From NCBI RefSeq assembly GCF_000759975.1, contig NZ_JNAM01000010.1, positions 186,001 through 250,000 of the forward strand: DNA of 64,000 bases, given 5' to 3'. The translations under genes and the position numbers were made by a program. The notes beneath the pieces were generated by a model. It was not told where the DNA came from, did not search any database, and was given only the letters and a program-made list of their open reading frames with translations. Position 1 is the stretch's first letter. Every line of letters starts with the position of its first letter. Below are positions 1 through 64,000 of the stretch, piece by piece. This DNA is from Prochlorococcus marinus str. MIT 9302. GTDB taxonomy: Bacteria; Cyanobacteriota; Cyanobacteriia; PCC-6307; Cyanobiaceae.

Positions 1-153
1 GAAACAGGCGCAGTTAACGCAGCTGTAAGAGCTGGTGCTGATGCTTGTGAAAGAGTTGGTGACGGTTTAGTCGCAGCTCACATTATTGCTCGTCCTCATA
101 GAGAAGTTGAACCTGCTCTTGGTAATGGTGAATTTCTTGGTCAAAAGGACTAA
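1..153 (+). CDS. csoS1: CsoS1 carboxysome shell protein (BMC-H), 3' end only
   Basis: Open from the first base to a TAA at 151-153, giving the last 50 residues of a hexameric BMC-H shell protein. The visible part has the small-residue helix with ACERVGDGLVAAHIIARPH, typical of the CsoS1/CcmK family, and the short tail after EPAL. CsoS1 hexamers tile the facets of the alpha-carboxysome shell. It lies about 70 bases upstream of rbcL on the same strand, the usual first position of the cso operon in marine picocyanobacteria. The start is outside the window. Confidence 0.93.
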   Translation, partial: ETGAVNAAVRAGADACERVGDGLVAAHIIARPHREVEPALGNGEFLGQKD

Positions 154-222
154 TTAAGTAAAGCAAGATTTATGAATTTTGCACAATAATTATTTTCCCT
201 ACACAGACCTAAATTTATCCTT

Positions 223-1638
223 ATGAGTAAGAAGTATGATGCAGGGGTAAAGGAGTACAGAGATACCTACTGGACTCCTGAGTATGTACCCCTAGACACC
301 GATTTACTAGCCTGTTTCAAATGTACAGGCCAAGAAGGTGTTCCAAGAGAAGAAGTTGCAGCGGCTGTTGCGGCTGAATCTTCAACAGGTACTTGGTCAA
401 CAGTTTGGTCCGAGTTACTTACAGACTTAGAATTTTATAAAGGACGTTGTTATCGAATAGAAGACGTTCCTGGAGATCCTGAAGCTTTTTATGCTTTTAT
501 TGCATATCCTTTAGATCTTTTTGAAGAAGGTTCTATCACAAACGTATTAACATCTCTAGTTGGAAACGTTTTTGGATTTAAAGCTTTAAGACATTTACGT
601 CTAGAAGATATAAGATTCCCAATCGCTTTCATTAAGACTTGCGGTGGTCCACCAAATGGAATCGTAGTTGAGAGAGATCGTTTAAACAAATACGGAAGAC
701 CTCTTCTTGGTTGTACCATTAAACCTAAATTAGGATTATCTGGTAAAAACTATGGTCGAGTTGTATATGAGTGTCTTAGAGGCGGTCTTGATTTAACGAA
801 GGATGATGAGAATATTAATTCTCAACCATTCCAGCGTTGGAGAGAAAGATTTGAGTTTGTTGCAGAGGCGGTTAAGCTTGCTCAGCAAGAAACTGGAGAA
901 GTTAAAGGTCACTATTTAAACTGTACTGCTAACACTCCTGAAGAACTCTATGAAAGAGCCGAATTTGCAAAAGAACTAGATATGCCAATCATCATGCATG
1001 ATTACATAACTGGTGGTTTTACTGCAAATACTGGATTAGCAAACTGGTGTCGTAAAAATGGCATGCTTCTGCATATTCATAGAGCTATGCATGCTGTTAT
1101 AGATAGACATCCAAAGCATGGTATCCACTTCAGAGTTCTAGCAAAATGTTTGAGACTCTCCGGAGGAGATCAATTACATACTGGAACTGTTGTTGGAAAA
1201 CTAGAAGGTGATCGTCAAACAACTCTTGGTTACATCGATAACTTAAGAGAGTCATTTGTTCCTGAAGATAGGTCAAGAGGTAACTTCTTTGATCAAGATT
1301 GGGGTTCAATGCCTGGAGTGTTTGCCGTCGCATCAGGTGGTATTCACGTTTGGCATATGCCTGCACTTTTAGCGATTTTTGGAGATGATTCTTGTCTTCA
1401 GTTTGGTGGAGGAACACATGGTCATCCATGGGGTTCAGCTGCTGGAGCTGCAGCTAACAGAGTCGCTTTAGAAGCTTGTGTTAAAGCACGTAATGCAGGT
1501 CGCGAAATTGAAAAAGAGAGTAGAGACATTCTTATGGAAGCTGCTAAGCATAGTCCTGAATTAGCTATTGCTCTTGAAACTTGGAAGGAAATCAAGTTTG
1601 AGTTTGATACCGTCGACAAGCTTGACGTTCAAGGTTAA
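223..1638 (+). CDS. rbcL: Ribulose-1,5-bisphosphate carboxylase/oxygenase large subunit, form IA
   Basis: This is the 471-residue catalytic subunit of Rubisco, which fixes CO2 onto RuBP in the carboxysome lumen. The active-site landmarks are intact: the KPKLGLS segment with K167/K169, the carbamylated lysine K193 followed by D195 and E196 (Mg ligands) in GLDLTKDDE, and loop 6 with K326 in VVGKLEGD. Length and sequence fit form IA (proteobacterial-type), as expected with a cso operon. The ATG at 223 follows a 69-base gap after csoS1 and gives the normal N terminus. It is co-oriented with rbcS, with a hairpin between the two genes. Confidence 0.98.
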
Positions 1639-1652
1639 ACCAAATTTCAAAA

Positions 1653-1677
1653 TTGAGGAGATTCTTTTTCTCCTCAA
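1653..1677 (+). promoter_or_regulatory. Hairpin between rbcL and rbcS
   Basis: TTGAGGAGA (1653-1661) and TCTCCTCAA (1669-1677) form a perfect 9-bp stem with a 7-base loop, 15 bases after the rbcL stop. The bases that follow are not a T-run, so it is a poor intrinsic terminator. It more likely protects the rbcL 3' end or marks an RNA processing site that lets rbcL and rbcS accumulate differently. The function is inferred. Confidence 0.55.
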
Positions 1678-1732
1678 ACTTCTATAAATCTCGTACTATT
1701 TCGAGTAATTTTCATTCACATTTAGATTAATT

Positions 1733-2074
1733 ATGCCTTTCCAGAGCACAGTAGGCGACTATCAAACAGTTGCAACCCTGGAAACATTCGGTTTCTTACC
1801 ACCGATGACCCAGGAAGAAATATATGATCAAATTGCATACATAATTGCTCAAGGTTGGAGTCCTGTTATTGAGCATGTTCACCCTAGTGGAAGTATGCAA
1901 ACTTATTGGTCTTATTGGAAACTCCCATTCTTTGGGGAAAAAGATCTTAACTTGGTTGTAAGTGAATTAGAGGCATGTCATAGAGCATACCCTGATCATC
2001 ACGTGAGAATCATCGGCTACGATGCTTATACTCAAAGCCAAGGAACAGCTTTTGTCGTTTTCCAAGGACGCTAA
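1733..2074 (+). CDS. rbcS: Ribulose-1,5-bisphosphate carboxylase small subunit
   Basis: This 113-residue small subunit caps the L8 core of form I Rubisco. The sequence has the family pattern: an N-terminal ETFGFLPPMT segment, the GWSPVIEH strand, the YWSYWKLPFFG motif and the C-terminal HHVRIIGYD strand. It lies 94 bases after rbcL, with a hairpin in the gap, and is followed by a strong terminator before csoS2. This suggests that rbcL-rbcS transcripts can end here while read-through feeds the shell genes. The start is ATG at 1733, and the length is normal for form IA. Confidence 0.97.
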   Translation: MPFQSTVGDYQTVATLETFGFLPPMTQEEIYDQIAYIIAQGWSPVIEHVHPSGSMQTYWSYWKLPFFGEKDLNLVVSELEACHRAYPDHHVRIIGYDAYTQSQGTAFVVFQGR

Positions 2075-2096
2075 ATCTACTTAATGTAGTAAATAC

Positions 2097-2129
2097 CTTT
2101 CTCCAAAAAAAATTGGAGAAAGTTTTTTT
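2097..2129 (+). terminator. Rho-independent terminator between rbcS and csoS2
   Basis: CTTTCTCCAA (2097-2106) pairs perfectly with TTGGAGAAAG (2113-2122) across an A-only loop, and seven T residues follow at 2123-2129. It lies 22 bases after the rbcS stop and 36 bases before the csoS2 ATG. Inside an otherwise contiguous operon it probably works as a partial terminator, setting a high Rubisco-to-shell transcript ratio. The structure is seen directly; the attenuation role is inferred. Confidence 0.75.
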
Positions 2130-2165
2130 AAAAGAGTTTTTTAAAGAGTTTTAAATTTGAAGATT

Positions 2166-4466
2166 ATGTCAAAAAAAACCAGTAGAGAGATTGCACTAGA
2201 AAGAAGAAAGGCGATGAGTGATAGCGGTAAAAAAGCTGCTGCTTATTCTTCGACTACTCAAGATAGAGTTCGATCTTCTCAAGACATACAGATTTCTGGT
2301 ACTCAGTCTTCTTCTAATAATCAAAATATTATTAAACCCGCTACAAAACATATTCCAAAAACTAAGGTAAATAGAAAGTCTTCTTCAACAACTTTATCTG
2401 CTAAAGAGTTAGTTATAGAGAGAAGAAAAGCAATGTCTACTCATGGTAAATCAGCTATAGCTTCATCTGATAGAACTCGTACTGATTTTAAAAAAGAAAT
2501 TTCTGTAAACGAAGTCAAACCAACTGTTGTTGAAAATCAAGAAATGAAAAACTCAAATAATACAGAAACTAAAACACTAAAACCAAACGTTAAAAGAAGA
2601 ATTAATCAAAAGAGAAAGCCTATCGCTAATACAAGTAGAGATATTGTTTTAGCCAGAAGAGAAGCTCAATCTAAGCATGGTAAATCAGCATCTAAACAAA
2701 ATACTAGTGCAGCTTCTCTAGCTAGAAGGGGAGATCCAGATTTAAGTAGTAGAGAAATTTCTCAGAGAGTAAGAGAATTAAGAAGTAAAACCGGTGCTAC
2801 AGGTAGTAATAAAGGTAATGGTAAATGTAGACCATGTGGTCCAAATAAAAATGGAGCCAAACAAAATATTGCTGATGCAAGTTGGAAAGTTGGCAAAAGT
2901 GAAACTGATTCAGGTCAAATAGTTACTGGAACACAAGCCAATAGATCTATAAAAACTACAGGTAATGAAGCAAGTACATGTAGAACAGTTACTGGTACCC
3001 AATATATGGGAGCAGATGTGATTGATCAATTTTGTCAAGATAGACCAAGTTATAAACAACCACTAAGATCTACTGTTACCTCAACAACATCAGGTAATAA
3101 AGTAACTGGGAATGAAGTTGGTAGATCTGAGAGGGTCACAGGGGATGAGCCAGGAACTTGTAAAAACCTAACAGGTACAGAATATGTATCTGCTAATCAA
3201 TCGCAGAAGTATTGTGGTGAAGTTCCAAAAAATCCTTCAAAGGTTAAACATAGTACTACAACTGATGGATTAAAAGTTTCTGGATCTCTTCCTGGTAGAT
3301 CAACCCTAGTTACTGGAGATGAATCAGGTTCTGGACATCAATTAACTGGAGATCAATATCTTGGCTCTGAGCCAAATCCAAAAGGTAAAGCATTTGAAAA
3401 AGTAGGCATTTACAACACTCTTAATGGCAATAATGTAACTGGTACAGGGGTAGGAAGATCAGACCTTATGACAGGTAATGAACATGGGAGTTGTAAAAAT
3501 GTAACTGGTGATGAGTACATAGGATCTCAGCAATATGAGAAGTTTTGCGGTTCAAAACCCAAACCAGAAGCTAGGAAAGTTGGTTTAAGTCTTTCTTCAA
3601 AGTCTAATTTGATAAGTGGGACTATGACAGGAAGATCAAAAACAGTAACTGGAGATGAACCAGGCTCTTGCAAAGTGTTAACAGGAACACCATACGCAGG
3701 CTTAGATCAGATTAATGAGAATTGTAGTACTGAAACTTCTGAAGATGTGAAATCCCGAGCAACAGTTAATTCTGGAAATAATTCCAATGCCAGACTTACA
3801 GGCCAGCAACCAGGAATTGGCGGAGTAATGACAGGGGCGAAGAAAGGTGCTTGTAAGAATCTGACAGGAACTCCTTATATTGGAGGAGATCAGTTCTCGA
3901 AAACTTGTGATAATCCTCCAGATGATAATGAGTATGCGAATCCGGAAAAGTCAGCAGGTAATTCTTGGAACGAATTTTCTGTTAAGTCACCATCGAGAGA
4001 AAAATATTCCGAAAAAAATACTCAAGGCGTTACCGGTAATGAATATGAAAATGGTTCAAAGATAACAGGACCTTTTGATATGGCTGTAGATAAAGTCACT
4101 GGAACTGAAAAATTTAGATTCGAACCGAATAAAAATATTACTTATAAACAAAAAATGCAAATTGAAGAGGCAGATCGTGCTGCAAAGACACCAGAAAAAA
4201 GAGTTGCATCTAGGATTACTGGTGAGGGACAATCTGTGGGAAACGTAACTGGCGATGATTGGGATCGCGGTGATAAGGTAACAGGAACAGAGGGAGCTTC
4301 TTCTAGAAAGAGAAATCCATCAAGAGCAGGAAATATGAGTGCAATGCCCCCTTTAGAAGTTAAAAGAAATGAGGAAACAGAAAAACCAGATTTCTTGATA
4401 ACTGGATCTAGTGGTAATACTCGTGATGGACAACTTGTTACCTTTTCAGGTGGTGCCAGAGGTTAA
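2166..4466 (+). CDS. csoS2: CsoS2 carboxysome assembly scaffold
   Basis: CsoS2 is the disordered repeat scaffold that ties Rubisco to the shell. Four N-terminal repeats are visible (SREIALERRKAMS, AKELVIERRKAMS, SRDIVLARREAQS, SREISQRVRELRS), the type that binds Rubisco. From about residue 248 to 587 there are six middle repeats of the form VTG..GRS..VTGDE.G.CK..TGT.Y. The C-terminal part has further ITG/VTG repeats and the conserved tail ending SGGARG. The third middle repeat lacks both cysteines found in the other five. The reading frame opens at a TTG at 2157, but ATG 2166 gives the expected MSKKTSREIA start (766 residues). Confidence 0.96.
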   Translation: MSKKTSREIALERRKAMSDSGKKAAAYSSTTQDRVRSSQDIQISGTQSSSNNQNIIKPATKHIPKTKVNRKSSSTTLSAKELVIERRKAMSTHGKSAIASSDRTRTDFKKEISVNEVKPTVVENQEMKNSNNTETKTLKPNVKRRINQKRKPIANTSRDIVLARREAQSKHGKSASKQNTSAASLARRGDPDLSSREISQRVRELRSKTGATGSNKGNGKCRPCGPNKNGAKQNIADASWKVGKSETDSGQIVTGTQANRSIKTTGNEASTCRTVTGTQYMGADVIDQFCQDRPSYKQPLRSTVTSTTSGNKVTGNEVGRSERVTGDEPGTCKNLTGTEYVSANQSQKYCGEVPKNPSKVKHSTTTDGLKVSGSLPGRSTLVTGDESGSGHQLTGDQYLGSEPNPKGKAFEKVGIYNTLNGNNVTGTGVGRSDLMTGNEHGSCKNVTGDEYIGSQQYEKFCGSKPKPEARKVGLSLSSKSNLISGTMTGRSKTVTGDEPGSCKVLTGTPYAGLDQINENCSTETSEDVKSRATVNSGNNSNARLTGQQPGIGGVMTGAKKGACKNLTGTPYIGGDQFSKTCDNPPDDNEYANPEKSAGNSWNEFSVKSPSREKYSEKNTQGVTGNEYENGSKITGPFDMAVDKVTGTEKFRFEPNKNITYKQKMQIEEADRAAKTPEKRVASRITGEGQSVGNVTGDDWDRGDKVTGTEGASSRKRNPSRAGNMSAMPPLEVKRNEETEKPDFLITGSSGNTRDGQLVTFSGGARG

Positions 4467-4473
4467 GTAAATA

Positions 4474-6003
4474 ATGCCTTTAAGAGGACTGGCTAAAGCC
4501 AAGAACTTCACATTGGGGCCAACAGCTCCAATGAAAACTTTTACTGAAAATATTCATATACACACTAAAAAATCAAATGATATAAAAAATCCTGGAAAGT
4601 CTCATGAATTAACTAATAATATTCAAAATGAAAATTTATATAGGTATGAAAGCAAAATAAAAAGTGATTTTGACGAAATTGTTCCAACTCTAAAGGAAAT
4701 TGCTCGAATACAACATCATAAAGATTTTATAAATATGGCTCAGAAAATATCAAGAAAAAATTTAGGAATAGATTTACCCCTTCATATATTAGATAAATCT
4801 TGGGTTAAACCTCTTGATATGAGAGCTCTATATGCATGGTGTGCTTTTAAACAACATGAGAAACTAAGTGACAATTTTTTTAAAAATGATCCTCTTGAAG
4901 GTGCTTCTGGTAGTAATAGTGCCCAAGACTTTGAAAAACTTCTTTTAGATTGTGGAATACATTTACTTGATATAACTCCTTGTTCAGATGGGCGATTAGC
5001 TCATTCAGTGGCATATGTTATGAGAATACCTTTTAGTTCAGTAAGAAGAAGATCCCACGCTGGGGCACTTTTTGATATTGAAAATACAGTAAATAGATGG
5101 GTAAAAACTGAACATAAAAGATATAGAGAGAATATCCCTAATGAAGCTCATAAAGATACCAGATACTTAAAAGTTGTAACTTATCATTTCAGTTCTGTAG
5201 ATCCTTTGCATCAGGGATGTGCAGCTCATGGGAGTAATGACAAGTTAGCTGCAGAAGAAGGTAGAAATAAACTCTATGCTTTCAAAGAGGCTGTAGAGAA
5301 TAGCTTTTGCTGCGGAGCATCTGTGGAGTTAATGTTAATTGGACTTGATACAGACACTGATTCACTAAAAATACATTTGACAACTAATGATGGGAATATA
5401 GATTTAGAAAAAACTATTTCTACTTTAGAAATTTATAACTCAACAATAAACTTTTCTAAAGATGATTCTGAGAGAGAAATATGTCAGATAATTTCTCAAC
5501 AATCTTCAAAAGATAAACTCCAAGGAATAGAAAAGTTTATCTATAAATTAGTTATTAATAATATTTCTCAAATTGATTATGTGAAAAATTTTCATAATGG
5601 CTCTTATAATGATATTGGTCATGCTGAGAGATTTATTGGTGTTGGTATAGGTTTCAAAGAAGTACATCTCAGGAATTTAACTTATTTTTCTCATTTAGAT
5701 ACTGTCGAAGAAGGGGCGCCAGATTTAGATGTAGGAGTGAAGATTTTTACTGGATTAAATGTTTCAAAAGATCTACCTATTCCAGTAGTTATAAGATTTG
5801 ATTACTCTGGCAAAGTACCTGGTGCAAAAGAGAGAGCAATAAAAGATTGTGAAAGAGTTAATAATGCGATATCAATTAGATATAAAAATTTAGTTGATCA
5901 AGGTTTGTTACATACTTGCTCTACTATTAGAGATAGGGACAACATTCATTCCGCCCAAATTATTGGAATGTCTTTAGATAAAAAAACAGAGGAGGCTCAC
6001 TAG
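4474..6003 (+). CDS. csoS3: Carboxysomal carbonic anhydrase CsoSCA (CsoS3)
   Basis: This 509-residue shell-associated carbonic anhydrase converts bicarbonate to CO2 next to Rubisco. It is a diverged beta-class enzyme. Zinc ligands can be placed by spacing as C170, H238 and C249, with D172 and R174 (CSDGR) as the catalytic pair. It starts at ATG 4474, 7 bases after the csoS2 stop. Its MPLRGLAKAK N terminus, rich in basic residues, is the type thought to contact the Rubisco/shell interior. Only two bases separate its stop from csoS4A, so translation is probably coupled. Confidence 0.96.
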   Translation: MPLRGLAKAKNFTLGPTAPMKTFTENIHIHTKKSNDIKNPGKSHELTNNIQNENLYRYESKIKSDFDEIVPTLKEIARIQHHKDFINMAQKISRKNLGIDLPLHILDKSWVKPLDMRALYAWCAFKQHEKLSDNFFKNDPLEGASGSNSAQDFEKLLLDCGIHLLDITPCSDGRLAHSVAYVMRIPFSSVRRRSHAGALFDIENTVNRWVKTEHKRYRENIPNEAHKDTRYLKVVTYHFSSVDPLHQGCAAHGSNDKLAAEEGRNKLYAFKEAVENSFCCGASVELMLIGLDTDTDSLKIHLTTNDGNIDLEKTISTLEIYNSTINFSKDDSEREICQIISQQSSKDKLQGIEKFIYKLVINNISQIDYVKNFHNGSYNDIGHAERFIGVGIGFKEVHLRNLTYFSHLDTVEEGAPDLDVGVKIFTGLNVSKDLPIPVVIRFDYSGKVPGAKERAIKDCERVNNAISIRYKNLVDQGLLHTCSTIRDRDNIHSAQIIGMSLDKKTEEAH

Positions 6004-6005
6004 TT

Positions 6006-6263
6006 ATGTTGATTTGCAAGGTTGTGAAACCACTTGTATCTACCAATAGGATTCCTGGTTTTGAACATAAACATCTACAGGTTGTTTTGGATGGATCCTC
6101 AAGTAAGGTTGCAGTAGATGCTGTTGGCTGTAAGCCAGGAGATTGGGTTATTTGTGTCGGAAGTTCTGCTGCTAGAGAAGCTGCAGGAAGCAAATCTTAT
6201 CCAAGTGACTTAACGATTGTTGGAATAATAGATCATTGGGATCCTGATAACTCAAAAAATTAG
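6006..6263 (+). CDS. csoS4A: Carboxysome shell vertex protein CsoS4A (BMC-P)
   Basis: This 85-residue pentameric vertex protein of the EutN/CcmL family closes the corners of the alpha-carboxysome shell. It has the family start MLICKVVKPLVSTNR, the central VDAVGCKPGDWVICVGSSAAR segment with the GxxxGDWV turn, and the DLTIVGIID strand at the end. It is tightly packed with csoS3 upstream and csoS4B downstream, the standard paired arrangement of the two vertex paralogues. Confidence 0.96.
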   Translation: MLICKVVKPLVSTNRIPGFEHKHLQVVLDGSSSKVAVDAVGCKPGDWVICVGSSAAREAAGSKSYPSDLTIVGIIDHWDPDNSKN

Positions 6264-6276
6264 GAGGACAGAAATC

Positions 6277-6525
6277 GTGGAAATAATGAAGGTATTAGGA
6301 AGGATGGTATGTACTCAAAGAGTCGCTGGCTTGGGTCATATGAATTTAAGAATTTTGGAAAATAATAAGGGAAAGAAATTAGTTGCTGTTGATCCTGTTG
6401 GTGCTAGAGAAGGTAACTGGGTTTTTACTGCTAGTGGCTCGGCTGCGAGATTTGCTTGTCCTAATCCAGAAGTTCAAACTGATTTAACAATTGGAGGTAT
6501 TATTGATTATTGGGAGAGTGATTAA
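6277..6525 (+). CDS. csoS4B: Carboxysome shell vertex protein CsoS4B (BMC-P)
   Basis: This is the second EutN/CcmL-type vertex protein, 82 residues, paralogous to CsoS4A (GMVCTQRV, VDPVGAREGNWVFTASGSAAR, DLTIGGIIDYW). The start is a GTG at 6277: a strong AGGAGGA ribosome binding site at 6262-6268 is spaced 8 bases from it but 17 bases from the in-frame ATG at 6286. It is the last shell gene of the operon here, separated from the acRAF-like gene by 75 bases. Confidence 0.95.
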   Translation: MEIMKVLGRMVCTQRVAGLGHMNLRILENNKGKKLVAVDPVGAREGNWVFTASGSAARFACPNPEVQTDLTIGGIIDYWESD

Positions 6526-6540
6526 AATTTTTAACTTAAA

Positions 6541-6560
6541 AAAGTTTATTGAGAAACTTT
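6541..6560 (+). terminator. Weak hairpin after csoS4B
   Basis: AAAGTTT (6541-6547) can pair with AAACTTT (6554-6560) over a 6-base loop, 15 bases past the csoS4B stop. The stem is AT-rich and no T-run follows. It may only partly affect read-through into the acRAF-like gene. Confidence 0.25.
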
Positions 6561-6600
6561 GCTCACTGTATAGTGTAATTAGTCTTGAATAAAGAATTTA

Positions 6601-6840
6601 ATGTGGAATGAAAGAGAATCACCTTTGAGGATTGAAAAAAGATTTGAATTTGAGGAATACTCAAAAATCAGTAAATTTATCAAGAAAATTGAGGAATTAT
6701 GTAAAGAAAAGGATATTTATCCAAATATTAGCTTTGGTAAGAATTTTGTTAGTCTTACAATTTTTTTAGATAATAAAAAAATATCTGATAATGAAAAAGA
6801 TTTTTCAAAGTATATAGATAATTTTTATTTAGAAGATTAA
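6601..6840 (+). CDS. acRAF-like Rubisco assembly factor (pterin carbinolamine dehydratase fold)
   Basis: A 79-residue protein with the size and position of the degenerate pterin-4a-carbinolamine dehydratase-like protein found at the end of alpha-carboxysome operons (acRAF), which acts as a Rubisco assembly chaperone. The sequence (MWNERESPLRIEKRFEFEEY, then a lysine-rich helix and SFGKNFVSLTIFLDNKKISD) has the beta-alpha-beta pattern of the fold, but I do not see the histidine-rich PCD active-site motif. Assignment rests mainly on context and fold pattern. It is co-oriented with csoS4B and convergent with the next small gene. Confidence 0.8.
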   Translation: MWNERESPLRIEKRFEFEEYSKISKFIKKIEELCKEKDIYPNISFGKNFVSLTIFLDNKKISDNEKDFSKYIDNFYLED

Positions 6841-6846
6841 TCCCTT

Positions 6847-7074
6847 TTAATAATTATTAGGTTTGGCAATATCTCTTTTAATTAAAGCCATTAAATATGT
6901 AGGTGCTTTATATCTTCCTGGCAAACATCTATTTAAAGTTTCGAGATGCCCCCAACAAACTGTCTTTTCTATATCTTTAACTGAGTTACCTTTTAAAATT
7001 AATAATCTAAGAGCTTTACAAAATAAAGGATAACCTGCTTCTAATTCATCTATATTAAGCTTTGCTGCCGACAT
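6847..7074 (-). CDS. Conserved-looking small protein beside the carboxysome operon
   Basis: I do not recognise a family. From the ATG at 7072-7074 it encodes 75 residues (MSAAKLNIDELEAGYPLFCKAL...), predicted all-helical, with LLILKGNSVKDIEKTVCWGHLETLNRCLPG resembling a helix-turn-helix region and a PGRYKAPTYLMALIKRDI tail. An upstream in-frame TTG at 7095 would add seven residues, but the ATG fits better. It has three cysteines. It converges on the acRAF-like gene with only 6 bases between the stops. A role in carboxysome or CO2-response control is possible from position alone. Confidence 0.7.
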   Translation of the reverse strand: MSAAKLNIDELEAGYPLFCKALRLLILKGNSVKDIEKTVCWGHLETLNRCLPGRYKAPTYLMALIKRDIAKPNNY

Positions 7075-7159
7075 AGACCAATAAGAAATAACCAATTAAT
7101 AATCTATACAAATATGGTGCAGAATTGGATCATATTTCAAATTTCTCAATAATTAGAAA

Positions 7160-7552
7160 TTAATCTAGAAATGCAACGCAATCTATTTCAACTAAAACCC
7201 CTTTGGGTAAAGATGAAACTTCTACACAGGCCCTTGCGGGAGGATTTTCTACGTTGAAAAAGTCGCTATATATCTTATTGACAATTTGAAAATTACTTAA
7301 GTCGGTTAAATAAATAGTTGTTTTCACTACATCCTCTATATTTGCTCCACCAGCTTTAAGAACTGCTGAGAGATTTTTTAAAACTTGAATAGTTTCCTTC
7401 TCTATATCACCCAAACATGTTATTTCATTTGTAGCTGGATCTATAGCAATTTGACCAGAACAATAAATAAAACCCGCAGCTTTTATTGCTTGATTATAAG
7501 GTCCGACTGGATCTGGAGCATTAGATGTTTTAATTACTTGCTTAGAGGACAT
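7160..7552 (-). CDS. ridA: RidA family (YjgF/YER057c/UK114) enamine/imine deaminase
   Basis: This 130-residue protein has the complete RidA pattern: SNAPDPVGPYNQAIKA at the N terminus, YCSGQIAIDP, the INKIYSDFF helix and the C-terminal PPARACVEVSSLPKGVLVEIDCVA containing the conserved arginine that binds the substrate carboxylate. RidA proteins hydrolyse reactive 2-aminoacrylate-type enamines made by PLP enzymes such as threonine dehydratase. It starts at ATG 7550-7552 and lies 24 bases downstream of gloB on the same strand, so the two may be co-transcribed. Confidence 0.93.
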   Translation of the reverse strand: MSSKQVIKTSNAPDPVGPYNQAIKAAGFIYCSGQIAIDPATNEITCLGDIEKETIQVLKNLSAVLKAGGANIEDVVKTTIYLTDLSNFQIVNKIYSDFFNVENPPARACVEVSSLPKGVLVEIDCVAFLD

Positions 7553-7576
7553 TTGTTTAAGATGATACCTATCTAT

Positions 7577-8317
7577 TTAAACCCATAAATCTTTATTTTC
7601 TCTTAAAAAAGTAAATTCTTTTAAATTTTTTGCTCTTAAGAAAAGGTTTATTTTTATTTCTTCATCTAGTAAAAATGGAATTGTTAATTCGTTAATAGAA
7701 AGTTTTTTTTCAACTTGCAAAAGTTTATTTTTTATATCTTGATCTTTAGGTTTTAGATTCAATGCCCACAATAGATTTGCCTTGGTATATTCATGAGCAC
7801 AATATATTAAGGTATTTTTTGGTAAAGACTTTATTCTTTCTAGAGAAGAGTACATTTGTTGATAAGTTCCTTCAAAAATTCTTCCACAACCTCCTGAAAA
7901 TAATGTATCACCAATAAAAAGAACAGGATTTTTACCATTCAAAAAGAAGGCGATATGTGAGCTTGTATGCCCTAATACTTCAATTATTTTTACTTCTTCA
8001 CCTAAAATATTCAAATTTTCTCCATCCTCTACAGATATATTTTGAAAAGGTATTCGCTTTTTTTCTTTGGAAGAAGCAATCACCTTAACATTTGGCCATC
8101 TTTTAATAAGATCTTTTGTTCCTCCAATATGATCTGAATGATGATGAGTTTGCAAAATAGCTTTTAACTTGAAATTGTTTTCTTCTATATATCTAATCAC
8201 TGGTTCGTGTACAGATGGATCTACAACTACTACTGATGAATCTTTCTCCCATAACCAAATGACATTATCACTTAAAACTCTGAGTCCAATTATATTTTGA
8301 GCTTTATTAAATTCCAT
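7577..8317 (-). CDS. gloB: Hydroxyacylglutathione hydrolase (glyoxalase II)
   Basis: A 246-residue metallo-beta-lactamase-fold hydrolase that splits S-lactoylglutathione to D-lactate and glutathione, the second step of methylglyoxal detoxification. The binuclear metal motif [10 protein letters not shown] gives H58, H60, D62 and H63. Further ligands are in [31 protein letters not shown] and the [11 protein letters not shown] segment, which is characteristic of glyoxalase II. It is divergent from hisG across only 40 bases. Confidence 0.94.
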
Positions 8318-8357
8318 TGTTAACTTAGAATGAAGAATTCTTGTAAGAAATTAATCT

Positions 8358-8996
8358 ATGATTACTATAGCTTTACCAAAAGGAGCTCTGTTAGAAGATT
8401 CAATTTCAATTTTTAAAAGGGCAGGGTTAGATTTTTCTGATGCTTTAAATGATAATAATAGATCATTAACATTTGAATCAAATTGCAAACGGGCTAAAGC
8501 TTTATTGGTAAGAAATGGAGATGTTCCTGTTTATGTAAGTTATGGACAGGCTGATTTAGGTATTGTTGGATATGACGTTTTAAGAGAATCTGAATTAAAA
8601 GTCGCAAAGTTACTAGATTTAGGATTTGGGGGTTGTCATATGTCATTGGCGGTTAAGAAAAATAGCAATTATTTAAAACCAACTGATCTGCCTGCCAATT
8701 GTAAAGTAGCAAGTAAATTTACAAAAACAGCAAGATCTTATTTTGATGAATTAAATATACCTGTAGAAATAGTTCATTTAACAGGATCTGTAGAGCTTGG
8801 CCCCATAACAGGTATGGCAGAGGCAATAGTTGATTTGGTGGCAACAGGAAAGACTCTTAAAGAAAATGGTTTAATTAAAATTGATGACCTTTTTTACTCA
8901 ACTGCAAGACTAATTGGAAATCCTTTATCTATGAGGTTAGATGATAATTATCTCAAAGATACGATTTTATCAATAGAATCAACTAATGGTTTATAG
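8358..8996 (+). CDS. hisG: ATP phosphoribosyltransferase, short form
   Basis: The first step of histidine synthesis, joining ATP and PRPP. At 212 residues it is the short (HisGS) form lacking the C-terminal regulatory domain; the family knowledge is that such enzymes need the HisZ partner. Motifs include [12 protein letters not shown] at the N terminus, the [10 protein letters not shown] segment, and the PRPP-binding stretch [31 protein letters not shown] (written here only as a landmark). hisZ is not in this window. An ABC transporter gene follows after 12 bases. Confidence 0.95.
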
Positions 8997-9008
8997 AAGA
9001 TTAGCTAA

Positions 9009-10805
9009 ATGTTTTTCAATGATTTTAGAAGGATTAAAAAGTTAGGTAAATATTTAACTAAAGATAAAAAATCAATCTATTTAATCTTAATAGTTTTGTT
9101 ACCCGTGTCTTTCTCTGGCGCTATTCAACCACTATTGGTAGGTCAAGCAATTACTATTCTTAAAAAAGAAAGTACTGATGTTTGGCTAAGTAAAACTTTC
9201 TTTGGACAGTCAATAAATGCCATAATCTTAACTTTATTTGTAACTGTTCTTTTTAGGTTGGTTTTGCAAGGATATCAAACATACAATATCCAAGCAGTGG
9301 GTCAACGTTTGACAGCAAGGATAAGAAGAGAACTTTTTGATCATTCAATATCTTTATCTCTTAAGTATCACGATAAGATGCCTGTAGGAAAATTGTTAAC
9401 GAGATTAACAAATGATGTTGATGCTTTAGCCGAGGTTTTTGGGAGTGGGGCAGTTGGTGTTATTGCTGACTTTGTAAGTTTGATAGTAATTTCTTTGACA
9501 ATGCTTTCAATTGATCGAGGACTTGCTATTTTATTACTCTTAACTCAAATACCGGTTTCATATTTTATTATATGGCTTCAAAAACGCTATAGAAAGGCCA
9601 ATTATCAAGTAAGAGAAGAATTATCTCAACTCAACTCTGATTTTCAAGAAAATCTTCAAGGTCTAGAAGTCGTTCAGATGTTCAGAAGAGAGGCTTTCAA
9701 TAGCAAGAAATTTTCAAATACTGGAGTTGCTTATAAGAAAGCAGTAAATGGAACAATATTTTATGACAGTAGCATTTCGGCATTTATAGAGTGGATTTCG
9801 CTTGCTGCAGTTTCCTTGGTTTTAGCAGTTGGAGGTTATCTTGTTACCTCTGGAAATATTGGTTTAGGGACATTAACAACTTTCATTTTATATTCCCAAA
9901 GACTCTTTGAACCCTTAAGACAGCTTGCAGAAAGATTTACTCAGATTCAAGGAGGTCTTACAGCTGTTGAGAGAATAAATGAATTATTGGATGAAGAAAT
10001 TCAGATTAAAGACTCTGTTTCCTCAAAAGATTTTTCAGAAGATGCTCAAAATGTAAATAAGGAATTTAAGGGTAAAATTGAATTCAAGAATGTTAATTTC
10101 TTCTACAATGAAGGAGAGCATATCCTAAAGGACCTATCTTTCTTGATCAATCCAGGAGAGCATGTGGCTTTCGTAGGCCCAACTGGTTCAGGTAAAACGA
10201 CCATAATTAGATTGTTATGTAGATTGTATGAACCTCAATCAGGCAAAATTTTAATTGATGATATTGATATAAAAGATATTCCTATAGCAACCCTTAGAAA
10301 TATGTTGGGAGTAGTTCTACAAGATACTTTTATCTTTAGTGGAAATGTTGCAGATAATTTGAAACTAAATACGAATATAGACAATCTTGAATTAGAAAAT
10401 CTTTGTAATGAATTAGGATTAAATAGTTTATTAAAAAAATTACCAGAAGGTTTGAACACTTTTCTTAGAGAAAGAGGTGGGAATCTCTCTTCTGGAGAAA
10501 GACAACTGCTTTCAGTAGCTCGAGTAGCAATTAGAAATCCTGTTGTTTTGATAATGGATGAAGCAACAGCGTTTATGGATCCATCTACAGAAGCTACTTT
10601 GCAGAAAGATCTTGAAAGGATTCTGACAAAAAGAACAGCATTAGTAATAGCTCATAGACTAGCAACGATTGAAAGTTCTGATAAGATTTTAGTCTTAAAA
10701 GGGGGATCATTAGTTGAAGAGGGAACGCATAATCAATTAAGAATGAAAAAGGGCTTATATTTTCAGCTCTCTGAGCTTCAGCAAAAAGGATTTGCGAATT
10801 TTTAA
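9009..10805 (+). CDS. ABC transporter, fused permease and ATPase (MdlB/MsbA-like)
   Basis: A 598-residue half-transporter of the exporter type. The N-terminal half holds about six membrane helices, beginning near residue 23 with LILIVLLPVSFSGAIQPLL, and the intracellular loop QRLTARIRRELFDHSISL. The C-terminal ATPase (from about residue 355) has Walker A GPTGSGKT, the signature LSSGERQ and Walker B VVLIMDEAT, followed by an H-loop IAHRLATI. The substrate cannot be read from sequence; lipid or peptide export is typical of the family. It starts 12 bases after hisG and its stop overlaps the next ATG. Confidence 0.9.
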   Translation: MFFNDFRRIKKLGKYLTKDKKSIYLILIVLLPVSFSGAIQPLLVGQAITILKKESTDVWLSKTFFGQSINAIILTLFVTVLFRLVLQGYQTYNIQAVGQRLTARIRRELFDHSISLSLKYHDKMPVGKLLTRLTNDVDALAEVFGSGAVGVIADFVSLIVISLTMLSIDRGLAILLLLTQIPVSYFIIWLQKRYRKANYQVREELSQLNSDFQENLQGLEVVQMFRREAFNSKKFSNTGVAYKKAVNGTIFYDSSISAFIEWISLAAVSLVLAVGGYLVTSGNIGLGTLTTFILYSQRLFEPLRQLAERFTQIQGGLTAVERINELLDEEIQIKDSVSSKDFSEDAQNVNKEFKGKIEFKNVNFFYNEGEHILKDLSFLINPGEHVAFVGPTGSGKTTIIRLLCRLYEPQSGKILIDDIDIKDIPIATLRNMLGVVLQDTFIFSGNVADNLKLNTNIDNLELENLCNELGLNSLLKKLPEGLNTFLRERGGNLSSGERQLLSVARVAIRNPVVLIMDEATAFMDPSTEATLQKDLERILTKRTALVIAHRLATIESSDKILVLKGGSLVEEGTHNQLRMKKGLYFQLSELQQKGFANF

Positions 10806-11335
10806 TGATTTTTAGAAACCAAGGTTCATCAATAAAAAAATCGAACAGTATATCTGGAGATAAACTTTTGGATATTTATGGTTTAAATTCTTATGAATTC
10901 ACTCAAAAAAATAAAGAAGAAATTTTTGTATGTAGTAAAAGTAAAGAGTTAGATCTAATAGACCTAGATCAACTTTTGCAAACTGTTGGTTGGAGCAGAC
11001 GACCAATAAGAAGAGTTAAAAGAGCTTTGGATTTTAGTATTTTGGTGGTTGGTTTATGGCGTCATGATGATAAATTTCCTAGGCTAGTAGGCTTTGCAAG
11101 ATGCACTGGCGATGGAATTCTAGAGGCGACAGTGTGGGATGTAGCGATTAATCCTATCTATCAAGGACTTGGATTGGGGAAAGAATTAATGAAATATATC
11201 CTAAAAGAATTAAAAAACATTGGCATTTCAAAAGTTACCCTTTTTGCTGATGCGGAAGTGGTTTCCTTTTACAAAAGACAAGGTTGGATATTAGAACCAA
11301 GAGGCTCTAAATGCGCCTTTTGGTATTCAAATTAA
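10805..11335 (+). CDS. GNAT family N-acetyltransferase
   Basis: A 176-residue protein with the GNAT acetyl-CoA motif in IYQGLGLGKELMKYILKEL and the following FADAEVVSFYKRQGW strand-helix. The first 60 residues are variable. The start codon overlaps the stop of the ABC transporter (TAATG), so translation is likely coupled. The substrate is unknown; proteins of this subtype are widespread in cyanobacteria and some plastid homologues acetylate proteins, but that is not shown here. Confidence 0.88.
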   Translation: MIFRNQGSSIKKSNSISGDKLLDIYGLNSYEFTQKNKEEIFVCSKSKELDLIDLDQLLQTVGWSRRPIRRVKRALDFSILVVGLWRHDDKFPRLVGFARCTGDGILEATVWDVAINPIYQGLGLGKELMKYILKELKNIGISKVTLFADAEVVSFYKRQGWILEPRGSKCAFWYSN

Positions 11336-12019
11336 TTATTTTTTATAATAATCAGAATATATAGATTTTAAAGATTCGCCATTTAACCACCTTCTTCTAA
11401 AGTTCCAATTCTTGATTGTTTGGAGAAAAATATTAGTTCTTTCCCATTTCCTTGGACTCGTAAAAATAGGTAAATTTAATTGCTTTAAATATTTTTTACT
11501 GTTTAATCTCATAAAAAAATCTAAGTCCTCCATTAAAGGAATATTTCTAAAACCATTATTCTTAAGATAAATTGATTTATGAATTATTAAACCTTGGTCT
11601 CCATAAGGTTGTTTAAAATATTTGCTTCTAAAATTAACAAGAATCTCTAGGACTCTGTAAATTATTTTTTTATTACTAATTTTAAATTTAAAATAGTAAA
11701 TAAAATTTTTGTCTCCCTTAAAAACTGATTTTATTTTTGTAAACCAATCATGAGTTAATCTAGTGTCAGCATGTAAAAATATTAGCCATTCTCCTTTTGA
11801 ATTTTTAGCACCAATATCTAACTGTAAACCTCGATTTCTTTCTTGGGATTTATATACTTTTGCTCCATAAATATTTGCTACATCAATAGTTTTATCTTCA
11901 CTACCACAGTCCACAATAAGAATTTCTCCCTCTTCCTGAATAATTGACAAGTCTGAAAGCAACAATGGCAAATTATTGGCTTCATTGATAGTTGGAATGA
12001 TAATTGAAATTTTAGACAA
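11336..12019 (-). CDS. Family 2 glycosyltransferase-like protein (TIGR04283 type)
   Basis: A GT-A fold transferase beginning SKISIIIPTINEANNLPLLL, with ILIVDCGSEDKT and the metal-binding FLHADTRL (HAD in the DxD position). The QPYGDQGLIIHKS and PLMEDLDFFMRL segments fit the rSAM/selenodomain-associated transferase 2 family. No ATG is available near the front. A TTG at 12019 (227 residues) overlaps the upstream stop by 8 bases and starts just before the first strand; a TTG at 12046 is the alternative and would add nine residues. It is paired with a TIGR04282-like gene, as commonly seen. Confidence 0.86.
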   Translation of the reverse strand: MSKISIIIPTINEANNLPLLLSDLSIIQEEGEILIVDCGSEDKTIDVANIYGAKVYKSQERNRGLQLDIGAKNSKGEWLIFLHADTRLTHDWFTKIKSVFKGDKNFIYYFKFKISNKKIIYRVLEILVNFRSKYFKQPYGDQGLIIHKSIYLKNNGFRNIPLMEDLDFFMRLNSKKYLKQLNLPIFTSPRKWERTNIFLQTIKNWNFRRRWLNGESLKSIYSDYYKK

Positions 12020-12659
12020 ATTGATTACTTCTATTTTCAATATCAATTATCGTATCTATATCTATTTTTTTATCTAACAACTTATATTTCAATTTTGTAT
12101 GAGCAAAATTATTAATTGTATTTTGAAGAACATTTTCTTTGCTCCAACTAATATTGATAAAAGGTAAATATTGATGTTTTGATATTATTTCTGCTGATAA
12201 ACCAATCAGCCAATAACCTCCATCATTAGATGGCCCTAGAACAAGATCATTTTGTTTTAGCTGTCTGATAGTATTTAATAAATCTAAATGACATAAATCT
12301 GGTAGGTCAGTTCCAACAAAAATAATATTTTTTATTTTATTTCGAGTACAAAATTTTTTATTGATAATTATTTGTCTTTTCATTTTTTCTCCCAGGCAGC
12401 CTCTACCCTGTAAATTAAACTTTTTAACACCTAATTCTTTACACCATCTTTTACAATTTCCCCCTCCTAAACCAGATATGGCTAAAGAAATATCTATTTG
12501 TTTGATTTTTTGGAGAGATTTGGCTACAGAAATAGTGTGGTTGGTCATCAAACTTTGCACTTTTGCAGAATTAATTTTTCCAATATCTTTTGCTAATCTT
12601 GTTTTGCATCTTCCAAAACCATGCCATTTTGCCATAATAATAAGTAATGCTTTATCCAA
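12012..12659 (-). CDS. CofC-like glycosyl/nucleotidyltransferase (TIGR04282, DUF2064)
   Basis: A 215-residue protein with the nucleotidyltransferase-like opening LLIIMAKWHGFGRCKTRLAK, the FVGTDLPDL motif and LVLGPSNDGGYWLIGLS, all typical of the rSAM/selenodomain-associated transferase 1 family. The TTG at 12659 is the only reasonable start, since the ATG at residue 9 would cut the first beta strand. It overlaps the TIGR04283-like partner. In other bacteria this pair often sits with radical-SAM genes and has been linked to arsenosugar synthesis; no radical-SAM gene is visible here, so the substrate is unknown. Confidence 0.85.
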   Translation of the reverse strand: MDKALLIIMAKWHGFGRCKTRLAKDIGKINSAKVQSLMTNHTISVAKSLQKIKQIDISLAISGLGGGNCKRWCKELGVKKFNLQGRGCLGEKMKRQIIINKKFCTRNKIKNIIFVGTDLPDLCHLDLLNTIRQLKQNDLVLGPSNDGGYWLIGLSAEIISKHQYLPFINISWSKENVLQNTINNFAHTKLKYKLLDKKIDIDTIIDIENRSNQFV

Positions 12660-12801
12660 TACTTCAGCAAGATTTATAATAATTATATGCCTATAAAAAA
12701 AATATAAAATTTATTCTTATAAATTTAGACTATTCTTTGTTAAGTAATTTTAAATTTGTCGTGATCTTGTGATTAGATAATGGCCAATTATTAAATTCCA
12801 A

Positions 12802-12818
12802 CTAGATTAATAATCTAG
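12802..12818. promoter_or_regulatory. Perfect 17-base palindrome upstream of dnaA
   Basis: CTAGATTA-A-TAATCTAG is a perfect inverted repeat with 8-base arms around a single base, ending 11 bases before the dnaA TTG. The position fits an operator or a leader structure overlapping the ribosome binding region. It does not match the classical DnaA-box TTATCCACA. The binding factor is unknown. Confidence 0.45.
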
Positions 12819-12829
12819 AGAATAAAATT

Positions 12830-14224
12830 TTGCAAGCAACTAATCCTATTTGGGCGGAAGTTCAACAATTACTCCAAAAAACTTTAAGTAAACCTTCATT
12901 TGAGACATGGATAAGGCCTGCTAAATTTAATTGCTTTGAGAATGGCTTATTGACCTTAATCGCTCCAAATACATTTTCCAGCGATTGGTTAAGAAAGAAT
13001 TATTGCGAAACTATTGAAAAAGCTGCAAAAGAAATTTGTGGCCATAATGTAAAAGTTGTTTTTAAGTCCGAAACAAATATAAGCAACGATATAACAAATA
13101 AAGAGAACATTAATGAACAGAAGGTTTATCATAAAACTAAATCTTTTTCTAAAAATAGCCAAGATAATTCTTCAAAAAATCGCTCTAAAAATCCTAATGG
13201 TCTAAATTTACGCTACGTCTTTAAAAGATTTGTTGTAGGTCCAAATAGTAGATTGGCCCATGCTGCGGCTTTAGCAGTAGCCGAATCTCCTGGGAGAGAA
13301 TTCAATCCACTATTTATTTGTGGTGGAGTAGGTCTAGGTAAAACTCATTTAATGCAAGCAATAGGTCATTATCGAGTTGAAATAGATCCAGAAGCAAAAG
13401 TCAAATATGTATCTACAGAGACTTTCACTAACGACGTTATAAGTGGAATCAGAAGGGATGGAATGACTGCTATTAGAGATAAATATAGGAATGTAGATCT
13501 GATTTTAATAGACGATATACAGTTCTTAGAAGGTAAAGAGTATACACAGGAAGAATTTTTTCATACTTTTAACGCTCTTCATGAATCAGGAAGTCAAATA
13601 GTTATTGCAAGTGATAGGCCTCCAAATCAATTGTCGGGAATTCAAGAGAGATTAATTTCTAGGTTCTCAATGGGCATGACGGCTGATATTCAACCGCCTG
13701 ACCTTGAGACGAGGACGGCTATCCTTCAAAAAAAGGCAGAACAAGAGAGGATGAGTCTTCCAAGAGATTTAATTCAATTTATAGCAGGAAGATTCACTTC
13801 GAATATTCGAGAATTAGAAGGAGCATTTACTAGAGCTGTTGCATTTGCTTCAATAACAGGCTTGCCAATGACAGTCCAATCAATCGCTCCAATGCTTGAT
13901 CCTACTAGTGTTGGAGTAGTGGTAACTCCAAAACAAGTTATTAACAAAGTGTCCGATTTCTTTAAAGTTTCTATTGATGAATTGATTAGTTCAAGTAGAA
14001 GAAAACCAGTAAGTCAAGCTAGACAAATAGGCATGTATCTTATGAGACATGGAACAGATTTAAGCCTACCAAGAATTGGAGATGAATTTGGGGGGAAAGA
14101 CCATACAACGGTTATGTATGCTATTGAACAAGTTGAAAGGAAATTGTCTACTGATCCTAATATTGCAAGTCAAGTTCAAAAAATAAGAGATTTACTTCAA
14201 ATAGATTCAAGAAAAAATTTATAG
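12830..14224 (+). CDS. dnaA: Chromosomal replication initiator protein DnaA
   Basis: This 464-residue AAA+ initiator binds origin DnaA boxes and opens the duplex. Domain I ([24 protein letters not shown]) runs to about residue 80. A short, variable linker lies at about 85-125. Walker A GGVGLGKT is at 165-172 and Walker B is in [14 protein letters not shown]. Domain IV has the DNA-binding signature [14 protein letters not shown] near residue 425. It starts with TTG at 12830, and no ATG lies upstream. It is not next to dnaN here, consistent with marine picocyanobacteria in which dnaA lies away from dnaN. Confidence 0.97.
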
Positions 14225-14232
14225 TTTTACTA

Positions 14233-15462
14233 TTAACTAGAAATGAAATTTATAGGATCTTGATCATATCTATGCCTGAAAGGTATCTTATCGATTTCAT
14301 TGATATCACTGAGTGACTCAATTTTATTTAATGATTGCCTTAATAACCTCGCTGAAATGATTGGCATATCTCTAGGAACTGAGATTCTATTTTTTAAGTA
14401 TTTTAAAGAGATTCCTGAAATTTTTTTAGGAATTAATACTTCACCTGTGATCATATGAGTCAAAGCTGATCTCAATGATTCCTCAAAGGATTCTTTATTG
14501 TATGGGTTTACTTTTAGTAAATTGTCTTTATGCTTTATCACTCTTTTAAGAGCAATTTTTGCGAAATATTTTGAATCATAATTTTTATTTAATTCATAAT
14601 TACCTAGACCCTCTCCAGTATCAATTAGCTTAGAGAAAGTAATCTGTTGTTCATTGCATTCTTTATAACATCCTCCCATTTGTGGGGGTAAATCATGAGA
14701 ATGAGTATGAAAATCTCCTTGAGTGCCTCTATAAGCACTTGTCCCTTCAAAAAGGGTAAGCCAGTTATCTATATGACGGTAATTAGATCTTAAATTAAAC
14801 CCTTTAAAATAAATCAGTGATGCATTCATTCTCTCCATATAGGGAATAAAAATTATATCTCCAACACCTGGCTCTATATCACCCGTATTAGTTGCTGATG
14901 GATCAATATACCCTGATTTTGACCTACTTAAGATTTCATCGAGTTTAGAAATGGATTCTTTAAATCTTTTTTTTCTAAAAGAGTTATCTATAAAATTAAA
15001 GCTTTCTCGGCAGAGCCAATTACACCAGGATCTGAAAATTTCTCTTTCTAATTCTCGAATTTTGATAAGGTGACTAGATGTAATAAAAGATCCAAGTGCT
15101 CCAAATTTATTTTCTAAAAAAGCTATGATATCGTCGCTTTCAGTTATAACTTGCCCTTTAAATTCAATTGCAGGTAATTTCCCCGATCTGACTTTTTCAA
15201 GGAACCAACTTTCTTTTTGACCGTAGCAAAACATATTTATTTTTTTGACTCTGTATGGAATTCTCTTAAACTCAAGCCATAACCATATCTTCTGACAGTA
15301 AGGACACCAAGAATGTCTATCCCTATAGAGGGTAACTAATACATCATTTTCACTATGCCCAAATAATCTTAAATTTGCGTAGGAATTATTTATACCATGA
15401 ACTCTATCAAGATCTTTAACTTCAAATTTATTTAAATCAGCCCATGTCAAAATTCCATTCAT
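14233..15462 (-). CDS. Glutathione S-transferase family protein with CPYC thioredoxin-fold domain
   Basis: A 409-residue protein. Residues about 40-120 form a GST N-terminal thioredoxin fold with the redox-type motif CPYC at 53-56 (WCPYCQKIWLWLEF), followed by KLPAIEFKGQVITESDDIIAFLE, the usual glutathione-binding cis-proline and acidic-serine region. An all-helical GST C domain follows to about residue 260, then a roughly 140-residue extra region not typical of small GSTs. It is divergent from glutathione reductase over 52 bases, which supports a glutathione-linked role. Its stop lies 8 bases from the convergent dnaA stop. Confidence 0.85.
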   Translation of the reverse strand: MNGILTWADLNKFEVKDLDRVHGINNSYANLRLFGHSENDVLVTLYRDRHSWCPYCQKIWLWLEFKRIPYRVKKINMFCYGQKESWFLEKVRSGKLPAIEFKGQVITESDDIIAFLENKFGALGSFITSSHLIKIRELEREIFRSWCNWLCRESFNFIDNSFRKKRFKESISKLDEILSRSKSGYIDPSATNTGDIEPGVGDIIFIPYMERMNASLIYFKGFNLRSNYRHIDNWLTLFEGTSAYRGTQGDFHTHSHDLPPQMGGCYKECNEQQITFSKLIDTGEGLGNYELNKNYDSKYFAKIALKRVIKHKDNLLKVNPYNKESFEESLRSALTHMITGEVLIPKKISGISLKYLKNRISVPRDMPIISARLLRQSLNKIESLSDINEIDKIPFRHRYDQDPINFISS

Positions 15463-15514
15463 TATTTGAATTAAAGCTATAAACTAACGTTATAATAATT
15501 GATTAAAAAAAGTC

Positions 15515-16879
15515 TTGGAATTTGAATTTGATTTAATTGTTGTTGGCGCTGGATCTGGAGGACTCGCGGCGGCTAAACGTGCGGCTAGTTATGGAGCAAA
15601 AGTCGCAATCATAGAAGTAAATCAAATAGGAGGAACTTGTGTGATAAGGGGATGTGTTCCTAAGAAATTGATGGTTTATGCAGCTAAAAGTAAGAAAAAT
15701 ATGGATTCTTCTGAAGGATATGGATTAAAAAATGAAGGTATTAATTTTGAATCAAATATTTTATTGAAGAATGTTAGAGAGGAGGTTTCTAGATTAAGTA
15801 ATTTACATAGAAATTCTTTAAAAAAATTGAATATAACTGTTTTTGAGGGTTTAGGAAGATTTACTACTCAAAATCAATTAGAAATTAGTTGTCCAAAAAC
15901 GAAGAAAATCAAAAATAAAATAAGTTCAAAAAAAATTCTTATTTCAGTTGGAGGTAAACCAAAGAAATTAAATATTCCTGGGGTAGATTTGGCATGGACT
16001 AGTGATGATATTTTTGAATTAGAAAAGTTTCCCAAATCAATATTAATAGTAGGAGGAGGATATATTGCTTGTGAATTTGCTTCTATTTTCAGAAATTTAG
16101 GTACTGAAGTAACTCAATTAATTAGAGGTCAACATTTACTTAATGGTTTTGATGAGGATCTTTCTTCATGCCTAGAGGAATCACCTACTTTTACTGAAAT
16201 CAATATAATCTCCAATACTCAATTAAAGTCTATAAAAAGAGTATATGGAAATCTGGAATCTACCCTAGACTCGGGAGATAAACTGCTTACTAATAATATC
16301 CTTATTGCTACAGGAAGAGAACCAAATCTTTTGCCTTTAAATTTAGATTTTTTAAATCTAAAGATGGATGGCCAATATTTAGATGTTGATGAACTTAATC
16401 AAACAAGCAACGCAAATATTTTTGCAGTTGGCGATATCATAAATAAACCAAACTTAACTCCAGTAGCAATAGAACAAGGGAGAGTTTTTTCAGATAATTT
16501 TTTTAATGACCAAAAAAGAAAAGTAAATTATGAAAATATCCCTAAGGCCGTTTTTACTATTCCAGAAATTTCAACAGTTGGCTTAAGTGAGAAAAGAGCT
16601 AAAGAGATTTACTCTGAAGAAAATATAAAAATTTTCAAATGCAAATTTACCCCTATGTCTAGTACTTTTAAAGAGAATAAATCAAAATGTATGTTGAAGA
16701 TTGTAGTTCATAAGCTAACCGACAAAGTCCTGGGATGTCATATGTTTGGAGAAACATCATCTGAGATTATTCAAATGGTATCAATTTCATTAAATGCAGG
16801 GATAACAAAAAAAGACTTTGATATTACTATGGCTTTACACCCAACTATCTCAGAAGAATTTGTGACTATGTATGGCTAA
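15515..16879 (+). CDS. gor: Glutathione reductase
   Basis: An NADPH-dependent flavoprotein of 454 residues that reduces glutathione disulfide. The FAD-binding GAGSGG is at 11-16 and the redox-active disulfide is C42/C47 in GGTCVIRGCVPKK. An NAD(P)-binding ILIVGGGYIACEFA follows, then the second FAD motif NIFAVGDI, and the C-terminal catalytic pair H442/E447 in HPTISEEF. It starts with TTG at 15515. It overlaps the convergent exchanger gene by 4 bases at the 3' end. Confidence 0.96.
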   Translation: MEFEFDLIVVGAGSGGLAAAKRAASYGAKVAIIEVNQIGGTCVIRGCVPKKLMVYAAKSKKNMDSSEGYGLKNEGINFESNILLKNVREEVSRLSNLHRNSLKKLNITVFEGLGRFTTQNQLEISCPKTKKIKNKISSKKILISVGGKPKKLNIPGVDLAWTSDDIFELEKFPKSILIVGGGYIACEFASIFRNLGTEVTQLIRGQHLLNGFDEDLSSCLEESPTFTEINIISNTQLKSIKRVYGNLESTLDSGDKLLTNNILIATGREPNLLPLNLDFLNLKMDGQYLDVDELNQTSNANIFAVGDIINKPNLTPVAIEQGRVFSDNFFNDQKRKVNYENIPKAVFTIPEISTVGLSEKRAKEIYSEENIKIFKCKFTPMSSTFKENKSKCMLKIVVHKLTDKVLGCHMFGETSSEIIQMVSISLNAGITKKDFDITMALHPTISEEFVTMYG

Positions 16880-17961
16880 AATGATGAATTAGAAAATTTA
16901 AATTTTTCTTGAGCAAATAGAATTACTACAAGGAGTGAAAAGTAAATAAATAAACCTATCCTTAATTCATAGAGATAATTAAATCCATTCAAAAAGAGTA
17001 TTTTATCGAGAATGTAAAAAATATAAAGATTAATCAAAATGAATCCTTCAATTCTAGTGATTTTCCCTTTGCTCCAGAAAATTGGTAAGCATGCAAAGGT
17101 AGTTAAAACCATAAAAGGTAAGTCAACTTTTATAAGACTTTGTTCAATTACTAAACCTTTAAATCCTGAAAAAATACTACAACTTCCAAGTATTAGAAGT
17201 TGATTTAGCAAATTACTTCCTATTACATTGCCAATCGCAAGATCCGTTTTGCCTTTAAATGCTGCAATTATTGAAGTTACTAATTCTGGTAAGGATGTTC
17301 CAGTGGCTACGATAGTTAAACCAATAACAATTTCATTAACACCCAAAAGGGTGGCAAGCGTTTGAGAACCATTTACTAAAATATTTGAACCAAAGCTTAA
17401 AAGAACTATTCCCAATATTAACTTTAGTAAAATATTCATCTTCCCTTTATAGTTATCTTTTAATTCTTCTATCTCTGGTTCAGCATCTTTTGTCTCCTCT
17501 CCTTTCTCATTGATGGTATTGATTTCCCATATTGTATTTAAGATTAAACAAAATATTAGAAATACCCCTGCTTGCAATGTTAATAAGCCTGTTGATGACA
17601 TGGCCCAAACTGCACAAGAAATTGCCATTAAAAGAGGCACATCTCTTTTGACTATTCTGCTTTTTACCTTAAGAGGTGTTATCAATGAGCTTATGCCCAA
17701 AACAACAAGAACATTAAAAATATTGCTTCCAATTACATTGCTAGCCGCAAGTGAATCACTGCCTTTTAAAATTGAACTCAAACTTACCAACAACTCAGGA
17801 GAGCTTGTTCCAAGAGAAACAACTGTCAAACCAATTACTATTTGAGGTATTCCTAAAATTAAAGATAAAAATATGGCTCCTTGAATAAAGAACTCTCCTC
17901 CAGCAAAAAGTAGAACTACGCCTAAAACTATTTCTATTATTGGAAATAAAAAATCACTCAT
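16876..17961 (-). CDS. Calcium/sodium antiporter (CaCA family, YrbG-like)
   Basis: A 361-residue membrane protein with two homologous Na/Ca exchanger repeats. The alpha-1 motif is GLTVVSLGTSSPELLVSLSS with NVIGSNIFN, and the alpha-2 motif is GLTIVATGTSLPELVTSIIA with GNVIGSNLLNQ. About ten membrane helices are visible, split by an acidic loop (residues about 145-170: EKGEETKDAEPEIEELKD). It exchanges cytoplasmic cations, probably Ca2+, against Na+ or H+ across the plasma membrane. It is convergent with gor and overlaps it by 4 bases. Confidence 0.92.
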   Translation of the reverse strand: MSDFLFPIIEIVLGVVLLFAGGEFFIQGAIFLSLILGIPQIVIGLTVVSLGTSSPELLVSLSSILKGSDSLAASNVIGSNIFNVLVVLGISSLITPLKVKSRIVKRDVPLLMAISCAVWAMSSTGLLTLQAGVFLIFCLILNTIWEINTINEKGEETKDAEPEIEELKDNYKGKMNILLKLILGIVLLSFGSNILVNGSQTLATLLGVNEIVIGLTIVATGTSLPELVTSIIAAFKGKTDLAIGNVIGSNLLNQLLILGSCSIFSGFKGLVIEQSLIKVDLPFMVLTTFACLPIFWSKGKITRIEGFILINLYIFYILDKILFLNGFNYLYELRIGLFIYFSLLVVILFAQEKFKFSNSSF

Positions 17962-18079
17962 ATTTAGGCTTTTATTTAGATAATAAAAATTTTCATAATT
18001 GGTTAATAACTATCCTCGAATATCTATAATTTATTGTCAATTTTAATTTGCTGTTAAAATTGATTAAATAGAAAAAATT

Positions 18080-19129
18080 TTGAAGACTTTAACCATAATA
18101 AAACCTGATGATTGGCATTTACATTTAAGAGAAGGTCTTGTATTAAAAAATATCATTCAGTTTACTTCGGAATATTTTGGAAGAGCCATTGTCATGCCAA
18201 ATACTAAAAGTCCCATAACATCAATCAATAGCGCTATTTCTTATAGGAAATCTATTGTTGAAGCATTACCTGAAAGTTCTAATTTTGAACCATTAATGAC
18301 AATTTATCTTACAGATGAGACTGATAAAGGGCAACTAATTAATGGTTTTAAAAATAATGTTTTTTTTGCAGCAAAATTATATCCTGCTAATGCCACAACA
18401 AATTCCAGTCATGGAATTAGGAAAATAGAAAATCTATATAAGATCTTTGAATTAATGCAAGATTCTGGAATGCCTCTTTTAATTCATGGGGAAGTGACTG
18501 ATTCTGAAGTAGATGTATTCGATAGAGAAGAAGTTTTTATAGATAAAGAACTTTCTCAAATAACCAAAAGATTTCCAAAATTAAAAATCGTTCTAGAACA
18601 TATAACCACCTCTTATGCAGTGGATTTTGTTCAAGAAAATAATATTGGGGCTACTATCACTCCGCATCATTTGCATATAAATAGAAATGCAATGTTTTTT
18701 GGAGGCTTGAATAGTGATTTTTACTGCTTACCAGTTGCTAAGAGGGAAAATAATAGACTCGCTTTAAGGAGAGCGGCAACAAGTGGGGAAAAATGTTTTT
18801 TCTTGGGGACTGACTCAGCTCCACACCTTAGGAAGTGGAAGGCTTTTTGTGGATGTGCAGGCATTTTTAATTCGCCAGTAGCAATAGAAAGCTATTTAAC
18901 AGTTTTCGAAGAGGAGGATGCTCTAGATAATTTTGAAAAGTTTGCAAGTTTGAATGGCCCTAATTTTTATAATGTCCCCCCAAATAAAGAAAAATTAAAA
19001 TTAGTTTCTAGACCTAATAAAATTAAAGAATATATTGATGTTGTTGAGGAAAAAAATATTGTCGGACAAATAAAACCATTTCATGCAGGTGAAACTTTAC
19101 AATGGCAAGTAGAAGGGATAGTAAATTAA
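18080..19129 (+). CDS. pyrC: Dihydroorotase (type II, PyrC)
   Basis: This 349-residue zinc amidohydrolase closes N-carbamoyl-aspartate to dihydroorotate in pyrimidine synthesis. It has the metal-binding WHLHLREG near the N terminus, the carboxylated lysine in FFAAKLYPANATTNS, ligands in LIHGEVTD and VLEHITT, and the catalytic GTDSAPH. The start is TTG at 18080, since MKTLTIIKPDDWHLH gives the family N terminus and no ATG is in place. It is the last ordinary gene before the tRNA-Leu island; the left repeat begins 24 bases after its stop. Confidence 0.95.
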   Translation: MKTLTIIKPDDWHLHLREGLVLKNIIQFTSEYFGRAIVMPNTKSPITSINSAISYRKSIVEALPESSNFEPLMTIYLTDETDKGQLINGFKNNVFFAAKLYPANATTNSSHGIRKIENLYKIFELMQDSGMPLLIHGEVTDSEVDVFDREEVFIDKELSQITKRFPKLKIVLEHITTSYAVDFVQENNIGATITPHHLHINRNAMFFGGLNSDFYCLPVAKRENNRLALRRAATSGEKCFFLGTDSAPHLRKWKAFCGCAGIFNSPVAIESYLTVFEEEDALDNFEKFASLNGPNFYNVPPNKEKLKLVSRPNKIKEYIDVVEEKNIVGQIKPFHAGETLQWQVEGIVN

Positions 19130-19153
19130 AAAATTAGATTTAATCTGACAATT

Positions 19154-19270
19154 AAAAGTGTAAATATTCCAATTTTTCTTGGTTAAATGGGTTGCTTTCG
19201 GCTACGATTAAATAGCGCAAATTCCTTATGGGAGTGTGGCGGAATTGGTAGACGCGCCGGACTTAAAATC
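19154..19270. repeat. Left copy of tRNA-Leu flanking repeat
   Basis: 117 bases that align to 20680-20795. The first 76 bases correspond to the region upstream of tRNA-Leu and differ at about nine positions plus one inserted base. The last 41 bases match the 5' half of the tRNA without a difference. The match stops abruptly after 19270, on the 3' side of the anticodon loop. It marks the left edge of the small island. Confidence 0.9.
19230..19270 (+). pseudogene. Truncated tRNA-Leu(UAA), 5' half only
   Basis: Bases identical to positions 1-41 of the complete tRNA-Leu at 20755-20840: acceptor 5' strand GGGAGTG, D arm and the anticodon loop with TAA. After 19270 the sequence diverges. There is no 3' anticodon-stem strand, variable arm, T arm or acceptor 3' strand, so it cannot fold as a tRNA. 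It is best read as the host tRNA remnant left when an element inserted through the anticodon region. Its retained promoter-like upstream region could still be transcribed. Confidence 0.88.
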
Positions 19271-19308
19271 TAACCGATAATTAAATACACTAGCGTACAG
19301 TACTTTTA

Positions 19309-19332
19309 GGGATTGGGTAAAAACCCAGTCCC
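19309..19332 (+). terminator. Strong hairpin downstream of the truncated tRNA
   Basis: GGGATTGGGT (19309-19318) pairs with ACCCAGTCCC (19323-19332), ten pairs including one T-G wobble, around an AAAA loop. This GC-rich stem stands out in an AT-rich gap. Only scattered T residues follow, so it is an imperfect intrinsic terminator. It could end transcripts starting from the tRNA-like promoter on the left, or it could belong to the element end. Confidence 0.45.
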
Positions 19333-19372
19333 TTACTTAATTTATAACCTGTCCACATTCGTAAATTTATCC

Positions 19373-19390
19373 AACTTATATCTAGCGCGT
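19373..19390. repeat. Left short direct repeat bracketing the cargo genes
   Basis: AACTTATATCTAGCGCGT, whose last ten bases TCTAGCGCGT recur exactly at 20657-20666 in the same orientation, with a similar AACTT..ATA flank. It ends two bases before the stop codon of the first cargo gene. GCGCG-containing words are uncommon in DNA this AT-rich, so chance is unlikely though not excluded. Confidence 0.6.
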
Positions 19391-19391
19391 T

Positions 19392-19991
19392 TTATTGGCA
19401 TACTTTACGGTTCTTCCAGACGGGAGAATTACAATTGATATTGCCTTTCATTCCTTTTCCGGTTGTTTTTATAGACCAATCTTTTATTGGTGGATTTTCA
19501 TATGGATTTAACCCTTTATCTCTACCGTGAGTATCCTGTGGACCCTGGCTATTTGGGTATCGATAATTTGGAACAGGAAGAGCAATCTGCTTTTTCCACC
19601 TGATTAATGCTTTTGCAAAATCTCTATGAGCCTTCTCATTCGTAAAAATAAATAAAGCCTCTCTTATTTCTCCATTCAGAGATTTATAAGTTAAATAACT
19701 ATAGTGATCAACGGAACTATTAAGGAATTTAAAAGGATCTCCATCATTATCGTATCGATAACGGATGTATTGTGAAGATTCAATTCCACCTTGACCTTCA
19801 ACCCACATTGCAGGTCCTTGGAAACGTATTCGACATTTATTCTTCATTGATCTGCACCAACCATCGTGGTAACTTTTTGGACTGTTTTGAAATGTCCCAA
19901 TAGGAAAATCAGCATCTCCAAAATCTGCCTTCACTTCATAAAAACAAGAAATTAAGAAGGATAAAAATAATATCTTTATATATTTTTTCAA
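19392..19991 (-). CDS. Exported hypothetical protein, tRNA-Leu island cargo
   Basis: I do not recognise a named family. From the TTG at 19991 it has 199 residues and opens with a good signal peptide (KKYIKILFLSFLISCFYEVKA). The mature part has paired cysteines (GWCRSMKNKCRIRF and, at the end, INCNSPVWKNRKVC), suggesting disulfides outside the cytoplasm, and a Gly/Trp/Gln-rich GPAMWVEGQGGIESSQYIRYRYDNDGD segment (given as landmark). A TTG at 20018 is an alternative start but would overlap the upstream gene by 23 bases; from 19991 the gap is 4 bases. It sits inside the island and is probably co-transcribed with the next gene. Confidence 0.8.
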   Translation of the reverse strand: MKKYIKILFLSFLISCFYEVKADFGDADFPIGTFQNSPKSYHDGWCRSMKNKCRIRFQGPAMWVEGQGGIESSQYIRYRYDNDGDPFKFLNSSVDHYSYLTYKSLNGEIREALFIFTNEKAHRDFAKALIRWKKQIALPVPNYRYPNSQGPQDTHGRDKGLNPYENPPIKDWSIKTTGKGMKGNINCNSPVWKNRKVCQ

Positions 19992-19995
19992 TTTT

Positions 19996-20490
19996 TTACC
20001 TACTCTCCAAACATTCAAACCCTTTGTATTTTAAGTGAAATCTTGCTCTCTGACTCGACATCCAAAGAACTCCTTGTTCTTCACATTGATCAAGATCTTT
20101 CATCGGAATAACTGATGATGAAGATCCATTTACATAGCCAGTGAGAATCATATGAGCACTACCCTGACTTATACCACCAGCCTCTTTTAAAACTTTTAGA
20201 CTTTCAGACTTTGATTTTTCTAATTGATTTAAAGCAAAGTTAGTTTGATTTCTATAATCTTGAAGCGAAGAACTTTTCAACTTATTTAATTCACTTAATA
20301 TTTCTTCCTTAGCAGTTTTAATTTCATTAAGAGACTCTTTTCTTACTTTTTTTAATTCAATTAAAGTTTTTGAAATTTCAATTTCAGAATTATTGCTTTT
20401 CTTAGTTGTATTTAATATTTGAGTAGTTGATAAGGCTAGTATCCCTATGGTACTTATTGTTGCTAGAGATTTATAAAACAGATTATTCAT
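19996..20490 (-). CDS. Membrane-anchored coiled-coil protein, tRNA-Leu island cargo
   Basis: No recognised family. The 164 residues comprise one N-terminal hydrophobic segment (about 8-27, LATISTIGILALSTTQIL), a charged heptad-like stretch (about 36-105, rich in K, E, S and L) that should form a coiled coil, and a C-terminal domain of about 55 residues. That domain has the two-cysteine pattern IPMKDLDQCEEQG ... KGFECLESR. The layout suggests a signal anchor with the coiled coil and small domain outside the plasma membrane. It starts at ATG 20488-20490 and is the first gene of the two-gene cargo unit. Confidence 0.8.
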   Translation of the reverse strand: MNNLFYKSLATISTIGILALSTTQILNTTKKSNNSEIEISKTLIELKKVRKESLNEIKTAKEEILSELNKLKSSSLQDYRNQTNFALNQLEKSKSESLKVLKEAGGISQGSAHMILTGYVNGSSSSVIPMKDLDQCEEQGVLWMSSQRARFHLKYKGFECLESR

Positions 20491-20646
20491 TCTTGAAACT
20501 TTTACTTTTTTAAAATAATAATATTATTAAGTTTGGTTGTCTTTGATTATTTAAAAGACTTAAAAGTAATTCCTAAGTAAAACGTTTTAACTAATTGATA
20601 GGAATTTTATAACTAATAAAATAGATCTTTCAATTTGATTAGAAAT

Positions 20647-20666
20647 AACTTGATAATCTAGCGCGT
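20647..20666. repeat. Right short direct repeat bracketing the cargo genes
   Basis: AACTTGATAATCTAGCGCGT shares its last ten bases with 19381-19390 and has a related flank. It lies 13 bases before the right copy of the tRNA-Leu repeat. Together the two short repeats enclose both cargo genes and their upstream region. Confidence 0.6.
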
Positions 20667-20679
20667 CCATTAAATCCAC

Positions 20680-20795
20680 AAAAGTGTAAATATTGGGATA
20701 TTTTTTGGTTAAATGGGTTACTTTCAGCTACGATTAGAAAGCGCAAATTCCTTTGGGAGTGTGGCGGAATTGGTAGACGCGCCGGACTTAAAATC
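20680..20795. repeat. Right copy of tRNA-Leu flanking repeat
   Basis: 116 bases aligning to 19154-19270. They contain the upstream region of the intact tRNA gene and its first 41 bases. Divergence from the left copy is confined to the upstream part (about nine substitutions and one indel in 76 bases), while the tRNA part is identical. The upstream part is expected to carry the working tRNA promoter. Confidence 0.9.
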
Positions 20796-20840
20796 CGTCG
20801 AGCGATTTAGCTCGTGGGGGTTCAAGTCCCCCCACTCCCA
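20755..20840 (+). tRNA. trnL: tRNA-Leu (anticodon UAA)
   Basis: An 86-base class II tRNA. The acceptor stem GGGAGTG pairs with CACTCCC at 20833-20839, followed by discriminator A. It has a D arm with GGCGGAATTGGTAGACG, an anticodon loop CTTAAAA (20787-20793) with anticodon TAA, a long variable arm GTCGAGCGATTTAGCTCG, and a T arm GGGGGTTCAAGTCCCCC. CCA is not fully encoded. No group I intron interrupts the anticodon loop, unlike tRNA-Leu(UAA) of many cyanobacteria. This is the functional copy at the right edge of the island. Confidence 0.97.
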
Positions 20841-20918
20841 TTATTTAATTAATTATTTTTAGTTCTGACGATGACTTTCAATAATTGTTATGTTTTAACT
20901 AAGCAACCATAAATCAAA

Positions 20919-21152
20919 ATGGAAAGTTTTTTCAATAATTCATTCGCTACTTTAATTGCTTATATTGCTGTTATTTCCATATATTTATTGGTTATTCCAT
21001 TATTATTATTTTACTGGATGAATAATAGATGGAATGTTATGGGCAAATTTGAAAGATTAGGAATTTATGGACTTGTATTTCTGTTCTTCCCAGGTTTAAT
21101 TTTATTTTCCCCATTTTTAAATCTTAGATTAAAAGGAAGTGGTAAAGGGTAA
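20919..21152 (+). CDS. ndhL: NAD(P)H-quinone oxidoreductase subunit L
   Basis: A 77-residue membrane subunit of the cyanobacterial NDH-1 complex, which carries out cyclic and respiratory electron flow and supports CO2 uptake. Two hydrophobic helices (about 9-33 and 47-67) flank the motif [17 protein letters not shown], characteristic of NdhL. It is followed by a DUF3007 gene four bases later and then trpA, a linkage I associate with many cyanobacteria. Confidence 0.93.
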
Positions 21153-21156
21153 ATAA

Positions 21157-21477
21157 TTGACTAAAGGTAAAGTTATACAAATAGGTATATTTGTCTCATT
21201 AATAGGATTAATTAGTTATAAATTTGCACCGCAATTTGGTATTGATAATTTTACAGCCTCAACCATCTCAAGTTGCATCTTAATTCTGATTGTTATTACT
21301 TGGGTAACATCTTATGTTTATCGAGTTGTAAATGGGAAAATGACATTTATGGAACAAAGGAAACGTTATAGAAAAGAGTACGAAAAAGTTGTTAATGATA
21401 AACTAGAAACTAAATTCAATTCATTGTCAAAGGAAGAGCAGGAAAAACTAATGGAAGATTTGGAAAAAAATCCATAA
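21157..21477 (+). CDS. DUF3007 family membrane protein
   Basis: A 106-residue protein with two N-terminal membrane helices (about 6-22 and 33-57) and a charged C-terminal tail (QRKRYRKEYEKVVNDKLETKF ... EEQEKLMEDLEKNP, landmark only). The pattern and position after ndhL match the cyanobacterial/plastid DUF3007 family, whose molecular function is not established. It starts with TTG at 21157 behind a purine-rich GGTAAAGGG. Linkage to ndhL hints at a thylakoid or NDH-1-related role, which is inference. Confidence 0.82.
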   Translation: MTKGKVIQIGIFVSLIGLISYKFAPQFGIDNFTASTISSCILILIVITWVTSYVYRVVNGKMTFMEQRKRYRKEYEKVVNDKLETKFNSLSKEEQEKLMEDLEKNP

Positions 21478-21505
21478 GTTTTTCATAGGAAAGAATCTTA
21501 AATTC

Positions 21506-22342
21506 ATGCGAGATAACAAAATGCAAATTACTAAAAATGAATCTTCATCAAAGGTAGATGAGAAGTTTGATGAGTTAAAAAATAAAAAAAAATTAGCTTT
21601 GATGCCTTTCATAATGGCTGGGGATCCCAATATTGAAATAACCTCTGAGATCTTATTGAAGTTACAAGAAAATGGCGCTGATCTTATTGAATTAGGTATC
21701 CCATATAGTGATCCACTTGCAGATGGACCTGTCATACAAGTGGCGGCATCTCGCGCCTTGAAGTCAGGTACTACCCCAAGAAAAGTAATTACACTTTTAG
21801 AGTCTTTAAAAGAAAAATTAAATATTCCCATCATACTTTTTTCTTACTTAAATCCTTTACTATGTTTTGGCTTTGAACATTTTTGTGAGATGGCATCTAA
21901 TGCTGGAGTATCAGGACTAATAATTCCTGATCTCCCTTTAGAGGAAGCTTATAAATTTTCTAAAATAGTTAGTAATCATTCTATGGACTTGATTTTATTG
22001 GTTGCTCCAACTACTCCTTTTGAGAGAATGAAACAAATATCAAATCATACAAAAGGCTTTACTTATTTAGTAAGCGTTACAGGTGTCACTGGTGAAAGAA
22101 ACAAGATGGAAAATAGAGTAGAAAATCTTATTGGTAAATTAAAAGAAATAAATAATAATCCAATTGCTGTAGGTTTTGGGATATCCACCCCTGAACATGT
22201 CAATAAAGTTCGTGAGTGGGGAGCAGATGGAGTAATTATTGGCAGCGCATTTGTAAAACGAATTTCCAGTTCAAATGAGAAAGATGTTGTTGATCTTGTT
22301 TCTGAATTTTGTAAAGAAATGCGTATCTCAGCTGATAAATAA
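21506..22342 (+). CDS. trpA: Tryptophan synthase alpha subunit
   Basis: A 278-residue TIM-barrel enzyme that cleaves indole-3-glycerol phosphate to indole, passed to TrpB. The catalytic residues are E62 in LIELGIPYSDPLADGP and D73, and the phosphate-binding loops include SVTGVTGER and GFGISTPEHV with DGVIIGSAFV. The N terminus carries about 15 residues more than usual before KKLALMPFIMAGDP; an internal ATG at residue 6 could also serve. trpB is not in the window. Confidence 0.96.
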   Translation: MRDNKMQITKNESSSKVDEKFDELKNKKKLALMPFIMAGDPNIEITSEILLKLQENGADLIELGIPYSDPLADGPVIQVAASRALKSGTTPRKVITLLESLKEKLNIPIILFSYLNPLLCFGFEHFCEMASNAGVSGLIIPDLPLEEAYKFSKIVSNHSMDLILLVAPTTPFERMKQISNHTKGFTYLVSVTGVTGERNKMENRVENLIGKLKEINNNPIAVGFGISTPEHVNKVREWGADGVIIGSAFVKRISSSNEKDVVDLVSEFCKEMRISADK

Positions 22343-22431
22343 ATATAAATTTAAACTCTAAATATTGGGTTTTATGTAAAAATTTTTGAATTGAGGGTTT
22401 AAAATATTATCTTTAATCTATTGATGAATAT

Positions 22432-22782
22432 CTAAGAATCTTCAGTTGGTGTTAATCTGATTTGTTTTTTTGATAACTTTATGTTGTACTCATCTCCAGG
22501 TTTTAAATCTAAAAGAGCAGTATAGGCTTTCCCAATCAAAAGATTACCGTTACCTTGAACCGTAGCTACGTAACTTAATTTTCTTCCGCCTTTACCAACA
22601 ACACTATTCCCACCCATTTTCATCCCTTTAGCTTCAAGAAGTGCTTTATAGTAAGCAGTATAATTTAAGCGAGGCTCCCCATTTTTTTTTGTGGAAACGT
22701 ATCCACAAGCACGACATTGCTCTGAATCGCTCAGCCCTTCAACTTCTTTGAATTTTGCCAGAAGATCACTACCAGTGAGCAT
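22432..22782 (-). CDS. cyAbrB-type transcriptional regulator
   Basis: A 116-residue AbrB-like DNA-binding protein of the cyanobacterial type, where the AbrB domain is at the C terminus (LSYVATVQGNGNLLIGKAYTALLDLKPGDEY, landmark). The N-terminal region TGSDLLAKFKEVEGLSDSEQCRACGYVSTKKNGE is characteristic of cyAbrB. In other cyanobacteria these proteins coordinate carbon and nitrogen gene expression. It is convergent with trpA and divergent from the YciI-like gene. Confidence 0.9.
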   Translation of the reverse strand: MLTGSDLLAKFKEVEGLSDSEQCRACGYVSTKKNGEPRLNYTAYYKALLEAKGMKMGGNSVVGKGGRKLSYVATVQGNGNLLIGKAYTALLDLKPGDEYNIKLSKKQIRLTPTEDS

Positions 22783-22880
22783 AATTAATTAAAAGAAAGT
22801 TCTTCTTAAATAAGATAGCAATTTGTGTGTAATATATGCAATTATTTAGTATGTATTTATTCTATTATTTATCTTTAAAA

Positions 22881-23150
22881 ATGGAAAAGTTCGTAGTTTT
22901 TGGAAAGTACTGTGAAGATGCAATTATAAAAAGGGGACCATTTCGTGAACAACATCTTAATAGACTTAAAAACTTAAAAGATCGCAATATTCTAGTTACT
23001 TTAGGACCAACAAAATGTAATAAATATTTGTTTGGAGTTTTTAATGCTGAAAATGAAAATCAATTAAGAGATTTGATTGAGGAAGATATATATTGGGAAA
23101 AAGGTATATGGATTAATTATGATATTTATCCTTGGGTGCAGGCTTTTTAA
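22881..23150 (+). CDS. YciI-like protein
   Basis: An 89-residue protein with a YCII-related fold: MEKFVVFGKYCEDAIIKRGPFREQHLNRLKNL, a GPTKCNKYLFGVFNAE strand pair and the C-terminal IWINYDIYPWVQAF. I chose ATG 22881 because the longer frame from 22836 adds a hydrophobic, unrelated extension. YciI-like proteins are small dimeric ferredoxin-like folds with largely unknown reactions, sometimes acting on small toxic molecules. The 230 bases after it hold no gene that I can see. Confidence 0.8.
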   Translation: MEKFVVFGKYCEDAIIKRGPFREQHLNRLKNLKDRNILVTLGPTKCNKYLFGVFNAENENQLRDLIEEDIYWEKGIWINYDIYPWVQAF

Positions 23151-23382
23151 ATAGAATTCATAATATTTTTTAGTAATTTATATTATTTATTAAGGTAATA
23201 TTTATTTAAAAGAAAATACTTAAAAATATTTTGATAAATAATTTAATTTATGATTATGTATAAAAATTATTGCGATATTTATTAATTAATAGGTTAGCTT
23301 TTTAAGAGTGATATATTAATTTTAAATCTCTTTATTAAGTTTGAAGATTATTTCTAGTAAAAATATAATGTTCTGAAAACAT

Positions 23383-23703
23383 TTATTTACTAGTGTCTTG
23401 ATTTATCTGTTTTACTAAAGAGTCTATATCTAATTGATTATATGGTGGTGCTTGTTTAGTCTCTTGATAATCATTTTTGATATTGTTTAACCAATTTTGT
23501 TCGATTTTTATGAGATTTTTTGCAATGTTGAAAATACCTCCTTTTTTATATAATTCTTTGATTTTTAGAATAATCTCAGATGTTCTACTCGACTTAATAT
23601 TTAATTCGTAGGCTAAATCTTTTTGAGTTAGTCCATGAGATTTCAACCAATCCTTAATGAAGGAGATTAGTTCTTTTTCTTCTTGTTGAGATAATTTACT
23701 CAT
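23383..23703 (-). CDS. Small helix-turn-helix-like hypothetical protein
   Basis: 106 residues with no firm family. Residues about 15-50 (SFIKDWLKSHGLTQKDLAYELNIKSSRTSEIILKIKELY, landmark) have the rhythm of a lambda-repressor-type HTH: LTQKDLAYELNI as the first two helices and SSRTSEIILKI as the recognition helix. The C terminus is polar. Its ATG overlaps the TGA of the upstream DUF1232 gene (ATGA, 23700-23703), so translation is coupled. It could be a regulator of its partner or an uncharacterised DNA-binding protein. Confidence 0.75.
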   Translation of the reverse strand: MSKLSQQEEKELISFIKDWLKSHGLTQKDLAYELNIKSSRTSEIILKIKELYKKGGIFNIAKNLIKIEQNWLNNIKNDYQETKQAPPYNQLDIDSLVKQINQDTSK

Positions 23704-24071
23704 TTAAAAAAGGGGAATAGCTTATTAAGTTTATTTTCTGCTCTAGCACGAATTGAAGGAGTCATATATTTACTCCATATGCTAAGTACTGCTGTAAGGG
23801 CCACAAAATCATCACTAAAACCAACTAATGGCATAAAGTCAGGGAAAAGGTCAAATGGCATAATTAAATATGCTAGTGCAGCCATCAAAGAAACTCTTAC
23901 TTGTGCTGGAGTATAAGGATCTATAGCCATCTCCAAAACTTCTAAGGCAGGCTTGGCAATTGTTCTTCCTGCTTTTATAAGAATTTTTATAATAATATTC
24001 TCATCTAATGTTGAACTTTCTAAAACTTCAGCATCATATATTTTTTCTTGGTTGCTGTAATTCTCTTTCAT
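23700..24071 (-). CDS. DUF1232 (YkvA-like) membrane protein
   Basis: 123 residues with the DUF1232 core AALAYLIMPFDLFPDFMPLVGFSDDFVALTAV (landmark), in which the DLFPDFMPLVGFSDD signature is clear. One or two hydrophobic segments suggest membrane association. The function of the family is unknown. It starts at ATG 24069-24071, 39 bases downstream of the sigma factor gene on the same strand, and overlaps the following HTH-like gene by 4 bases. The three genes could form one transcription unit. Confidence 0.85.
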   Translation of the reverse strand: MKENYSNQEKIYDAEVLESSTLDENIIIKILIKAGRTIAKPALEVLEMAIDPYTPAQVRVSLMAALAYLIMPFDLFPDFMPLVGFSDDFVALTAVLSIWSKYMTPSIRARAENKLNKLFPFFK

Positions 24072-24110
24072 CTCGATAAACGAAATTTGAAATGTTTAGG
24101 CTGTAAAATT

Positions 24111-25034
24111 TTAGCTAATACTATCAACCAATCCATTTTGTATTCCCGCCTTTCTTAGCTTTCTTAAGGCACGTTGAACGACTTGTCGGCAATATTCCCT
24201 ACTACAACTCATATGTCTTGCGACTTCAGCTAAAGTTCTCCACTCATTAGAACCGTCTAAACCAAATCTAAGGCTTACTATCTTTCTTTCTTTTTCAGTT
24301 AAATTTGCTTTATCTAATAACTTCCAAGCAGAGTCTGTCCTTTCGGCTAATTCAGCTAACTCCATTGGAGGAGTTTGATCACTTGGAAGAATATCAACCA
24401 ACTCAGAGGGATCTGACTTTGATTTAACAGTACCTTGCAAACTAACAGTAATACTTCTCAACTCGCAAGAGAGAAGTTCATCAATTTCCTCCCTAGATAT
24501 TTTCATTTCTTCAGCTAGCTCATTACTATTGGGTGGAATACCTTTAAGCTGCATAAGCTTGGATTTTGCCGATCTTAATTTCGTGAGCTTTTCATTGATA
24601 TTAACTGGTATCCTTATAGTCCTACTTTGAGTTGATAATGCTCTATTTAAGCCTTGCCTGATCCACCAATAAGCATAGGTGGAAAATCTGTGCCCCCTAG
24701 ATGGATCATATTTTTCGACAGCCCTTGTTAGACCTAATGTCCCCTCCTGAATTAAGTCAAGTAATTCTAGTCCTTTTCCTTGGTATCTCTTAGCAAGGTT
24801 TACAACTAATCTTAGGTTGGCTGTTATCATCTCATTTTTAGCTTTCTCACCAATTTTTATCTTTTTTCTTTCAGCTTCTGAATATTCACAAGCAGGCCCT
24901 TTGCCACCTGCCTCTTGACATCTATTAACAAGCACAACCATTTCTTGGACTTTTCTGCCCATAGTGAGTTCTCTTTCGGGAGTCAAAAGTTGATGACGCC
25001 CTATTTCACCAAGAAAATCGCTTAATGAACTCAC
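24111..25034 (-). CDS. RNA polymerase sigma factor, group 2 (RpoD-like)
   Basis: A 307-residue sigma-70 family protein. Region 1.2 is SDFLGEIGRHQLLTPERELTMGRKVQ. A short insertion follows (CQEAGGKGPACEYSEAERKK), then region 2 with ANLRLVVNLAKRYQGKGLELLDLIQEGTLGL and the -10 recognition helix YAYWWIRQGLNRAL, region 3 and region 4 ending in the HTH LAEVARHMSCSREYCRQVVQRALRKLR (landmarks). It lacks the long N-terminal region of the primary sigma factor. It likely directs a subset of light, stress or circadian promoters; which one cannot be told from this sequence. Confidence 0.92.
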   Translation of the reverse strand: MSSLSDFLGEIGRHQLLTPERELTMGRKVQEMVVLVNRCQEAGGKGPACEYSEAERKKIKIGEKAKNEMITANLRLVVNLAKRYQGKGLELLDLIQEGTLGLTRAVEKYDPSRGHRFSTYAYWWIRQGLNRALSTQSRTIRIPVNINEKLTKLRSAKSKLMQLKGIPPNSNELAEEMKISREEIDELLSCELRSITVSLQGTVKSKSDPSELVDILPSDQTPPMELAELAERTDSAWKLLDKANLTEKERKIVSLRFGLDGSNEWRTLAEVARHMSCSREYCRQVVQRALRKLRKAGIQNGLVDSIS

Positions 25035-25093
25035 GATTTACCTCATTGTTGATATATTTAACTTATAGTCAATTCGGTAATAAGCCATACATG

Positions 25094-25126
25094 TAATAAT
25101 TAATTAATAATTAATTAATAATTATT
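25094..25126. repeat. Three tandem 11-bp AT repeats upstream of the sigma factor gene
   Basis: The unit TAATAATTAAT occurs at 25094-25104 and 25105-25115 exactly and at 25116-25126 with one change. It lies 60-92 bases upstream of the minus-strand sigma gene start, in the gap after hisIE. An 11-bp period puts the A/T tracts on the same helical face, so bending or a nucleoid-protein/regulator site is possible; low-complexity drift is the alternative. Confidence 0.5.
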
Positions 25127-25196
25127 GATTTGTTAGTTAATATTTTTTTCTCAAATTTTTAGATTAAATAATAATAAATTCTAAATTTTTAATTAT

Positions 25197-25856
25197 TTAA
25201 TTTTTTCTTCTTGATTCTAGAACAGCAAGTACATCTCTCCACTCAACACCTTTGTGCATAAGGGCTACTTGCAGATGATAAATTAAATCAGCAGCTTCAT
25301 TTGAGATTGAATCTTTATTATTATCTTTGCAAGCCATTATAAATTCAGCGGATTCCTCTCCTATTTTTTTTAAAATAGTATTACTACCTTTTGTTAATAA
25401 ATGATTTGTATAACTTTTGTCTGAAGGATTTATTGATCTTTCGTTAATGGTATTGAATAATTCAGAACAAATATTTGAGAAGGGAGTTGTTTTTTTCTCT
25501 TTTTTATCATTTTGATTAATTTGAATTTCATTGAAAAAACAACTTTTTTCTCCAGTGTGACATGCTCCTGAACCATTTTGTTCAATCAAAATGATTAGTG
25601 AATCATTATCGCAGTCAAATCTTATATCCTTAAGTATTTGAGTACTTCCACTTGTAGCTCCTTTTCTCCAGATTTCGGATCTTGATCTACTCCAATAATG
25701 AACGTTTTTGGTTTCAAGAGTCATTGTCAATGATTCTTTGTTCATCCAAGCAAGCATAAGAATTGATCCGTCAAGCCAATCTTGTGCTATTGCAGGGATT
25801 AATCCATAATTATCAAAGCGTAGATCTTCTATCGAAAAATTAGTTGAATAATCCAT
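25197..25856 (-). CDS. hisIE: Bifunctional phosphoribosyl-AMP cyclohydrolase / phosphoribosyl-ATP pyrophosphatase
   Basis: A 219-residue fusion catalysing steps two and three of histidine synthesis. The HisI half (residues about 1-110) has LMLAWMNKESL, HYWSRSRSEIWRKGATSG and the metal-site QNGSGACHTGEKSCFF. The HisE half (about 115-219) has the pyrophosphatase helices with KKIGEESAEFIMA and NEAADLIYHLQVAL. hisG, the first step, is elsewhere in this window, so the his genes are scattered. It is divergent from the QueD-family gene. Confidence 0.95.
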   Translation of the reverse strand: MDYSTNFSIEDLRFDNYGLIPAIAQDWLDGSILMLAWMNKESLTMTLETKNVHYWSRSRSEIWRKGATSGSTQILKDIRFDCDNDSLIILIEQNGSGACHTGEKSCFFNEIQINQNDKKEKKTTPFSNICSELFNTINERSINPSDKSYTNHLLTKGSNTILKKIGEESAEFIMACKDNNKDSISNEAADLIYHLQVALMHKGVEWRDVLAVLESRRKN

Positions 25857-25919
25857 TATGTTCGTTATGTTAAATCCTACTCATTATGTTTTATTAAAAA
25901 TTATCCTAACAGTTAATTG

Positions 25920-26390
25920 ATGTATATTCATTCTCTGAAATTTTCATGCAGTAAAAGTTACGAGGATTTTCCCTGTTCTCATAGGCAATGGCGTCATGAA
26001 GGCCACTGCAGATTTGTTCATGGATATTCAAGATCATTCACCTTTTGGTTTACTGCAAAAAAATTAGACTTAAATGGTTTTGTCGTTGATTTTTCAAGTT
26101 TAAAGCCCCTTGAAAATAAACTAAAGCAGCAATTTGATCATACTTTTTTGATAAATAAAGATGATCCTTTATTGAATTACTGGGAAAAATTACATGACTT
26201 AGATGCTTTAGATCTGAGAATTATGGATAATGTTGGAATGGAGTTCACTTCTGAATTGATTTGGAGATGGGCTAATGAATACTTACAGGATAAGGATAAG
26301 GGCAGAACATGTTGTTGGAAAACAGAATCAAAAGAAAATAAATCGAATAAAGCAAGTTATGAGAAGATTCCTGAGTGGTTCCAATGTTAA
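25920..26390 (+). CDS. 6-pyruvoyltetrahydropterin synthase / QueD family protein with variant zinc motif
   Basis: 156 residues with the PTPS/QueD T-fold. Residues about 19-36 read CSHRQWRHEGHCRFVHGYSR, aligning the catalytic Cys (four residues before the HG pair) with QueD. The canonical HGH zinc motif is HGY, so one zinc ligand is replaced by tyrosine. The later VVDFSSLKPLENKLKQQFDHTFL (landmark), with its DH pair, is conserved. An extended acidic middle and a C-terminal CCWKTESKENK segment differ from typical QueD. ATG 25920 is preferred over TTG 25917. The product could be a pterin or deazapurine precursor, but the activity is uncertain. Confidence 0.8.
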   Translation: MYIHSLKFSCSKSYEDFPCSHRQWRHEGHCRFVHGYSRSFTFWFTAKKLDLNGFVVDFSSLKPLENKLKQQFDHTFLINKDDPLLNYWEKLHDLDALDLRIMDNVGMEFTSELIWRWANEYLQDKDKGRTCCWKTESKENKSNKASYEKIPEWFQC

Positions 26391-26439
26391 ATTGAAATTG
26401 TTAAATTTCAATTAATATAAAATCCTTTAATTTAGATCT

Positions 26440-29022
26440 TTAATCAACAATTATCTCTCCATTAAACAGATAAATATTAACCTCGTCTTTATTAAGGTAA
26501 TTATTATTCAATATATTGTTTGAAATTTTTGTCTCAATTTGTTTTTGAATAATTCTTTTTAATGGCCTTGCACCATAGGCATTATCAAAACTATTTTGGA
26601 CCAGTTGGTTAATTGCCTCATCGGTAATTTTGAATTTTAAGTTTTTTTTGTTAAGTCTGTTTTCTAAATTTTGAAGCTGGATTTTTGCAATTTCTTTTAT
26701 GTCATTTAATTCTAAATTATTAAAAATAACTATTTCATCAAGTCGGTTTAAAAACTCAGGCTTGAAAAATTTTTTAAGTTCAGAATTTACAACTTTTTTA
26801 ATTTCATATGTGTCTTCTTTTCTAACTGATAAATCATTTATTGATTGACTTCCTAAGTTACTTGTGAGAACAATGATTGAATTTTTGAAATTGATTGTAC
26901 GACCTTGACCATCCGTAATGATTCCATCATCAAGAACCTGTAAGAGAATATCTAAGATGTCTTTGTGAGCTTTCTCTATTTCATCTAGAAGTATTAATGA
27001 ATAAGGATTTTTGCGTACAGCTTCAGTTAGTTGACCTCCTGATTCGAAACCTAAATATCCAGGAGGCGCACCTATGATTTTGCTAACTGAATGCTTTTCC
27101 ATATATTCAGACATATCCAGTCTTGTAATTGAAGAATTTGAATCGAATATAATTTTTGCGGTTACTTTACTCAGCTCTGTTTTTCCAACACCAGTGGGAC
27201 CTAAAAAGAGGAAACTGGCTAATGGCTTGCTTGGATCATTTAGACCAGTCCTTGATCTCTTGATGGAATCAGCAACTGCCCTAATTGCACTATCTTGACC
27301 AATGATTTTTTCTTTAAGTATCGACTCGAGGCTTAAAAGCTTATCTTTTTCTGACTGGTTTAAGTTCTGTACTGGAATAGTGGTCCACTTTGAGACAACT
27401 TCTGCAATATCATCAAAAGTTACCTCTTGTCTTAAAAGACTCGTCTCTCCGTTCTTGTGAGAATTAACTAGGGACTCACTTTTTTCTTTCAATTTTTTTT
27501 GTAAAGAATTTAAAGTTCCAAATTCCAATTCTGCAGCTTTGTTTAGGTCAAAACTCCTTTTCGCTTGATCTATTTGTAATTGAACGGATTCAATTTCTTC
27601 TTTTATGGTGCTAATCTCATTAATTTGATCTTTTTCTTTTTTCCATTGATCGCCTAATTCTGTCTGTCTATCTTTAAGTGATATAAGTTCATTATTAATT
27701 TTTTTTAATCTTTCTATAGAAAAATCATCTATTTCTCTTTTTAAAGATAATTTTTCCATCTCAAACTGTAGAACTTTTCTATCAATTTCATCAATTTCTT
27801 CAGGTTTGGAAGTAATGACCATATTTAATCTTGATGCTGCCTCATCGATTAGATCTATGGCTTTGTCAGGAAGAAATCTATCGTTAATATATCTTTCGCT
27901 AAGGGTGGCAGCTGCAACTAAAGCATTATCAGAAATTCTCACACTATGATGAACTTCGTATCTTTCTCTCAATCCTCTTAATATTGATACAGTATCATCT
28001 ATTGATGGAGCATCAATTTTTATTTTCTGAAATCTTCTTTCAAGAGCAGGATCTTTTTCTATATTTTGTTTGTGTTCATTAATAGTTGTAGCACCAATAC
28101 ATCTAAGTTCTCCTCTTGCAAGCATTGGTTTTAATAGGTTGCTTGCATCTAAAGAACCTCCATTGGCGCCTGCACCAACTACTGTATGAATTTCATCAAT
28201 AAAAAGAATGATCTTACCGTCTGATTCCTTGACTTTCTTTAGGACATTTTTTATTCTTTCTTCAAATTCTCCACGATATTTTGCTCCCGCTAAAAGTGAA
28301 CCCATATCTAATGAAATTAGTTGCCTATTTTGTAGTGCAGAAGGCACATCGCCATTAATAATTCTTTGAGCCAACCCTTCAACTATGGCTGTTTTGCCAA
28401 CCCCAGGTTCTCCAATAAGAACTGGATTATTTTTTGTTCTTCTACTCAATATTTGAATTGTTCTTCTAATTTCTTCATCCCTACCAATAACTGGATCTAA
28501 GATCCCATCTATTGCTGATTGGGTTAGATCAATACCATATTTATCTAAAGACTCATTAGAAGTCTCAAAGTCATTTTTTACTGCTGGATCTGACTTCATT
28601 TTCTTTATAGTTTCAAGAAATTCTGGAATACCTTTTTGATTTAAAATTTGAAATCCATATTTATTATCATAAGTGAAACCGTAAACTAAGTGTTCTGTTG
28701 ATATCACTACATCATCTAAAGTATTTTTAATATCATTCGCTTTTAAAAATATTTTGTAAAGAGTATCACCAATATATAAATTATCTTGTTTATTTTTCAT
28801 TTTTGCCTTCGAATTTAATGAAGACATTATTTCTTTCTCAAGCTCTTTTATATTTACATTATTTTTTTTTAAGATCTTTATTGTAAGGTTTTCTTGTTTT
28901 AAAAGAGCTAATAATAAATTGTCAGATTCTACGTCTTGTTGATGATTTTTATAAGCAATTTCTTTAGCAAAAATAAAACAGTTCCAAGCAGAATTTGAAA
29001 ATTCGCTTGGAACTATTTTCAT
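26440..29022 (-). CDS. clpB: ATP-dependent chaperone ClpB (Hsp100)
   Basis: An 860-residue disaggregase working with DnaK. The N domain (about 1-145) has the double Clp repeat. The first AAA+ module has Walker A GEPGVGKT near residue 204. The long coiled-coil middle domain (about 400-520) distinguishes ClpB from ClpA/ClpC, although it and the N domain are diverged and lysine-rich. The second AAA+ module has Walker A GPTGVGKT near residue 607 and the C-terminal [16 protein letters not shown]. No ClpP-binding IGF loop is evident. Some picocyanobacteria carry more than one clpB; which copy this is cannot be told. Confidence 0.92.
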
Positions 29023-29088
29023 TAATCAAAATATATGTATAACTTTAATAAATATTAAGTAAAAAAGAGTACTTAAGTCTGAGAAGGT

Positions 29089-29439
29089 TTATTGAACAAT
29101 AACTTTACCTACCATTCCAGCTCCTCTGTGTGGCTCGCAATAGTAATCATAAGTTCCTGCAGTATCAAATGTTTCTTCCCAAGACTCTCCTGGAGCAAAA
29201 GCTAGGTCTGCATGACTTAATTCCTCATGCCCATCAAAAACAGCATTGTGAGGGGCAAGTTTATTATTGACGAATTTAACTGTGTCACCAGCACTAATGT
29301 TTACTGTACTTGGTTCAAAAGCAAGCATTCCTGCATCCGTACCAAGTTTAACTTCAACAGTCTTAGCTGAAACTGATGAAATACCTAGGCCTAGAGTTAA
29401 AACTATTGCGAATAACCCTGCAAAGATTGAACGTAACAT
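29089..29439 (-). CDS. petE: Plastocyanin
   Basis: A 116-residue precursor of the blue-copper electron carrier between cytochrome b6f and photosystem I. The signal peptide of about 25 residues ends at VSA and targets the thylakoid lumen. Copper ligands are H64 (APHN), C101, H104 and M109 in [15 protein letters not shown]. The length is normal. It is followed by clpB on the same strand after 66 bases. The short gap before the upstream epimerase gene leaves room for its own promoter. Confidence 0.97.
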
Positions 29440-29498
29440 AATTAAAATTTACTTTTATATATATATTACAAGGCTTAGGTAACCTAACTGTGAGAGTT

Positions 29499-30482
29499 TT
29501 AATTGTTATTACAGCTTGGTAACTTTGATAGCCTTAAAATATCATTCAGTGTTTTAGCATGACTTTTAAGTTTGAAAGTCTCAGGATTAGTGATGGGGAC
29601 ATGATTAAAGTCATATTTTTTGATACTGAAGCCATCCCATGGTGTGGTTTTGATAGGAAGAATTCTTAATAATATTTTTAGAATTTTTTTTGTAAGGGGT
29701 ATCGCAAAATATCTCTTCATCTTATTCCTTTTTAAAAGTGTAATTATGGCCTCGTCAATTGAAATAAATTTTTGACCTAGCACAAATTTTCTAAAACCTT
29801 TGTATTGCTCTTCTTTATGATTTTTAATTAGAAACCCACAAATTTGAGCGATATCATTTGCGTGTATAAAGTGAAATTTGGAATCAAGTTTTAAAAATCT
29901 TGCTAACCAAAGCCATTTCCCAATTTCTTTCAATCCACTAGTTAAATAGCTAATAGGATATTTACTTTTTTTGCCAAGATTTCCTCCAAAAACCAAGGTA
30001 GGGAAAACAGCAAATGTTTTTTCTGCGAATGAGCTTTCTCTAAGTCTCTGGAAGCATTCATATTTTGTTTGTATGTATTCTGTTCCATAAAATAATGATT
30101 CCCTCATTAATTCTGTTTTTGTATCAAGAATGCTTGCTGTTGAAAAATAAATAATTTTTTCTATCTTTTTAATATCAAGCATTTCAAGTAATTCTTCAAA
30201 AGCTTTAATATTTACCTCATAGGCTCTTCTTGGATCTCCCCAAGCCGTAGCAGTATGTATTAAATAATTAATTTGACTAATTTCCTTTTTATATCTATTT
30301 GATTCTCTGATATCGCAAACTATCAACTTGACTTTTTTATTTTCTTGAATAGAAATTGGTAACTTACTTTTATCTCTTACCATGAGATAAAGCCTGAATT
30401 TTGTATTTTTCAAAAACCAATCAACTAAATATTGGCCAACACATCCATTCGCACCTGTTATTAATAAGTTTTTATATGCCAA
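29499..30482 (-). CDS. NAD-dependent epimerase/dehydratase family protein (extended SDR)
   Basis: 327 residues with a Rossmann NAD(P)-binding site LLITGANGCVGQYLVDW at the N terminus and the catalytic YxxxK in EYIQTKYECF. An upstream IYFSTASI strand carries the serine. The FHFIHANDIAQICGFLI segment is typical of extended SDRs acting on nucleotide sugars or isoprenoid/sterol-like substrates; the substrate here is unknown. It starts with TTG at 30482, seven bases after the hemE stop, so it is probably in one operon with hemE. Confidence 0.88.
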   Translation of the reverse strand: MAYKNLLITGANGCVGQYLVDWFLKNTKFRLYLMVRDKSKLPISIQENKKVKLIVCDIRESNRYKKEISQINYLIHTATAWGDPRRAYEVNIKAFEELLEMLDIKKIEKIIYFSTASILDTKTELMRESLFYGTEYIQTKYECFQRLRESSFAEKTFAVFPTLVFGGNLGKKSKYPISYLTSGLKEIGKWLWLARFLKLDSKFHFIHANDIAQICGFLIKNHKEEQYKGFRKFVLGQKFISIDEAIITLLKRNKMKRYFAIPLTKKILKILLRILPIKTTPWDGFSIKKYDFNHVPITNPETFKLKSHAKTLNDILRLSKLPSCNNN

Positions 30483-30489
30483 GTTTTTA

Positions 30490-31530
30490 CTAGTAAGTTA
30501 GTTTTTTCCCATGTTCAAAAAATGTTTGAGCATTTTCTTCTGGAGTGCCAGGTAAAATTCCATGACCTAAATTAAGAATATATTTCCTATCTTTAATTTT
30601 ATTAAAAGTATCATCGATCCTTTCTTTTATTGATTGTTTATTTCCAAATAAAATGCCAGGGTCAACATTACCTTGGATTCCTATCTCACTAGGGATTCTT
30701 TTACAAGCCTCTTCAATATCTACTGTCCAGTCTAATGAAATTATATCTACTCCAGTTTTTGCCATTCTTTCTATAACGCCTGCACTTCCCGAAATATAGA
30801 GAATAACAGGCGTGTCAGGGTACTCCCCTTTTACAATGTCAACAACTTTTTTTTGATAAGGCCCAGCAAAGATATCATAATCTTGTGGGCTTAGTTGTCC
30901 TGCCCATGAATCAAAAATTTGTACTACTTGCGCTCCAGATTTTATTTGAAATTTAAGGTATTCACCAATAGATTTTGCAAAATGATCAAGAAGTTTGTGA
31001 AGTAAATCTGGTTCTTTAAAAGCCATTGATTTTATTAAAGAATAATTTTTACTACTTTTACCTTCAACTACATATGCAGCCAGAGTCCATGGTGCGCCAA
31101 CAAAACCTAAAACTGTTGCCTCATTATTCACATCTTTTTTTAGTGAAGATAGAACTTGTCCAACAAAACTTAAACTCTCACTTGGAATTAATTCTTTTAA
31201 ACTTTCTATCTGGCTAAGATTTCTTATTGGGTTCTCAATTATTGGACCTTTGCTTTCTATGATCTCAAAATTTATACCCATTCCTGGAAGAGGTGTGAGA
31301 ATATCTGAGAAGAGGATCACACCATCAGGTTTGAAAGCATGAAAAGGCTGCATTGATATCTCATATGATAGTTCTGGATTCTCAGACCTCTCTCTAAAGC
31401 TTGGGTAACGCTCCCTTAAATCTCTATAGATTTTCATATATCTTCCTGCTTGCCTCATCATCCATACTGGAGGCCTATTTACTTTTTTACCTAATGCGGC
31501 AGAAAGTAGTAGTGGTAAATTTTCACCCAT
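30490..31530 (-). CDS. hemE: Uroporphyrinogen decarboxylase
   Basis: This 346-residue enzyme removes four acetate carboxyls from uroporphyrinogen III to give coproporphyrinogen III, on the route to heme and chlorophyll. Signature motifs are [13 protein letters not shown] near the N terminus (catalytic arginines), [13 protein letters not shown] (catalytic aspartate), the [13 protein letters not shown] segment and the C-terminal [16 protein letters not shown]. It is the first gene of a pair with the SDR gene. The 121-base gap between it and the preceding glgB stop should hold its promoter. Confidence 0.96.
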
Positions 31531-31651
31531 TTTTCAATACGATATGTTTTTTAAAAAAAATTAAAATTCCAACTTAAAAATCTTACAATGCAAAGCAGAT
31601 CAAAAGCGTTATATGAACATTTATATGAAGCACTAAGTTAAATGAGCCTTC

Positions 31652-33916
31652 TTAATTTTTTGATTGATGTTTGAAGATACTCACGCTTAATGGGGGCAAA
31701 GCAAGTTCTAAAGCATTTTGATAATCATGAATATTGTAATTTATAGTTTCTTTACCACCCATATTTCCTTTATTACTGCCTCCGTATCTAGATCCATCTG
31801 AATTAAATATCTCTTTATAGAATCCTTCTACAGGAACACCTACTTTATATGAATCATGAGTATTAGGTGTAAAGTTCGCAACAATAACAAGCCACTCATT
31901 GGTGTCGTTTTCTCTTCTCATAAAACTTATTACTGAATTAGACTTATCATTACAGTCAATCCATTGGAATCCATAAGGATCAAAGTCATTTTTCCATAAC
32001 GCAGGTTCACTTTTATAAAGTGCATTTAGATCATCAACCAAGTTTCTGATCCCTTTATGAGGTTCAAATTCTAGTAAATCCCATTGAAGATCATCCCAAA
32101 CATTCCATTCTTGTCTTTGTCCAAATTCCATTCCCATAAATATTGTTTTTTTACCTGGATGAGTCCACATATAAGTTAGTAAAGCTCGAGTATTTGCATA
32201 TTTCTTCCAGTCATCGCCCGGCATTTTATGTAAAAGATTACTTTTCCCATGGACTACCTCATCATGGCTAAGAGCAAGCATAAAGTTCTCTGTATAGTTA
32301 TATGTTATTGAGAAAGTTACACTGTTTTGATGGAATTGTCTGAACCAAGGATCTATCTCAAAATAATCGAGCATATCGTGCATCCAACCCATATTCCATT
32401 TTAAATTGAACCCTAATCCCCCCATATCTGTTGGTTTGGTTACCATTGGCCAAGTTGTTGATTCTTCAGCAATAGAAAGTGCACCAGGGAAATGTTGGAA
32501 GAGTACATGATTAGCCTGTTGAAGAAATTTAACGGCTTCTATATTTTCATTCCCACCATTCTCATTAGGTATCCATTCTCCATCTGGGCGTAGATAGTCT
32601 CTATATAGCATTGAAGCTACCGCATCTACTCGTATGCCATCAATATGAAATTCTTCAAACCAATAAATGAGGTTTGCTACTAGGAAATTTCTTACTTCGT
32701 TTCTGCTGTAATTAAAGATTAAAGTTCCCCATTCTTTGTGTTCACCTATGCGTGAATCCCCATGTTCATAAAGATGACAACCATCAAAAAATGCTAAGCC
32801 ATGCTTGTCTTTTGGGAAATGACCAGGTACCCAATCAAGAATTACACCAATACCCTCTTCATGACATTTATTTACAAACTCTCTAAATTCATTAGGAGTG
32901 CCAAATCTACTTGTGGGTGCATACCAACCTGTGACCTGGTATCCCCATGAACCATCGAAAGGATGTTCAGATATTGGCATTAGTTCAATATGAGTAAACC
33001 CTCTCTCTTTTACATAAGGGATGAGTTTTTTGGTTAATTCTGGATAAGTTAATAATCTTGTTCCAGGTTTTAAATCTGCAGCAGGTACTGGTTTTCTTGG
33101 ATTCCCATTGTCTTCAAGATATTTATTATCTATTGATTCATGGAGCCAACTTCCTAAATGCATCTCATAAACTGAAATTGGCTTGTTAATTTGACTAGAG
33201 GAATCTCTATTTGTAATCCAAGAACTATCACTCCAATTAAAGTTTTTCAATTGTGAAACTATTGAACCATTTTGAGGCCTGATTTCATGAAAGAAACCAT
33301 ATGGATCAGCTTTTTCATAGATATGACCCTGTTGTGTTCTTATTTCATATTTATATGTGTCTCCCTCTTTCATTATTGGCATGAATAGTTCCCAAATCCC
33401 CCCTAATCTTTTTTGCATTGGATGATGTCTTCCATCCCAAGAATTTATATCTCCAATTATTGAGATTGATTTTGCATTTGGAGCCCAAATGCAAAACATG
33501 ACCCCCTTTTGATTCTTATTTTCAATGAGATGTGCTCCCATTTTTTCCCAAATATGATGATGATTACCTTCTGCAAAAAGATGCCTATCAACTTCTCCCA
33601 TCCACTCTTCTCTATAAGACCAGGGGTCATGTTGTGTATGAGCGATCCCTCCTCTTGAAATATTTATTTTGTAATTAGAATTTGGATTTTCAGGCAGGTT
33701 TGCTTCAAAAAGCCATTTATGATTTATGGTTTCTGCCTTATAGGTTTTATTTTTAAAATTTATTGTAACTTCATCTGCGTCAGGCATCCATACCCTTATT
33801 ACCCATTGCTCTTCATGAAAATGAGGTCCTAGTATTTTTAATGGATTATCATTGCAACAATTTTCTAGGTTGATAGCTTCTGATTTAATCCAGTCTGTTT
33901 GATTTGTCTCTATCAT
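31652..33916 (-). CDS. glgB: 1,4-alpha-glucan branching enzyme
   Basis: A 754-residue GH13 enzyme adding alpha-1,6 branches to glycogen. Two N-terminal beta-sandwich domains (about 25-220, with the CBM48 motif [23 protein letters not shown]) precede the catalytic barrel. The catalytic residues lie in GIRVDAVAS (nucleophile Asp), IAEEST (acid Glu) and [10 protein letters not shown] (Asp). The C-terminal domain ends [12 protein letters not shown]. glgA is elsewhere in this window at 61 kb, so the glycogen genes are not clustered. Confidence 0.96.
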
Positions 33917-33974
33917 GACTGGTTGATGTTAAGGATTAATAATATCAAATGATTAACCAAAAAATAATTATTTA

Positions 33975-35549
33975 TCAAAAAAAAGGGGTCATTTTCATAA
34001 ATGTTTTATTAAGGAGAAAACTTAGAGTGATAATTCTATGATTTAATGAAGGCGCTCCAATGTTTCCCTCCCCATATCCAGGATTAACTCCAATAGCAGG
34101 ATAAGCTGCTGCTGATATAGATAATCGAAGCTTACTACCTTTAATTAAACAAATATTTGTTGGCTGCATTGTGATTTTATAAATGCATTCTTCACTTATT
34201 TTGGGGTTTTTAACCCTTAAGAATCCAGTTGAGAATTGATTCACTTTCTCATTCTCTTCTTCAACTAGAGATAAAGCAAGGCAGATATCGAAGTTGGGCT
34301 GATCACTTTTTACAGGGATTTCTAATGTGGGGACTCCTTTTAAATATTGATCTTCTTTAAAAGAATTGGTTTGAAAAACGCCTACATCTAGACGTTTGTC
34401 AATAATATTTCTATTAAACTTTCCTGGATTTGGACCTAAATGACCACCGTCAGATGGAGTAGGTCTCCATGGGTCATTAACAATTGTGAACCATCCTGAT
34501 CCTTTTGAATTTATGGTAAGACTTCCATCTTTAATATCTACATTTGCGGTGCCATCGCTTTTGAGCCCAAAAATAAATTCAGGGCAAGGTTTATTATCTA
34601 ATTCGTCCCATTTATTTAATGAAATATTCCATATTTTTTTTTCTCTTTTAGTGTCCTTAAAATTAAATTTTTTATCTAATTTAAGATGTTTATCAAAAAA
34701 TTTTAATAAAGATTCTTGTGATCCCTCCCACCAATTTAGATGAGTTGCATTCCCAATAAGTATCTCCGGACTGCCTCCAGCTTCTTTAGATTTTTTATAA
34801 AGATCAAATGCACCTTTTAAATGTGGGTCCCAAAGTCCTCCAATTATTAACATGGGTTGTTTAATCCATGTTGAAATTGGCTTAAATTCCTCAAAGGGGT
34901 AACCATACTCGAAATTTTTTAACCATTGCAAAACAAAGCTATTTGGATCATATTTTTTTAAAATATCAATTCCTTCCATTAGATAACTTTTATTTTCTAA
35001 GGCTAATCTTATCTTTCCCCAATTAAATAAATTATTTTCTCTTTTCATTTTCAGTGCCGCGATTTGCAGTCCCCATGCAATATTGTTATGCCACCAATAT
35101 GCTCCTCCATCTGAGCACCAATGATCTTTAACACTCACCCCAGTCATTGCTGGAGATAAACAATCGGGGGGCTTTGAATTTGATTCACCGGTTAGTTGAG
35201 TAAATCCTTGATATGAAAATCCATATAAGCCAAGTTTTCCATTGCATTCTTTGAGAGACCTTACCCATTCATGTGTTTCTGAAGTATCGCTAGCTTCTTG
35301 TTTGAAACCATTAAAAACTCCTTCGGAAGAGCCCATCCCTCTAACATCCTGAATTATTACCATATACCCTTTGGAAACCCACCATTCAGGGTGAGAATAG
35401 GTAATTGTTGAAGCTATTTCCCTGCCATATGGTTGTCTCATTAATAATGCAGGCCATGCCCCATTGCTATTAGGTAGCCAAATCCTTGATGTGAGCCTGA
35501 CTCCATCTCTTAGTACTAGAGACTTGTCAAACCATCTTGAAGCATGCAT
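33975..35549 (-). CDS. CocE/NonD family hydrolase (X-Pro dipeptidyl-peptidase S15-like)
   Basis: A 524-residue alpha/beta hydrolase. The nucleophile is S112 in GLYGFSYQG. The triad is completed by Asp in GGLWDPHLKG and His in NATHLNWW. Family landmarks are IRMQPYG-like ALLMRQPYGRE and IIQDVRGMGSSEG near the front, and the C-terminal jelly-roll domain (about 310-524) with GSKLRLSISAAAYP. Members cleave acyl esters or amides, and some act on beta-lactam or cocaine-like esters; the natural substrate is unknown. It follows a small exported-protein gene by seven bases. Confidence 0.88.
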   Translation of the reverse strand: MHASRWFDKSLVLRDGVRLTSRIWLPNSNGAWPALLMRQPYGREIASTITYSHPEWWVSKGYMVIIQDVRGMGSSEGVFNGFKQEASDTSETHEWVRSLKECNGKLGLYGFSYQGFTQLTGESNSKPPDCLSPAMTGVSVKDHWCSDGGAYWWHNNIAWGLQIAALKMKRENNLFNWGKIRLALENKSYLMEGIDILKKYDPNSFVLQWLKNFEYGYPFEEFKPISTWIKQPMLIIGGLWDPHLKGAFDLYKKSKEAGGSPEILIGNATHLNWWEGSQESLLKFFDKHLKLDKKFNFKDTKREKKIWNISLNKWDELDNKPCPEFIFGLKSDGTANVDIKDGSLTINSKGSGWFTIVNDPWRPTPSDGGHLGPNPGKFNRNIIDKRLDVGVFQTNSFKEDQYLKGVPTLEIPVKSDQPNFDICLALSLVEEENEKVNQFSTGFLRVKNPKISEECIYKITMQPTNICLIKGSKLRLSISAAAYPAIGVNPGYGEGNIGAPSLNHRIITLSFLLNKTFMKMTPFF

Positions 35550-35556
35550 TTAAGCT

Positions 35557-35823
35557 TTAGATAATATCTGGACAGTGCAGTCCAATAACGTAAATAGAAA
35601 AGATCTCAGCGTTAACGGGAGTTAACTTATTTCTTTTTGAAATATACTCTATAGCTTTGTCTGAACTAGCTGAAATACCTTTTGAATTAAACTCTCTAAA
35701 CTTATTACATATATTTCTAGCTTCGTTTGGATTCTTTTTTACACTTTCTAATAAATTAGATTGACTAAAAACAGGGTATAAAGAGTTGGAAAACAAAAAT
35801 AATAAAAATAAAAAAGATTTCAT
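35557..35823 (-). CDS. Small exported hypothetical protein
   Basis: 88 residues, family not recognised. An N-terminal signal peptide (MKSFLFLLFLFSNSLYPVFS) is followed by a 65-residue mature domain with two cysteines (ICNKF and HCPDII). These could form a disulfide in the periplasm or lumen. It is predicted largely helical. It lies seven bases upstream of the CocE-like hydrolase and may be co-transcribed with it. Confidence 0.75.
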   Translation of the reverse strand: MKSFLFLLFLFSNSLYPVFSQSNLLESVKKNPNEARNICNKFREFNSKGISASSDKAIEYISKRNKLTPVNAEIFSIYVIGLHCPDII

Positions 35824-35876
35824 TAATTACTAACTTTTTATGAATTCTACATGAAAAAATTTTTTTAACAAAGATT

Positions 35877-36284
35877 TCAAATAGATTTGTAGATTTGACT
35901 AGCTCTTTTAATCCATTTTTTTAAAAGAGTAAAAGTTATATCTGTCTCAGTTTTCACTCTAAGACTTCTTTCTAATCTACCAATTTTGCGTTCTAATTCA
36001 TAAGGAGTAGATAATGATAATGATTTAATAGAACATATACCGCAATGTAAAAGTAGATATGCTTCTGGTGGGGAAATTCCAATTTCTTTTTTAAAAATAG
36101 CTATAGCTCTAATTTTCTTTAGATTATTTAATGTACATAGTGATGATTTTACTTGAATCTCATTTATGTCTAAATCTGAAAGATTACTTAGTTTTTCAAA
36201 GTCAGTTAGATTATTTTGAATAAAAAAAGATTTCTCATGTCTAAAGTTACTTGGCAAAAAATCTAAAAAGGTTTTGCTTTCCAT
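35877..36284 (-). CDS. DUF4332 family protein
   Basis: A 135-residue protein resembling DUF4332, which consists of helix-hairpin-helix-like repeats. The regions FEKLSNLSDLDINEIQVKS and GISPPEAYLLLHCGICSIKSLSLSTPYELERKI (landmarks) carry the paired-helix pattern with small/hydrophobic turns seen in such folds. No enzymatic motif is visible. Helix-hairpin-helix folds can bind DNA non-specifically, but that role is not shown here. It lies 13 bases downstream of the Ycf51-like gene and is likely in one unit with it. Confidence 0.75.
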   Translation of the reverse strand: MESKTFLDFLPSNFRHEKSFFIQNNLTDFEKLSNLSDLDINEIQVKSSLCTLNNLKKIRAIAIFKKEIGISPPEAYLLLHCGICSIKSLSLSTPYELERKIGRLERSLRVKTETDITFTLLKKWIKRASQIYKSI

Positions 36285-36297
36285 TATTTTTTTGGAA

Positions 36298-36741
36298 CTA
36301 ATTCATTTTTACATTTTTCTGAACTTCACCTATTACCACTGGTTTACTTACGCCATCTGAAATTTTTTTAAGTTTCCTTATCTTTATTTTTACGTTCGCC
36401 CCCGACCTGCTACCTTTTCTCAGGTTTTCTGAAAGTTGTTTTAATGTTGGTTCAATAGACTCTTCTGGGAAGTCATCCTCTGCTTTAGCAATTATCAAAT
36501 CAAACCCATTGTCATAGACAATTGGGACATATTTGGCATCTTCTATTACTACTTTTTCTGTATAACTTTGTATAAATGCCCAACTGCTTAAAGAAAGTAA
36601 TAAAGAGAAAATGGTTGCTCCTATTATTCGAAATTTAAAACCAAAATTAAATAAAAAAGCTGCTAGAGTGCAAATAAAAAGAAATATTCCCAAAAATCCA
36701 AAAATTCTTGGCGTGTTCTCTAATAGTTCAAAAAAAGACAT
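36298..36741 (-). CDS. ycf51: Ycf51-like protein (DUF2518)
   Basis: 147 residues with two N-terminal membrane helices (about 11-32 and 36-57) and a soluble C-terminal part. That part has the Ycf51 pattern VPIVYDNGFDLIIAKAEDDFPEESIEPTLKQL and VSKPVVIGEVQKNV (landmarks). The family is restricted to cyanobacteria and some plastids, and its function is unknown. It is divergent from the TamB-like gene across a 52-base gap. Confidence 0.78.
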   Translation of the reverse strand: MSFFELLENTPRIFGFLGIFLFICTLAAFLFNFGFKFRIIGATIFSLLLSLSSWAFIQSYTEKVVIEDAKYVPIVYDNGFDLIIAKAEDDFPEESIEPTLKQLSENLRKGSRSGANVKIKIRKLKKISDGVSKPVVIGEVQKNVKMN

Positions 36742-36793
36742 TTAGTGGCTTTGACCTAATTAATTTCTTATATTTTGTAAGCCTACTCTATTT

Positions 36794-39700
36794 TTGGGTT
36801 CTAACTTGAAAAAAATTAGATCTCTAAATTTAAATACAAAAATTCTATTGTCAGGGATTATTTTGTCCTTAGGATTTTTCGGCACCTTTTTATTAAATAA
36901 TTTTTTAAGAGATAACTATAATTCTAGGAAATCAGGACTTGAAGACAGTCTGGAGAAATTTTTAAATAAAAAGGTTTCTTTGGGTGATTATTCCGGAATT
37001 AGATTTTTAGGTTTTTCTTTGGGAAATTCAAAAATAATTAATAAAAAAAATATTGATTCTGAAATTAAAGCTAAAAATGTATATGTAGGGATTATGCCTT
37101 TTAGATCTTTTTTAAAACAAAAATGGATATTAAAAATAAGACCTGACCAAACTGAAATAAATGTAGATAGAGATTTTTTTAAAAGTGATGAATCTTATAA
37201 AAAAGCTCGAATTACAAAAAAATCAAAATTAAACTATGAACTAAATTTTAACTTAAATAAATATTCAATTTTTAATTTTAAAAATACAGGATTAAAAACA
37301 AAAGTAAAAGGTAATGTTATTTTTAAGTCTAGTAATAAACAAATCATTGCAAATGTAAAATCTAAATTTGATGGAAAAGGTTTTATAAAATTTAAATTTA
37401 ATACGAAGTTAAATCAAGACTTTTTAAGGATGGAGTTATTCTCTGGGGGATTAGATCTTGAGAATTCTGAATATATTTTTGGTAGCAGAAAAATTACCTT
37501 TAAAAAAGGAAATTTTAAAACTAACTTTAAATTTAATAAATCATCAAACCAAACATTTTGCAAAGGAAGATTTTCTTTTACTAATTTAAAAATAAAACCC
37601 GAAGCTTTCTCGGAGAATATAAATTCAGATTTAACTAGTTTTTTTTGTAAAGAAAATAATTTAATAGGAAATTCAGAAAACTTAAATTATGGGACTTTAA
37701 CTTCAAATTTTAATCTTAATGTTCCATTAAGCAAAAGTTTAAATAATATTTATTTAAAAGGAAGTATTGGATATGTTGATAGTCTGAATCCAGATATTAA
37801 ATTATTGGGAAATATTCCTTATTGGGTTGACAAAAGAGGTATTAATTTTGGGAATATCGATTCTAGTTTCAGGATAAATAGAACTCAATTATCTAATTTA
37901 AATATTTTCCGAAATAATGATATAAGGGGTTTCGTTACTGCTAAAGGAGAATTAAAAGGAAAAATTAGTGATCCTGATATTTTTATTAAATTTAATGTTG
38001 ATTATCCTCACTATAAAGGTATTCGTATTAGGGAAATATGGGAGGGAGATTTTAAAAATGATAATAATGAATTTCTGTTAAATATGAAAAATAGATATTC
38101 ACCAATACCTTCATTTCTCTCAGTTAACTTTGATTCTGAACTTAAACTAGACAAAATAAATTTTATAAGAGTTTTTAACTCAAATAAAGGGCGTATAGAG
38201 ATATTCAAAGAAGATGATCGTTATAGTTGGAGAGCTGATAATTTCCCTCTTGATGAACTTGAATTATCTATAAGCAAAAATCAATTCGATAGAATTAAAG
38301 GAATCATTAATGGTGCGGGCTCAATATCTTTAGACCAGTCCATTCTTGATGGGCGAATGGCTTGGAGTTTAGGTCAATATAGAAATATAAAGTTAGCAAA
38401 TTCATTATTCGATTTTAGCTTCAAAAATAATTCTTTTAATGTCAACTCTTCATTATATCCAATCGATGGAGGAATAATTGAAGTCGAATATGACTCAAAT
38501 AAAAATAATTTAATTAATTTAGACTTTAAAAATATAAGTACTAGCTGGACTATCCTTACTGCAGTTGATATTTTTAATTTTGACAATAAAAAAGTTATTC
38601 CAACAAGTAAGTCTAATATCTTGGATGATTTGGAAATAAATAAAGATAATAATTCTTTTAAAGAGAGAATAGATTTTATAAATAACTTTAAAGAAAATAA
38701 TAATGCGTTAAGGGATAAATTTAACTTGCAAAAATATTTAAATAAATTTAGCAGTAGATATAGTGCAAAGCTAACAATTAAGGGCGATAGGCCAAGCAAC
38801 TACAAATTAAATGCAAAAATAAATGGTTATCTTAATGTATTTAGAGAGGATAACAAAAATAACAAAGAGGAATTTTCTATTGATTTGGAAGGAGGCTTAT
38901 TAAAAGGTGATGGTTCTTTAAGAATTAAAAAATTACCATTAAGTGCTGCAAATATCTTTTTAAACAAGCCAAGAGATTTTCTTGGAAGTTTGGATATGAA
39001 TTTATTTTATGATCTTGATAAAAAATCTTTCTCGAGTGAAATTTCTTCCAATAATTCATCAATTAAAAATAATAAAATATTATTTGATAAAGGACTTATT
39101 GAATTTAATAACTCTATTTTTGATATTGATTTTTCCTTGCTTATAAATGACTCAGAAATCCCAATTAAAATTAAAGGCAAAATACCCATAAACACTTCTT
39201 CTGATTTGGATCTGAGATTTATTGGGAATGGCAAATTTATTGATTTAATTGATATTTTTGCGGATGAATACTTTAACTTTAATGAAGGTGAAGCGAATCT
39301 TAGAATGATAATAAAAGGTACTATTGATAAACCAATATTAAATGGATTTGTGGTAATAAAAGATTCTGAAATAGATTTTTACAACAATATAATTAAAGAT
39401 ATTAATGGCTTAATAATTTTTGATTTTGATTCTTTAGAAATCAAAAATCTAAAAGCAAATTCAGAAAATACTGGAAATATTTTTATAAGAGGTTCTTTGC
39501 CTTTTTATAGTCAGAATGATTATGGAAAAGCAGAGATTAATTTGATAACTAATAAATTTACTTTAAAGTCAGATAATTTTAATTTTTTAGTAGATTCAGA
39601 TATAGATTTAAGTGGGTCATTTGAAAATCCTGTTTTAGGAGGGAATCTATCTCTAAATAATGGATTTGTAAATTTTAATAGCACCAAAAAACCTAATAAA

Positions 39701-40753
39701 AAAGATAATAATACTAAACTAAAAGACAATAAAAAATATTGGCCAGAACTATATTGGAATAACAATAAGAGCATTGAAATAATTTCAAATGAAACGATTT
39801 TGAATAAAGTTCTTTTAGGAGAAACTTTGCCTAATTATTTGGAAAATTTGTTTTTTGATAACCTTAAATTAAAACTTGGACCAGAATTTAAACTTCAATA
39901 TTCAGAGATAGTTAAAGCTTATTTAGAAACTGTTGTAGACCTTAATATCAATGGTGGAGTAGGAAAAGATTTAAATGCTAGAGGTCTTATTGATATAACA
40001 AAAGGTAGGGCTAATCTATATACTACGCCATTTAAACTGGATAAATATAAAGATAACTATATTGTATTTGCACCAAGAAGTGGTGTAGTTCCATACATTA
40101 ATTTTTCTCTGGTGAGTAAAGTTCCGGATTCTATAATTCCAATAAGTGAAAATAATCAGGATTCAAATATCTCAAGTGATATTGATAAAGATAATACTTC
40201 AAGTGGTTTTGGTTCTTTTGGTATTGGCAATACCAGACTTATTAAGATTGAAGCTTCTTACGAAGGATTTTTAGATCAATTATCATTTGAAGATGAAAAT
40301 AAAAGAATCCAATTAAGGAGTACTCCAAGTTATAACAGGTCGCAAATAATTGGTTTAATTGGGGGTAACTCTGCAAATTTAATAAATAGAGCATTTATTT
40401 CTCAACTTAATAATGCGGATGCTTTTAGTGAAAAATTCCAGTTGTCTTTATATCCAGCTTTGATAGAAAATAATGATTCTTTAAATAACATTTTTTCTAA
40501 TGAAAATTTAGATATAGAAAATAATGGACAATCATCTTCTAATGAGGAATTTTCTTCTCAAGCTTGGATAGCAGAACTAGGATTTGATGTTACGGATGCA
40601 GTGAATTTCGCATTTCAAACTGTTCCAGGTAGAGATGATCTTCCACCTACAGGAATTTTTACTTTTCAGGCTAGTCCAAACCTAGAATTATTAGGCTCCT
40701 ATGATTCTAATGGGGATTGGAAAAGTCAAGTTCAATTATTTTTTAGATATTAA
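36794..40753 (+). CDS. TamB-like translocation and assembly module protein (DUF490)
   Basis: A 1319-residue protein with one N-terminal membrane helix (about 16-34) and a long beta-rich, asparagine/lysine-rich body with repeated strand patterns. It ends in the DUF490/TamB domain (about 950-1319) with its typical final aromatic residue (QVQLFFRY). TamB/AsmA-like proteins bridge the inner and outer membranes and move lipids or help assemble outer-membrane proteins. The start is TTG, either at 36794 or at 36806 (LKKIRSLNLN). AT-rich codon use and low-complexity Asn/Lys content are strong but match the genome. Confidence 0.88.
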   Translation: MGSNLKKIRSLNLNTKILLSGIILSLGFFGTFLLNNFLRDNYNSRKSGLEDSLEKFLNKKVSLGDYSGIRFLGFSLGNSKIINKKNIDSEIKAKNVYVGIMPFRSFLKQKWILKIRPDQTEINVDRDFFKSDESYKKARITKKSKLNYELNFNLNKYSIFNFKNTGLKTKVKGNVIFKSSNKQIIANVKSKFDGKGFIKFKFNTKLNQDFLRMELFSGGLDLENSEYIFGSRKITFKKGNFKTNFKFNKSSNQTFCKGRFSFTNLKIKPEAFSENINSDLTSFFCKENNLIGNSENLNYGTLTSNFNLNVPLSKSLNNIYLKGSIGYVDSLNPDIKLLGNIPYWVDKRGINFGNIDSSFRINRTQLSNLNIFRNNDIRGFVTAKGELKGKISDPDIFIKFNVDYPHYKGIRIREIWEGDFKNDNNEFLLNMKNRYSPIPSFLSVNFDSELKLDKINFIRVFNSNKGRIEIFKEDDRYSWRADNFPLDELELSISKNQFDRIKGIINGAGSISLDQSILDGRMAWSLGQYRNIKLANSLFDFSFKNNSFNVNSSLYPIDGGIIEVEYDSNKNNLINLDFKNISTSWTILTAVDIFNFDNKKVIPTSKSNILDDLEINKDNNSFKERIDFINNFKENNNALRDKFNLQKYLNKFSSRYSAKLTIKGDRPSNYKLNAKINGYLNVFREDNKNNKEEFSIDLEGGLLKGDGSLRIKKLPLSAANIFLNKPRDFLGSLDMNLFYDLDKKSFSSEISSNNSSIKNNKILFDKGLIEFNNSIFDIDFSLLINDSEIPIKIKGKIPINTSSDLDLRFIGNGKFIDLIDIFADEYFNFNEGEANLRMIIKGTIDKPILNGFVVIKDSEIDFYNNIIKDINGLIIFDFDSLEIKNLKANSENTGNIFIRGSLPFYSQNDYGKAEINLITNKFTLKSDNFNFLVDSDIDLSGSFENPVLGGNLSLNNGFVNFNSTKKPNKKDNNTKLKDNKKYWPELYWNNNKSIEIISNETILNKVLLGETLPNYLENLFFDNLKLKLGPEFKLQYSEIVKAYLETVVDLNINGGVGKDLNARGLIDITKGRANLYTTPFKLDKYKDNYIVFAPRSGVVPYINFSLVSKVPDSIIPISENNQDSNISSDIDKDNTSSGFGSFGIGNTRLIKIEASYEGFLDQLSFEDENKRIQLRSTPSYNRSQIIGLIGGNSANLINRAFISQLNNADAFSEKFQLSLYPALIENNDSLNNIFSNENLDIENNGQSSSNEEFSSQAWIAELGFDVTDAVNFAFQTVPGRDDLPPTGIFTFQASPNLELLGSYDSNGDWKSQVQLFFRY

Positions 40754-40820
40754 TTCACAAAAAAGTTAGTTTAAAGAATCCTTGATTTGAATTATTATTA
40801 AATTAATTTTAAAAAAATAT

Positions 40821-42131
40821 ATGGCCAATATCTTTGAAGTTCCTCAACTAGGAAATGAGCTTCTTGAAAAAGCTGATCAAGTTCGTTTGGCATCAATAAA
40901 AATAAGTCAAGCTGAAAATCATAATAGAATTAAAGCATTAAATTTTATGGCTGATTATCTAGAAAAAAATACTAAAGAAATTTTAGAGGCTAATAATGAG
41001 GACTATACAAAAGCAGAAAAGAAGGGAATTTCAAAGGCCTTACTTTCTAGATTAAAGTTATCAAAAGAAAAATTAATTTCAGGAATTGAGGGGGTAAGAA
41101 AAGTTGGAGACTTGGCTGATCCTGTAAATCAATTCCAAATCAAAAGAGAGCTTTCCAAGGGATTGATCTTAGAAAGAAAAACTGTGCCTATAGGAGTCCT
41201 TGGGGTTATTTTTGAATCAAGACCAGATGCTGTTATGCAGATTAGTTCTCTAGCAATAAGATCAGGTAATGGAGTAATGCTTAAGGGTGGTAGTGAAGCT
41301 AATTTAACCAACATTGCAATAGTCAGAGCATTACAAAAGGGTTTGCATGAATCAGGTCTTGATGAAAATGCAATATGCTTACTTACAAGCAGAAAAGATA
41401 GTATGTCGATGTTGAATCTTGAGAAATATATTAATTTAATAATTCCAAGAGGAAGTAATGAATTAGTTAAATTTATTCAGGAAAATACAAGAATTCCTGT
41501 GTTGGGCCATGCTGATGGGATTTGTCATTTGTTTATAGATAATGAGGTAAATCTAGAGATGGCTTTGTCAGTCTCTTTGGATAGCAAAATTCAATATCCT
41601 GCAGCATGTAATGCTATTGAAACTTTATTAGTGCATAAAGATATTGCACCAGTTTTTTTAGAAAAGGCTATACCATTGTTTAATTCTAATAATGTTAAGT
41701 TAATTGGAGATAAAAGATCAGTTGAATTAGGGTTAAAGTATGAGGCTAGCCTAGAAGATTGGCAAACGGAATATTTAGATTTAATTTTATCTATAAAAAT
41801 TGTTGACGATCTTGATGAGGCAATCACGCATATTCAAAAATTTAGTTCAAAACATACTGATGGAATAATCACTGAAAATTTAAGTACTGCTAATAAATTT
41901 ATGAATATGGTTGATAGTGCAGGTGTTTTTCATAATTGCTCTACTAGGTTTGCAGATGGGTTTAGGTATGGATTCGGAGCTGAAGTTGGGATATCGACTC
42001 AAACTCTTCCCCCAAGAGGACCTGTAGGCCTAGAGGGTTTAGTTACATATAAATATTTCCTGAAAGGAGATGGAGATATAGTTGATGATTTTTCATCTGG
42101 AAAGGCAATATACACTCATAAAGATCTTTAA
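40821..42131 (+). CDS. proA: Gamma-glutamyl phosphate reductase
   Basis: A 436-residue aldehyde-dehydrogenase-fold enzyme reducing gamma-glutamyl phosphate to the semialdehyde in proline synthesis. Motifs include VPIGVLGVIFESRPDA, RSGNGVMLKGGSEA, LIIPRGSNELV, the catalytic cysteine in YPAACNAIETLLVH and the C-terminal STQTLPPRGPVGLEGLVTYKY. The start is ATG 40821. The folB gene follows closely (the stop at 42131 is 11 bases before its ATG), so they may share a transcript. Confidence 0.96.
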   Translation: MANIFEVPQLGNELLEKADQVRLASIKISQAENHNRIKALNFMADYLEKNTKEILEANNEDYTKAEKKGISKALLSRLKLSKEKLISGIEGVRKVGDLADPVNQFQIKRELSKGLILERKTVPIGVLGVIFESRPDAVMQISSLAIRSGNGVMLKGGSEANLTNIAIVRALQKGLHESGLDENAICLLTSRKDSMSMLNLEKYINLIIPRGSNELVKFIQENTRIPVLGHADGICHLFIDNEVNLEMALSVSLDSKIQYPAACNAIETLLVHKDIAPVFLEKAIPLFNSNNVKLIGDKRSVELGLKYEASLEDWQTEYLDLILSIKIVDDLDEAITHIQKFSSKHTDGIITENLSTANKFMNMVDSAGVFHNCSTRFADGFRYGFGAEVGISTQTLPPRGPVGLEGLVTYKYFLKGDGDIVDDFSSGKAIYTHKDL

Positions 42132-42142
42132 AACTTTTGAAG

Positions 42143-42505
42143 ATGGAAACATTTTTAAAAATTGAGAATATTAAACTTTGGGCTAGAGTGGGTGTGCTTG
42201 ATGAAGAGAGGCAATTAGGACAACTATTTCGTTTGGATATATTTTTGTGGACTGATTTTGAAAAGTCTACTTTAAATGATGATATTAAAAAAACAGTTGA
42301 TTATTCAAAATTAGTTCACCTTTTAAAAGGTCAATCAAAGAAAATATATTTTTTCACAATCGAAAAATACTCAAATGCAATTTTAGAAATTATTGATAAG
42401 GAATTTCAGCTTTCTAAAATTAAAATTATTTTGACAAAGTGCAATCCTCCAATTATTGGTTTTGATGGGAAGGTATCAATAGTAAGAATTCTTGAAAATA
42501 ATTAA
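42143..42505 (+). CDS. folB: Dihydroneopterin aldolase
   Basis: A 120-residue T-fold enzyme of folate synthesis, splitting dihydroneopterin to 6-hydroxymethyl-dihydropterin and glycolaldehyde. It shows LKIENIKLWARVGVLDEERQLGQLF at the N terminus with the conserved glutamate, KKTVDYSKLVHLL in the middle, and the TIEKYSNAILE segment before the C-terminal strand with the KCNPPI proline pair. ATG 42143 is chosen over an in-frame TTG at 42137. It is translationally close to proA upstream and the lipase-like gene downstream (5 bases). Confidence 0.9.
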   Translation: METFLKIENIKLWARVGVLDEERQLGQLFRLDIFLWTDFEKSTLNDDIKKTVDYSKLVHLLKGQSKKIYFFTIEKYSNAILEIIDKEFQLSKIKIILTKCNPPIIGFDGKVSIVRILENN

Positions 42506-42510
42506 AAGTT

Positions 42511-43104
42511 TTGGAAAAAAGAAATCCTATAATATTGATTCATGGTCTTTGGAATACTTCAAGTATTTTTTCTTTCATTACCTCAAAACTTGATGATATT
42601 GGAATTGAATATTTTGCCCCAACTCTTAATCATTCACTCGGAATGACTTCAATTATTGATTTAACTAATATATTAAACGAATTAATTTTAGAGAAATATG
42701 GTTTAGAAAAAGAAATAGATATTTTAGGATTCTCTATGGGAGGAATAATTGCTAGATATTGGCTTCAAAAATTTAATGGTAATACAAGAACAAGAAGATT
42801 AATATCCATTGGTTCCCCGCATAAAGGAACATTGATGGCTCAACTAGTACCTAAATTCCCGTTTAGAGGAATATCAGAAATGAAAATAAATAGTCAGTTT
42901 TTGAAAGAACTTGCAAAGAATGATTGTTTTCTTGATGGAATCGAGTGTATAAGTTTTTTTACTTACTGGGATCTAATGGTTTTCCCTAGCTGGTGGACTA
43001 ATTTAAATATAGGAGAAAAAATACCTGTAAAAGTATATAAACATAGAAATTTGGTAAGAAATAACTTTTCTGTTGAGAAAATAATTGAGAGAATTATTAT
43101 GTAG
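42511..43104 (+). CDS. Alpha/beta hydrolase, lipase class 2-like
   Basis: 197 residues beginning with the oxyanion-hole motif NPIILIHGLWNTSS. The nucleophile elbow is GFSMGG with S75, followed by SIGSPHKGTLMAQL. These are hallmarks of triacylglycerol lipase/EstA-type hydrolases. The usual Asp and His of the triad are probably in the last 60 residues (DLMVFPSWW and KHRNL). It starts with TTG at 42511. The 3' end overlaps the convergent prlC-type gene by 8 bases. The substrate is unknown. Confidence 0.87.
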   Translation: MEKRNPIILIHGLWNTSSIFSFITSKLDDIGIEYFAPTLNHSLGMTSIIDLTNILNELILEKYGLEKEIDILGFSMGGIIARYWLQKFNGNTRTRRLISIGSPHKGTLMAQLVPKFPFRGISEMKINSQFLKELAKNDCFLDGIECISFFTYWDLMVFPSWWTNLNIGEKIPVKVYKHRNLVRNNFSVEKIIERIIM

Positions 43105-45184
43105 CCCCAGACAAACCCAAGTGTCTTATTAAGGAATCTGTTTGAGGCTCTCTGCCCCTGAATAATTTGAATATCTCTAACGGAGATAAGCTTCCTCCTA
43201 AGCTGAGTATTGTGTCTTTAAATTTCTTTCCTATTTTCTTCAAATCTTCAGTGTTTTCTAGATCAGCCTCTTCGAACATAGAAAAAGCATCAGCACTCAA
43301 AACCTCAGCCCACTTATACGAGTAGTATCCCGCAGAATATCCTCCTGCAAATATATGACTAAAACAACAAAGAAATTGATCTTCTTGGATTGGAGTAATT
43401 ACAGTAGTTTTTTCTGCGATTTCTCTTCTGATTTGATCTGCAGTTTTACCTTTATTTTTGTCTATATTACTGTGTAATCTTAGATCTGTAATCGCAAAAT
43501 GAATTTGTCTAAGTGTGGCCATACCACAATTAAAAGTCCTATTCTTTAAAAGTTTAACAAAGTTTTCATCGGATAATTTTTCTCCTGTTTTATAGTGTTT
43601 AGCAATATTCAAGAGTGTATTTTTATGGAAACACCAGTTCTCCATAAATTGACTTGGAAGTTCAACCGCATCCCATTCAACATTATTTATGCCAGCAGCT
43701 TGTGGGAGATTTACAGTAGTAAGCATATGTTGCAGACCGTGACCAAATTCATGGAAAAGTGTTTGAACTTCTTCAAAACTCATCAAACTAGGTTTATCTT
43801 TTGATGGTGGAGTCTGATTACAAACAAGATAAGCTACAGGGAGCGTATTCTTTCCAACATTATTTTTATTCAAACATTCATCCATCCATGCTCCTCCTCT
43901 TTTAGTTTCTGGTCGAGAATATGGATCTAGGTAAAAAGATGCTATTTTTTTATCTTCTTTATCGAGGATATTAAAAAACAAAACGTCATCATTCCACAAA
44001 GGTGCTTCATTAGTTGCTTCGACGACTTTAATTTCAAATAGATTTTCGCTTAGTTTAAATAATCCCTTTAATACATCATTTAGAGGGAACCAAGGTCTCA
44101 AAGACTCTTGATCTAAATCGAACTTTTCCTTTCTAAGAAGTTCAGACCAATAACTAATATCCCATGGCTCAACATTCTCGGATTGAGGAAACCCATTATT
44201 CCTTGAAAATTTATCGAGTGTTTCTAATTCGAATTTTGCTGTTTTAAAGGCTGGTTCTCTCAATTCCTCTAAAAGAGTTTCAACATTTTTAATTTCTTTG
44301 GCCATTTTCGTTGACAAACTTAGTTCTGCCCAACTTTTATACCCAAGAAGATTAGCCTGTTTAGTTCTTAGAGTTAGTATCTCTTCAATAATTTGAGAAT
44401 TATTTTTTTCTCCTTGAGAGGCTCTACTCACGAACGACTTATAAAGTTTTTCTCTAAGTTTACGGTCAGTGGCGTATGTCATAAAAGATGTATAAGTTGG
44501 AATATCTAGACTTAATTTCCAAGGACCATTTTTAATGTTAACTTCGCCATCCTTCTTTAGGAGATTATGAGCTGAAATTGCCATTAATTCCAGTACTCGC
44601 TCAGGGAGACCATCAACTTCAGATTTTTTATTTAAAATTAAGAACCATTTATTAGTTGCGTCAAGAACATTGTTGCTGAAATCTGTTGATAGCTTGCCAA
44701 GCTTTTCTGCAATGTTATTGAAAACCTCTTGATCATTTTTTTGTAGTGAAATGCCTCTATGTTGCATCTCAAGAATTTCTTTTTCTAAAATTCTGTTTTT
44801 GATCTGATCAAAGTTATTTGTTTCTTTAAGTTTGACTAAAGAGTTGTAAATTATTTTACTTTGTCCAAATTTGTTACTCAAGCTAATAATCTCGGGAAGA
44901 AATTTTGAATAAATTTCTCTAAGACTTTCAGAGTTATTTACTGCATTTAAGTGGCTTATTACTCCCCAACTCCATCTAAGAACTTCATTGACTTCATTTA
45001 AAGGATTTATTACTTTATCCCAATTCAAATCATTTTGACTCAAATAAAAAGATAAATTTTTCTCTATGTTTTTAAAATCTTTGGTTATCTTTTCTAGTAC
45101 AATTGGAAATTGCTTTCCAATACTTTCTGGAGTAAATTTTTTAAATTCTGGTAATTCTTCAAATTTAAAAATCGAGGTTTCCAT
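43097..45184 (-). CDS. prlC: Oligopeptidase A-type M3 metallopeptidase
   Basis: A 695-residue zinc endopeptidase of family M3. The HEFGH zinc motif is near residue 478 (TLFHEFGHGLQHML), with the third ligand Glu downstream in DAVELPSQFMENW. The C-terminal YAGGYSAGYYSYKWAEVLSADAF (landmark) is characteristic of oligopeptidase A, which degrades peptides including cleaved signal peptides in the cytoplasm. It starts 20 bases downstream of ndhD on the same strand. Confidence 0.93.
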   Translation of the reverse strand: METSIFKFEELPEFKKFTPESIGKQFPIVLEKITKDFKNIEKNLSFYLSQNDLNWDKVINPLNEVNEVLRWSWGVISHLNAVNNSESLREIYSKFLPEIISLSNKFGQSKIIYNSLVKLKETNNFDQIKNRILEKEILEMQHRGISLQKNDQEVFNNIAEKLGKLSTDFSNNVLDATNKWFLILNKKSEVDGLPERVLELMAISAHNLLKKDGEVNIKNGPWKLSLDIPTYTSFMTYATDRKLREKLYKSFVSRASQGEKNNSQIIEEILTLRTKQANLLGYKSWAELSLSTKMAKEIKNVETLLEELREPAFKTAKFELETLDKFSRNNGFPQSENVEPWDISYWSELLRKEKFDLDQESLRPWFPLNDVLKGLFKLSENLFEIKVVEATNEAPLWNDDVLFFNILDKEDKKIASFYLDPYSRPETKRGGAWMDECLNKNNVGKNTLPVAYLVCNQTPPSKDKPSLMSFEEVQTLFHEFGHGLQHMLTTVNLPQAAGINNVEWDAVELPSQFMENWCFHKNTLLNIAKHYKTGEKLSDENFVKLLKNRTFNCGMATLRQIHFAITDLRLHSNIDKNKGKTADQIRREIAEKTTVITPIQEDQFLCCFSHIFAGGYSAGYYSYKWAEVLSADAFSMFEEADLENTEDLKKIGKKFKDTILSLGGSLSPLEIFKLFRGREPQTDSLIRHLGLSGAT

Positions 45185-45203
45185 TTATTCAAGTAATTTA
45201 AAC

Positions 45204-46742
45204 TTAACTAATGTTTGAAATTAACCCTACTAACTTAGCTAAAGTTAGTTGCTGACTGAGAGCATTTGTGGAAGATTCATATAAATTTATGGCAATTTTT
45301 GGCCAAAAACCTATTACTAAAGTAGGCAATAACAAACTGAAACCAATTATTAATTCTCTACCACTCATTTCTTTAACTGTTGCTAGTGCGGGAATTCTAG
45401 GCCCAAAAAATACTCTTCTACACATTGAAAGTAGATATATTGGCGTTAGAACTAGACCAATAGCTGCTATAAGTATTGTGATTGATCTAAAAAGAGAGCT
45501 GAAGCCTTCTTGACTAGTTATACCTAGAAATACAGTAATTTCGCTAATAAAACCGCTCATTCCAGGCAATGCTAAAGAAGCTAGAGAGCTTGCCAAGAAA
45601 AAAGCAAAAGTTATTGGTAAAACTTTTGCTAAACCGCCCATATTTGGAATCGAAAGCGTATTTGTTCTCTCATAGAATGAACCAGTAACAAAAAACATTG
45701 CTGCTGCAATAAGTCCGTGACTGATCATTTGAAGCATCGCTCCACTTATACCTAAAGCATCCACTGCTCCAATTCCCAAGAGAACGAAACCCATATGACT
45801 TACTGAGCTACATGCAATTCTCCTTTTAACGTTATCTTGTGCGAATGCATTTAATGCTCCGTAAATTATATTAATAATTCCAAGAATAATTAGTGCAGGT
45901 GCAATTTGTAGATGTACTTCAGGTAATATTTGAACGTTGAATCTTAAGAGAGCGTAGCCTCCCATTTTTAAAAGTATTCCGGCAAGTAACATTGATACTG
46001 GTGCATTAGCTTCTCCATGCGCATCGGGTAACCAGGTATGTAATGGAAAGATGGGTAGTTTTACTCCAAAACCAATTAAAAATCCTAAATAGGATAATAA
46101 TGCTAAGCTGCCAGTTACGTGTTTATTGGTTAAGTCGGTAATATTCAGAGTAAAAGTATCCCCACTCAAGGCAAGAGCTAATCCGCTTATAAGTATTAAT
46201 AAGGAAGCTAAAGCTGTATAAAGGATGAATTTTGTGGCGGCATATAATTTCTTTTTCCCTCCCCAAATAGCAATAAGAAGATATACAGGCACTAACTCAA
46301 GTTCCCAAGCCAAGAAAAATAGTAAGAAATCTTGAGAGAGGAAAACAAGTGCCTGAGCTGATGCTTGAACTAATAAAAGGGCAAAATATAAATTAGATTT
46401 TTTCTTTATTTTCCAACTTGCAGCAGCTGATAAAAATGTAATTAACCCACTTAAGGCTACTAAAGGAGCAGACAACCCATCCACACCAAGAGACCACTCT
46501 AAGCCTATTGATGGTAACCACGCAGTTCTTTCTATAAGTTGCAGTGAGCTATCCGCAGTATTAAATTTTTGTAAAAGTACTCCAATTATCAGTAAAAAAT
46601 CTATAAATAAAAAACTTAATGAGATATTTCTTGGGAGTGTATTATCTTCTCCTTCTTTCGAACTTAAAAATGGCATTATTAATGCCCCAATTAAAGGGAG
46701 TAAAACAATAGAGGATAGCCAAGGGAAAGATACTAAATTCAT
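45204..46742 (-). CDS. ndhD: NAD(P)H-quinone oxidoreductase chain 4 (NdhD family)
   Basis: A 512-residue proton-pumping membrane subunit of NDH-1 with about 14 hydrophobic helices. Family landmarks: [40 protein letters not shown] with the key glutamate, [22 protein letters not shown], and [19 protein letters not shown] (landmarks). NdhD paralogues distinguish respiratory/cyclic from CO2-uptake NDH-1 complexes. Which type this is would need a tree. It is downstream of thrB and upstream of prlC. Confidence 0.94.
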
Positions 46743-46818
46743 TTTATAATGAATAATTTTTATTCTAGTTGAAGTTGCACTAGCTTGAGACTATAACATT
46801 AAAAATGCCTAAGTAAAA

Positions 46819-47766
46819 CTACTTACTAGAGATAGTACTGAATTGACTACCTATCGTTTGTAAGTTTAAAAATGGTGCTCTACTTGCTACACCTGACTTC
46901 TCCCATGCTTTTACCATGGCTTGACTAACGTTTTTACCATTTTCCTTTTTACACAAAGCTAATATACTTGGCCCAGCCCCGCTGATTGCGCATCCTAAGG
47001 CACCTGCCTGTAATGCGGCATCTTTGACTTCCAGCCCACCTTTAATAAGTTTCCATCGGTATGGTTCATGTAAAGTATCAAACATTCCCTCTTTTATTAA
47101 TTCATCATTTCCTGCTTTTAATCCATTTAGCAATAAGGTAAGTGCCCCCATATTTGTAACCGCATCAGATATGGGAACATTCTTAGGCATTACTTTCCTT
47201 GCTTCACTTGTGCTTAAACGAATCGCAGGTATTGCTACAACAGCTTTAATAGAATCGTGCCAATCACATCTTATTATTCTCCATCTTTGAGAAGAAGAGC
47301 GGGCCGTCAAACAAAGACCCCCTAAAAGAGAGGGAACTACATTATCAGGATGACCTTCAATATCAATAGCAAGTTCTAAAAGTTTTTCTTTGGAAAGTGG
47401 GGAGTTCATTATTGCATTTGCTCCTATTAGTCCAGCAACTATTGCTGTAGCACTACTACCAAGTCCACGTGCAGGTGGTACAGCCAACTTGACTCTTGCT
47501 TCAAGTGCAAAAGGGGCCATATTTGCACTTTCCCATACTTTCTGAGCCGCTCTAAAAACTAAGTTTTCAGGTCCCCCTCTCAAATGATTACCATCTGTAC
47601 TTTCCATTATTAGATCAAATCTATCTCCACCACCTTCAATTCTTGAAAAAATAAATTCATTATATAGATCTAATGCTGCACCAAGGCAGTCGAATCCAGG
47701 CCCCAAGTTTGCAGTTGTAGAAGGTACTGTTACTCTTATTTTTTTACCTACTTCAGGAATAGACAT
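46819..47766 (-). CDS. thrB: Homoserine kinase
   Basis: A 315-residue GHMP-family kinase that phosphorylates homoserine for threonine synthesis. It has VPSTTANLGPGFDCLG near the N terminus, the phosphate-binding PPARGLGSSATAIVAG, DIEGHPDNVVPSLLGGL, and the C-terminal GCAISGAGPSILALC. It follows glk by six bases on the same strand, so the two are probably co-transcribed from the thrS side. Confidence 0.96.
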   Translation of the reverse strand: MSIPEVGKKIRVTVPSTTANLGPGFDCLGAALDLYNEFIFSRIEGGGDRFDLIMESTDGNHLRGGPENLVFRAAQKVWESANMAPFALEARVKLAVPPARGLGSSATAIVAGLIGANAIMNSPLSKEKLLELAIDIEGHPDNVVPSLLGGLCLTARSSSQRWRIIRCDWHDSIKAVVAIPAIRLSTSEARKVMPKNVPISDAVTNMGALTLLLNGLKAGNDELIKEGMFDTLHEPYRWKLIKGGLEVKDAALQAGALGCAISGAGPSILALCKKENGKNVSQAMVKAWEKSGVASRAPFLNLQTIGSQFSTISSK

Positions 47767-47772
47767 TTCTTG

Positions 47773-48810
47773 TTAATTTGTTTTTAAAATCATTTTTGCT
47801 CTGCAGGCTGCACTAAAAAGTCCAAACTCTTCATCTAAAATTACTTTTAGAGGTATTGTTTTAAGAATATCTTTTAATCTTCCTTTATCAAAAAATTGTT
47901 TCATAAATAAATTTGATTTAAAGTTTTTGAAATGTTTTGGTGCAGTCCCTCCAGAAATCCATAACCCTCCAAAGGGTAATTCTTGAAGAGCGACATCTCC
48001 CAATAAAGAGGCATAAGCACCTAACCATATCCTCTCTACTTCAATCATTAGCTGATCCCCCTCATTCGAAAGAGTGCAAATTTTTTCTGGTAGTTCTTTT
48101 CTCAAAGCATCAGAAACTTTAATTTCTTTGATATGTTTTTGTAGAGGATGGTTTTTGGCATCAGATTTGCTAAGTCTCCATTCGGCTATTCTTGATAAAC
48201 CAGGACCGCTAACAATTCTCTCACAAGATATCCTTTCAGTATTTAGAGAATTTTTGAGCCAAATCTTTAGATCCCATTCTAATTTTGACTTTGGCGAGTA
48301 TTCAATATGGCCACCTTCGCTAGCTAAAACTTTTACTTCACTTCCTGATATTATTCCTCTTGCAATGCCCAAACCAGTCCCAGCACCAACAATGGCATGC
48401 AAATCTTTGTTAGAACCTTGAGAGGTTGCTCCATTTTGGATTGTGGAATATTGATTTTTTTTTAAGAAAGGTATTCCATAAATTTGCACTGCAAAATCAT
48501 TAATTAGCTCGCAACTTTTAAAATTGAATTTGTTTTTTAAAGCTTTTCCAGAAATATTCCATGACAAATTTATAATCTTTGCGTTGTTATCAGATATAGG
48601 ACCAGCTACAGCTAAACAAGCAGAGGAAGGATGATTAAAGTTTCGGCATTCATTTTTGAGAAAATCTTCTAGAATTAACTCAAAAGATTCCCATTCGGAA
48701 GATATATATTTCTTTTTTAATATTAATTCTGGAGAATCATCATTTATATTTTTTTTGTAAATTCCCAATAAAACCTTCGTACCTCCTAAATCACAAGCAA
48801 GAAAATTCAT
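47773..48810 (-). CDS. glk: Glucokinase
   Basis: A 345-residue ATP-dependent glucokinase of the Glk (non-ROK) family. The ATP-binding FLACDLGGTKVLLGIY is at the N terminus. The sugar-binding region has LINDFAVQIYGIP, then AIVGAGTGLGIARG and the LASEGGHIEYSP motif, and the C-terminal GGLWISGGTAPKHF. It phosphorylates glucose for glycolysis or the pentose-phosphate pathway. It lies 10 bases after thrS and 6 bases before thrB. Confidence 0.95.
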   Translation of the reverse strand: MNFLACDLGGTKVLLGIYKKNINDDSPELILKKKYISSEWESFELILEDFLKNECRNFNHPSSACLAVAGPISDNNAKIINLSWNISGKALKNKFNFKSCELINDFAVQIYGIPFLKKNQYSTIQNGATSQGSNKDLHAIVGAGTGLGIARGIISGSEVKVLASEGGHIEYSPKSKLEWDLKIWLKNSLNTERISCERIVSGPGLSRIAEWRLSKSDAKNHPLQKHIKEIKVSDALRKELPEKICTLSNEGDQLMIEVERIWLGAYASLLGDVALQELPFGGLWISGGTAPKHFKNFKSNLFMKQFFDKGRLKDILKTIPLKVILDEEFGLFSAACRAKMILKTN

Positions 48811-48820
48811 ATATTTGAAA

Positions 48821-50737
48821 TTATTCTGTTCTCCCTTTTTTTTCTATTAATTCATCCATCAATTTGTATAGATTAGGTAAATTGAAAATTCCTAAATTTG
48901 TTCCATCCAAAGCTCTTAATGCAACTGAATCAATTTCTTCTTCTTTATCTCCAATAACTGCAATTAAAGGAACTCTCCCCAGAGTTGCCTCCCTTATTTT
49001 ATATCCTATTTTTTCATTCCTAATATCAACTTTTGATCGATAACCATTATTATTTATTAATTCATTAAACTTTAAACACTTTTCAATATTTCTATCGGTA
49101 ATGCTCAATAAAATTATTTGGTAGGGAGCAAGCCAAATTGGGAATTTTGCCTCATATTGTTCAATTAAGATTCCAATAAATCTTTCAAAGGATCCTAAAA
49201 TTGCTCTATGAAGCATAACTGGATTTCTTTTTTCATTATCAATATCTACATAAGTTGCATCCAATCTAATAGGCATTGAAAAATCAACCTGAATAGTTCC
49301 GCATTGCCATACTCTATTAAGACAATCTTTTAATGAGAACTCTATTTTTGGACCATAAAAAGCACCTTCTCCAGGTTGGAGTTCCCATTTTAGATTCTTA
49401 TTATCTAGAGCTTTGGAAAGAGCCTCTTCTGATTTATCCCAAATCTTTTCACTACCTACCCTTTTTTCAGGACGAGTTGATAATTTGATAATGATTTCAT
49501 CAAAGCCAAAAGTTTTATAAACCTCGAAAACAAGATCGATAAAATTAGATACCTCTTCTTGAATTTGCTCTTCTGTGCAGAATATGTGTGCATCATCTTG
49601 AGTAAAGTTTCTTACTCTCATTAAGCCATGAAGTGCACCAGAGGGCTCATTTCTATGACAAGATCCAAATTCAGCAAGACGAATAGGTAAATCCTTATAA
49701 CTTTTTAAACCTTGATTAAATACTTGAATATGGCATGGACAATTCATTGGTTTAATTGCATAAGTTCTATTCTCTGATGCGGTAGTGAACATATCATCTC
49801 TAAACTTTTCCCAATGCCCCGATTTTTCCCAAAGAGATTTATCAACAGCTTGTGGGGTTTTAATTTCTAAATAATCATTTTTTTTAAGTATTTCTCTTAT
49901 GTATTTTTCCAGCACTTGGTAGATTGTCCATCCATTTGGATGCCAAAAAATCATACCTGGAGATTCTTCTTGTATATGAAATAGTGAATGTTTTTTTCCA
50001 AGTTTTCTATGATCCCTTTTTTCCGCCTCTTCAATTCTTGTTAGGTAGTCATTGAGTTCTTTTTCTTTAGCCCATGCAGTTCCATAGATTCTCTGTAATG
50101 ATTCATTTTCACTATTCCCTCTCCAGTATGAACCTGATAATTTAAGTAACTTAAAGTGTCTCAAATGTCTTGTGTTAGGTACGTGAGGCCCTCTACACAT
50201 GTCAATATATTCTTCGTGCTTGTATAAATTGATTAGACCTTCTTCAGTAATTTCTTCAATTATTCGTAGTTTAAAAGTCTCATCTCTTTCTTTAAAAGTT
50301 TTAATTGCTTCTTCTTTGGAAACTTGTAAGATTTCAACGTCATAATTTGTTTTTATTAATTTATTAATCCTATCTTCAATTTTTATTAAATCTTCAGGGG
50401 TAAATCTGTATTCAGAAAAAATATCGTAATAAAAACCATCTTCAATTACAGGCCCAATTGCCATTTTAATATTAGGGTAAATTTGTTTAACTGCATGACC
50501 AATTAAATGAGCAAAAGAATGCCTTATTATTTCAATTCCTTCTTTATCTTTAGATGTGATGATTACAACTTTGGAATCTTTATTTATAGGAAGAGTTGCA
50601 TCAAGAAGAACATCATCTACTTTTCCAGCAATTGTTGCTTTAGCTAATCCAGAGCCTATACTTTTGGCAATTTCTATAATAGTTACAGATTTTTCGAAAA
50701 CCTTTTTTGAACCATCAGGTAAGGTAATTATTGGCAT
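48821..50737 (-). CDS. thrS: Threonyl-tRNA synthetase
   Basis: A 638-residue class II synthetase. It has an N-terminal TGS domain (about 1-60), an editing domain (about 65-220) with [14 protein letters not shown] and [11 protein letters not shown], and a catalytic core. The core has motif 2 in [24 protein letters not shown] (landmark), zinc ligands in [10 protein letters not shown], and motif 3 in [19 protein letters not shown]-terminal anticodon-binding domain follows (about 535-638). It is the standard full-length form with proofreading, three bases after the trpS stop. Confidence 0.97.
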
Positions 50738-50740
50738 AAT

Positions 50741-51757
50741 TTATTTCTCCATCTCAAAGAATCCAAGTTTAGATTTAACTCTTTTTAGAGTTTTATTTGC
50801 TAAATCTTCAGCCTTTTCTTTCCCTTCTTTGAGAATATTGTTTAATTGATATGGATCATTAATTAAGACCTTATATTTTTCCTGAATAGGTTCTAGAGAT
50901 TCTATAAGTTGTTCCGTAATTAATTTTTTAAATGTCCCCCATCCAGTCTCGGAAAATTCATTTTCACATTGAGAAATTTCTTTGCCAGATAATATTGAAT
51001 AAATCATTAGAAGATTTTTAGATTCCGCTCTCTCAGGATTATTAAATTCTATTCCAAATGAGTTATCACTTTTTGCTCTTTTTATTTTCTTTGTGATTAT
51101 TTCAGGGGTATCTAACAAATTGATCCTACTACCTTCGTTAGGATCACTTTTACTCATCTTTTTTGAACCATCAATTAAGCTCATTATTTTTGATCCATTC
51201 TTCATAATTATTGGCTGAGGTATTTTCAGAATATTTTTATCTTTACTAAATTTGGCATTAATTCTTTGTTGTGCAATATCTCTGGCAAGTTCGAGATGTT
51301 GTTTTTGATCTTCGCCTACTGGTACGTAGTCAGCGTCGTAAAGAAGTATATCTGCAGCCATCAGGATTGGATAGTCAAATAATCCAATAGATACATTATT
51401 CCCTTGTTGTATGGATTTTTCTTTGAATTGAATCATTCTTTCCATCCAATTTATTGGGGTCATGCAATTTAATATCCAACAAAGTTCTGAATGTGCAGAA
51501 ATTTGACTTTGGACAAAAATTGAGCATATCTTTGGATCTATTCCACAAGCAACATATAAAGCCGCAGTAGAAAGAGTATTTCTGGATAATTCTTTAGGAT
51601 TATATGCAGCTGTGATTGCGTGCAAATCAACTACACATAGAAATGTTTCATATTGCTCTTGAAGCGTAACCCAATTATTTATAGCCCCAAGCCAATTCCC
51701 AATATGTAAATCACCAGTTGGTTGAACTCCCGAAAGAATTCTTTTATTATTTGCCAT
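50741..51757 (-). CDS. trpS: Tryptophanyl-tRNA synthetase
   Basis: A 338-residue class I synthetase. The HIGH-type motif is in GVQPTGDLHIGNWLGA and the KMSKS motif is in DGSKKMSKSDPNEG. The MERMIQFKEKS and YPILMAADILLYDADYVPVGEDQKQHLELARD segments (landmarks) form the Trp and adenylate pocket. It overlaps the upstream Gly/Arg-rich protein gene by 11 bases and precedes thrS by three bases, making a tight four- or five-gene unit that continues to thrB. Confidence 0.97.
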   Translation of the reverse strand: MANNKRILSGVQPTGDLHIGNWLGAINNWVTLQEQYETFLCVVDLHAITAAYNPKELSRNTLSTAALYVACGIDPKICSIFVQSQISAHSELCWILNCMTPINWMERMIQFKEKSIQQGNNVSIGLFDYPILMAADILLYDADYVPVGEDQKQHLELARDIAQQRINAKFSKDKNILKIPQPIIMKNGSKIMSLIDGSKKMSKSDPNEGSRINLLDTPEIITKKIKRAKSDNSFGIEFNNPERAESKNLLMIYSILSGKEISQCENEFSETGWGTFKKLITEQLIESLEPIQEKYKVLINDPYQLNNILKEGKEKAEDLANKTLKRVKSKLGFFEMEK

Positions 51758-52169
51758 CCTCTTCTACTTCGCTAGATTGGATTTCTTCAGTTGATGTACT
51801 TTTTACAGGTCTTGCAAAGGGGTCAGGAGCTGCTTTCGTCTTTTCTTCATAAGGATTTTGTGATTGTCTATTAGGAGAAGAGTTTTTGTTGTTTTTTGCA
51901 TATTCTTTTATTGATTCAATCAATTTTTCGTCTTTGATCATTTCGCTAAGTGTTCTAACAGAGAAACCCAGAACTGCAACGGTAGACCTTAGTTGAAAGG
52001 TCTCTTGTATTGATTTAACGGCTTTCATTTCATTATCACTCAATCTTATGCGGAATCCTCCTCCATCTCTTCTGCCTCCAGATCTATCTCTGAAATTAGA
52101 TCTTTCATTATTAGAACGACCTCTGTAATTTTCTTGTCCAGGATTATTGCTGAAATTTGAATTAGACAT
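51747..52169 (-). CDS. Gly/Arg-rich protein with ribbon-helix-helix-like core
   Basis: 140 residues, no named family that I can assign. The N terminus (about 1-38) is disordered and rich in N, R, G and S with RGG-like pieces (RDRSGGRRDGGG). The middle (about 39-85) has a strand RIRLSDNE, a helix MKAVKSIQETFQL and a second helix STVAVLGFSVRTLSEMI, resembling a ribbon-helix-helix DNA-binding fold. The C terminus is polar and acidic. It overlaps trpS by 11 bases. A nucleic-acid-binding regulator is a reasonable inference, not a demonstrated one. Confidence 0.78.
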   Translation of the reverse strand: MSNSNFSNNPGQENYRGRSNNERSNFRDRSGGRRDGGGFRIRLSDNEMKAVKSIQETFQLRSTVAVLGFSVRTLSEMIKDEKLIESIKEYAKNNKNSSPNRQSQNPYEEKTKAAPDPFARPVKSTSTEEIQSSEVEEDGK

Positions 52170-52299
52170 CTTGATGTTTCTTAAGTTATTTAAATAGTTT
52201 ATTAACTTAGCATCTAGTTATGCAATAAGTCTTTTTAAAAGCCTTAAAATTTTATCTTTTGATTAACGACTTATGTAATTTGCTTTTCTCATTCACAAC

Positions 52300-52327
52300 T
52301 TGCATTAAAATAAAATTAGAATATAAA
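52300..52327 (+). promoter_or_regulatory. Candidate sigma-70-type promoter before the DUF697 gene
   Basis: TTGCAT at 52300-52305 and TATAAA at 52322-52327 are spaced 16 bases apart, close to a -35/-10 pair. The expected start of transcription would be at or just after the GTG at 52333, which would make the message nearly leaderless or mean the real start is elsewhere. In AT-rich DNA such matches arise often by chance. Confidence 0.3.
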
Positions 52328-52332
52328 CTATC

Positions 52333-53664
52333 GTGTTTGATATTAGTAAAGACAACCTTTTAAAGGATTTTATCAAGTCTCCTAAGAAAAATATCCTTAT
52401 TATTGTACTTTTACTAGGCTTTGGAGAATGGTTTGCAAGTGATTTAATACATTTAACAGGTGGGTCAATAGGATTTTTTGTTTTATGCTTTGGAGGATAT
52501 TTTTTCCTTAAGAATGACCGACCAAAATTTAATGAGCCAAAGGATTTAGATGGCTGGGTAAATCTTTGTAATGAAGATTTAAAATTTTATGAGGAAATTG
52601 AGGAGAAAAATAATTTAGAAAAACAAAATTTTCAAAGACAACTATCCCTTGACTCGATAATTAATAGATTTGCAAAAGAGAAAATTTGTTTAATAGGGAA
52701 GAAAGATTATGACTCAACTCAATCTTTATTTAGAGATTTCTTCAAAGAAGATAAGTTTGATTTTAATTTTATTGAAAAAATGCCAAAATATAATTCTTCT
52801 GAGATTGTTCCTGATAACGTAATAAATACAGATGCTCTTTTATATTTTCTAAGTTTACCTTTATCTGCAAATGACTTCTTATGGTTAGAAAAGCTTCCTA
52901 AGGATATGTCTATTTGGTTAGTAGCCCAATCTTCAAATGGATTTGAATCTCAAAATGAAATAGATGAATTGAAGGATCAATTATCAGGAGAATTTATAAA
53001 TAGAATAATTAGAGTTGATACAAATAAAAATCAATTAACTCACATACCTTTTTCTTTAAGGAAGTTTTTTCTAAGTTCAAGTAAAAATATTGAGAATACC
53101 AAGAAAAGGCTTTTGAAGCAATTGCATACTAAATGGCAGTCTGAGATTGAGGGGATAAGAAGAACACAATTGAAAGTTTTACAGAGGAAGAATCAAATTC
53201 TTGTTGCCACTACTGTTTTCTTGTCACCACTTCCTTCAATAGATGTATTGTCTATGACAGTTTTAAATTCTCTAATGATTAAAGAGATAAAATCAATATG
53301 GGGATGTAATTGGTCTCCAGAAATTTTGGATAAAGTATCAAAACAAATTATAAAGACTGCAATAGCTCAGGGAGTAATTGAATGGAGTGGTCAAACTTTA
53401 ATTGGATTAACAAAATTGCATGGCCCAAATTGGTTGTTTTCAGGAACTTATCAAGCAATAAGTGCAGCATATTTAACAAGAGTCGTATCTAGTTCCTTGG
53501 CGGATTTCATGGCTATAACAAAAGGGGTATCTGAGCCTGACTTGGAATTTATAAAAGAAAATTCTGAGAAAATTGTTGAAAAAGCTTTCGAAAAAGAGAA
53601 AATAAATTGGCAATCTTTGTTATCTGAATTAAAAAATCCTTTAATTAGACTTAGATATAGTTGA
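52333..53664 (+). CDS. DUF697 (YcjF-like) membrane protein
   Basis: 443 residues. Two close hydrophobic segments at about 20-55 (NILIIVLLLGFGEWFASDLIHLTGGSIGFFVLCFGGYFFL, landmark) are followed by a soluble middle region. That region resembles a degenerate nucleotide-binding domain in layout (KICLIGKKDYDSTQSLFRDF) without a clear Walker motif. A C-terminal DUF697 region (about 290-430) has ATTVFLSPLPSIDVLSMTVLNSLMIKEI and the Gly/Ala-rich AYLTRVVSSSLADFM. The GTG start at 52333 is the first available. The function is unknown. The Mn importer follows after 22 bases. Confidence 0.78.
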   Translation: MFDISKDNLLKDFIKSPKKNILIIVLLLGFGEWFASDLIHLTGGSIGFFVLCFGGYFFLKNDRPKFNEPKDLDGWVNLCNEDLKFYEEIEEKNNLEKQNFQRQLSLDSIINRFAKEKICLIGKKDYDSTQSLFRDFFKEDKFDFNFIEKMPKYNSSEIVPDNVINTDALLYFLSLPLSANDFLWLEKLPKDMSIWLVAQSSNGFESQNEIDELKDQLSGEFINRIIRVDTNKNQLTHIPFSLRKFFLSSSKNIENTKKRLLKQLHTKWQSEIEGIRRTQLKVLQRKNQILVATTVFLSPLPSIDVLSMTVLNSLMIKEIKSIWGCNWSPEILDKVSKQIIKTAIAQGVIEWSGQTLIGLTKLHGPNWLFSGTYQAISAAYLTRVVSSSLADFMAITKGVSEPDLEFIKENSEKIVEKAFEKEKINWQSLLSELKNPLIRLRYS

Positions 53665-53686
53665 TAATCTCTTGCAGTATTAAAAA

Positions 53687-54595
53687 ATGCGTAAAAAGTT
53701 TTTACTTTTAATTCTTGTATATTTGATATGTCTTTTTTCAACTACCGCATGTAAGAGAATCTCAACTAAGAATGAAACTAAAAAAGAATTGGTTTTAGCA
53801 AGCTTCACCGTTTTGGCAGATATAATTGAAAATATTGCTAAAAATGATGACTTCGTGGTTAGATCAATCACTAAACCTGGAATAGAAGTTCATGGTTATA
53901 AACCCACTCCAAGCGATCTAATAAATGCCTCCGAAGCATTTGTTTTTGTGGATAATGGATTTGGGTTTGAAATATGGTCAGAAAAATTTGTTTCTAATTT
54001 GCAAGTTAAAAAAATAACTATTGCAGATGATCTGGGACCCATTTTTATAAGTGAAGATACTTACAAAGGGAAACCAAATCCCCATGCTTGGATTTCCCCA
54101 AAAAGAGGAATTCTTTATGTAGATATTATCGTGGAATCTTTATCAGAATTGAGGCCCTCCAAAAGAGAATTATTCGAAAAAAATGGTGAAACTTATAAAA
54201 ATGAACTCTCTAAAATTGATCAAGATTTTTCACTTTTTATTAATAACTTAGAAAAAGATAAAAGGTATCTAGTAAGTTGTGAAGGAGCATTTTCTTATCT
54301 CGCTAATGATTATGGATTAAATGAAGTTTACTTATGGCCCGTTAATGCCGAGAGTCAAATTACTCCCAAAAGGATGGCAAGAACAATATCCTTAGTTAAG
54401 GAAAAAAATGTCCCAGCTGTATTTTGTGAAAGTACTGTAAGTAATGAATCTCAAATGGTTGTTGTCAATGAAACTGGAACTAAATTTGGAGGAAATCTTT
54501 ATGTTGATTCGTTGTCAGTTGATAGTGGCCCAGCTAATTCTTACTTAGAAATGCTGAAACATAATTTGGAAATTATTAAAAGAGGTCTTGAATAA
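53687..54595 (+). CDS. mntC: Manganese-type ABC transporter substrate-binding lipoprotein
   Basis: A 302-residue cluster A-I metal-binding protein. A lipoprotein signal ends at C22 (FSTTAC). Ligands align as H69 (EVHGYKP), H133 (NPHAW), E199 (SCEGAF) and D274 (YVDSLS). Glutamate at the third position is the Mn/Fe (PsaA/MntC) type, whereas zinc-specific ZnuA proteins have histidine there and a His-rich loop, absent here. It therefore most likely captures manganese for photosystem II and other uses. It is the first of three contiguous importer genes. Confidence 0.88.
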   Translation: MRKKFLLLILVYLICLFSTTACKRISTKNETKKELVLASFTVLADIIENIAKNDDFVVRSITKPGIEVHGYKPTPSDLINASEAFVFVDNGFGFEIWSEKFVSNLQVKKITIADDLGPIFISEDTYKGKPNPHAWISPKRGILYVDIIVESLSELRPSKRELFEKNGETYKNELSKIDQDFSLFINNLEKDKRYLVSCEGAFSYLANDYGLNEVYLWPVNAESQITPKRMARTISLVKEKNVPAVFCESTVSNESQMVVVNETGTKFGGNLYVDSLSVDSGPANSYLEMLKHNLEIIKRGLE

Positions 54596-54598
54596 AAT

Positions 54599-55363
54599 AT
54601 GGAAAAACTTCATTATCAAAACTATAGGATTTATGCAGAAAATATATGCGTAGACTATAACGGCAAAGTTGCATTATATGATGCCAATTTAAGATTAAAA
54701 CCTGGTCAAATTTGTGGATTGGTAGGAATGAATGGTGCAGGTAAAACAACCTTTTTTAATGCATTGACTGGCTTTGTTAACATTTCTAAGGGGAAAATAA
54801 GAATAAATGGAGAGTCTTTAAGGTCTGCTCAGAAAGATCAGACAATAGCTTATGTTCCTCAAAGTGAAGGTATTGATAGTCAATTCCCTGTAAATGTTTG
54901 GGATGTTGTAATGATGGGAAGATATGGTTCGATGAATGTTCTCAGGTGTCCAAGAGAATCTGATGTTCAGGCTGTTAAAGATGCTATTGAAAGGGTTGAC
55001 CTGACCGATTTTTTATCTACACCAATTGGTAATTTGTCTGGAGGTCAAAGGAAAAGAACTTTTTTAGCCAGAGCAATTGCACAAAGAGCATCAATATTAT
55101 TGCTGGATGAACCCTTTACGGGAGTTGATATAAGAACTGAGAAACTAATTTCGGAATTATTTATTCAGTTTAAAAATGAGGGTAAAACAATTTTATTATC
55201 TACTCATGATATGATTCATGTTCGCGAAGTTTGTGATTTGGTCCTTTTAATAAACAAAACAGTTGTTGCATATGGGGAGACCTCTGAAGTATTTACACCT
55301 GAAAATATAACAAGTACCTTTGGTGGGATCTCTCCTGATGTTTTGTTTGGGCCTGAGTCATAA
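54599..55363 (+). CDS. mntA: Manganese-type ABC transporter ATP-binding protein
   Basis: A 254-residue ATPase with Walker A GMNGAGKTT, signature LSGGQRKRTF, Walker B ILLLDEPFTGVD and the H-loop LSTHD. It powers the importer made with the substrate-binding protein upstream (3 bases away) and the permease downstream (13 bases away). The C-terminal GGISPDVLFGPE resembles other metal-type ATPases of this family. Its metal specificity is inferred from the binding protein. Confidence 0.92.
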   Translation: MEKLHYQNYRIYAENICVDYNGKVALYDANLRLKPGQICGLVGMNGAGKTTFFNALTGFVNISKGKIRINGESLRSAQKDQTIAYVPQSEGIDSQFPVNVWDVVMMGRYGSMNVLRCPRESDVQAVKDAIERVDLTDFLSTPIGNLSGGQRKRTFLARAIAQRASILLLDEPFTGVDIRTEKLISELFIQFKNEGKTILLSTHDMIHVREVCDLVLLINKTVVAYGETSEVFTPENITSTFGGISPDVLFGPES

Positions 55364-55376
55364 AAAATAATTATTT

Positions 55377-56252
55377 ATGGAGTTCTTTTTATTCTCTAGT
55401 ATAAATACATTCTTAACAGATCCTTTAACTCATGATTTCATGAGAAAAGCTTTATTTATGAGCTCTTTAGTTGCGGCTGTTTGTGGGTTTTTATCTAGTT
55501 ATTTAACTCTCAAAGGTTGGGCTTTAATGGGCGATGCCGTATCACATTCAGTAATGCCTGGAGTTGTTGTAGCTTATGCTTTGGGACTCCCTTTCTCATT
55601 GGGTGCATTTATATTCGGAGTAGGTTCTGTAGCGCTTATAGGATTTGTTAAACAAAAATCGAGAGTTAAGGAAGATACTGTTATTGGGTTAGTCTTTACA
55701 GGCTTTTTTGCTCTTGGAATAGTTTTAGTTTCTAAGATCAAAAGTAATATTGATCTCCACTCTATTCTTTTTGGAAGTCCATTAGGCATATCACTATCTG
55801 ATGTGAAGCAAACGGTATTGATTTCTTTGTTGGTAGTAATACTTTTATCAGTTTTTAGGAAAGATTTAATGCTTTACTGTTTTGATCCTAGACATGCAAA
55901 AACTGTGGGAATTAATGTCCATTTCTTACATTATTTACTTCTTACATGCTTATCTTTAGCGGCCGTTGTTGGTTTGCAAACGGTTGGAATAATATTGGTA
56001 GTTGCAATGTTGATAACTCCAGGCGCTACTGCATACTTACTTACTGATCAATTTGATAATATGACCATTATTTCAGTATTAAGCGCCATTATCTCAAGTT
56101 TAATAGGTATTTATTGTAGTTTTTGGTTCGATCTTGAAACCGGAGGTTCTATAGTCTTAGCCCAAACTTTTATATTTTTATTTGCTTTTTTGTTCGCTCC
56201 TAGATATGGAATATTCAAGTTTAAAAAATTATTTGCTGGGTATAAACGATAA
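55377..56252 (+). CDS. mntB: Manganese-type ABC transporter permease
   Basis: A 291-residue ABC-3 family membrane protein with about eight or nine helices. It has the family motifs LKGWALMGDAVSHSVMPGVVVAYALG, DPRHAKTVGINVHFLHYLLLTCLSLAAVVGLQTVGIILVVAMLITPGATAYLL (landmarks) and the conserved GLQTVG/ITPGA region. It forms the pore for the metal. Its stop overlaps the ATG of the DUF4336 gene (TAATG), so the latter is part of the same translational unit. Confidence 0.92.
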   Translation: MEFFLFSSINTFLTDPLTHDFMRKALFMSSLVAAVCGFLSSYLTLKGWALMGDAVSHSVMPGVVVAYALGLPFSLGAFIFGVGSVALIGFVKQKSRVKEDTVIGLVFTGFFALGIVLVSKIKSNIDLHSILFGSPLGISLSDVKQTVLISLLVVILLSVFRKDLMLYCFDPRHAKTVGINVHFLHYLLLTCLSLAAVVGLQTVGIILVVAMLITPGATAYLLTDQFDNMTIISVLSAIISSLIGIYCSFWFDLETGGSIVLAQTFIFLFAFLFAPRYGIFKFKKLFAGYKR

Positions 56253-57418
56253 TGGAAGAAGACATCTTAAATAAAAAGTGGTATTGGTGGCCATTATTTC
56301 CTTTATATCCATATGGAAAAAAGAAAACAATTTTAAGAGAATTAATTCCTAATCAAATATGGTCTTTGGAACAAATACAGGGCCTTTATTACGTTGCCGT
56401 TCCAATAAGAATGACGGTGATAAAGGTTGATAATGGATTGATGCTAATAAATCCACTACCTCCCACAAAAGAATTAATAAATGATTTAAAAAAATTAATT
56501 GCGATTCATGGCAAGGTAAAAACAATAATTCTCCCAAGTGCCTCTGGACTAGAACATAAAATAGGACTTCCAGCGCTTTCAAGAATATTTAGAGATGCAG
56601 AAATTTGGCTTTGTCCTGGACAATGGAGCTTTCCTATAAATCTACCACTAGATTTTTTAGGAATTCCATCAAAAAAAACAAGAATACTTTTTGAGGAAGG
56701 TACTCCACATACAGATTCCTTTAAATGGTCTTCATTAGGCCCGCTTAATTTAGGACTTGGAAGATATCAGGAGATAAGCTGTTTTCATTATTCTACGAAA
56801 ACTCTTCATGTAACAGACGCAATAGTTGGAATAGACTCCACTCCACCTGAGATATTTAATTTTGATCCAACTCCACTTCTTTTCCATTCTAGAGAGAGAG
56901 GAGATGAACCTTTGATTGACACTATTGAACAAAGAAAGAAAGGGTGGAAAAGGTTAATCTTATTTTCATCTTTTTTGAAACCAGGTAAATTAAATATTCC
57001 ACCTTTAAAAGAAATTTTTAAGTATTCATTCAAAAAAGATCTTAGAAATTGGAGATCTCATTTCGGTATTTATCCCTTTTTATGGGACGAAGATTGGGAA
57101 TCCTCGCTTGTTGAAATTATGGGTAAAGATATTCCTAAGATTCAAATTGCACCAGTTTTACAAAAATTAATTTTTCCACGTTCAAAAGAGGTGTTAATTA
57201 AATGGTTAGAAAATATCAAGACTTTTAAAGATATGGAATATTTAATTCCAGCTCATTTTACGGCACCTATAAAATTTACAACAGAGGACTGTCAAAAATT
57301 AATTAATGAAATTAATTCCCAAAAATGGGATAAAGCACCAGAGGATAATAAATTTCTGATTGGATTATATAAAAAGTTGTTTGAACTAGGAATAATTCCT
57401 GAAGAAGTTAATCTTTAA
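56252..57418 (+). CDS. DUF4336 family protein
   Basis: A 388-residue protein with the DUF4336 layout: an N-terminal WYWWPLFPLYPYGKKKTI segment, then TVIKVDNGLMLINPLPPT and IILPSASGLEHKIGLPALSRIF (landmarks), reminiscent of a degenerate metallo-beta-lactamase fold with an E-H in place of the usual HxHxDH motif. Family function is unknown. The ATG overlaps the stop of the importer permease by one base, which suggests a role linked to metal uptake or use, but only by context. Confidence 0.8.
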   Translation: MEEDILNKKWYWWPLFPLYPYGKKKTILRELIPNQIWSLEQIQGLYYVAVPIRMTVIKVDNGLMLINPLPPTKELINDLKKLIAIHGKVKTIILPSASGLEHKIGLPALSRIFRDAEIWLCPGQWSFPINLPLDFLGIPSKKTRILFEEGTPHTDSFKWSSLGPLNLGLGRYQEISCFHYSTKTLHVTDAIVGIDSTPPEIFNFDPTPLLFHSRERGDEPLIDTIEQRKKGWKRLILFSSFLKPGKLNIPPLKEIFKYSFKKDLRNWRSHFGIYPFLWDEDWESSLVEIMGKDIPKIQIAPVLQKLIFPRSKEVLIKWLENIKTFKDMEYLIPAHFTAPIKFTTEDCQKLINEINSQKWDKAPEDNKFLIGLYKKLFELGIIPEEVNL

Positions 57419-57424
57419 AATGTA

Positions 57425-57760
57425 TTATTCGTCAATAGACATGTTTTCATCATTTTTAAGAGTTTGTTCTAGCTCTTTTCTTTGCTCCATTTGTCTTAAG
57501 AAATATCCTGTCATCATTGCAGAAGATAATAAATTGGCAATGTTGTCTTTTGAAGATGTTATTTTTACATCAAATTGATCTGAAGGGAGCATGCCAAGAA
57601 GACCTTGAACATTATGTCTAATAATTTCTTGAATATCTTCACTGGCTGATTTTGCTACTCTTTGCAAAACTTCAGGGGATTGTTTTTGTAAATATTGGAT
57701 TAAATCATTCTCATCATTTGGATCATTATTTTCAGTAGCAAGAAATTCTGGATTAAACAT
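57425..57760 (-). CDS. DUF760 family protein
   Basis: 111 residues matching the DUF760 pattern: LIQYLQKQSPEVLQRVAKSASEDIQEIIRHNVQGLLGMLP followed by FDVKITSSKDNIANLLSSAMMTGYFLRQMEQRKELEQTL (landmarks). It is all helical with an acidic C-terminal tail. The family occurs in cyanobacteria and plants, and its function is not settled. It is convergent with the DUF4336 gene over a 6-base gap and lies 45 bases downstream of lepB. Confidence 0.85.
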   Translation of the reverse strand: MFNPEFLATENNDPNDENDLIQYLQKQSPEVLQRVAKSASEDIQEIIRHNVQGLLGMLPSDQFDVKITSSKDNIANLLSSAMMTGYFLRQMEQRKELEQTLKNDENMSIDE

Positions 57761-57805
57761 TTCTTAAACTTCAAGATATACAAACCCTACAACATCAAGT
57801 ACCCA

Positions 57806-58390
57806 TTAAACTAAATTATTAAGGGCAGGGAACCGAATAGGTCCAATTTTATTGAACGGCCAATATCTAAAAATAGCTTTACCAATAATCTTTTCATAGG
57901 GTAAAAATCCCCAAATATGTGAGTCCATACTATTGTTTCTATTATCACCCATCACCCATAATGACTCTTTTGGAACAATAAAAGGGCCTATAGAATAATT
58001 AATATTTTTGTCAAAAGCGTAATTTTCTTGAGGGATATCATTTAAGTAAAGGTTACCATCTCTTACTTCTACCTTGTCTCCAGGTATCCCAATTACTCTT
58101 TTTATTAATGCAGTATCTGCTTCATAACCAGCAATAATTAATTGGTCTGGAACCTTAAAAACAACTATTTTATTTTTTAATTTTGAAAGATTTGATTTGG
58201 ATGTGATTTTTGGGGTTACTTTCTCAACAAGAATTTTATCTTGTATTTGAAGAGTGGGAAGCATTGAACCGGATGGAATCCATCTTGGCTCTATAACCTG
58301 CCATCGTATAATCAAAGCAATAGATATCCAAATTAAAAGATTTTTTAAATCCTTAATTATTGAATTTCTTTTTTCTTCAGTTGGGGACAT
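57806..58390 (-). CDS. lepB: Signal peptidase I
   Basis: A 194-residue membrane-bound serine protease that removes signal peptides from exported proteins. One N-terminal helix (about 17-30) anchors it. The catalytic dyad is S42 in IPSGSMLPTL and K97 in ALIKRVIGIPGD. Box D/E motifs VVFKVP, VEVRDGNLYLND and VMGDNRNNSMDSHIWGFLP are present. It is short and compact, like other cyanobacterial type I peptidases. It is divergent from menD over 51 bases. Confidence 0.95.
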   Translation of the reverse strand: MSPTEEKRNSIIKDLKNLLIWISIALIIRWQVIEPRWIPSGSMLPTLQIQDKILVEKVTPKITSKSNLSKLKNKIVVFKVPDQLIIAGYEADTALIKRVIGIPGDKVEVRDGNLYLNDIPQENYAFDKNINYSIGPFIVPKESLWVMGDNRNNSMDSHIWGFLPYEKIIGKAIFRYWPFNKIGPIRFPALNNLV

Positions 58391-58441
58391 TTTTTATTTA
58401 ATTCAGTTATAAGGAAAAATCCCAAAGCATTTATATAAATT

Positions 58442-60205
58442 ATGACATCATCCATTGAATGCAAAAATTTTTTAAAAAGTCTACAACTTTTAAACCTTCT
58501 TGTAAAAATTGGAGTTCAAAATTTAATAATATGTCCAGGTAGTAGATCAGCACCTTTAGCCATAGCTGCAGGAGAATTAAGTAAATTAGGACTGGTAAAT
58601 ATTTTTAATTCAATAGATGAGAGATCTGCAGGATTTCACTCTCTTGGGATTTCTGCTGCATCTGGCAATCTTTCTTTGGTTATTACAACTTCTGGAACTG
58701 CAGTAAGTAATTTATTGCCAGCGGCAGTTGAGGCTGACCGATCTTGTAAAGGTCTTATATTTATTACAGCTGATAGACCTTTAAGGTTAAAAGATTGTGG
58801 GGCTAATCAAACAGTAAATCAAGAAGAATTTTTGAGTTCAGTCTGCAGAAGAGTTTTAAGTACAAATCTCAATGGGCTCCATGAAACAGAAGATAATGAG
58901 ATTCTAAATTTAGTGCGAATTATTGAGGAACAAATATCGATCTTCCCTGGTCCTTTCCATGTAAACATTCCTATCGATAAGCCTCTAGATATTTCTTTTT
59001 TAAATAAAAAAAATGTTTTAGAGATTTTTAAGAAGATTTATTTAAAGAAAAAATATGTTTTTCATGAAGTTGAAATAAAGTCTCATGAAAACAAATTCTT
59101 AGAAATTTCAAAAAGTCTAAATTTAGATGAATCAGGCATTATTTTGGTAGGTCCCTATCAAGGTTCTATAAATGACTTATCTTCTTTCAATAAATCTTTA
59201 GAAAAATTACAAGAAATTACTGGTTGGCCAGTATTTGCTGATCCTATTTCAGGTGTTTATTCTGATTTGAGAGGGTTAGTTATGAATTGGGAATTAGTCT
59301 TAAGAAAAAATAAGAATTTAATCAATTGTCATCAACTTTTGAGGCTTGGACCCATGTCATCCTCAATTGATTTGGAGAAGTTTTTAACAACCTTCGAAGG
59401 GGTACAAATTCTTATCAAGGAAAAAAACCATAGAAAATTGGACCCTATAAAAAAATCATTTGAATATGAGTTTGGGTTGAAAGATTTTGTTGATAGATTT
59501 TTAGGAGAATTATCAATTAACAAGAAAAATAATAAGTCTCTAAGTCCTTTAGCTCTTCATCTAATAGTGGCAGGAGAGCAAATTAAGGAGATTTTAAAAG
59601 AGAAAATTAATAGTAATAATCAAATTACTGAGTATAAGATTGCAAATCTTGTACCAAAAATATGGCCAGCTAAAAATCCTATTATGCTCTCTGCAAGTAG
59701 CCCAATTAGAGATTGGCTTACATTTTCTGAGAATAGTACTTTAACAAGAAATTGTTTCAGTTTTAGGGGGGCATCTGGAATAGACGGTACTTTATCTCTT
59801 GCATTAGGAATTTCTAGAATTAAGAATCCTCTTCTTCTTGTGACTGGAGATTTGGCTTTTGTTCATGATATAAATGGCTGGCTTGTTGAAAATTCAGTCG
59901 ACTTGAATTTAACAATCCTTTTAATAAATAATAATGGTGGAAATATATTTAATCGTATTTATAAAAATAATCTAAAAGATGATGAATTAAAAAAACTATT
60001 TCTTATGCCTAAAGAAATAAACTGGGCAAAACTAGCAGATGGATATCAAGTAAAGTTTAAAAGCGTGACAAATTTTAAAAAATTACGAGAGGCATTCGAA
60101 TGGAGCATTTCTATCCGGAAATCTGTAATAATTAAAGTTGATATTGATCCGGAGAATGAAATTAGTGAAAAAAATGCCCTTCTAGAAAAAATAATTGGCA
60201 GTTAA
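58442..60205 (+). CDS. menD: 2-succinyl-5-enolpyruvyl-6-hydroxy-3-cyclohexene-1-carboxylate synthase
   Basis: A 587-residue ThDP-dependent enzyme joining isochorismate and 2-oxoglutarate in phylloquinone synthesis, needed for photosystem I. It has the N-terminal [13 protein letters not shown], the catalytic glutamate in [13 protein letters not shown], the middle FAD/ThDP-like fold, and the C-terminal ThDP/Mg-binding [16 protein letters not shown] ... [14 protein letters not shown]. menB follows after 38 bases, so this is a partial men cluster. Confidence 0.96.
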
Positions 60206-60243
60206 ATTTTTTTTAAATTTCTATTTTGGAATAATTAGGATTC

Positions 60244-61101
60244 ATGAAAGTCTTACCTGGGAAAACAACTTTAAATTGGTCACAATGTAATTCTTATGAG
60301 GATATATTGTTGCATAAATCAGATGAGGGAATTGCGAGAATCGCAATTAATCGGCCTGAAAAAAGAAATGCATTTAGACCTCAAACTGTAGATGAACTTA
60401 TTAGTGCATTTAATATCGTGAGAAATGATGAAAATATTGGAGTAGTTCTTTTTACAGGTGCAGGACCTGATAAGAAAGGTATTTATTCTTTTTGTTCTGG
60501 AGGTGACCAGAGTGTTAGAGGTGATAATGGATATGAAAATGATGATGGGAAACAGAGATTAAATGTACTTGAACTTCAAAGATTAATAAGAAGTTTGCCT
60601 AAAGTGGTTATCGCCTTAGTTCCTGGTTTTGCAATTGGAGGAGGCCAGGTACTTCATTTGATTTGTGATCTCAGTATCGCCTCAGAAAATGCAATATTTG
60701 GTCAAACAGGTCCAAAAGTTGGCAGCTTTGACGGGGGATTTGGATCTAGTTATTTGGCTAGAGTTGTTGGTCAAAGAAAAGCGAAAGAAATTTGGTTTTT
60801 ATGTAGAAAATATAATTCCAAGGAGGCTCTTGAGATGGGCTTGATAAATGCAATTACAAAGATTGAAGAATTAGAAGCTGAGGGTGTAATCTGGGCAAGA
60901 GAGATTTTACGAAATAGTCCAACAGCTATTCGTATTCTTAAAGCTTCATTCAATGCCGAGAATGATGGAATTGCGGGTATTCAAGAATTATCTGGATACA
61001 CAACTCAATTATTTTATTCGACTAAAGAAGCTCAAGAAGGTAGAGATGCCTTTCTTGAAAAACGTCCACCTGATTTTTCTGACTATAAGTGGACTCCCTA
61101 G
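60244..61101 (+). CDS. menB: 1,4-dihydroxy-2-naphthoyl-CoA synthase
   Basis: A 285-residue crotonase-fold enzyme that closes the naphthoquinone ring of phylloquinone. Family motifs: [21 protein letters not shown], the oxyanion-hole [13 protein letters not shown], and [49 protein letters not shown] (landmark) with the MenB-specific bicarbonate/aspartate region. The C terminus ends [13 protein letters not shown], typical for MenB. glgA follows after 35 bases. Confidence 0.96.
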
Positions 61102-61136
61102 GGACTTTTTAAAAAGAACTTTTTTAATAACTATCA

Positions 61137-62588
61137 ATGAGAATTCTTCTTGCTGCTGCCGAATGTGCTCCAATGATCAAAGTTGGAGGTATGGGAGATG
61201 TGGTTGGTTCGTTGCCTCCATCTTTGATCAAACTTGGTCACGATGTAAGGGTAATAATTCCAGGCTATGGAAAATTGTGGAGTCTTTTAGAGGTATCGAA
61301 TGAACCAGTCCTCAGAGCAAATACTATGGGAACTGATTTTGCTGTGTATGAAGCAAAACATCCAATACATAATTATGTGATTTACCTAGTTGGTCATCCA
61401 GCATTTGACTCTGACCAAATATATGGAGGGGAGAATGAGGATTGGCGCTTTACATTTTTTGCCAGTGCTACTGCAGAATTCGCTTGGAATTGTTGGAAAC
61501 CTCAAGTTCTTCATTGCCATGATTGGCACACTGGAATGATTCCTGTATGGATGCATCAGGACCCTGAAATTAGCACTGTTTTCACAATTCATAATTTAAA
61601 ATATCAAGGACCTTGGAGATGGAAACTAGAAAAAATGACTTGGTGTCCTTGGTATATGCATGGAGACCACACAATGGCTGCTGCAATGTTGTACGCAGAT
61701 AGAGTAAATGCTGTTTCTCCAACTTATGCGGATGAAATTAAAACCCATGAATATGGAGAAAGTCTTGAAGGATTACTTAATTACATATCAGGTAAATTAC
61801 GGGGCATTCTTAATGGCATAGATTTAGATGAATGGAATCCAGCCAAAGATCCTGTTTTGCCCGCAAAATTTAGTCTTAAGAATTTAGAAAATAGGCTAGA
61901 AAATAAGAAAATTCTTCAAAGAGAAATGGGTCTTGAGGTGAATTCTAAAAAATATCTTTTAGGTATGGTTAGTAGGTTGGTTGATCAGAAAGGAGTTGAC
62001 TTACTTTTACAAGTTTCAAGAAGACTTTTAGCATATACAGATTCTCAAATAGCTGTTTTAGGGACTGGAGATAGATATTTAGAATCTGGATTATGGCAAC
62101 TAGCCTTGGATTACCCGGGCAGATTTTCAGTATTCCTTACCTATGATGATTCTCTATCAAGACTGATCTATGGTGGCTCTGATGCTTTCTTAATGCCCAG
62201 CAGATTTGAACCTTGTGGGATTAGTCAATTACTTGCTATGAGGTATGGATCTATTCCAATAGTTAGGCGAGTTGGAGGTTTGGTTGACACAGTTTTACCT
62301 CATGACCCAGAAAATAATAGTGGCACAGGTTTTTGCTTTGATCGCTTTGAACCAATAGATTTCTACACTTCTTTAGTAAGGTCTTGGGAAGCCTTCAGGC
62401 ATAAAGATAGTTGGGAATTACTACAAAAAAGAGCTATGAGCCAAGAGTTTAGTTGGCAAAGATCAGCTCTTGAATACGAAATTATGTATAAAGATGTTTG
62501 TGGAATAAAGGAACCATCACCAGATATTGATGAAGTTAAAAAGTTCTCTTACGGACAATCAGCTGATCCATCTTTAAAAAAAGTATGA
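61137..62588 (+). CDS. glgA: Glycogen synthase
   Basis: A 483-residue GT5 transferase extending alpha-1,4-glucan from ADP-glucose. The N-terminal [20 protein letters not shown] contains the KxGG substrate motif. It continues with [14 protein letters not shown], the [13 protein letters not shown] linker to the second Rossmann domain and the catalytic [15 protein letters not shown]. It works with GlgB, also in this window. It is downstream of menB on the same strand. Confidence 0.96.
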
Positions 62589-62601
62589 GTTTAATATTTT
62601 A

Positions 62602-63975
62602 ATGGACCTTTCTTTATCTGAATTAAATGATGTTTTGGGTCATATTAAAAATATAGGCAAGAAAAAATACGATTCTTTAAATTTTAAAAATATAAGTATA
62701 GATAGTAGAACTCTATTAAAAGATGATCTTTTTATAGCTATCGAAGGTAAAAATTTTGACGGACACAGCTTTCTTTCAGAGGTTTTAAAGAAAGGAGTTG
62801 AATCAGTAGTCATTAAAGAAGGTATGCAGAAATTCCTTCCTGATGATTTCCCTTATTGGGTTGTTAGTGACACTTTAGAGGCATTTCAAAAATTAACATT
62901 GCTCAAAAGAAAAAAATTAAATATCCCAGTTATTGCAATAACTGGTTCAGTGGGTAAAACAACAACAAAAGAAATGATTGGTGAAGTTTTAAAGAAACTT
63001 GGAAAAATCAAAATATCTAATGCAAATTTCAATAATGAGATTGGGGTTGGTCTTACTATCCTTGAAGCAGATATAGAAGATAAAGTTTTGGTCCTCGAGA
63101 TGGGTATGAGAGGTCTTGGACAGATCGAAAATTTATCTAGATATAGTGAACCTGATATTGCAGTAATTACTAATATTGGGACAGCACATATTGGATTGTT
63201 GGGCTCAAAAAAGAATATTACTTTTGCAAAGTGTGAAATTACTAAGTTTTTAAATCCAAATGGAGTTGTGATAATACCAGGAAACGATCCTTTCCTTGAG
63301 GAAACTTTAAAAAAAGTCTGGAAAGGTAGACTTATAAAAGTAGAGTTGTTAAATGTAGAAAATCAGAAGAAGCGTTTTAATAAAGATGATAAATTGAGAG
63401 GATTTTATAATCCATCGAAGAAAACAATTCTGATAGAAGAAAATACCTTTGAAATCTCACTTAGCGGATTGCACAATGCTTCAAATTTCTTATTTGCTTA
63501 TGCAGTTGCAAAGGAGCATAATATTAGTTTTGCTAGTTTTAATAAGTTCAATTTCGCAAGTTTAGAAGGAAGGAATAAAATCCTTAAATCAGTTAAAACA
63601 ACGATATATGATGAATCATATAATGCCTCTCCAGAATCAGTAAAAGCATGTATAGAGAACCTTTTAGAAAAACCAAGAAATCATTTTTTTATCTTTGGAA
63701 GTATGCAAGAATTGGGAAAAGAGTCTGAAAAATATCATAGAGAAATATTCAACTTAATAAATAATTCAGACATAGAAAAATGTTTATTTATTTGTGATAA
63801 AGAAAAAGAAATTTTTTATTATAATTTTTTAAAAGATGAGGAGAAATTTTTAGTTTTAAACAATATTGAGGATGTACCTAAAGAAATAAATAAATTCACA
63901 AAAAAAGGTGATTCTATCCTTATAAAAGGTAGCAGATTTTGGGAGCTTGAAAAAATTATTAAATTAATTAATTAA
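62602..63975 (+). CDS. murF: UDP-N-acetylmuramoyl-tripeptide--D-alanyl-D-alanine ligase
   Basis: A 457-residue Mur ligase adding D-Ala-D-Ala to the peptidoglycan precursor. It has the N-terminal uracil-binding domain with IDSRTLLKDDLFIAIEG, the ATP-binding ITGSVGKTTTKEMI, EMGMRGLGQIENLS and NIGTAHIGLLGS in the central domain, and the C-terminal domain with DESYNASPESV and ILIKGSRFWELEKI. The start at ATG 62602 is 13 bases after glgA. The protein appears complete, ending 25 bases before the window edge. Confidence 0.96.
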   Translation: MDLSLSELNDVLGHIKNIGKKKYDSLNFKNISIDSRTLLKDDLFIAIEGKNFDGHSFLSEVLKKGVESVVIKEGMQKFLPDDFPYWVVSDTLEAFQKLTLLKRKKLNIPVIAITGSVGKTTTKEMIGEVLKKLGKIKISNANFNNEIGVGLTILEADIEDKVLVLEMGMRGLGQIENLSRYSEPDIAVITNIGTAHIGLLGSKKNITFAKCEITKFLNPNGVVIIPGNDPFLEETLKKVWKGRLIKVELLNVENQKKRFNKDDKLRGFYNPSKKTILIEENTFEISLSGLHNASNFLFAYAVAKEHNISFASFNKFNFASLEGRNKILKSVKTTIYDESYNASPESVKACIENLLEKPRNHFFIFGSMQELGKESEKYHREIFNLINNSDIEKCLFICDKEKEIFYYNFLKDEEKFLVLNNIEDVPKEINKFTKKGDSILIKGSRFWELEKIIKLIN

Positions 63976-63976
63976 T

Positions 63977-64000
63977 TTAATCATGACATCTTTGTTTTCC
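63977..64000 (-). CDS. Possible 3' end of a minus-strand gene running off the window
   Basis: The last 24 bases read on the minus strand as ...GKQRCHD followed by TAA (63977-63979), convergent with murF. The plus strand offers an ATG at 63983 in the complementary frame, so either direction is possible. Too little sequence is present to identify the product. Confidence 0.25.
   Translation of the reverse strand, partial: GKQRCHD

Follow-up and report, generated by a model that had tools for sequence, protein, structure and literature searches.

A short piece of DNA of about 1.5 kb, with two host-like genes, is seated within the tRNA-Leu gene of Prochlorococcus marinus MIT 9302. The window analyzed here is the whole 64,000-nucleotide stretch at positions 186,001 to 250,000 of contig NZ_JNAM01000010.1, and coordinates refer to it unless another locus is named. 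The features of the island and its neighbors are given below, with the gene names pyrC and ndhL taken from an earlier sequence-only reading of this DNA.

18080..19129, plus strand: pyrC, left neighbor of the site, on the same contig as the tRNA in 114 genomes
19154..19228, plus strand: native tRNA-Leu promoter region, now separated from the tRNA (100% over 75 nt to the promoter of the empty-site relative L168)
19229..19268, plus strand: stranded 5' half of tRNA-Leu(UAA), attL core (40/40 match to the tRNA; comparison of left junctions)
19269..19395, plus strand: left end of the element, a T7-like cyanophage attP arm (phage matches; family alignment A1)
Landmarks of the left end: CTAGCG at 19290, hairpin at 19308-19334, ATCTAGCGCG at 19380-19389
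19392..20018, minus strand: cargo orfA, 208 aa, hydrophobic N-terminus
19996..20490, minus strand: cargo orfB, 164 aa, paired with orfA here and elsewhere
20656..20669, plus strand: right arm of the element, ATCTAGCGCGTCCA, counterpart of the arm at the phage integrase gene end
20680..20753, plus strand: foreign, host-type promoter now preceding the tRNA (at best 93% to 85 unoccupied loci)
20754..20841, plus strand: intact tRNA-Leu(UAA), attR (ARAGORN)
20919..21152, plus strand: ndhL, right neighbor

The upstream parts of the two copies (19154-19227 and 20680-20753) are 88% identical over 74 bases without a gap. The 5' tRNA part is identical between the left and right copies, and the identity extends two bases past the half, to 19270. 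When the right copy was searched against its own genome by BLAST, the left copy was found at 91% identity (E 1.7e-41) and the next match had an E value of 7.9e-9, so the duplication is not due to chance. The duplicated promoter plus 5' tRNA half described by the sequence-only reading is thus real, and the only complete tRNA that ARAGORN detected in the region lies in the right copy, as that reading had stated. Its coordinates for the duplication held, with two corrections: judging from the acceptor stem, the tRNA probably starts at 20755, and the island contains two overlapping minus-strand ORFs. The plus strand of the window has three copies of the motif CTAGCG, all within the element ends.

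Comparison of the left junctions placed the crossover within the anticodon loop (CTTAAAA), and its position was identical in more than 20 left junctions compared. The left promoter is 100% identical to that of an empty relative, and the right promoter reached at best 93% identity among 85 unoccupied loci. Judged by these identities, the native promoter and 5' half (attL) are those of the left copy, and the right promoter is foreign, in agreement with the earlier proposal that the promoter was replaced and that one copy came from outside. The same reading had called the event recent, and this is supported by a left half that still matches the tRNA at all 40 bases.

Occupancy of the site in the genus and cargo of the inserts

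The tRNA region was sought in 151 genomes of the genus (that of MIT 9302 included), and a strong match to the locus was obtained in 116 and none in 35. A search for pyrC in these 35 genomes, run without an internal positive control, gave 0/35; we read this as incomplete sequence, set the 35 genomes aside and rejected a large hidden insert there. G045 and G108, in which the locus is broken by contig ends, were excluded, leaving 114 genomes with the locus on one contig. The gap between pyrC and the tRNA measured 101-127 bp in 76 of them (empty sites), 177-195 bp in 9, and 377-3556 bp in 29. This comparison of the pyrC-ndhL interval across relatives had been proposed by the sequence-only reading, and the empty sites at 76/114 loci support its account of an insertion through a crossover in the anticodon loop. 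The site is also empty in G131 and G059, the closest relatives of the window judged by core proteins. A similar piece is present in roughly a fifth of the related genomes, in most cases with different genes.

On a weakly resolved core tree of pyrC, ndhL and trpA (61 of 111 inner branches open), 25 changes of occupancy were counted vs. 26.0 with shuffled labels, i.e., occupancy is scattered; strongly supported branches alone force at least seven changes. No autonomous relative of these inserts (hereafter cassettes) was found at the tRNA-Leu locus in the 151 genomes, the largest insert being 3.6 kb. A limited literature search found no cassettes of this kind in print.

Searches of orfA against Pfam and PHROGs returned no family, and no solved structure was matched by its sequence. 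The middle of orfB is coiled-coil-like in our own reading. The PADLOC match of orfA was very weak (E 0.0068) and was disregarded, and orfA as a known defence gene was rejected. Neither orfA nor orfB had a match in 50,697 phage records, and a pattern search of IMG/VR contigs did not find orfA or the TPR cargo. The cargo as phage gene was rejected, since orfA and orfB lack a phage match; the exception is the cargo of L066 (2711-3361 of the reoriented locus), a 2OG-Fe(II) oxygenase matching PHROG 81, a phage moron family. The orfA/orfB pair, or orfA with another small partner, is also found elsewhere in other genomes. Relatives of orfA next to a small partner gene lie at L309, L311, L312 and L313, and they occur twice in G052.

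A Pfam scan of 22 cargo proteins gave an outer-membrane barrel, a YadA anchor, MORN, TPR, PspC, rhomboid, DUF805, TM2, and 2OG-Fe(II) oxygenase domains, with the remainder lacking a domain; no integrase family was among them. Convincing genes for packaging or for hijacking of regulation were absent from these 22 proteins (Pfam) and from the eight each that were searched with PHROGs and PADLOC. A Phage_scaffold match in a TM2 protein scored 17.4 bits vs. a cut-off of 35 and lies in a coiled-coil stretch. In a crude test on ORFs of at least 100 aa, a hydrophobic N-terminus was found in 21/26 cargo ORFs, 7/37 ORFs of the window and 51/205 ORFs elsewhere; since the cargo includes related, non-independent sequences, the P values of this comparison are too small. 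The cargo appears to be host-like and to encode mostly membrane or secreted proteins.

Phage-type ends, gene remnants and signs of movement

Just inside the crossover, a conserved end of ∼125 bp is present in most inserts; it belongs to one of two related kinds, families A and B. The consensus fold of the central hairpin is weak in family A (-0.55 kcal/mol) and better in family B (-5.05 kcal/mol), and pairs changed on both sides numbered two in A (2/5 pairs) and two in B. Among the best 16-23 candidates per genome, covariance models of the ends had matches in the 151 genus genomes at the tRNA-Leu locus only, and the family A model matched only the MIT 9302 genome (1/201) in 201 family-level genomes.

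In a distant DNA search of phage records, the half plus left end of the window matched the Prochlorococcus podovirus P-SSP7 at 88% (mean of two aligned pieces, E 3e-42), at a position between the integrase and T7-like RNA polymerase genes. The same segment matched an IMG/VR locus (L227) at 93% over 168 nt. The right arm of the island corresponds to ATCTAGCGTGTCCA at the end of the P-SSP7 integrase gene, and the P-SSP7 version of this arm is present in G041 (L036). Left ends could be aligned to phage att regions in 25 of 30 island sequences, the others being L037, L041, L048, L056 and L058. As expected of a T7-like cyanophage prophage, attL and attR are present at the tRNA-Leu 5' half, together with phage arms. 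The pattern ATCCAACWTATATCTAGCGCG had no exact match in IMG/VR; related ends do occur there, and the exact pattern is thus too strict.

The phage side was represented by 103 IMG/VR stretches with the exact 28-base half, together with P-SSP7, P-SSP2 and P-SSP3 (106 loci). Profiles made from cassette ends only matched 55 of these loci, in 55/55 cases in the interval from the tRNA half to the polymerase gene; an integrase match was also present in 46 of the 55. Distances were computed on 93 loci, after removal of 13 in which the half runs on into a complete tRNA-Leu. The closest phage-side left end was 92% identical for the window and 71-98% for other cassettes, and the closest phage differs from cassette to cassette. 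In P-SSP2 (L306:2005-2909), the homologue of the P-SSP3 integrase is spread over two reading frames and is absent from the annotated genes.

The promoters of the two families are of different kinds. B cassettes have phage-like promoters, and no B-type promoter was found at the 85 unoccupied loci (less than 70% identity to two B promoters). A cassettes combine a phage arm with a host-type promoter, unlike the promoters of the phages themselves. Among the 106 phage-side loci a host-type promoter was found in L295 only, and the right end of family A therefore differs from a simple phage end. L295 (IMG/VR, positions 1-300) has a host-type tRNA-Leu promoter and 5' half followed by a T7-like left end and the polymerase gene, and it may be a candidate junction of a truly integrated phage.

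Remnants of phage genes were detected by tblastn in the 30 island sequences. Six have decayed polymerase starts (weak in L066, E 0.007), and six have decayed ends of the integrase gene. Several of the remnants have in-frame stops, and all come from loci whose left end belongs to family B. No integrase or polymerase remnant was detected by tblastn in the cassette of the window, a family A member that has the two arms only, and no intact integrase or T7-like RNA polymerase gene was found in the island. With 21 recombinase queries at E 1e-3, no match was obtained in the 30 island sequences and all four control loci were matched; the integrase remnants are visible only at sensitive settings, and the 21 whole recombinases at this threshold detect none of them. 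A search for P-SSP7 int in the 151 genomes at E 1e-8, with no positive control among them, gave 0/151. The island is recombinase-free in these searches, as the sequence-only reading had noted. That reading had also suggested looking for a recombinase elsewhere in the genome. A 391-aa ORF just upstream of tRNA-Ser(UGA) in the MIT 9302 genome (L135:8167-9641, contig C10 near 303 kb) is a probable tyrosine recombinase by its sequence, with a PF00589 score below the cut-off. A tyrosine recombinase in a frame of ∼389 aa recurs in many genomes among those listed from the 151 of the genus and is apparently a core gene.

The TPR cargo of G101 and G021 is 96.6% identical at the amino acid level, vs. 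81, 81 and 78% for pyrC, ndhL and trpA. At the DNA level the interiors of these two cassettes are ∼95% identical and the arms 66-67%, with different phages as the closest matches of the arms. A 63-aa gene (with a PspC domain in L059) occurs with both A and B ends. Tandem arrays were found among the 29 occupied loci: L052 and L064 have three tRNA copies, with halves more decayed farther from the tRNA (36, 40, 40 and 32, 37, 40 of 40), and L065, in which the third, leftmost copy is a promoter with no recognizable half, is a likely further case. Overall, left halves match at 32-40/40 and rebuilt right halves at 39-40/40.

Origin of the cassettes and comparison with known systems

The island is a phage-ended cassette, very probably one derived from integrated T7-like cyanophages. 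For the island family as a whole, we consider it likely that these are small cassettes at tRNA-Leu(UAA) derived from T7-like cyanophages (P-SSP7 relatives), which have kept their att ends and would be inserted or moved by the integrase of an infecting podovirus. This account draws on the insertion itself, the phage-type ends, the polymerase and integrase remnants in some sister cassettes, the scattered occupancy, the tandem arrays and the near-identical cargo in distant genomes. In the phage, the attP, consisting of an arm, a promoter, the 5' tRNA half and a hairpin arm, lies between int and the gene for RNA polymerase. On integration in the anticodon loop, the native promoter would be stranded with the 5' half on the left side, and the tRNA would be rebuilt on the right, behind the promoter of the element. 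The phage interior would then have been lost, with one or two host-like proteins encoded between the retained att ends. We infer that the integrase of an infecting podovirus could excise, insert or stack cassettes in trans, which would follow the logic of cis-mobilizable elements (CIMEs). Cassettes may also recombine with phage DNA through the remnants of the polymerase start and integrase end, which would explain the mosaic ends.

Movement in trans by a phage integrase most plausibly accounts for the spread of the cassettes. Its main rival is that they are dead scars: a phage integrated, nearly all of its DNA was deleted, host genes entered and nothing moves now. The decayed integrase and polymerase edges, the decaying left halves (32-40/40) and the failure to find a recombinase in the 30 island sequences agree with such a history, but near-identical cargo at the same site in distant genomes, the same cargo with different phage ends, tandem stacking and a cargo rich in hydrophobic N-termini (21/26 vs. 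7/37 and 51/205) go beyond chance decay, and we regard the scars as unlikely. A more elaborate proposal, offered tentatively as a possibility that we rather doubt, is that the cassettes are integrase-less satellites that bear the attachment site of T7-like phages, ride their integrase in trans, swap ends with phage DNA, keep a host-type tRNA promoter and pay the host with infection-blocking envelope proteins.

The sequence-only reading had seen in the island a minimal or remnant tycheposon. Tycheposons of Prochlorococcus are tRNA-bounded flexible DNA like the cassettes, located at one of seven tRNA genes according to the passages cited (PMC10872708), and the same genus has ∼8 kb recombinase elements beside 5' halves of tRNA-Ser and tRNA-Pro. 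Yet the ends of the island match the attP of T7-like cyanophages and not those ∼8 kb elements, the end models match only the tRNA-Leu(UAA) locus in the 151 genomes (among the best 16-23 candidates per genome), and no recombinase was found; the same passages give tycheposons their own tyrosine recombinase and 4-200 kb, vs. none and 1.5 kb here. A tycheposon at tRNA-Leu was rejected on the absent recombinase and the different ends, and we consider the label very improbable. A purely local event at the tRNA, either a duplication or homologous recombination with no site-specific element involved, appears the least probable of all. The host-type right promoter of family A speaks for it, and some homologous exchange may have taken place there; as a complete account it is refuted by the phage match, and a single crossover point in more than 20 left junctions, conserved ends of two related kinds inside the crossover and the empty sites of the nearest relatives likewise stand against it.

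The ∼8 kb elements lie between a 5' half and the full tRNA at L138, L139 and L140 (tRNA-Ser UGA) and L141 (tRNA-Pro UGG). Besides a short tyrosine recombinase (PF00589, E 4.6e-22 in L138), they carry an ORF of ∼404 aa by the right end with PF00589 only below the cut-off, and their ends are unrelated to the cassette ends. These elements may be tycheposons. Downstream 3' half copies were found at tRNA-Pro/tRNA-Ser loci L120, L137 and L139, so tRNAs seem to be used in both polarities within the genus.

For the phages themselves, the cited passages of PMC8776855 report that P-SSP7 and S-TIP37 integrate into the host tRNA-Leu in the laboratory, that integrase and attP are required (S-TIP37 deletion mutants), and that T7-like cyanophages integrate at this half-tRNA but did not give rise to stable lysogens. 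Integrated P-SSP7/S-TIP37 and the cassettes are alike in attB (the tRNA-Leu 5' half) and in polarity, and the flanking arms are as in P-SSP7 (PMC8776855, passages cited). Unlike an integrated phage, the cassettes have no recognized intact int, RNA polymerase or other phage gene, are present in sequenced chromosomes and have host-like cargo. Although T7-like cyanophages have integrases, laboratory work yielded no stable lysogens (PMC8776855, same passages), and the cassettes bear on the purpose of these integrases: with inserts in 29/114 genomes, 25 with phage-type left ends, integration at this site leaves heritable DNA. The cassettes look like stable, heritable footprints of T7-like cyanophages, which suggests that these phages, regarded as killers and not residents of their hosts, leave lasting, perhaps movable traces there. 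The cassettes connect infection by lytic phages with a reservoir of host envelope genes, and they allow a direct test of the natural role of the integrase.

The cassettes also matter for reading metagenomes. Integration in the ocean was put at 1.6% for group I (PMC8776855, passage cited). When the published read counting was roughly imitated, with five hosts and one phage vs. a published database of 727 host genomes that may include cassette carriers, junction reads of 4/13 family A cassettes passed as host-phage junctions. If the satellite proposal were true, part of that 1.6% would be cassettes and not phages.

With the phage satellites PICI, PICMI and VEIME (PMC11389934, passage cited) the cassettes would share helper-phage dependence only if their mobility is real. 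Unlike those satellites, they have no recognized packaging, capsid or regulatory gene, and they are probably too short to be packaged alone. CIMEs, by the definition in the cited parts of PMC7563491, are similar in two respects: the cassettes keep both att sites and have no recombination genes, and they form tandem arrays in which decay is greatest in the copy most distant from the target gene. The origin of CIMEs lies in ICEs or IMEs, and their transfer is conjugative (PMC7563491, same parts), whereas the cassettes would come from lytic-type phages, their ends and remnants being those of phages.
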